Origin: Candidatus Roizmanbacteria bacterium RIFCSPLOWO2_01_FULL_35_13
GTDB lineage: Bacteria > Patescibacteriota > Microgenomatia > UBA1406 > GWC2-37-13
Reading direction: 5' to 3'
Assembly (NCBI GenBank): GCA_001789635.1
Contig: MGAF01000014.1
Span: 1 to 33,837, forward strand
Length of the DNA stretch: 33,837 bases
Shown here: positions 1 through 33,837 of the stretch, piece after piece
Layout of the letters: each line of letters starts with the position of its first letter
Numbering within the stretch: position 1 is the stretch's first letter
Notes under the pieces: generated by a model
Databases searched by the model: none
The model's input: only the letters and a program-made list of their open reading frames with translations
What the model was told of the DNA's origin: nothing
Translations under genes and position numbers: made by a program

Positions 1-29
1 TTAACAATTTACATAGAACCTAAATACAT

Positions 30-58
30 TTGACAATCATTGTGTGTTCGTGTATAGT
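30..58 (+). promoter_or_regulatory. sigma70-like promoter upstream of rpoB
   Basis: TTGACA (30-35), 17-nt spacer, TATAGT (53-58). Confidence 0.65.
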
Positions 59-76
59 TTAGTATCTTTTTTCGAT

Positions 77-101
77 ACCCTTGTCTAATAAGGGTTTTTT
101 T
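77..101 (+). terminator. intrinsic-terminator-like hairpin in the rpoB leader
   Basis: ACCCTT-GTCTAAT-AAGGGT followed by a run of seven T; lies between the promoter and the rpoB start. Confidence 0.55.
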
Positions 102-133
102 GTTGTTATAAAAAAATTATTTTTCCCTCAAAG

Positions 134-3100
134 ATGCTGCAGATTAATTCATCTATTACTTCTTCTCAAAAAAAAATAAACCTGGGTCAAGAAGACAAAG
201 AGTTAGAAGGCTACGACCTCATTGAAATTCAAAAAAAGTCATGGGAAAAGTTCGTAAAATTAGAATTGAAAGAAATATTCAATGAGTTCTTTCCAATTGA
301 TGACTATACCGGGAAAAAATTTACTTTATTTTTTAATGATATTTTTTTTGGCGAACCCCGCTACGCTCTTGATCTTTGTCTCCAAAAAAAATTAACCTAC
401 GATGTTCCGGTTTATCTGAAATTAAAGCTTGTCAATAAAAAAACAGGGTCGGAACGCTCGCAAGAAGTTTATTTCTTCAATCTGCCAAAGATGACGGATC
501 GCGGAACCTTCATTATAAATGGAATTGAAAGAGCTGTGATTAATCAGATAGTCAGATCTCCGGGTGTTTACTTTACCGCTGAAATTGATAAAACAACGGG
601 ATTAACTTTATATAATGCCGAAATTCGTCCGTATATCGGCGCCTGGCTTGATATTACTATTAATAAAAATAATCTAATTGAGATGAAGATTAATAAAAAG
701 AGAAAATTTTTTGCGAGTGTTCTTTTAAGGGCTTTTGAAGGTGAAAATAATAATGACATAATGTCTCATTTTCAGGATCTTGATAAAGAATTAATCGAAA
801 AATATCTCAATCCCACCTTAAAAAAAGATTCTACAAAAGATAAAGATGCTGCTGTCCTTGAAATCTACCGCAAAGTTAGACCCGGCGAACCGCTAATTTT
901 AGAAAATGCCAATGAAACTTTACAAAATCTTTTTTTCAACCATCGCCGCTATTCTTTAGCGGATGTCGGAAGATACAAAATAAATAAAAAACTAAAAACA
1001 GACCTTGAGATTAAAAAAGAAAATCACCTTTTAACTAAAACTGACATTATCGAAACAATTAAATATCTTATTAATTTGACAAAAAAGGTTGGAGAATTTG
1101 ATGATATCGATCATCTGGGGAACCGTCGTCTTAGAACGGTAGGTGAACTTGTAAGTATGTATGGAATTAGGGTAGGCATGGTTCGTGTCGAAAGGGAAAT
1201 AAAAGAAAGAATGAGCCTTGTTACAAGTGAAACCAACGTGGCACCATCTCAAATAGTTAATTCTAAACCGCTTATAGTTGCAATAAATTCATTTTTCCGT
1301 ACCAGTCAACTATCAACTATAGTCGATCAAACCAATCCGCTATCTGAGCTCGACAATCTCAGAAGAATTACTGTTGGTGGTCCTGGCGGTATTGAAAAAG
1401 AAAGAGCCTCATTCTCAATCAGGGATATTTCATCTTCTCAATATGGAAGAATTTGTCCGATTCGTTCACCTGAAGGACCAAACATTGGAGTGGTTACTTA
1501 TATGGCTTTGTATGCCAGAGTTAATAAATACGGTTTTCTTGAAACTCCTTATCGAAAATTAGTAAAAGAAAAATCCGGGAGTAAAACAAAAGTAAAGCTG
1601 TCTGATGAAATTGTTTATCTTCAGGCAGATGATGAAGAAAGTTTCCGTATTACTTCAAACAGTGTTAATTTTGATAAAAATAATTACATTATCGAGGAAC
1701 ATGCAGCGTGTAGACATGGTGGAGAAATTGTTGAAATTCCTGTGGAAGAACTTGACTTCATAGATGTTTCACCTAGACAGGTAGTCGGTGCCTCTGCAAC
1801 GCTTATTCCGTTTTTACAGAATGACGATGCAAGCCGTGCCCTAATGGGCACTCATATGCAATGTCAAGCTGTACCCTTAATTAATCCTCAAGCTCCTATC
1901 GTCGGCACAGGCTTGGAAAGGAAAATTTCTTCTGCCTTGAACCGGACAATTTTCAGTAAAGAAGATGGAATCATAGATTATGTGGATGCTGAAAAAATTG
2001 TTATGAAAGGTAAAAGCGGAAAAGAATACGGCTATTCTCTAAATCGGTTTGTTAAAACTAATAAAGATGTGGTATTTGATCAAAAACCAAAAGTTGAACC
2101 CGGACAAAAAATTAAAAAAGGTCAAGTGCTTGTAGACGGTCCCTCTACCGATAATGGTAAACTTGCTTTAGGACAAAATTTAGTGGTCGCTTATACTTCA
2201 CTTAATGGTCTTGGTTACGAAGACGGTTTTGTTATATCTGAAAAAGTAATAAAAGAAAATCTTCTCACTTCAATTGCTTCTGAAGAATTCATCGCTGATC
2301 TGGTTGATACCAAACTTGGTCCGGAAGAATTAACCAGAGATATTCCAAATGTCCGTGAAGAAGTTTTACAGAATTTAGATAAAGACGGATTAGTGGTTGT
2401 CGGATCTGAAGTATCCGGAGGCGATATTTTGGTTGGAAAAGTAGCTCTAAAAGGAGAAAAAGAGCTTACCGCTGAAGAAAGACTTTTAAGGGCAATATTC
2501 GGTGAAAAAGCCAAAGACGTCAAAGATACATCACTTCGTATGCCATATGGCAAAAGAGGAACCGTTGTCAATTTGGAAATAATTGACTCTAAAAAAGATC
2601 CGAATGAATTGGAACCAAGTGTTTTAAAAAGAATTCTTGTTACCACGGCTCAACTTAGAAAAATATCAGTCGGAGATAAACTGGCAGGCCGGCATGGAAA
2701 CAAAGGAGTTATCTCAAAAATCTTACCGGAATGGGACATGCCTCATCTGGAAGATGGAACTCCCGTAGACGTAATACTTTCTCCTCTCTCAATTTTATCG
2801 CGTATGAATCTGGGACAACTGTTTGAAACCCTGCTTGGTTTAATTGCACTAAATAAAAATACTCCCATTACTGTTCCTGTCTTTGAAAAGATTAAAGAAC
2901 GATTCATTACATCCGAATTGAAAAAACTCGGACTGCCATTAGACGGAAAAGTAACACTGCTTGACGGACAAACCGGCCAACCATATGACAATAAGGTATT
3001 CGTTGGTGTAGGCTACATAATGAAACTGATTCACATGGTGGAGGATAAATTCCACGCCAGATCGGTTGGACCTTACTCACTTGTAACTCAACAGCCGCTC

Positions 3101-3349
3101 GGCGGAAAATCCCAGATGGGTGGACAAAGATTCGGAGAGATGGAAGTCTGGGCTCTCGAAACTCATCGTGTACCTTATACTTTACAGGAAATGTTAACTA
3201 TTAAAAGTGATGATGTAAGAGGCAGAACTAAGGCTTTTGAATCAATAATTAAAAAAGTTGACATTCCACAATCAAACGTTCCGGAATCATTTCACGTTTT
3301 AATAAAAGAATTAAACGCATTAGGATTAGCTATTGACTATATTAAATGA
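134..3349 (+). CDS. rpoB: DNA-directed RNA polymerase subunit beta
   Basis: 1071 aa; motifs NPLSELDNLRR, CPIRSPEGPNIG, GRHGNKGV, QPLGGKSQMGGQRFGEMEVWALE. Confidence 0.98.
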   Translation: MLQINSSITSSQKKINLGQEDKELEGYDLIEIQKKSWEKFVKLELKEIFNEFFPIDDYTGKKFTLFFNDIFFGEPRYALDLCLQKKLTYDVPVYLKLKLVNKKTGSERSQEVYFFNLPKMTDRGTFIINGIERAVINQIVRSPGVYFTAEIDKTTGLTLYNAEIRPYIGAWLDITINKNNLIEMKINKKRKFFASVLLRAFEGENNNDIMSHFQDLDKELIEKYLNPTLKKDSTKDKDAAVLEIYRKVRPGEPLILENANETLQNLFFNHRRYSLADVGRYKINKKLKTDLEIKKENHLLTKTDIIETIKYLINLTKKVGEFDDIDHLGNRRLRTVGELVSMYGIRVGMVRVEREIKERMSLVTSETNVAPSQIVNSKPLIVAINSFFRTSQLSTIVDQTNPLSELDNLRRITVGGPGGIEKERASFSIRDISSSQYGRICPIRSPEGPNIGVVTYMALYARVNKYGFLETPYRKLVKEKSGSKTKVKLSDEIVYLQADDEESFRITSNSVNFDKNNYIIEEHAACRHGGEIVEIPVEELDFIDVSPRQVVGASATLIPFLQNDDASRALMGTHMQCQAVPLINPQAPIVGTGLERKISSALNRTIFSKEDGIIDYVDAEKIVMKGKSGKEYGYSLNRFVKTNKDVVFDQKPKVEPGQKIKKGQVLVDGPSTDNGKLALGQNLVVAYTSLNGLGYEDGFVISEKVIKENLLTSIASEEFIADLVDTKLGPEELTRDIPNVREEVLQNLDKDGLVVVGSEVSGGDILVGKVALKGEKELTAEERLLRAIFGEKAKDVKDTSLRMPYGKRGTVVNLEIIDSKKDPNELEPSVLKRILVTTAQLRKISVGDKLAGRHGNKGVISKILPEWDMPHLEDGTPVDVILSPLSILSRMNLGQLFETLLGLIALNKNTPITVPVFEKIKERFITSELKKLGLPLDGKVTLLDGQTGQPYDNKVFVGVGYIMKLIHMVEDKFHARSVGPYSLVTQQPLGGKSQMGGQRFGEMEVWALETHRVPYTLQEMLTIKSDDVRGRTKAFESIIKKVDIPQSNVPESFHVLIKELNALGLAIDYIK

Positions 3350-3444
3350 AAAAGTTAAAAATAAAAACGAAAAACGAAATTTTAAATTTAAAAATTTTGA
3401 ATTACAATTTTTCACTTTTCACTTTTAATTTTTAATTTGTAAAC

Positions 3445-6400
3445 ATGGATAATCACGAACTGGTTGACTTTTCCGGGCTTCGCATCAAACTGGCTTCACC
3501 TGAAGGCATATTGAGCTGGTCGCATGGCGAAATAACTAAACCTGAGACAATCAATTATCGGACTTTCCGGGCAGAAAAAGACGGCCTATTTGATGAACGT
3601 ATCTTTGGACCAACTAAGGATTATGAATGTTACTGCGGTAAATATAAAAGAATCAGATATAAGGGAATTGTCTGTGACCGTTGTGGAGTTGAAATAACCA
3701 CATCAGCAGTTCGCCGTGAAAGGATAGGTCATATAAAATTAGCTTCTCCAATAGCGCATATCTGGTATTTTAAAGGGTCTTCTTCTGTTTTAAGTACAAT
3801 CCTGGACATTGCTCCCCAAGCTTTGGAACGCATTATTTATTACGCCCTTTATCTTGTAAAAAAAGTTGACAAGGAAAAACAAAAACAGTCTATCAAACTT
3901 ATAGAAGAGATTGAAAAAAAAGAAATAGAAACTCTTGAAAAAGAACATTTGGAAAATCAGAAAAATATCGAAAAAGATTTCAAAAAACAAAAAGAAGAGC
4001 TTGTTAAAAAAATTCTGAATAGAGAACAAAGAGAAATAGCAGACCAGGAAGTTGAATTTAAACTAAGAGAACAGCTCAAATTACTTGCAGATAAATTTAT
4101 GGACCAAAAAAATCAAAAAACTTCTTTTTTTGACCGGTTAACTAAAGTTATGAAATCACTAAAATATTTAGATACTCTGGAAGAAGACGATTTCCTCTAT
4201 CTTAAAGAAAAAAAAGCCGATCATTTTCTTGAAACCGGTATGGGGTCAGAAGTAATCTATGAAATACTCTCGTCCTTCGATCTGAATAAAAAATATACCG
4301 AGGCACTTAAAGAACTTAATGACGTAAAAGGAGATAGAAGAAATAAAATGCTTAAAAAAGTCAGATTTCTTGAGTCATTTGTCAAGGCTGCCATTTCACC
4401 AAAATGGATGATCTGGACAGTATTACCCGTAATTCCACCGGATCTTCGCCCCGTAGTTCAACTGCCGGGTGGAAAATTTGCCACATCCGATCTTAATGAT
4501 TTCTACCGGAGAGTTATAAACAGAAACAATCGCCTGAAACAGCTCATAGACTTTGGCGCACCGGAAATAATTCTTAGAAATGAAAAAAGAATGCTTCAGG
4601 AAGCAGTCGATTCATTAATTGATTTGCAAAAATCCAGAGGCCGGGCCAGAACAAAAGGAGCTGCGTCTAAAATTCAAAAATCCCTCTCGGATATTCTTCG
4701 CGGAAAACAAGGCCGCTTTAGACAAAATCTCTTGGGAAAAAGAGTTGACTATTCAGGAAGATCCACAATTATTGTGGGTCCTGAACTAAAATTACATCAA
4801 TGCGGTCTTCCAAAAGAAATGGCTCTCGAGTTGTTCAAACCATTCTTACTTCATGAAATTATTATAAGAGGGCTTGCCCCAAATATAAAAAGTGCTAAAA
4901 ACTTTCTCGAAAAGAAAGAGCCAGTCGTCTATGATATTCTTGAAGAAATATCCAAAGATCACCCGGTATTGCTTAACCGTGCTCCAACCCTTCACAAACT
5001 ATCTATTCTTGGATTTTATCCGGTCTTAACCGATTCTCATGCTATAAAACTTCACCCCACAGTTTGTTCAGGTTATAATGCGGATTTTGACGGTGATGCA
5101 ATGGGTGTTTTCCTACCTCTTTCCAAGAGAGCAATTGATGAGGTAAAGGATAGAATGTTACCCTATCATAATCTTTTAAAACCAGCCGACGGAACACCGA
5201 TAGTCCTCCCTAATAAAGAAATGGCTCTAGGATGCTATCATATTACAACCATCGATTCAACCTTTAACGATAAAAAGGATGAGCAATTAAAATATTTTAC
5301 TGATGAAAATGAAGCTTTGATTGCTTATCAATTCGGTAAGGTCTCCTTAAGACATCCGATATTTGTCAAAATAAAAGATCAACTTTTTAAAACATCTATT
5401 GGTCGCATTATCTTTAATCAGGCCATACCGGAAGAATTAAGATTCTTTAATCAGGATGTAAAGGCCTCAACTTTAAAACAATTAGTAATGAGAGCCATGA
5501 AATTATTTGAAAATCAGGTGGTCGGGGATCTTATTGACAAACTTAAAGAAGTCGGCTTCTGGGGAGCAACAATGGCCGGGGGACTATCCTTTTCTGTCTT
5601 TGACTGTGTCATTATAGATGAAAAAGAAGCAATGTTAAAACTGGTCGAAAAAGAGGTTGAAAAAGTAGAAAAAAATTATCGCCAGGGACTTCTTACTCTT
5701 GAAGAAAAAAAACGTTATACCAATAAGCTTTGGATCGAAATAACAGAAAAATTAGCCGATTTGACCTGGAACGCTTTAGACGAAGAAAATCCGGTCAAAC
5801 TTGCCATTAAATCTGAAGGTCCCAGAGCTTCACGTGAACAACTGAAACAATTATCCGCTATTAAAGGTCTTGTCGTTGATCCTCTGGGTAAAATTATAGA
5901 AGTTCCTACCAAATCAAATTATCGTGAAGGACTTTCCATATTTGAATATGTAATTTCGGCTCGGGGAGCCAGAAAAGGTCTTACAGATTCTGCCCTTAAG
6001 ACAGCCGATGCCGGATATCTGACGCGCCGGTTAGTCGATGTGGCTCACGACATGATAGTCAGGGAAGTTGATTGCGGAGCAACAGAAGGACTAACTGTCA
6101 GCACCACAGATAACCGGGGAGAAAAATTTATAGACAGGATAAGAGGCCGCTTTTTAGCCAAAGATGTTCATTCCGAGAAAAAAGAATTACTTTTAAAAGC
6201 TAATGAACTTATAGACGAAAGTAAAATAGAACTTTTTCAAAAATCCGGAGTTAAAAAAACCGTGGTCAGATCGGCTCTTTACTGCCTGGCAAAATACGGA
6301 ATTTGCCAGAAATGCTATGGACTTGATCTCTCCAACAACAAACTTGTTGATATTGGTGTTCCAGTCGGAGTCATAGCGGCTCAATCTATCGGAGAACCCG

Positions 6401-7236
6401 GAACCCAGCTTACAATGCGGGTCAGGCATTTCGGTGGAATCGTAATTTCCGACGTAACCCAAGGCTTACCGAGAGTGGAAGAATTATTTGAAACAAGAAT
6501 GCCAAAGGTCGTTTCTCCGATTGTAGAAATACAGGGAAAAGTTTCGGTTCAGGAAGATACCAATAGAGAAGTTTACAGCGTAAAAATAACATCAACCGAT
6601 AAAAATCAACCGAAAGAACAGGAGTTCATAATCCCAATGTCGCAAAAGCTGAAAGTTAAGGATGGGGAGCTCGTTTCCGTCGGAACTCCCCTATCAGAAG
6701 GATATCTGGATGTTCACGATATTTTAACCATTAAAGGCCTGAGATCTGCCCAATTCTATCTTGTCGACGAAGTACAAAAAGTCTATGAGTCCCAGGGAAT
6801 CAATATTCATGATAAACATTTTGAAGTAATTGTCCGGAAAATGAGTGATAAGGTAATAATTGAGGATGAGGGCGACACATCTTTTATTAAAGATGAAGTT
6901 GTTTCCAGAATCAGATTTGAAGAAGAAAATAAAAAAATTCTTGCCCAGGGTGGTAAACCCGCCGTCGGAAAAGTTTCCATACTTGGAATTACCAGAGCGG
7001 CAATTTATACGGATTCGTGGCTGTCGGCCGCTTCCTTCGAACAGACAACTAATGTGTTAAGTGCTGCAGCTATAAAAGGTCAGGTAGACTACTTGTTGGG
7101 ATTAAAAGAAAATGTTATAATTGGCAGATTAATACCCGTAACAGCCGAATTAATTGAAAAATATTACGGGAAATTTTTAAGCAAATATGCCAACGATCAA
7201 CCAGTTGATCAAAAAAAAGAGGAAAAACCGGATTAA
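3445..7236 (+). CDS. rpoC: DNA-directed RNA polymerase subunit beta'
   Basis: 1263 aa; CYCGKYKR...CDRCGVE zinc site, NADFDGDAM catalytic motif, [15 protein letters not shown]. Confidence 0.98.
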
Positions 7237-7612
7237 AAAATCCCGGGCAGCTGCGTTAAAATTAACCTTTAATGCATTAAAAAGAAAATACGTCTTCACT
7301 AACAATTCCATGAAGCGTGGCGTATGTACTATAGTCAAAACAATGACGCCTAAGAAACCGAACTCTGCCTTACGTAAAGTAGCCCGTGTCAGACTTTCCA
7401 ATAAAATGGAGGTTACCGCCTACATTCAGGGTGTAGGTCATAATTTAGCCGAACACTCTATTGTTTTAGTCAGAGGAGGAAGAGTAAAAGATCTGCCGGG
7501 CGTAAAATACCACATTGTCAGAGGAAAATATGACACTGCAGGAGTTGTCGACAGAAAATCTTCCCGATCCAAGTACGGTACAAAATTTGAAACTGTAAAA
7601 GCAGCCTCATAA
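7187..7612 (+). CDS. rpsL: 30S ribosomal protein S12
   Basis: MPTINQLI N-terminus, [32 protein letters not shown]; start lies inside rpoC. Confidence 0.97.
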
Positions 7613-7718
7613 TATTAAAAATTAAAGATTAAATATAAAATACACATATTAAATATCAAATCTTTTATTTTTTATATGTATTTTTTATTTTTTATATTTA
7701 ATATTTTATATTGATTTT

Positions 7719-8192
7719 ATGCCCAGACGTCCTTATAAAAAGCTAAAAACCAAGATCGACCCGATATTCGGCAATATTGAAGTTGCCAAATTGATTAATT
7801 ACACCATGGTTGACGGAAAAAAATCCATAGCCCGGAGTATTATCTATACAATATTTGACAAACTTTCTAAAGAAAAACAGGATCCCTTAAGAATCCTGCA
7901 TCAGGCTATTCAACACGTATCTCCAAACTACGAAGTAAAGTCCCGGAGGTTAGGTGGCGCTTCATATCTTGTTCCGATAGAAGTCCGCAAAAACAGGCGT
8001 CTTTTTTTAGCGCTCAACTGGATATTAATTGCGGCTAAATCCCGTTCAAATAAAGAGTATAATACATTTTCCGATAAACTGATGGCAGAACTAATAGACG
8101 CTGCAAAAAATCAGGGACAGGCGGTAAATAAAAAACTTCAGGTTGAAAAACTGGCAGACGCCAATAAAGCTTTTGCTCACCTTAAATGGTGA
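7719..8192 (+). CDS. rpsG: 30S ribosomal protein S7
   Basis: 157 aa; GGASYLVPIEVRKNRR, position after rpsL. Confidence 0.95.
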   Translation: MPRRPYKKLKTKIDPIFGNIEVAKLINYTMVDGKKSIARSIIYTIFDKLSKEKQDPLRILHQAIQHVSPNYEVKSRRLGGASYLVPIEVRKNRRLFLALNWILIAAKSRSNKEYNTFSDKLMAELIDAAKNQGQAVNKKLQVEKLADANKAFAHLKW

Positions 8193-8195
8193 AAT

Positions 8196-8615
8196 ATGAA
8201 AAGCATAAATGTTGCGGCTTCTGCTGAATGTATTTCTTGTAGTAATCAATTTACTGGCAAAGTAAATTTATACAAAGCTGAATCAAATTTTCCAGAAGGA
8301 GGAAGTGTTTTTTTTATAGAAAGGTCAAATGCTGGAATTTTAGAATTATGCATTTACCATCATTCTGGTAATAGAAATGATCTTAAAATAACCACTGATA
8401 TATTAGAGGAATTAATGAAAAAAATTCCTCCGGAAAAAGAGCATTTTTTAGTTAGTAAAGGATTATTTATGAGTCATCAAATCTTTAGATCAGAAGAGTT
8501 TGGTTTTTTTACAGTATCAACAGAAATGAAAGAGCTATACATTTCACCAAGTGAGGCTATTAGATCATTATTTATAGGAGAAAATGAGCATCGCTCTCGT
8601 TTCTTTAGAAGTTAA
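8196..8615 (+). CDS. hypothetical protein of unknown family
   Basis: 139-aa ORF between rpsG and fusA, same strand, tight spacing (3 nt after rpsG stop, 12 nt before fusA). Confidence 0.6.
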   Translation: MKSINVAASAECISCSNQFTGKVNLYKAESNFPEGGSVFFIERSNAGILELCIYHHSGNRNDLKITTDILEELMKKIPPEKEHFLVSKGLFMSHQIFRSEEFGFFTVSTEMKELYISPSEAIRSLFIGENEHRSRFFRS

Positions 8616-8627
8616 ATTAAAAGATTA

Positions 8628-10727
8628 ATGCCACAACAATCAGTTGTAACAAAAAATCGCGTTGTTCCTCTTGAAAAAATCCGCAATGTCGGAATAATTG
8701 CCCATATCGATTCGGGTAAAACAACTACAACTGAACGAATTCTTTTTTATACCGGCAGAACCTACAAAATCGGCGATATCGATGAAGGAACAACTCAGAT
8801 GGACTGGATGCCGCAGGAAAGGGAACGCGGAATAACCATCGTTGCGGCTGCCACAACTACATTCTGGAAAGGGATGAGAATTAATATCATAGATACTCCG
8901 GGACACGTAGACTTTACTGCAGAAGTCGAAAGATCTTTAAGGATTCTGGACGGCGGAGTTGTCGTGTTTGATGCTGAAGAAGGTGTCCAGAGTCAATCTG
9001 AAACAGTTTGGAGACAAGCGGATAAATATAAAGTTCCCCGGATTTGTTTTATAAACAAAATGGATAAATTAGGAGCAAATTTCGACGCCACAGTCAAAGA
9101 AATCGAGGAACGTTTAGGCGCAAAACCTGCCGTTATGGTTTATCCAATCGGCAAAGAACAGGAGTTTAAAGGAGCAGTTGATCTTTTAGAAATGAAAGCG
9201 CTCATTTGGGATGATAAAGACTCACAAGGTACTAAATATACAATTACAGAAAAAATCCCTGCGGATATTAAAGAAAAAGTTATACAGGCCAGAGCCAAAC
9301 TGATCGAAAAAATAGCCGAAACCGACGACTCTCTTTTAAATAAATATCTCAACAATGAAGAAATTTCAGTCGCTGAACTTAAAAAAACCTTAAGAAAAGC
9401 CGTTATAGACTATAAATTAATTCCGGTCTATGCCGGCACTTCCCTCAGAAACAAAGGCGTCCAGCCTGTGTTAGATGCAATCGTAGACTATCTTCCCTCC
9501 CCTGCCGATCTTAAAGAAATCAAAGCCGTAAATCCCAAAACCGGAAAAGAAGAAAGCCGGAAACTTATCAATGAGGAAAAATTTTCCGCTCTTGCTTTCA
9601 AGATACAGCTTGATCCACACGTAGGAAAACTTACTTACACCCGGATTTATTCGGGAACTTTAGAATCCGGTTCATATGTCTATAACGTAACCCGGAATAA
9701 AAAAGAACGGGTCAGCCGAGTACTTATTATGCATGCAAATCAAAGGGAAGAAATCGATAAAGCTTATGCCGGAGAAATTGTCGCTTTGGTCGGACCTAAG
9801 GATTCAAAAACCGGTGATACTTTAGCAGATCCCGAAGGTCCAATTATTTTGGAAAGAATCACTTTCCCTGATCCGGTTATTTCACTTGCTATCGAACCTA
9901 AAACTAAAGCCGATCAGGAAAAATTATCCTATACGCTTCAACGCCTGGCCGAGGAAGATCCTACATTCAGGGTAAAAATAAACCATGAAACCGGTCAGAC
10001 AATTATGTCCGGAATGGGTGAACTGCATCTGGAAATCCTGGTTGACCGGATGAGGCGGGAAATGGGAATGCAGGTTAATACAGGCAAACCCCAGGTTGCC
10101 TACAAAGAAACCATAACACGCCTTGCTGAAGGCGAAGGCAAGTATATAAAACAAACAGGTGGACACGGACAATACGGTCACTGTCTGATTAAAATTGAAC
10201 CGTTGTCCAGAGGCAGCGGCTTCAAATTTATAAATAAAATAAAAGGAGCGTCTATTCCGTCGGAATTTATTCCTCCGGTTGAAAAAGGAATAATTGAGGC
10301 GATGGAAAAAGGAATCCTTGTCGGCTATCCTATGACTGATTTACAGGCCGCCCTTTACGACGGGAGTTACCATGACGTAGATTCTTCTGACATTGCGTTT
10401 AAAATTGCCGGATCAATGGCCCTGCAGGATGCTGCCAAAAAAGCCGGACTTTCGCTTATCGAACCGATTATGAAGCTTGAGGTAACAGTCCCGGAAAACT
10501 TTATGGGAGTGGTAATCGGTGATATATCGGCAAAAAGAGGCAAAATTCTCGGCACCGAAAAACGCAGTCGCGCAGTAGTAATTAAGGCTTACGTACCCTT
10601 GGCTGACATGTCGGGTTATGCCACAGTTATTCGATCTCTAACTGAAGGAAGAGGATTTTTCTACATGGAGCCGTCTCACTACGAAGAAGTCCCCCGCAAC
10701 ATCATCCAGTCGATGATTAGTAAATAA
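8628..10727 (+). CDS. fusA: elongation factor G
   Basis: 699 aa; [44 protein letters not shown]. Confidence 0.97.
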
Positions 10728-10737
10728 TAATTTATCG

Positions 10738-10825
10738 TCATTCTGGGGAGCGGAGCGACTGCAGAATCTATTTATGAACAAGACGCGTCATTCTGGCAAG
10801 CGAGGAACGAGCGCGTCCAGAATCT
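10738..10825. repeat. two adjacent copies of a GTCATTCTGG...CAGAATCTAT palindromic element
   Basis: CGTCATTCTGGGGAGCGGAGCGACTGCAGAATCTATTTATGAAC then CGTCATTCTGGCAAGCGAGGAACGAGCGCGTCCAGAATCTATCTATGAAA. Confidence 0.75.
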
Positions 10826-10829
10826 ATCT

Positions 10830-11468
10830 ATGAAAATACTCGTTTTTTCCGATAGTCATCTAACAGATAAATTTGAAATAAAAAAATTCAACTTCCTAAA
10901 AAGGATAATTTCGGAAGCTGACCAAGTCATCATAAATGGAGATTTTTGGGATGGTGAAATGACCACGTTTAACCAATTTATAGCTTCGGATTGGAATAAA
11001 CTTTTCCCTATTTTAAAAGAAAGAAAAACAGTTTATATATATGGCAATCACGACCGTAAGTCTTACTCTAATAATAAGGTAAATTTATTTTCATTAAAAC
11101 AAGGCTATATATATAATTTAAAGCAAAATGGAATTAATTACATTATCGAACATGGAAACAGATTCTTCATAACGCCTGACGAATTTTTACCCAGAAGTAT
11201 AACCAGATATTCTACCTTAATTACCGGATTTTTTATGCAAAAATTTACTTTTCTTCAATTTATTCTCAAAAAAGCTAATGAGATTATGAAAAGTAAAATT
11301 CAAAAAGAATTAAAAAACAATGATATATATGTCTGCGGACACTCACATTGGTCCGAATTTGACTTAAAAAATAATTTCATTAACACTGGCTGCATTGAAA
11401 GCGGATTAGCACAATACCTTATTATTGACGATCAAAAAATAACTCCAATGGAAGAAAGATATTATTAG
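10830..11468 (+). CDS. calcineurin-like metallophosphoesterase
   Basis: FSDSHLTD, INGDFWDG, YGNHDRKS, CGHSHWSE motifs. Confidence 0.85.
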   Translation: MKILVFSDSHLTDKFEIKKFNFLKRIISEADQVIINGDFWDGEMTTFNQFIASDWNKLFPILKERKTVYIYGNHDRKSYSNNKVNLFSLKQGYIYNLKQNGINYIIEHGNRFFITPDEFLPRSITRYSTLITGFFMQKFTFLQFILKKANEIMKSKIQKELKNNDIYVCGHSHWSEFDLKNNFINTGCIESGLAQYLIIDDQKITPMEERYY

Positions 11469-11959
11469 CTGCTTTTTAATTTAATTACAGTGATTATTTG
11501 AGAGTTTGGGATATAAATTAAATTTTCGTTTTTATCTTTTAAAACAGTTATTCTTAAGGTCATCTTACTGACTTCTCCTTCTAATTTTCCTATCAAAACC
11601 TTATCTCCGATATTAAACTGATTTTCAACAATAATAAAAAATCCTGCAATCAGATCTTTTACCAGACTCTGCGCTCCAAAAGAAAAAGCCAAGCCTAATA
11701 TTCCAGCCCCTGTCAGAATCGGCACAATATTTACGCCAAAATCAGAAAGTATTATTAATACGGCAAATATTAATAAAACAACATCAATAATATTTTTTAA
11801 TAATGAGCTAATAGTTCTTATCCTACCCTTCACTCCCATAAAAACCAGATCCAAACTCTTTTTAATAAGCGAGGATATAAAAAAAGTAGTAATTAGTGTT
11901 CCAACGACAAAAAGTAATTTATTGAGATAAAAATCCGTAGCTCCAAGAATATTAGACAT
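11465..11959 (-). CDS. small mechanosensitive channel (MscS-like)
   Basis: TM segments plus GAGILGLAFSFGAQSLVKDLIAGFFIIVENQFNIGDKV, typical MscS pore/beta-domain sequence. Confidence 0.85.
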   Translation of the reverse strand: MSNILGATDFYLNKLLFVVGTLITTFFISSLIKKSLDLVFMGVKGRIRTISSLLKNIIDVVLLIFAVLIILSDFGVNIVPILTGAGILGLAFSFGAQSLVKDLIAGFFIIVENQFNIGDKVLIGKLEGEVSKMTLRITVLKDKNENLIYIPNSQIITVIKLKSS

Positions 11960-11987
11960 ATAAAATATTATAGCATGAAAAATACGC

Positions 11988-12017
11988 TTGACATTTTGAA
12001 CGATTGTTCACTATACT
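11988..12017 (+). promoter_or_regulatory. SOS-type promoter of the lexA-like gene
   Basis: TTGACA (11988-11993), 18-nt spacer, TATACT (12012-12017), with GAACGATTGTTC (11998-12009) in the spacer; second weaker box AAACGGATGTTC (12021-12032). Confidence 0.75.
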
Positions 12018-12078
12018 GGTAAACGGATGTTCAAAGCAAATTTTCAATTCTCAATTTACAAATTTCAAATTTAAAATT

Positions 12079-12642
12079 ATGATCACAGACAGACTTAATC
12101 GTATTAAAAAATTCTACAAGTCTCATAAACGTCTTCCCTCTTATTCGGAGATGCTTAATATATTTAATTTAGCTTCAAAAAATGCTGTTTTTAAAATTAT
12201 TCAAAAGCTTATTGAGGCAGGATTTATTAAAAAAGAAGGGACTAAAATTGCTCCGTCTTCCAAATTCTTTGCACTTCCTCTAGTCGGTCTGGTTAAAGCC
12301 GGATTTCCGATTCTGGCCGAAGAAAACAGAGACTATCTAACTCTGGATGATTATTTAATCGGAGACCCAACTTCTTCTTTTTTACTCAAAGTCAGCGGTG
12401 ATTCTTTAATTGGTTTAGGAATCTTTGAGGGCGATATAGTTATCATCGAAAAAAAACGTCTGGCAACTTCCGGAGATATTGTCCTGGCTCAAATAGATAG
12501 GGAATGGACCCTTAAAATTTTAAAAAAAGATGGAATACGTGCTCATCTTGAATCAGCCAATCCCAAATATCCACCCTTTTATCCCACCCAAAATCTGGAA
12601 ATATTCGGAGTAGTAAAAGCTGTAGTTAGAAAGTTCAATTAA
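12079..12642 (+). CDS. lexA: LexA-like repressor (S24 self-cleaving peptidase)
   Basis: ATG at 12079; the track start at 12004 is a TTG upstream of/within the promoter. Wing-helix-like N-terminus, Ala-Gly cleavage site (VKAGFP), GDSL serine, LKILKK lysine. Confidence 0.85.
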   Translation: MITDRLNRIKKFYKSHKRLPSYSEMLNIFNLASKNAVFKIIQKLIEAGFIKKEGTKIAPSSKFFALPLVGLVKAGFPILAEENRDYLTLDDYLIGDPTSSFLLKVSGDSLIGLGIFEGDIVIIEKKRLATSGDIVLAQIDREWTLKILKKDGIRAHLESANPKYPPFYPTQNLEIFGVVKAVVRKFN

Positions 12643-12643
12643 T

Positions 12644-13312
12644 TTAATCTCCTTTTAATTCCTTTATTATTTTATAAATATTATTGCTGGGATTGTTTAC
12701 TTTGGTAGAAACAACGTACTTCATCATTTCACTATCCGGGTATGACTTCAAAAACTCTTTGATATGATCTATCTCAACCATATCAGGATTAAGCCATTTT
12801 TGTTCATCTTCCTCTTTTAAAATAACCGGCATTCTATTATGTACTTCACCGCCTATTTTATTCGGTGTAGTCGTTATTATTGAATAGGTCTTAACTTCTG
12901 CTCTATTTTTAGGATTTTTATAGATAGAATAAACACCTGCAAAAGCGAAATATTTTCTACCAGTAAGTTTAAATAAAAATGGAACTTTACCATCAGATGT
13001 TTTTTTCCATTCAAAATATGACGTTGCCGGAACTAGACACCTTTGAAATTGAACGTATTTATCTGCCCATCTTTTATTGATGATAGAGTCATCCCGGATG
13101 TTAGCTAAATACCTGGGTTTTTCGTTCTTTTCTTCCCAAAAAGGAATTAAACCCCACAGCATAAATTCCATCCTGTTTGGACTATGAGCAACAACTACGG
13201 GCATTAATTGACTTGGCGTTACATTATAATTAGGTTTTGCCGGGAGTTTATTGGCCAACCTGTATCTTTTATAAAAATCTTCATCAAATTCAAGCGAGTA
13301 TCTGCCGCACAT
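12644..13312 (-). CDS. SOS response-associated peptidase (SRAP/YedK/HMCES family)
   Basis: MCGRYSLEF (catalytic Cys2), NYNVTPSQLMPVV, RCLVPATSYFEWK, NRMPVIL. Confidence 0.95.
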   Translation of the reverse strand: MCGRYSLEFDEDFYKRYRLANKLPAKPNYNVTPSQLMPVVVAHSPNRMEFMLWGLIPFWEEKNEKPRYLANIRDDSIINKRWADKYVQFQRCLVPATSYFEWKKTSDGKVPFLFKLTGRKYFAFAGVYSIYKNPKNRAEVKTYSIITTTPNKIGGEVHNRMPVILKEEDEQKWLNPDMVEIDHIKEFLKSYPDSEMMKYVVSTKVNNPSNNIYKIIKELKGD

Positions 13313-13346
13313 ATCAATATTATATCAATTGTTTGCGTATGATCTA

Positions 13347-13397
13347 TTGACTTATTGAACAGATGTTTAATAGAATATAGTTATTGAACGCTTGTTC
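13347..13397 (+). promoter_or_regulatory. SOS-type promoter with two LexA-like boxes, between the divergent SRAP and ORF85/polY genes
   Basis: TTGACT (13347-13352), 18-nt spacer, TAGAAT (13371-13376); GAACAGATGTTT (13357-13368) in the spacer; GAACGCTTGTTC (13386-13397) downstream. Confidence 0.7.
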
Positions 13398-13427
13398 AGT
13401 AGTTAATATTTGTATTAAGATGTCAAT

Positions 13428-13685
13428 ATGCACGAATTCATTAACGAAAAAATCAGCGTTGTTACAGTGTATGATCGCATAAAAGGGACGGTGATTCCTA
13501 AAAGAATTAAGTGGCAAGGAAGAATATACGATATAACCAAACTTTCTTATTATAAACCGGAACGGGTTGGCAGAAACATAGTCCATACTTTTCATGTATC
13601 TAACGAAGCAATGGATTTCAAATTAAGACTTGATAGTTATACATTGCATTGGACATTAATTGAAGTAACCGATGGAAACAGCTGA
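13428..13685 (+). CDS. 85-aa hypothetical protein, probable partner of the downstream Y-family polymerase
   Basis: Follows the SOS-like promoter; overlaps the polymerase start by 14 nt. Confidence 0.75.
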   Translation: MHEFINEKISVVTVYDRIKGTVIPKRIKWQGRIYDITKLSYYKPERVGRNIVHTFHVSNEAMDFKLRLDSYTLHWTLIEVTDGNS

Positions 13686-14934
13686 TTTACCCTTAAACCA
13701 TAATAAACCTCTCGTTATGCATATAGACTTAAATAGTTGCTTTGCTACTGCTATGCAACAAGCATTTCCGCACCTGAGAGGAAAACCGCTTGCCGTCGCA
13801 GCCTATAATTCACCCCGGGGTTGCATTTTGGCTCCGTCAATCGAAGCAAAAAGATTTGGTATTAAAACAGGCATGCGGGTTATGGAAGGAAAACATTTAT
13901 ATAAAGACTTAATTATAAGAACAACTGATGTTCAGCTTGTAAGAGATGTCCATGTCAGATTAAAACGTATAACCAGGGATTATTCAACGATAGTAAGTCC
14001 AAAGAGCATAGATGAGGTCGTAATTGATTTCAATCCTGTTCAGATAGTTATTAGAAGGCCGCTAACCGAGATTGCTTCAGAAATTAAAGCAAGAATTAAA
14101 AAAGAAATTGGAGAATGGATCGTATGCTCTGTTGGTATTGGAACAAACAGATTTCTGGCTAAGACAGCTGCCGGACTTCACAAACCCAATGGACTGGACG
14201 TAATTAATCATCAGAATATCCGGCATATTTATTCAAAGTTAAAATTAGTTGATTTGAATGGGATTAACCATAGATATCAAGCAAGACTAAACATTAACGG
14301 CATATTTACTCCGCTTCAGTTACTTGACGCTCCTTTGGATTTACTAAAAAAACAGGTATTTCAATCCATTACCGGCTTTTACTGGTACAGGAGAATCCGG
14401 GGGTATGAAATAGATAATGTAGAATTCTTAAGGAAAAGTTACGGTCAGGACTATGCTTTGGGAAAACAGACCTCCGATCCGGAAGAGCTGTCAAGAATAC
14501 TGATGAAACTGTGCGAAAAAATGGGGAGAAGATTGAGAAGATCAAGTAAAGCTGCAAACGGTATCCATATTGCCATTCTCTACAATGACTACAGTTTCTG
14601 GCATAGACAAAGTTTAATGAATCAACCGATGTACGCAACCAGGGATCTGTACCGGGGAGCTCAATTGGTTTTCAATCAGCAACCGTATAAAAAAGTAGTC
14701 GCCAAACTTTCCGTTGCCTGTTATGATTTAATTCCTTCAGCCAAGTCACAATTATCTCTTTTTGATGAAGGCGATGATAAACTCAGAAAAGTTTCGGACG
14801 CTATGGACTCGATCAATAATAAATACGGGGAATTTTCTATCACTCCCGCATTAATGATTGGTTTAGACAATACGGTTATTGATCGCATCGCCTTCGGAGC
14901 TGTCAAAGAACTGGAAGATTTGTATCTAAAATAG
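13672..14934 (+). CDS. Y-family DNA polymerase (DinB/UmuC-like)
   Basis: MHIDLNSCFATAMQQ, SIDEVVIDF catalytic motif, VGIGTNRFLAKTAAGLHKPNG. Confidence 0.93.
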   Translation: METADLPLNHNKPLVMHIDLNSCFATAMQQAFPHLRGKPLAVAAYNSPRGCILAPSIEAKRFGIKTGMRVMEGKHLYKDLIIRTTDVQLVRDVHVRLKRITRDYSTIVSPKSIDEVVIDFNPVQIVIRRPLTEIASEIKARIKKEIGEWIVCSVGIGTNRFLAKTAAGLHKPNGLDVINHQNIRHIYSKLKLVDLNGINHRYQARLNINGIFTPLQLLDAPLDLLKKQVFQSITGFYWYRRIRGYEIDNVEFLRKSYGQDYALGKQTSDPEELSRILMKLCEKMGRRLRRSSKAANGIHIAILYNDYSFWHRQSLMNQPMYATRDLYRGAQLVFNQQPYKKVVAKLSVACYDLIPSAKSQLSLFDEGDDKLRKVSDAMDSINNKYGEFSITPALMIGLDNTVIDRIAFGAVKELEDLYLK

Positions 14935-14936
14935 AA

Positions 14937-15008
14937 TTAATCTAAAATTATTACTAGGGGACAGTTTTTGTGATCATGTTTACGGGCAATACAATAATCT
15001 CTTCTATA
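14937..15008 (-). pseudogene. 3' fragment of a second nth (endonuclease III) gene
   Basis: Reverse-strand reading IEYRRDYCIARKHDHKNCPL closely matches IDYGRKYCTARKHDHQNCPL at the end of the intact Nth at 16203-16832. Confidence 0.75.
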
Positions 15009-15012
15009 TTCT

Positions 15013-15124
15013 ATCTATTAGTCTTTAACTGAATACTTTTTGTCATAAAATCAAACTTTACTTTAAAAAGATTGAAAAATCCTTGCTGACCCAAAATTCC
15101 ATAACCTTTATCGGAAATGTCATG
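15013..15124 (-). pseudogene. remnant of a retropepsin-like aspartic protease C-terminus
   Basis: Out-of-frame reading just after the DUF5678-like gene: SHDISDKGYGILGQQGFFNLFKVKFDFMTKSIQLKTN. Confidence 0.5.
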
Positions 15125-15317
15125 CGAAAAAATATGGATTATTTTTTTGCGGAACTTTGAATAAAGTTGGTTTTTCAAAACCTTTCTTTACGGCTTTGTC
15201 ATATGCTTTTCTTGCTGTTGTAGAATACGTTATTACATTTTTAAGATTGGCGTCTAGCACAACCCATTTTCCTTTATATTTTTTAAAAACACTGGTCAAA
15301 TCAATGTAAGTTTGCAT
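15120..15317 (-). CDS. DUF5678-like small protein
   Basis: MQTYIDLTSVFKKYKGKWVVLDANLKNVITYSTTARKAYDKAVKKG; internal ATG preferred over the track start at 15347. Confidence 0.65.
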   Translation of the reverse strand: MQTYIDLTSVFKKYKGKWVVLDANLKNVITYSTTARKAYDKAVKKGFEKPTLFKVPQKNNPYFFA

Positions 15318-15480
15318 AAAAATGATTATAACAGAAGTTACTCCCAATATCCCAATAATTTCACACTAAAATTCTCATACTCTAATTTCTTAAAAAATTA
15401 GCCGAAGCCTTTAACTCAAAACTCCAAATACGTATTATTCAATAAACTCCAATTTTATTCCTTAAATTTCTTATAAATCT

Positions 15481-16155
15481 CTACTTATTATTTGTAGCTT
15501 CTTGAAGACATGAGTTTTTTGTAGATTCACTCTTAATTAAATAGCATATATCTTTATTTTTTTGTTTTCCTGCTAATGCAAGAATGCAAATTTCTACATT
15601 TTCTTCATCTTTGAGTACTTGGCAATAATCGGGAGTGAATAAATTTATATTATTGAAACCATCCATACAGCTCAAAAGCATTGACGTTGATTCCATATTT
15701 TTACACAAAATTGGGTCTTGGAGATACCAAATTATTCCAAGATCAGTTACTGTTTTTCTATCTGCTTTTTCCGCCATTTGTTTTAAGCTCTCTGCTGACT
15801 CCTTACTTTCTTGTATACTAGTATTAATACTCCATACCTTAATAAATATTTGAATCGCTACAACGATTAATGTGCTAATAAGAACTAATTTATTAATCGA
15901 TTCTTTTTTAATTAGCTTCATTGTCAAATCAAGAAATAAAATCCCTAGAATAAAACTCAGAAGCATTGAGCTAAAAAATATAATTATTTCCGAGGATAAA
16001 CCATAAGTCCAATATTCTGGATTAAGTCTTTGTTGAGTCGAAAAGCCTTCTATAATATTTGCTGCGGTTCTTGTACGAACAATCAATGAAAAAAATATTA
16101 CTAAATCTGAAATAATAAGAACTATTGCAGAAATAATACGCATGTAATTTTTCAT
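15481..16155 (-). CDS. hypothetical membrane protein
   Basis: 224-aa ORF with several hydrophobic segments and a Cys-containing C-terminal region. Confidence 0.6.
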   Translation of the reverse strand: MKNYMRIISAIVLIISDLVIFFSLIVRTRTAANIIEGFSTQQRLNPEYWTYGLSSEIIIFFSSMLLSFILGILFLDLTMKLIKKESINKLVLISTLIVVAIQIFIKVWSINTSIQESKESAESLKQMAEKADRKTVTDLGIIWYLQDPILCKNMESTSMLLSCMDGFNNINLFTPDYCQVLKDEENVEICILALAGKQKNKDICYLIKSESTKNSCLQEATNNK

Positions 16156-16202
16156 AATAACAATCCTATTTGATTATAAAACTATAATTTTTGAAATACA
16201 AT

Positions 16203-16832
16203 TTATTTAAGCAAAAATAGAGGACAATTTTGGTGATCGTGTTTTCTGGCAGTACAATACTTTCTCCCATAATCAATCAATAAATATGTGAATTTAAACC
16301 AGTCTTTTTGCGGAATTATTTTCATCAGATCCTGTTCAATTTTATCCGGATCATCAAGATCCGTAAGACCGTATAATTTCGAAAGTCTTCTAACATGAGT
16401 ATCTACAGCTATTCCCTCATAAATTCCAAAGGCATTCCCTAAAACCACATTGGCTGTTTTTCTTGCAACTCCTTTCAAAGTTAATAAATCAACCATTGAA
16501 CCGGGAACTTTGCCGTTAAATTTTTTCTTAATAATTTTTGCCGTGGCTAAAATATTTTTTGCCTTATTATGGTAAAAACCTGTTGATCTTATATCTTGTT
16601 CAAATTCACTCACATTGGCGTTTACATAATCATCAAATGATCTGTGTTTTTTAAATAATTTTTCCGTTACTTTATTAACTTGAACATCAGTACACTGAGC
16701 AGACAATATAACCGCAACAAGCAGTTCCCAATAATTTGAATATTTGAGTACTATTTTTGTATCAGGAAAAAGTTCATTTAATTTAGAGAGAATTTTTCCA
16801 GCTAATTTTTTTCTTTCGACTAGACTTAGCAT
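16203..16832 (-). CDS. nth: endonuclease III
   Basis: VILSAQCTDVQVNKVTEKLF, LTLKGVARKTANVVLG, AVDTHVRRLSKLYGL. Confidence 0.95.
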   Translation of the reverse strand: MLSLVERKKLAGKILSKLNELFPDTKIVLKYSNYWELLVAVILSAQCTDVQVNKVTEKLFKKHRSFDDYVNANVSEFEQDIRSTGFYHNKAKNILATAKIIKKKFNGKVPGSMVDLLTLKGVARKTANVVLGNAFGIYEGIAVDTHVRRLSKLYGLTDLDDPDKIEQDLMKIIPQKDWFKFTYLLIDYGRKYCTARKHDHQNCPLFLLK

Positions 16833-16858
16833 AAGTTAGATTAACGCAAACTTTTATG

Positions 16859-16979
16859 AAATTTTTAGGTGGCGCGAAAGAACCTCCTTCGCCTTCGGCT
16901 TCGGAAGGTCAAGAAGGGAATGCTTGCCCCCTCGTAGCTTTAGCGGAGTGGGGAATTTCGCGACAGAATCTAAAAATTT
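16859..16979. repeat. large nested palindromic intergenic element
   Basis: Outer arms AAATTTTTAG/CTAAAAATTT, inner CGCGAAA/TTTCGCG, and a CCCCCTC-GTAGCTTTAGCG-GAGTGGGG hairpin. Confidence 0.7.
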
Positions 16980-16988
16980 AGTTTAATT

Positions 16989-17651
16989 TTACATTAAAGC
17001 CTTTTCCTTCATGCTGGTAAATCCTTTTTCAGACACTATAACGTGATCAATTACCTCGATACCTAAAATTTCCCCGGCCTCAATCAATCTCTCAGTTAAT
17101 TTTATATCCTCATCCGAAGGACTTGAATCTCCGGATGGGTGATTATGGGAAAGAATTATTTGTGCCGCACTAATTCTGACTGCCGGTTCAAACACCTCGC
17201 GCGGATGGATTAAACTTGCATTAAGAGTGCCAACCGATATTAATTCTTTTCTGACAATCTGATTCCTGACATCTAAATAAAAAATATAACAATATTCTTT
17301 TTTACCGCTTCTTACATCTTTCATTTCCTCCCATATCTCCTTAGGTAAAACAATAAATCTCGACTTTTTTCCTTTAAGTATGCGTTTTCCCAACTCTATA
17401 AAAGCAATAATCTGACAGGCTTTTGTTATTCCGATCCCCTTAAAATTTTTTAAATCCGTTAACTGAATCTCTGCAAATTTTTCTTCCGGAAATTTCCGCA
17501 ACAAACTTCTTGCTACCTCGATTACATTCTTACCCTTTACTCCTTTACCCAAGATAATTGCCAATAATTCTGCATTATTTAATTTATTAGCTCCATACTT
17601 TATTAACTTCTCTCTAGGCCGATCTACTTTAGAAATATCCTTTATTTTCAT
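16989..17651 (-). CDS. radC: RadC-like JAB domain protein
   Basis: LSHNHPSGDSSPSDEDIKLTERLIEAGEILGIEVIDHVIVS. Confidence 0.95.
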   Translation of the reverse strand: MKIKDISKVDRPREKLIKYGANKLNNAELLAIILGKGVKGKNVIEVARSLLRKFPEEKFAEIQLTDLKNFKGIGITKACQIIAFIELGKRILKGKKSRFIVLPKEIWEEMKDVRSGKKEYCYIFYLDVRNQIVRKELISVGTLNASLIHPREVFEPAVRISAAQIILSHNHPSGDSSPSDEDIKLTERLIEAGEILGIEVIDHVIVSEKGFTSMKEKALM

Positions 17652-17710
17652 ACAAATAAATTGTACTTGAAATAGTCAAAAAATATGGTTATGCTTATGT
17701 TTATAAATAT

Positions 17711-18526
17711 ATGGCACAATCAAAAAAGAGTGCTGATCTTAGTCCGACAGTAGTACTTCTTGCGCTTTTTATCGGTTTGGGAGCTGTTGGTGTTGTTGTC
17801 ACTAATAATGTAAGAACTAATCCAACACCTCCTCCAACAACCATTCAACCAACCTCAACTCTCAATGTTCCTGATACCGGTAATCCCGAAGACACTTCAA
17901 TGAAACAGGGTACTTTTACTTTTGATCAACCCACTAAAATTCCTCAAACCCCAAGTATCTGCACAGGATCAAATCTGGTATATGATGATGAAGGTGCCAG
18001 TAACAAAAAATCTAATATTTTTGTTGCCCTTGACCCGCCAACAGGCCAAAGAGTGGGAGCAAACGGACAGATACGAGCCTGGGTAAATGATGAAGCCGGT
18101 GGAAGAGTACCAAGCTCGGTAGAAGTAGATAGCAATGGTAATGTAACCAGGCATAGTAACCCCGCAGTAGAAAAAGACTCACACGGCTATCCTTTTGAAG
18201 CTTCCATTTATCTAACCCGCATAACTGCTGCCAATCTAAACGGACCATTTGCAGGTGATAAGGAAAATGGCGGAACACCTGTTTTGGCAACTGCTGTCAA
18301 AGGAATGGCCCGGGGAGAACAGCAGGGTAGTTTCCGCACACTACCCGTTCACGATGATCCGTCAACTTATAGAATTGCCTCAAGAGTCGGTGAAGGTAAC
18401 AAGGTGGCTGAATATATCTGGAATGTCGCCTCACTAAATTTATCTCCCGGCACATTCAGAGTCCAAGTTGCCCTGCATGACGGTGATAGTGATTTGGCAA
18501 TTGAATGCACCACGATAGTTATTTAA
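17711..18526 (+). CDS. predicted membrane-anchored extracellular protein
   Basis: N-terminal TM segment, Pro/Thr-rich linker, 271 aa, no recognised family. Confidence 0.7.
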   Translation: MAQSKKSADLSPTVVLLALFIGLGAVGVVVTNNVRTNPTPPPTTIQPTSTLNVPDTGNPEDTSMKQGTFTFDQPTKIPQTPSICTGSNLVYDDEGASNKKSNIFVALDPPTGQRVGANGQIRAWVNDEAGGRVPSSVEVDSNGNVTRHSNPAVEKDSHGYPFEASIYLTRITAANLNGPFAGDKENGGTPVLATAVKGMARGEQQGSFRTLPVHDDPSTYRIASRVGEGNKVAEYIWNVASLNLSPGTFRVQVALHDGDSDLAIECTTIVI

Positions 18527-19294
18527 ATGCGTTTTCTCTCAAATAAAAAATTATTTGCCATTTCCCTCCTGATATTAATCTACCTGATAATGCAAAGTTA
18601 TTTTGCTAAATCTAAATATAAGGCTGTCAGCTATAGTCCAAAACAATTACAAAATATTTTGAAACAAAAGGATAAATATGTTGTTATCGATGTGAGGAGT
18701 AAAAAAGAATATGACAAAGGACATATTCCTGGAGCCCTTCATGCAGACTACTATAACACTGAGGCTTTGAAAAAAGCTACAGGTGATAAGATCCCCATTG
18801 CTTATTGTGCCTTTTCCGCCATGCGTGGTCCGTACGCGGCCTATCAGCTATATCGGGCCGGATTTCAACCGGCAGTGTTGGAGGGAGGAATTACAGCCTG
18901 GGCAGAAGATATACAGGGACTGGATTCAGATGATCCCAAATCAAAAAGTATTTTTGGACATCCGAAAAATATTTTTCCGGTGAGGCAAAAAGGTGACTAT
19001 CCGGTTAATGCCGGCAGTGTCGAAATTGATATTACTGCAAAAAGATTTGAATTTACACCCAATAAAATAGAACTGCGGCACGGACAAAAAGTCACTCTCA
19101 ATCTTATCAGTTTGGATATAACTCATGGTTTTGCGCTGCCTGAATTTGGAATCGAAACAGAGCTTCTTCCGAACGAAAGTAAAAAAGTAACTTTTATTGC
19201 CGATCGAAAAGGAAATTTTCCCTTTGTTTGTAATGTTATATGCGGCAGTACCAGTAACCACGCCTCAATGGTGGGTGATATAATAGTAAAATGA
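18527..19294 (+). CDS. membrane-anchored rhodanese / cupredoxin fusion protein
   Basis: Rhodanese: VIDVRSKKEYDKGHIPGALHADYY...YCAFSAMRGPYAA; cupredoxin: FEFTPNKIELRHGQKVTLNLISLDITHGFALPEFG...FVCNVICGSTSNHASMVGDIIV. Confidence 0.85.
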   Translation: MRFLSNKKLFAISLLILIYLIMQSYFAKSKYKAVSYSPKQLQNILKQKDKYVVIDVRSKKEYDKGHIPGALHADYYNTEALKKATGDKIPIAYCAFSAMRGPYAAYQLYRAGFQPAVLEGGITAWAEDIQGLDSDDPKSKSIFGHPKNIFPVRQKGDYPVNAGSVEIDITAKRFEFTPNKIELRHGQKVTLNLISLDITHGFALPEFGIETELLPNESKKVTFIADRKGNFPFVCNVICGSTSNHASMVGDIIVK

Positions 19295-20055
19295 CCCGTT
19301 ATTTATTAATAACTTTTATAGCTGTAATTTTTATCTTTCTCTATTACCTGACCCAACCCCCATTCGTAGTTAGTGATGACATGGCGTTTGAGAAAAACTA
19401 TAAAAAAAGGGCAATAATCGACACAAAAGATGATTTTTTTACCTCATTTACACGATATAGCAAGGAGTCTAAAAGATTTCTCGACTCATTTGAAGATGCG
19501 GAACTTGTCGCGTTTCGTTGTAGTGACAATATCCTCCGTTCCATTCAAGGAGCTTATATTCTGAAAAATGCCAAGACAGAGCGGTTTTACAGAAGAACAA
19601 TTAAAAATAACGATTTTATTGCTTTTATGAGGAATAAAGAAAAGACCTTTCCTCCGGGAAAAAAAATGCTCACATCAAGAGTCTGTGAAACAGAGAATAA
19701 AACAATATTGCTTTTTTACACACTCGGCAAATATGACAGCAGTAATTTAGACAACAATACGATACTCCAAACTATCCATGACTCAACTGAAAATGAAGCC
19801 ATTGTACAGATAATTCCTGCGAATTTTGTTTTTGGTACCGGACTGCATAATATTAGCCGATCCCGGGCCAACCTGATCTGCGATGAACCTTTTCATATAG
19901 GTAAGAATGATTTACTTTACATACTCTGTACGGAAGAATTTCCAAAATCATCCGGCTATTATATCTCTGAAATTAATTTAAATACTGGAAGTTCAAGAAT
20001 TTTGAAGAAGTGTTTAAACCTGCATGGAACAGAAATCAAAACCACCTGCGACTAG
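19291..20055 (+). CDS. hypothetical membrane-anchored, cysteine-rich protein
   Basis: N-terminal TM; overlaps the upstream stop (ATGA), so likely same operon. Confidence 0.65.
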   Translation: MTRYLLITFIAVIFIFLYYLTQPPFVVSDDMAFEKNYKKRAIIDTKDDFFTSFTRYSKESKRFLDSFEDAELVAFRCSDNILRSIQGAYILKNAKTERFYRRTIKNNDFIAFMRNKEKTFPPGKKMLTSRVCETENKTILLFYTLGKYDSSNLDNNTILQTIHDSTENEAIVQIIPANFVFGTGLHNISRSRANLICDEPFHIGKNDLLYILCTEEFPKSSGYYISEINLNTGSSRILKKCLNLHGTEIKTTCD

Positions 20056-20600
20056 AGATTACATCTCACATCATCAATCAACCATTTACTGTTTATATTG
20101 CTGAGCAAAACCTTATAGGAAGCACCTCCTGTAACCGTATCGTTAAGAACAACAGACGCTTTCAGGTTAGATTGATCATAAACTGCGGATTGAACAGCTA
20201 AACTTTTAATGAGTCTTACTTCCACACAGGCTAATACCGGATCTCCGGTCAGATGATCATTTGTTAATACAAATCCATTAAGCGTCTCCAGGAAATAGTC
20301 AGATAGCAAAGGACTTCGTTTATAAGCTCCTGATCCTAATGGATTTTCAGTTGAGGTATACCATTCATAAAATCCTTTTGCTACCTCTTCCGGAGTTCCC
20401 TTATTCATTGCCAATGTTTCATCATTGTCAGTTAAATCCAATGTTTGTTCACCGGTATCAATTGCAGCAGGAGGTTGTTGTGTTTGTAAATTTGCCGGAA
20501 CCTGTTGTTTTTTAGAATTTAAAGCTGTTACTAAAACAATAAGAACAATTAAAGCAAAAACCATCACACCTGCGACAATATTAAAAATTCTTTTATCCAT
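20052..20600 (-). CDS. hypothetical membrane-anchored protein (DUF3828-like)
   Basis: N-terminal TM; GTPEEVAKGFYEWYTS...LSDYFLETL...KWLIDDVRC. Confidence 0.6.
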   Translation of the reverse strand: MDKRIFNIVAGVMVFALIVLIVLVTALNSKKQQVPANLQTQQPPAAIDTGEQTLDLTDNDETLAMNKGTPEEVAKGFYEWYTSTENPLGSGAYKRSPLLSDYFLETLNGFVLTNDHLTGDPVLACVEVRLIKSLAVQSAVYDQSNLKASVVLNDTVTGGASYKVLLSNINSKWLIDDVRCNL

Positions 20601-20657
20601 AAATTTATTGCTTTAATATAAATATAAGATTTATCCCCCTTATTTGTCAACTCACAT

Positions 20658-21437
20658 TTAAAAAACTACCGTTGTATTTGGCAGTGACAACCTAATCTTT
20701 TCTACATCCGCCGGATTAATTTCATTATCGGAAATATTTAATATTTTAAGATTTTTAAGCTGGTAGATTGGTTCAGGAATAGTGCTTAAGCCGGAGCCGT
20801 TTAAATAAAGCTCTTCCAGAGATTTAATTTCACTTAATTCCGCGGGCAAATCAACTCGAATTGTATCAGTTATAGCCATGACTTTTAAATTTCTTAATTT
20901 TGCTATCTCAGGCGGCATAACTACTTTTGCAAAATTATTATTCAAAGTCAGATTTTCCAGACTGTGCAAATCTCCTATTTCCTTAGGAATATTTTTAATA
21001 TCGGCTTTATTCATGCTTAAAACTTTTAATGACTTAAGCTTTCCTATATCTGGCGGTAATGAAGTCTTAATAGAATGATGAAAATTAATTGAAGTAAGAT
21101 TTTTTAAATTACCTATCTCCGCAGGTATTTCAGTATTTGGAGTTTTTCTGAAATATAGCGTTTGCACATTCCCCAAGTTTTCACTGGCAAGAGCTAACTT
21201 TGCAAAATCAGCATCCGTACTTATCTCAACATCACAAACTTGAGGATTTACAATTGCCTCATCTATTGAATATCTCCGGCCTTCCTGTAAACATTGACTA
21301 ACCTCAGGAGTTTTTTTACCATAAAACTTTAAGCCATAAAAGGTCAAAAAAAATAGCTCAATCGTGATAAATAAAATAATTATTTTATTCAATTTATGAA
21401 GCGGTTCTCTAACTTTGGAAACTTTTTTTCTTTTCAT
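20658..21437 (-). CDS. membrane-anchored leucine-rich repeat protein
   Basis: Repeats such as LPPDIGKLKSLKVLSMNKADIKNIPKEIGDLHSLENLTLNNN. Confidence 0.85.
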   Translation of the reverse strand: MKRKKVSKVREPLHKLNKIIILFITIELFFLTFYGLKFYGKKTPEVSQCLQEGRRYSIDEAIVNPQVCDVEISTDADFAKLALASENLGNVQTLYFRKTPNTEIPAEIGNLKNLTSINFHHSIKTSLPPDIGKLKSLKVLSMNKADIKNIPKEIGDLHSLENLTLNNNFAKVVMPPEIAKLRNLKVMAITDTIRVDLPAELSEIKSLEELYLNGSGLSTIPEPIYQLKNLKILNISDNEINPADVEKIRLSLPNTTVVF

Positions 21438-21516
21438 TTAATTCATTATGTAAGAAAATTACAAAATAGTCAATACAAAGCCGCCATTGCTATTCCGCCA
21501 TAGACGAAAGAAACAA

Positions 21517-21553
21517 TCAATTTGTCATTCTGGCTTGTCCAGAATCTACAAAT
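21517..21553. repeat. GTCATTCTGG/CCAGAATC palindromic element
   Basis: CAATTTGTCATTCTGG-CTTGT-CCAGAATCTACAAATTG; near-perfect stem. Confidence 0.7.
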
Positions 21554-21592
21554 TGTTTATTAAAATTCTAATTGCTTTAGTATACTTTTAAT

Positions 21593-22273
21593 ATGTTTCC
21601 GAAAAACAGAATTTCATTCCTTCTTAAAAAACTCGTTATTATTCTATTTATCCCGTCAATTCTGCTAAATATTTTTTTGAGCTATAAAATTAGCTCACAA
21701 AATATTGCTAATAAAGTCAGAGTTATTGGAGTAATTGACGGCGACACGGTTGTTCTGGAAAACAAAACAAGATTAAGACTGCGTCATCTTGATTCTCCTG
21801 AGCTGGAAAATTGCGGCGGAGAAAATGCCAGACAACTTCTTACCTCACTGGTTGAAGGAAAATCAATAACAATCGAAGAACAGATCCCCGATCAAAACGG
21901 ACGGGCAATGGCACTTATCTATGTTGACACCCTACTTGTCAATCAAAAGATGCTGGAGTCAGGCTGGTCGCACTACCATTCTGATCAAACTACAAAAACA
22001 TCTGAACTTAAAAAAATAGCAAATGAAGCCAGATCAAAAAATCTTGGCATCTTCAGTCCGCTTTGCCTTCAGGAAACAAATCCCGATAATCCTGAATGTA
22101 TAATCAAAGGCAATCTGGAAAATAAACGAAAATCAGGCCGCAGGCTTTACTACCTTCCCGGCTGCGCCCAATACAAATTCGTCAAAGTCGAAAAAGACTT
22201 AGGCGAACGCTGGTTTTGCACCGAAGAAGAAGCTTCCACCGCCGGCTACCTCAAACCCGCAACCTGCAAATAA
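21593..22273 (+). CDS. thermonuclease (SNase-like) with C-terminal Cys-containing CIIKGN...YYLPGC...RWFCTEEEA module
   Basis: VIDGDTVVLENKTRLRLRHLDSPE plus C-terminal module. Confidence 0.88.
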   Translation: MFPKNRISFLLKKLVIILFIPSILLNIFLSYKISSQNIANKVRVIGVIDGDTVVLENKTRLRLRHLDSPELENCGGENARQLLTSLVEGKSITIEEQIPDQNGRAMALIYVDTLLVNQKMLESGWSHYHSDQTTKTSELKKIANEARSKNLGIFSPLCLQETNPDNPECIIKGNLENKRKSGRRLYYLPGCAQYKFVKVEKDLGERWFCTEEEASTAGYLKPATCK

Positions 22274-22289
22274 TAATTCTTTATATAAC

Positions 22290-22344
22290 GTCATTCTGGC
22301 TTGTTTACCCCACGTAGCTTTAGCGTAGTGGGATCCAGAATCGT
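22290..22344. repeat. GTCATTCTGG...CCAGAATC element carrying an inner CCCCACGTAGCTTTAGCGTAGTGGG hairpin
   Basis: CGTCATTCTGGCTTGTTTACCCCACGTAGCTTTAGCGTAGTGGGATCCAGAATCG. Confidence 0.75.
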
Positions 22345-22495
22345 TGTCTTTTAATTTAATAATTAAAAGTTTTTTGTTTTTACTATTAAAATAGTATGAG
22401 AACCATCCAAAGAATATTTACCACATTATTTTCGTATAAGTTGAATATAGTACGTGGAAAAATATTGTAACTTTATTAATAAATGGAGTTTTAAA

Positions 22496-23089
22496 TTATT
22501 TATTAGGGCATTCGATATAAACGCAACCTAAGGAAGAACAAGTAGAAGATGTGATACCGCCAAATTTATTTATAGTTGCAACTTCAAATTGGACTGGGTC
22601 AACATTATATGCACAATATGGTTGCAGAAGTTTGGCTAAATCATTTTCCGAACAGGATTCCTTTAACTCTCGCAGAGTGCTTGCATCTTCTTTATTTAAC
22701 TTAGCATAACCTTTTCCCACATCTGGATCAAAATACGATGGCATATTGGCAGCACGATTACGAATCAAACACAGTCCGCCCGAAGCTGAAGGCAGGACTG
22801 GTTTTGAATTTAACCTTGTAATTATCAACTCAACACAGGTATTAAGATCTTTAGTACATATTTCTCCCTGAATATTTAAATATTTTCTTACGATTTTATC
22901 AGTACTCAGTATCTTTTGATTGAGGTAATTATTTTGATTATATAAAGTTGAATTATCTTGCGTAATAGATTTAATTTTTTGACTCTGAATATATAGACCG
23001 ATTAAACATGTGACTATAAAACCAAAGAGAACGCTTATCAGTATTTTAATAAACAGTGGAAATGTTGAAGTTGATTTTCTTTCTTTCAT
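22496..23089 (-). CDS. hypothetical membrane-anchored protein
   Basis: 197 aa, N-terminal TM segment, Cys-rich C-terminus. Confidence 0.6.
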   Translation of the reverse strand: MKERKSTSTFPLFIKILISVLFGFIVTCLIGLYIQSQKIKSITQDNSTLYNQNNYLNQKILSTDKIVRKYLNIQGEICTKDLNTCVELIITRLNSKPVLPSASGGLCLIRNRAANMPSYFDPDVGKGYAKLNKEDASTLRELKESCSENDLAKLLQPYCAYNVDPVQFEVATINKFGGITSSTCSSLGCVYIECPNK

Positions 23090-23166
23090 ATTTACGTTAA
23101 TATAACATATTTACTTTCGTTTTTTTTCTGAGCGGAGTGCGTTGGACGATGTTGGAATTTTTTTTA

Positions 23167-23499
23167 TTAATAATTCGCCGCCACTTTTAGTTTGTTAAGT
23201 TTTTTATTATATCGTTTAAAGGTCTTTTCTAAGGACGTTGTTAAATCCAGATTAAGCTGATTTCCAAGCTCTAAAAGCGTAAACAAAGCATCACCGAATT
23301 CTTCTTCTAAATCACTGTGATCGGCCATAGCTTTTTCGCCGGAACCCGTTTTTCTATCACCTTTATGAACCGTTAAAGCTTCACCTAATTCTCCAACCTC
23401 TTCAACTTAATGAACAAATTGCACATAGTTAGACCAATTAAAATTAAATTTTTTTGCTAATTCTTTCACTTCTTCCTGATAAGCTTTTAGTGTTTTCAT
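23167..23499 (-). pseudogene. MazG-like nucleotide pyrophosphohydrolase interrupted by one in-frame TAA
   Basis: MKTLKAYQEEVKELAKKFNFNWSNYVQFVH*VEEVGELGEALTVHKG...DLEEEFGDALFTLLELGNQLNLDLTTSLEKTFKRYNKKL; stop at 23407-23409 (codon 31). Confidence 0.8.
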
Positions 23500-23654
23500 A
23501 TCGAATCAAATTATAGCAAAAGTTCCCGCGTCTCTTCTTCCCTGTCAATAAATGAAGCTAAAAATCAAGACGATAAAAACGAGATTTAAACTTACAAAAA
23601 TTAACTTCTCATGCTCGATTCTATAATTACCTTTTTGCTTTAAACTGTTTTTTA

Positions 23655-24073
23655 CTTTCCGGAATTCTCAAATAATTTTTTTAGAAACCACACTTCCGCC
23701 TCTCTCTGCAACCTTTTTATTTTTTACAAATGTATCCGGCTTCTCTTGTTGAGAAATTTCGGTTGTTACCTCCTCGCATAGATGAGATTATGCTAAAAAT
23801 GCCTTCTGTGTTAGCACAATCTGTTTTACGCATTTTTCCAACAGGAGCTGGCAGTTTCAACCCGTGACAAAATGTCACGACTTCACTTCCTTCTTTTATA
23901 AGACGATTTTTTAAGACTTTCCAATAATTTCTAGAAAGCTGAAAATCTTTCTGTTCCGTCAAAACTCCAATAATATCGATTACCGAAAAATACCACGTTT
24001 CGGTTTTTTCATCGTAATGTCGACGAATTTTAAAATTTTCAAAGACTGCCAATGTGTTTTGGTTATCTTTCAT
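23655..24073 (-). pseudogene. DinD/BRO-N-like gene, internally deleted and frameshifted
   Basis: MKDNQNTLAVFENFKIRRHYDEKTETWYFSVIDIIGVLTEQKDFQLSRNYWKVLKNRL...KMRKTDCANTEGIF; C-terminal EISQQEKPDTFVKNKKVAERGGSVVSKK continues in another frame. Confidence 0.7.
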
Positions 24074-24121
24074 ATTTTTGTAAAACTTGGCGGTGAGGGC
24101 GAGATTTGTCCCGCACCAGAG

Positions 24122-24206
24122 CGGAGGGTACAGGATTTGAACCTGTGAGGGCAAAAAGCCCACGAGTTTTCGAGACTCGCGCCTTAAACCACTCGGCCAA
24201 CCCTCC
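24122..24206 (-). tRNA. tRNA-Ser (anticodon CGA)
   Basis: Reverse strand GGAGGGT-TGGCCGAGTGGTTTAAGGC-GCGAGTCTCGAAAACTCGT-variable arm-CAGGTTCAAATCCTG-ACCCTCC; 7-nt anticodon loop CTCGAAA. Confidence 0.95.
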
Positions 24207-24412
24207 AACTCTGGCTTTAATTTTAACAGAAATAGCTTTTATCGAACCGACAAATTAAGAAGAAATAAAAATTTTTTGACAGTGGATGTTTGAGCGCGCC
24301 TCGAAGAGTACCATCTACGATTTGGTTTATTTTATACAAACTATAATTGGTTGCAAAATTTGAGAGGCAAGCGAGTTCACTCGAATAAAAATTTTATTTC
24401 GATTTAATCAGA

Positions 24413-25456
24413 TTACAATGTAATAACGCTTTTTGGCACGTCAGCCAATTCTAATAGCTCTACTTCTGTGGTAGTAACTACAGTCTGATATTTCTTAACT
24501 AAATCAATAATCAATTTTTTATTTTTAATATCCAGCTCTGAAAAAACATCATCAAGAAGTAAGATAGGTTTAGTTTTAAAAATATCTTCATATAATCTTA
24601 TTTCGTTGAACTTCAGCCAAAATATTGCCAACCTCTGCTCGCTTCTTGAGCCAAAATGATGGAGATTTTTAACCGTTTTATTTTTTAAACTTATCTCAAA
24701 ATCATCTTTCTGCGGACCGATCACGGTTTTCCTATATCTCTTTTCCAAATCGAAATTATCCTCTAACCTTTTTTGATTAAACTCATTTTTGAGATAATTA
24801 ATTGAAAATTCCTTACTGTCAATTCTGGCATTTTGATTGAGAAAATCAATATATTCCTGTCTCTTTTTTGTCAGATATCCGGCCTGCTTTTGTAAATAAT
24901 CATTCCAATATGAAAGTTCGTTAAATAAGTCTTCGTTATCTTTATATCTTTCCAGTATTTTGTTTCTTTTCCGGAGGGCACTCTCATAATTTATGAGATT
25001 TTTTTTGTAATCCATATCAAAAGAGCTCAAAAGATGATTAAAATATTTTCTTCTTTTGTCCGGCGGGCCGGTCATTATTTCTATCTGCTCCGGTGAGAAA
25101 AGCACTACTTTTGCAGTTTCTCTCTGGTACTGGAAATTTCTTTTTCTTGTCTTATTTATGGAAAAAATTTTATCTACTCCTATTACTGTTCTTTTAATAT
25201 TAATCTGGAATAAAAAATTACTGTCGCCGGAATTAAATGTACCCTGTATAACTGACTGATCCTGCTCAAACTTAATAAGTTCATCCTCCCGGCTTTCCCT
25301 GAATCCTTCACCTTGAGTAGTTAAGTAGATTGATTCAAGCAGATTGGTTTTTCCCCTGGCATTTTCTCCAATTATTATGGTCAAAAATGAATTAAAGCTA
25401 AAACTCTCATCAGCAAAATTACGGAAGTTTCTTACAATGATTTGTTTTAAAAGCAT
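24413..25456 (-). CDS. recF: DNA replication/repair protein RecF
   Basis: FLTIIIGENARGKTNLLESIYLTTQGEGFR, VLFSPEQIEIMTGPPDKRRKYFNHLLS, PILLLDDVFSELD. Confidence 0.95.
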   Translation of the reverse strand: MLLKQIIVRNFRNFADESFSFNSFLTIIIGENARGKTNLLESIYLTTQGEGFRESREDELIKFEQDQSVIQGTFNSGDSNFLFQINIKRTVIGVDKIFSINKTRKRNFQYQRETAKVVLFSPEQIEIMTGPPDKRRKYFNHLLSSFDMDYKKNLINYESALRKRNKILERYKDNEDLFNELSYWNDYLQKQAGYLTKKRQEYIDFLNQNARIDSKEFSINYLKNEFNQKRLEDNFDLEKRYRKTVIGPQKDDFEISLKNKTVKNLHHFGSRSEQRLAIFWLKFNEIRLYEDIFKTKPILLLDDVFSELDIKNKKLIIDLVKKYQTVVTTTEVELLELADVPKSVITL

Positions 25457-25483
25457 AAAAGTAATACTGATTTACAGATCTTA

Positions 25484-25561
25484 TTCGGATGATGCATATA
25501 TCCGGATTTTACGGATTTATCCGCATATCCGTAGATCCGCATAAAAATCCGCGGCATCCGT
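25484..25561. repeat. cluster of ATCCG/CGGAT words between recF and pyrH
   Basis: TTCGGATGATGCATATATCCGGATTTTACGGATTTATCCGCATATCCGTAGATCCGCATAAAAATCCGCGGCATCCGT. Confidence 0.7.
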
Positions 25562-25586
25562 ATTATATTATGTTACAATAAGTTTT

Positions 25587-26324
25587 ATGAATCAGCGTAA
25601 AAAACCTGCCTATAAAAGAGTCCTGCTCAAACTTTCAGGTGAAGTATTCGGCAAAGAAAAACAGGGATTGGATTTTGACGCTGTTAATAAAGTAGCTTCT
25701 GTAATTAAAAATGTCCACACAAAAACAGGCGTTGAGATTGCGGTGGTTGTCGGAGCCGGCAATCTTTTTAGAGGAAGATATATCGAGGGCACGGGAGTCG
25801 ATCACGTTGTAGCCGACCAGATAGGAATGCTTGGAACCATAATGAATGCTATGGCACTCCAGGAAGAGATGGAAAGATTGGGTAATAAAACCAGGGTTAT
25901 GTCGTCAATCGATATTCCTACTGTCTGCGAACAGTTTATCAGGAGAAGAGCCTTAAGACACATGGAAAAGGGCAGAATTGTAATCTTAGCCGGCGGAACC
26001 GGCAATCCTTATTTCACTACTGATTCTGCAGCTGCATTACGCGCTATCGAGCTTAAATGCGATATTATTTTAAAAGCCTCCAATGTCGACGGTGTATATG
26101 ATAAAGATCCCAATAAATATCCGGATGCCAAAAAACTGGATAATGTTAATTACCAGACAGCCTTAGAAAAAAAACTAAAAATTATGGATAATACTGCCTT
26201 TGCACTTTGCCAGAGCAGAAAAATGCCGATTCTGGTTTTCAACTTCAATCAGAAAGAAAATCTCGAAAGAATAATTAATGGAGAACCGATTGGTACACTC
26301 GTATCAGATAATTCCTCCTCCTAA
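25587..26324 (+). CDS. pyrH: UMP kinase
   Basis: YKRVLLKLSGEVFG, VVGAGNLFRG, VVADQIGMLGTIMNAMAL, ILAGGTGNPYFTTDSAAALRAIE. Confidence 0.97.
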   Translation: MNQRKKPAYKRVLLKLSGEVFGKEKQGLDFDAVNKVASVIKNVHTKTGVEIAVVVGAGNLFRGRYIEGTGVDHVVADQIGMLGTIMNAMALQEEMERLGNKTRVMSSIDIPTVCEQFIRRRALRHMEKGRIVILAGGTGNPYFTTDSAAALRAIELKCDIILKASNVDGVYDKDPNKYPDAKKLDNVNYQTALEKKLKIMDNTAFALCQSRKMPILVFNFNQKENLERIINGEPIGTLVSDNSSS

Positions 26325-26633
26325 GCCGAATATTCCGCTTATCGTTCTTACGACAATATAAGAAAGTAAAAGTAAAACTAATCCGATTATTCCGGTGGTA
26401 AACTTAGCCTGAGCTGATTTTATTTTATCAGGCGCTCCCTGCGACATTATGTAATCATAACCGCCCCAGATAAATACAAAAAGCAGAATTACCGCAGCAA
26501 GAGGTATTAAAAACGTCACCACTCTGTTTACCAAATCCGCAAGGTTATTAATCTTGCCGGGGCCGCTCGTCGGCAAAGGTCCCACGACACACTGGGTACC
26601 GATACAGATTTTTTGCGCTAAATAACTATGCAT
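26304..26633 (-). CDS. pilin-like / VirB2-TrbC-like small membrane protein
   Basis: [65 protein letters not shown]; likely ATG at 26633 overlaps the clpC stop (ATGCATAG). Confidence 0.75.
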
Positions 26634-29600
26634 GAGCTGCAGAAAAACTTGGAGGATCTTCTTGACTCTTTCCATTCGAACTCAAATTATTATCTTGCTG
26701 ATCTGTTTTATCATTTTCCACTGGATCTTCCTTTGCTTGAGAAATAGGTTTTTTTGTTTCGAATGGTTCAATTTTAGGAGGCTCGATAACCTGTTGCACT
26801 TTGGTTGAAGCACACTTACTGCATATGGCAGTTGAGTTTTCCTTTACCAAAGTCATGAAGTGATTACCGCAGGCTTCACAGAGGAAATTCTTCATTGGAT
26901 TTTTTTTCGCCTCTTCTGCCGACATCATCTCTACACTTTCTATATTAAAGATAAAGGCTTCTCCGTCGAAATCAATTTGGATTTGGTTGCCGGCGCTTAC
27001 TTTTTTCTCGATTATCAGCGTCGAAATCGGATTTTCAATCAGTTTTTGAATTGCCCTCCGCAAAGGTCTGGCTCCAAAGATCGGATCAAAACCTTCCCTG
27101 ACTATTTCTTTTACTGCGGCTTCGGTATAAATCAGTCCCATATCCTGGTCCTCAAGCAGTTTTCCTAAACTCTTAAGTTGCAGTCGTACTATCTTCATCA
27201 TATGAACGAACTTCAGGGGTTCGAAGATTATTACTTCGTCAAACCGGTTAAGAAGCTCGGGTCGGAAAAATTTCCGCAATTCTCCGGTAACTCTGTCTTT
27301 TATCAAATCGTATTTCTTTTTGTCTATTTCTTCATCTACTTTTCTTTTTTCTTCCAGTTCTTTCTCCAGAGGAAAGTCTTTACCGAAATAATCATGTAAG
27401 GAAAGCGTATTCCATTTACTCTTAGCGCTGTTCCTAAACCAGACGGTTTCACCAACCACAATTATCTCTTTTCCGATCGGTGAAAAAGTATGAATGTCCC
27501 AATAAGCAGTTGGGAATGTTTTTGTTACCGATTCAGATTCCTTTTTCTCTGGTTTTGCGCTGGTTGTCTGAATATTATTATCTCTCTTTATTTTTTCTTC
27601 CTTGTCCTCCGACTTGTCCCCCGAAGATTTATCGGAGGGGGAAGCTTTAGCGAAAGAGGATTCAAATTCACTGCCGGCAAAATAGTCCTTCAAGTGTCCG
27701 GTCTGCCAGTCGTTCAATCCGGCCTTTCTTAACCAGTATCTGTCTTTATAACTTACTATTTCCTTTTCATCAGGTGAAAATGCATGGGTTTTTAATTTGG
27801 CTGTCGGCAATTGTTCATCCGGAGCATCAGGAATTGCATTCACCACAACTCCTTCTTTAAAGTACTCAATCAAGGAATTGGTCTTCCAGGATTTTGCCGT
27901 TGTTGTGGGTCTGATGAATATTTGCCCCCCTTTGGTAATTACCTCTTCCCCTTTCGGAGAAATTGCATGCGTAGTAAAACCTTGGATTGGAAAATCTGTC
28001 CTCTCCTTGCCCGGAGCTGCTTCTATAACAGGAGGTTTTCCCTCTGTAGCTTCAGCAGAAGCGGGCTTTTCTATTTCCTGTCCGGCAAAATAATCGAGAA
28101 GCACACCGTCTTCCCATGATATTGTACTAGGATTTTGCTCTTTAATTTCCTTTTTATCCTCGATTAAATTGTCTGTTAAATCCGCTGAAGATCTTTGAAA
28201 ATACTTTGATCCGATTGTCAGGATTTCCCTACCACTTGGAGAAAAGGTGTAGCTTGATAAATACGGCGGTTCTTCAATCTCAGCTTTATCGCTTTTGATC
28301 ATCTCATCCTGTATCATCTTTGTCCCAATATTTGATGTGCAGATTACAACAGTGTTTTTAAATGAGATAACGTGTCCTTTATTGTCTGTCAATCTACCAT
28401 CATCCAGAATCTGCAGTAGTATATTAAATATATCGGGATGGGCTTTTTCCACTTCGTCGAATAGGACTACCGAATATGGTTTTCTCCGGACAACCTCTGT
28501 CAATTTTCCGCCTTCTTCATAACCGACATATCCTGGCGGTGCTCCTAATAGTTTGGCTACCTCGTGTCTTTCCATGTATTCTGTCATGTCGAAACGGATC
28601 ATAGCTTCTTCCTGACCGAACAAAACTTCCGCCAAAGTTTTTGCCAGTTCGGTTTTCCCGACACCTGTCGGACCGAGAAATACAAAGCTGCCGATCGGTC
28701 TCTGAGTCGATTTAAGACCGGCCCTACCTCTTCTGACTGCCCCGGAAACCGCGGTTACCGCGATGTTCTGACCAATTAACCTTTCATGCATGATTTTCTC
28801 CAGTTGTGTCAGTTTTCCCAGTTCCGAATCGGATATTTTTGAAATAGGTATACCTGTCCAGCGGGAAACAATATCTTTGATTATGTCCGGGCTGATGGCA
28901 GATGTAGTCTGGGCCTTTTTCATGGCAAATTCATCTCTTTTTTCTTTCAAGCCGGATTCTATATCTGCGACCTTGGACCGTAATATTCTTACTTTTACTC
29001 TGTCTCCTTTTTTTTCGGCTTCCTGCACTTCCTGGTTAAGTTCAGAAACCCTGGTATCCAGCGATTTAATTTCTTCAGGTAATGATATCAAAGGCAGACG
29101 GACGGCTGACGCAGCTTCATCAATAAGATCAACTGCTTTATCAGGCAAAAATCTGTCCCCTACATATCTTTTTGAAAGTTTAACAGCCGCTTCAATTGCA
29201 TCGTCAGGAATTTTAACCCTGTGAAAAGCTTCATATTTATCTTTAATCGCTTTAACCATCTTTATTGCCTGCTCAATGGATGGTTCCGGAACCAATATGG
29301 GCTGGAATCTTCTCTCGAGCGCCGGATCCTTTTCTATATATTTTCTGTACTCGGTAAGGGTTGTTGCCCCAATAAGCTGGAGTTCTCCGCGGGCTAAAGC
29401 CGGTTTAAGAAAGTTTGAGACATCCATGGCATTTTCACCCGATGAACCCGCCCCGACTATATTATGAATTTCATCAATAAAAAGTATTATCTGCCCTTTA
29501 CTAGCCTGTACCTGCTCGATCAGTTCCTTCATTCTCTCTTCAAATTCTCCCCGGTGTGAAGCGCCGGCAATAATACTCATCAGATCAAGTTGCAATATTC

Positions 29601-30597
29601 TTTTATTAAGCAGCGGTTCCGGAACATTTTTTGTTACTATCTTCTGAGCCAAACCTTCAACAATAGCAGTCTTTCCGACTCCAGCCTCGCCCACAAGGGC
29701 GGGATTATTTTTAGTTCTGCGCGACAGAATATGAATTACCCGCTCAATAACCGGCGATCTTTCAACCACTGCATCGAGCAGTCCCTGCGAAGCTTTTGCT
29801 GTTAAATCAATCGTATATTGGTCAACTATATTTTTTTTGGCTTCTTTATCTTTTCCTTCCGGATCAAGACCCTCTTTTTTTCCGATGATTTTTTTATTAA
29901 GTTCCTGTTTTTTTAACCCCAGTTTAGATAAAATCTTGGCCCCGGCTCCTTCTCCTTCATCAACTAATGCCAAAAGAATGTGCTCCGGAGAAATAAATTC
30001 ATAGCGGAGTTTTCTTGCCACAACTAAGGAAGTTCCAAGTATCCGTTTGATCCTCGGTGAAAGCTGGGGAATTTTTGCATTTGCGCCTTTTTTATAGATT
30101 TTTTGTAGTTCTTCCTCAATCAGTTGAGGATGAATTTTAAACTCAATGAATAAATTGTATATTTCGCTGTCCGCTAAAAGTCCATGCAAAAGGTGCTCAC
30201 TATCAACCATATCAGCCTTTAATTCTTTGGCTTTGTTCTGGGCAGATAAAAATACTCTGTTTGATCTTTGAGTAAGATGGGTCATCAAATCAATCTCTTC
30301 CCGCTTTTTTTCTTCCTGGGTTTTTACTTGCGGTGTTGTCGAATGGGTAGCGGCCGGTTGCGATTGAACAGGTGACGGAGGATTTTTAACCGTAGTTGTT
30401 TGTTGAGTTACTGTATGAGATGGTGCCGGAGATTCAATACCGTTGTATGTTTGCGGAACAGCCTGTTGAGTAGTTTTTGTCGTTTCAACGACCTGAGTAG
30501 TTGAGCTTGTTTGAGCTGCCGGATCATTTGCTCCTACCGGAGTTTGCAGTGCGCTTGCATTTTCCTTAGGTTTTTTAATAAAATCAAAAAAGGCCAT
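26626..30597 (-). CDS. clpC: ClpC-type AAA+ unfoldase with a four-repeat insertion in D2 and a C-terminal zinc ribbon
   Basis: Clp N-domain, D1 Walker A ([16 protein letters not shown]), D2 Walker A ([16 protein letters not shown]), [19 protein letters not shown]-terminal CEACGNHF...CSKCAS. Confidence 0.93.
27385..28260 (-). repeat. four copies of a ~39-aa repeat inserted in ClpC D2
   Basis: 28087-28260 [20 protein letters not shown]...[10 protein letters not shown]; 27859-27978 [20 protein letters not shown]...[10 protein letters not shown]; 27679-27795 [20 protein letters not shown]...[10 protein letters not shown]; 27385-27501 [20 protein letters not shown]...[10 protein letters not shown]. 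Confidence 0.9.
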
Positions 30598-30637
30598 ATT
30601 CTAGATTATGAATAAAATTCTACCGAAAGTCAACCAA

Positions 30638-31063
30638 TTATGTAGGAGTCTTTTCGCTACGTCTCCTGATCTTTGTTAAAAAGTCTTCCGGTTTGACAAT
30701 TTTTGTTTTTTTCCATTTTTTATTTAGCAAATCCAGCAAATCCTTATCTCTGGTTATAATAAATTCAGCTTTACTAGTCTCAGCTAACTCTAGGATAAAA
30801 TTATCTTGTTTGTCTCTACAGACCGATATTTTTATCCTCGGTTCATACAATATTGCTTTATTCTCTAAAAGAAATAAAAGTTTGTCAGATGCCTCTTTAG
30901 ATGCTCCAAGTTCTTTGAACTTTCTCAAAACTTCTTTTTTTAATTCCTGAGAAATAAACAGACTAAGTTTTTCTTCCACAATTTGATCAATAATTTTTCG
31001 AGAAAAACCTTTAAATAAAAAAGCAGACAACAGAATATTGGTATCAAGAATAATATTATACAT
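30638..31063 (-). CDS. PIN-domain toxin (VapC-like)
   Basis: MYNIILDTNILLSAFLFKGFSRKI...ELAETSKAEFIITRDKDLLDL; overlaps upstream antitoxin by 8 nt. Confidence 0.88.
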   Translation of the reverse strand: MYNIILDTNILLSAFLFKGFSRKIIDQIVEEKLSLFISQELKKEVLRKFKELGASKEASDKLLFLLENKAILYEPRIKISVCRDKQDNFILELAETSKAEFIITRDKDLLDLLNKKWKKTKIVKPEDFLTKIRRRSEKTPT

Positions 31064-31346
31064 TTTCCAGAAGCTTATAAAAATCTTCCTCCGTTAATTT
31101 TTCTTTTTTTATACCGCGTTTTGCCAAAAACTTATCGCTTAACTTCACGCCTTCTTGCTTTAATAATTCATACGCTCTTCTGACTTCTTTATCCACCTCT
31201 TTCTTTCTGCTCAATACGTCCCTAAAATAGACTTCCGATAAAAGCACCTTGACGATCTCAGCTTCTGACAATAATCTGTACTTCATCTGAAGATAAGCAA
31301 ATACTTTGTCCAATTCCGGAGTTCTGGTAATTCTAATTTGTTGCAT
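31056..31346 (-). CDS. putative antitoxin paired with the PIN toxin
   Basis: 96 aa, basic N-terminus, directly upstream and overlapping the PIN gene. Confidence 0.7.
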   Translation of the reverse strand: MQQIRITRTPELDKVFAYLQMKYRLLSEAEIVKVLLSEVYFRDVLSRKKEVDKEVRRAYELLKQEGVKLSDKFLAKRGIKKEKLTEEDFYKLLENV

Positions 31347-31348
31347 AT

Positions 31349-31384
31349 ACTACCTATATTAAGGTATTAACTACCTTTTGTCAA
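31349..31384 (-). promoter_or_regulatory. promoter/operator of the first TA operon
   Basis: Reverse strand TTGACA-17 nt-TAATAT with repeated GGTAGT and GGTAGTTAATACC inside; start codon 10 nt after the -10. Confidence 0.55.
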
Positions 31385-31408
31385 GCCTAAATTTAGGTTC
31401 TGACGCAG

Positions 31409-31828
31409 TTAAGCAATAGCATTCAATAACTCTTTTGGAGAAACTATTATTATTTTAGAAATTTTTATTTTTATCAAAGGATTATTCAGATGCTTTTTAT
31501 CCAAAGTAACAAGGTAGCTGCATCCGGTCAAAATTGCTCCGGCTAGGACATGCCTATCTTTTTCGTTAACTATTTCTGCATAAGTTTTAGTTTCGCTCTG
31601 CTTAATTTTTTCCCTGACAATAAAATTGCTGTCTTTTATGAATTGTTTAGGACTAGCTTTTCGATCTCTAAACTTATTTATATTGTCTTCCACTTCTTCT
31701 ATTACAGTTTGAGTTGTAATACCAACAATATCCCTCAATTTAACAAAGTCCGTTAATTTTCTCGAGCTTCCGCTTTCCGAATAAATAGCAGAAAAAATAA
31801 CCGAAGCATCAAAAAAAACCTTAATCAT
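31409..31828 (-). CDS. PIN-domain toxin
   Basis: MIKVFFDASVIFSAIYSESGSSRKL...DRHVLAGAILTGCSYLVTLDKKHL. Confidence 0.88.
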   Translation of the reverse strand: MIKVFFDASVIFSAIYSESGSSRKLTDFVKLRDIVGITTQTVIEEVEDNINKFRDRKASPKQFIKDSNFIVREKIKQSETKTYAEIVNEKDRHVLAGAILTGCSYLVTLDKKHLNNPLIKIKISKIIIVSPKELLNAIA

Positions 31829-31833
31829 TTGGC

Positions 31834-31940
31834 TAAGGGCTCGTCAATAAATAACTTTATAGTTATTTATTGATACGGCCCTTTGTGCCGCGTATTCAAC
31901 TTTAATAATAGTTAAATTATTATTTTACGCGGCCTAACTT
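31834..31940 (-). other. structured two-hairpin element, copy A
   Basis: CTAAGGGCTCGT-[CAATAAATAACT TTAT AGTTATTTATTG]-ATACGGCCCTTTGTGCCGC...GCGGCCTAACTT; AAGGGC/GCCCTT closing stem, CCGCGTA/TACGCGG second stem. Confidence 0.8.
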
Positions 31941-32207
31941 TTCTAATTTCTTATCAATTTTGAGAGCTAACTTTTTAGGAAGCACATCATCCTTCAGAAA
32001 TTTATTCAATTCTGCCTGCGAATATACTCTATAAGGAGTAGTTTTTTCAGTCTGTTCGAAAATTATCTTATTTGCAATTTTCTTGGCTTTTATCAACTCA
32101 CCCTCTTCAAATCCTAGCTCTTCCCGCCAGGCTTTTGGAATTGTCACCATACCCTTTGTCAAAACTCGCAGCCACTCTTCTTGTGTTTGGCTAATTTGTT
32201 GGGTCAT
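31920..32207 (-). CDS. AbrB/MazE (SpoVT)-type antitoxin
   Basis: WLRVLTKGMVTIPKAWREELGFEEGELIKAKKIANKIIFE. Confidence 0.88.
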   Translation of the reverse strand: MTQQISQTQEEWLRVLTKGMVTIPKAWREELGFEEGELIKAKKIANKIIFEQTEKTTPYRVYSQAELNKFLKDDVLPKKLALKIDKKLEKLGRVK

Positions 32208-32226
32208 CTTTATTTAGTTTAACTAT

Positions 32227-32308
32227 CTAAGGGCTCGTTCGTTAATAACATTAAATGCTATTAACGATTACGGCCCTTTGTACCGCATCTATAGATGCGG
32301 CCTAACTT
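32227..32308 (-). other. structured two-hairpin element, copy B
   Basis: CTAAGGGCTCGT-[TCGTTAATA ACATTAAATGC TATTAACGA]-TTACGGCCCTTTGTACCGCATCTATAGATGCGGCCTAACTT; same closing stem, perfect CCGCATCTA/TAGATGCGG dyad. Confidence 0.8.
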
Positions 32309-32396
32309 CTTACATTGTAAACTTTCCAACTATATTTGTCAAGTTCCGCTTGCTTTTGTAACTATTCACAGTTCTTAACAAAGATTATAATCAATT

Positions 32397-32478
32397 GTCA
32401 TTGCGAGCGGTGAGTTTTGGAGCGAAGCAATCTCATTAATGGGATTGCTTCGTCGTCGTTCCTCCTCCTCGCAATGAC
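32397..32478. repeat. GTCATTGCGAG-type palindromic repeat
   Basis: GTCATTGCGAG...GAAGCAATC...GATTGCTTC...CTCGCAATGAC. Confidence 0.85.
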
Positions 32479-32506
32479 ATAGTCTGGTATAGTTTTTTCA
32501 AGAAGC

Positions 32507-32538
32507 GTGAACTCTTACTTGCTTTTATAAGAGTTCAC
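32507..32538. repeat. perfect 11-bp inverted repeat
   Basis: GTGAACTCTTA-CTTGCTTTTA-TAAGAGTTCAC. Confidence 0.8.
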
Positions 32539-32555
32539 TCTACTTGAGACAGAAA

Positions 32556-32646
32556 TGTCATTCTGGTCCCTAAAGGGATTGTAACTTGTCCAGAATCGTT
32601 GTTAGATTCTGGAGTCGCTCCAAAACTCATCGCTCCCTAGAATGAC
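32556..32646. repeat. double GTCATTCTGG/CCAGAATC palindromic repeat
   Basis: GTCATTCTGG...CCAGAATC...GATTCTGGAG...CTAGAATGAC. Confidence 0.8.
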
Positions 32647-32780
32647 GTAATGATATAGTCTGTTCTAAATTTGTCAAGACTTGTGAATAGTTACTAATTT
32701 TATGATAAATTAAAACATGAAAAAAACTCCAAAAATATACAAAGAAAAACAAATAATTAAAATCATGCTATAATATCGAT

Positions 32781-33047
32781 ATGAGAAAAATAAAGCTTTT
32801 TAATTATATTACGGTTAATTCTAAAATTCGTTTTGGCAAACCAATTATAGAGGGAACACGAGTCCCAGTTGATTTAATTGTAGGTAAAATAGCTGGCGGA
32901 ATGAATGTTGATGATGTTATGAAAGAATACGATCTTACTAAAAAAAAGGTGCTGGCCACCCTTCAATATACTGCAAAAATTATTTTCGGAAGAAAGAGTT
33001 GCCGTTATATGAACGCTGTTATCGATGAAAATCTACCTCGTTTTTGA
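32781..33047 (+). CDS. DUF433 antitoxin-like protein carrying the first residues of a lost partner toxin
   Basis: ITVNSKIRFGKPIIEGTRVPVDLIVGKIAGGMNVDDVMKEYDLTKKKVLATLQY; C-terminus MNAVIDENLPRF resembles the start of a DUF5615-type PIN-like toxin. Confidence 0.8.
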   Translation: MRKIKLFNYITVNSKIRFGKPIIEGTRVPVDLIVGKIAGGMNVDDVMKEYDLTKKKVLATLQYTAKIIFGRKSCRYMNAVIDENLPRF

Positions 33048-33127
33048 ATATCTTCTGACTTAATAATAAAAATATATATTTTGTCCACTTAATATGAATA
33101 CTGATTTATCGGCGGGGATGCGTTTTT

Positions 33128-33499
33128 TTAAATTATTTTTTTTCTCACAAAATTTAAAAATTCCCTAAAAATTTCTTGCAGCGAAAAATTTCTTCTTAAT
33201 CTAAAAGGAGATCCTTTAACTTTATCATCGGTTTTATCGTGGAAGTGCAAAGGAAATGATTCTACTTTTTTCCATTTTCTATCAGGTGTATTGTCAACTC
33301 TATAAATACTTCCGTCTACATGATTTCTCTCCCAATGGATAGAAAATCTTTGTGTTTTGAGTTTAATGGTAAAATAAAAATCGATAAAGCTTTTATCTTT
33401 GAGATAAATCCGTAACTTGATATCGAGATTATGAGTAGAAAGGACTATGTCCGAAAACTCAACTTCGGCAATCCGAGCAAATTTTGAAAACTTTTCCAT
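33128..33499 (-). CDS. putative toxin, DUF6516/TumE-like
   Basis: IHWERNHVDGSIYRVDNTPDRKWKKVESFPLHFHD...SLQEIFREFLNFVRKKI. Confidence 0.55.
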   Translation of the reverse strand: MEKFSKFARIAEVEFSDIVLSTHNLDIKLRIYLKDKSFIDFYFTIKLKTQRFSIHWERNHVDGSIYRVDNTPDRKWKKVESFPLHFHDKTDDKVKGSPFRLRRNFSLQEIFREFLNFVRKKII

Positions 33500-33747
33500 A
33501 TAGACTTTGGGGCGATCTCTAACTTTTTTAATTCTATCTCTAACTTTTCTTTCTCACCAAATAGATAGTCGAGTAAATAGATATCCTCTCCTACTTCTTT
33601 CTCACTAAGTTTTCCTTTTTCAAACAAAAGATCAAAATCATCGATTGTTTTTACCCCATGTTTGGAAGTGATGCGAAAAATTTCGCTTTCTATCAATCGA
33701 AATTTCTCAATTAGAATAATTGTTCTGCTTTTATCATCTATAGTCAT
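33445..33747 (-). CDS. putative antitoxin paired with the TumE-like ORF
   Basis: Upstream and overlapping the toxin-like ORF; ATG at 33747 (MTIDDKSRT) more plausible than the track start. Confidence 0.5.
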   Translation of the reverse strand: MTIDDKSRTIILIEKFRLIESEIFRITSKHGVKTIDDFDLLFEKGKLSEKEVGEDIYLLDYLFGEKEKLEIELKKLEIAPKSIWKSFQNLLGLPKLSFRT

Positions 33748-33837
33748 AGATAAAAGTATACACCTGTTTGACTTTATTTGCAAAACTCACAGTTCCACTT
33801 GCTTTTTGTTGTGTTTTTTTAATACCACTGCGCTATC

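Follow-up and report, generated by a model that had tools for sequence, protein, structure and literature searches.

Copies A and B, the two hairpin-forming repeats that lie before the antitoxin and the toxin gene of an AbrB-PIN operon in the window (the whole stretch of 33,837 nucleotides analysed here), very probably arose as insertions of members of a single family: small, non-autonomous, MITE-like mobile elements of CPR bacteria, mobilised in trans. The family is a tiny mobile DNA repeat of many CPR bacteria, previously unreported as far as could be found; no report of a CPR repeat of this kind appeared in the literature searched, whose scope takes in few of the subscription journals. The mobile DNA of CPR bacteria has hardly been described so far, and the family can serve to trace movement between CPR lineages and as a concrete target in the search for a recombinase.

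The features of the operon are listed below, the limits of both copies being derived from 95 copies of the family, with the flanking triplets counted in.

31409..31828, minus strand: PIN-domain toxin gene (Pfam PIN_3, 3.3e-10; homologues of up to 62% identity)
31833..31937, plus strand: copy A, built as C + TAA + two hairpins + TAA (model R1, 109.6 bits); first hairpin 31833-31885, second hairpin 31887-31933, flanking TAA at 31834-31836 and 31935-31937
31920..32207, minus strand: AbrB/MazE-type antitoxin gene (open reading frame; Pfam MazE_antitoxin, 4.7e-07; homologues)
32227..32305, plus strand: copy B, the version with a short second hairpin (model R1, 82.6 bits); first hairpin 32227-32280, second hairpin 32282-32301, flanking TAA at 32228-32230 and 32303-32305
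32314..32342, minus strand: promoter-like TTGACA-17-TACAAT upstream of copy B (consensus scan, 11/12 matches)

Both copies follow the plan C-TAA-GGGC-T-CGT[variable stem]ACG-GCCC-TTTG-T-(G/A)CCGC[variable]GCGGCC-TAA, which folds as two adjacent hairpins. They have in common the blocks CTAAGGGCTCGT, ACGGCCCTTTGT(G/A)CCGC and GCGGCCTAA, as well as the bulged T in GGGC-T-CGT / ACG-GCCC, and the arms of their variable stems (CAATAAATAACT/AGTTATTTATTG in copy A, TCGTTAATA/TATTAACGA in copy B) differ in sequence with the pairing kept. The original prediction had described two copies with conserved end blocks, a T-bulged closing stem in each, and stems that diverge yet remain complementary. Its sequences, coordinates and distances were essentially correct: the blocks and the closing stem are present upon re-reading of the sequence, the divergent but complementary stems are borne out in A, in B and, as covariation, across the family, and the distances of ~6 nt to the PIN ATG and ~20 nt to the AbrB ATG are measured as 4 nt from copy A and 19 nt from copy B. 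The CTT that extends as far as 32308 is flank, outside copy B.

In general, the element is short and without coding capacity (about 45-115 bp, typically 65-117 bp, with single-hairpin forms of about 45 bp), and it usually consists of two adjacent hairpins. Variants with an additional hairpin between the first and the second were observed at L169:2017-2181 and L179:2045-2160. In the genome of the window, a gapped pattern gave 5 matches and, when reversed, 0, so that the matches are not due to chance; a pattern search returned three further exact or near-exact copies besides A and B, and a covariance model raises the total to six. The original prediction had proposed searching CPR genomes with such a model, and further copies were indeed found there, 25 of the 374 genomes in the class of the window's genome carrying 1-10 copies each. 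In a phylum-wide set of 380 genomes only two hold copies, namely the window's own genome and one other of its class. Among 84,980 species genomes, 31 stretches match the two conserved blocks. CPR genomes account for 29 of them, all structured copies (Gottesmanbacteria, Roizmanbacteria, Daviesbacteria, Lloydbacteria and others, including one isolate titled only 'bacterium'); the two non-CPR matches (L028 and L043) lack the structure and are chance hits. Since three copies occur in Lloydbacteria, which are Parcubacteria and not Microgenomates, the element probably does not keep strictly to a single class. Searching viral contigs for the element gave 0 matches, and the curated covariance models of Rfam 15, run on 2.5 kb, returned a single chance match that falls outside both copies.

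Several observations point to movement. The triplet before GGGC is identical to that after GGCC in 64 of the 95 copies; it is mostly TAA, usually preceded by C, with TAT, TTA and AAA also seen. Where the upstream triplet is other than TAA, 11 of 26 copies still match, versus 1.5 expected, a value reached in 0 of 2000 shuffles. The triplets are direct repeats (TTA..TTA, TAT..TAT), and their identity is thus not a matter of base pairing. The upstream C is replaced by T in a few copies that retain the downstream C, which suggests that this C lies outside the target duplication. About one third of the copies have no matching triplet, reflecting either decay or a duplication that is not universal. 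Empty sites were identified at the nucleotide level for the first copy on contig C57, which has uninterrupted counterparts in the congeners G005 and G003, and uninterrupted counterparts of the second C57 copy occur in G005 and G004. At the first of these sites the target triplet is AAA and the element is flanked by TAA (5') and AAA, an imperfect duplication in which one base was either changed or brought in. Moreover, 40 of 91 copies have their nearest relative within their own genome (4.7 expected), and two copies of genome G022 at different sites have a common internal deletion, implying that the shortened form has also moved. There are also forms with a single hairpin, both ends and TAA flanks. 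The suggestion in the original prediction of a mobile hairpin that landed twice in the operon is consequently upheld by dispersed copies, 3-bp flanking duplications, amplification within genomes and empty sites; random spread together with empty-site homologues, the outcome it had named as speaking for a passive mobile repeat over a TA leader, is what was found.

The fold is kept throughout the family. When 27 copies are simply aligned with MAFFT, pairing is seen in 95.4% of cells, compared with 83.3% when shuffled and at most 50.5% when slid, and double changes, one in each partner, affect 14 of 29 pairs (91 cells versus 26.5 shuffled). Double changes extend to 28 of 29 pairs (359 cells versus 92 shuffled) in a larger alignment of 100 distinct rows from 101 matches; this alignment is model-fitted, and a few weak antisense matches are among its rows. 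G-U pairs account for 20 of the 929 paired cells of the variable stem, a scarcity that would be unusual for an RNA. In nearly all copies one side of the first hairpin retains a bulged T and the other side an offset of two bases. One G022 copy (L152:7082) has the second hairpin common to the other G022 copies and a different first hairpin, which appears, as read from these sequences, to be swapped as a module. The retained complementarity of divergent stems, which the original prediction took to suggest selection on structure, is borne out by the covariation, which is massive and almost devoid of G-U pairs, but an RNA-level reading of it is not supported; a folded DNA strand, or the repair of palindromes by template switching, fits the preserved pairing better than an RNA does.

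The position of both copies within the operon has predicted consequences. Some 20 homologous AbrB-PIN pairs of other genomes have their genes adjacent or overlapping (ATGA in L212; GTGA in L213 and L214) and none has the hairpin of copy A, out of which the last codons of the antitoxin gene of the window (LGRVK*) are read; these operons without the insertion add to the evidence for movement. Deleting copy A and one TAA in silico yields an antitoxin ending in ...KLEKLAK* that overlaps the toxin ATG as ATGA. Insertion of copy A would accordingly have abolished the antitoxin-toxin overlap and placed a strong hairpin 4 nt before the toxin start, with the predicted cost of opening that start rising from 9.2 to 20.0 kcal/mol. 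This hairpin should lower translation of the toxin, the predicted net outcome being less toxin per antitoxin. Because copy B is situated between the promoter-like site and the antitoxin ATG, it would be transcribed as the stable 5' leader of the operon, leaving the antitoxin start open, whose predicted access is little changed (4.2 versus 5.9 kcal/mol). A passive repeat can in this manner rewire a TA operon, by providing a hairpin leader and uncoupling toxin translation from that of the antitoxin.

This same arrangement is what favours the idea, put forward in the original prediction, of a cis-acting structured RNA (a leader, or a target of the toxin) whose evolved role is to control both genes of TA operons: copy B follows a strong promoter-like site, copy A makes the toxin start costlier to open, and a third copy of the window's genome (on contig C43) also precedes a Phd-PIN operon. 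However, the transcribed element strand of the C43 copy is opposite to that of A and B, and the orientation of the element relative to genes is mixed in general. When the genes beside the copies were surveyed, as had been called for, they proved to be of all kinds and mostly not TA genes, glycosyltransferases being the commonest among 150 neighbouring proteins, with PIN in 4 and AbiEii in 3; simple counts, made without a matched control set, indicate no enrichment of TA genes. Considering, in addition, that (i) G-U pairs are very rare, (ii) homologous AbrB-PIN operons are devoid of the element, and (iii) its distribution is patchy and multicopy, TA control by RNA is mostly refuted as the origin of the element and is very unlikely to account for it. 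Covariation together with a position before genes does not alone prove a riboregulator. In 37 of 73 open frames that run into a copy, the stop codon falls within the flanking triplet, as would fit insertions being tolerated where genes end; a specific targeting of stop codons was not accepted, the target carrying stop codons on both strands.

The remaining alternatives concern how the pairing is kept and how the element moves. Palindrome arms corrected by template switching during replication, with no recognition of the fold, would explain the covariation and be compatible with mobility. Double changes vastly exceed single changes and G-U intermediates, as expected from a mutational bias that would act in this way on any palindrome. 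On the contrary, arm correction would erase the T bulge and the 2-nt offset of the first hairpin, both kept in nearly all copies, and the first hairpin of L152:7082 was replaced whole with the second one kept; this explanation is possible, albeit on the unlikely side. An element of the REP/RAYT type, whose hairpin is recognised in single-stranded DNA by the Y1 (HUH) transposase that moves it, would likewise have conserved-bulge hairpins with a free distal stem sequence, and Y1/RAYT genes are frequent in carrier genomes, with eight in that of the window (G000). This origin is nevertheless improbable: the foot of the hairpin carries neither a GTAG nor a CGTC tag in the 95 copies read, direct 3-bp repeats are unexpected for the Y1 class, no copy lies near the Y1 genes of G000 and G022, most of those in G000 being accompanied by other palindromes, and a copy in L065 lies about 900 bp from a Y1 gene without flanking it. 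Scarcely credible are attC-like integron recombination sites, with the AbrB gene as the cassette between B and A. Two folded sites with a bulge do flank one small antitoxin gene, and GTTAGGC occurs on the minus strand of both; but this box needs a flanking C, which other copies do not conserve, the GTTRRRY / RYYYAAC core boxes are missing, the element has two hairpins where attC has one, its copies nearly always stand alone, and the homologous operon holds antitoxin and toxin together without such sites.

As for the preferred reading of a small element mobilised in trans, its ends are imperfectly inverted (GGGCTCGTYC / GGCCGCATCC, where GGGCTCGTCC and GGCCGCATCC match at 7/10), and in L128 the inverted ends are longer, both running on into CGTTAATAAC when read by eye. 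An enzyme supplied in trans would recognise the folded or inverted ends and insert the element at C-TAA-like sites with a 3-nt stagger, and the distal stems would be free to drift, and to be swapped as modules, since only their pairing would matter. A more specific and doubtful version holds that an undescribed CPR recombinase may recognise the element in the form of a folded single DNA strand and yet leave 3-bp duplications, with nothing but the pairing and the bulged foot being of consequence and the hairpins thus swappable. We know of no HUH/REP, attC or ordinary DDE MITE system that combines folded-strand recognition with 3-bp target duplications.

Genome-wide searches for lone ends in 10 carrier genomes, all incomplete assemblies, returned no autonomous, transposase-bearing copy: every match was a complete copy, a deletion form, a mini with a single hairpin or due to chance. 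A 3.6-kb end pair on contig C23 of genome G212, considered as an autonomous copy, is actually made up of one complete mini-element and, separately, a 3' fragment. The ends of the element were not found at the DDE_Tnp_1 and rve transposase loci of 16 carrier genomes, nor does it flank any of the 44 Y1/RAYT loci of G000, G022 and seven other carriers, where one copy is an unrelated neighbour. That these searches yielded neither a mobilising enzyme nor an autonomous copy tells against the preferred reading, as do the imperfect duplication at the first C57 site and the copies whose triplets do not match. The mobiliser may be absent from the incomplete carrier genomes, extinct, or of another class.

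Bacterial MITEs of the kind with hairpin-forming transcripts generate 2-bp TA duplications. The members of this group, including Correia elements, ERIC, RUP and RPE (reviewed in PMC10969869), are, like the CPR element, short, non-coding, inverted-ended, patchy and intergenic, with a flanking duplication and a structure when transcribed. The CPR element differs from them in its ends, its 3-bp duplications, its CPR hosts, the lack of any parent IS found, and its pair of adjacent hairpins, in which the distal stems stay paired under free sequence variation. It behaves as a bacterial MITE does in being short and non-coding, in its terminal inverted repeats and 3-bp duplication, and in having dispersed copies as well as empty sites, save that no parent transposon was found (PMC10969869). 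It is labelled MITE-like rather than MITE because none of the loci searched holds a parent transposon with the same ends. REP palindromes, which are associated with RAYT (Y1) transposases (PMC3733652), are similarly small, with a conserved foot and bulge, and often sit beside gene ends; unlike them, the CPR element has no GTAG/CGTC tag, is not next to the Y1 genes tested and has direct flanking repeats. Integron attC sites also keep structure while sequence varies and have an extrahelical base, whereas the CPR element lacks conserved core boxes, folds as two hairpins, occurs as solitary copies and has flanking duplications.

Other repeats were also observed. Most of the Y1/RAYT-like genes of G000 (L082, L083, L084, L086, L087) have a palindrome of their own (TTACACCTGAAAGGTGTAA, CCACCCGACGGGTGG, CACACCCTGAGGGTGTG, AACAACCCTGAGGGTTGTT), and some of these palindromes recur away from the genes. 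In Gottesmanbacteria GWC1_43_10 (L065:1140-1920), inverted GGGACGGTCCTTTT-like motifs bracket a Y1 gene and represent a separate REP type. The end of the contig holds a TA-like gene cluster (window 30638-33783) composed of PIN with a 96-aa partner, AbrB with PIN, DUF433, and TumE with a likely upstream partner. Right upstream of the AbrB-PIN operon, a 343-bp foldback block (window 32355-32697), its inverted ends 28 nt long and enclosing a TGTCATTGCGAG...CTCGCAATGACA palindrome, constitutes a second, different repeat, whose TGTCATTGCGAG motif recurs in L208 (contig C43). Finally, four related 25-nt palindromes CCCCNCGTAGCTTTAGCGNAGTGGG, at window positions 16928-16952, 22308-22332, 27617-27641 and 28040-28064, form another dispersed repeat.
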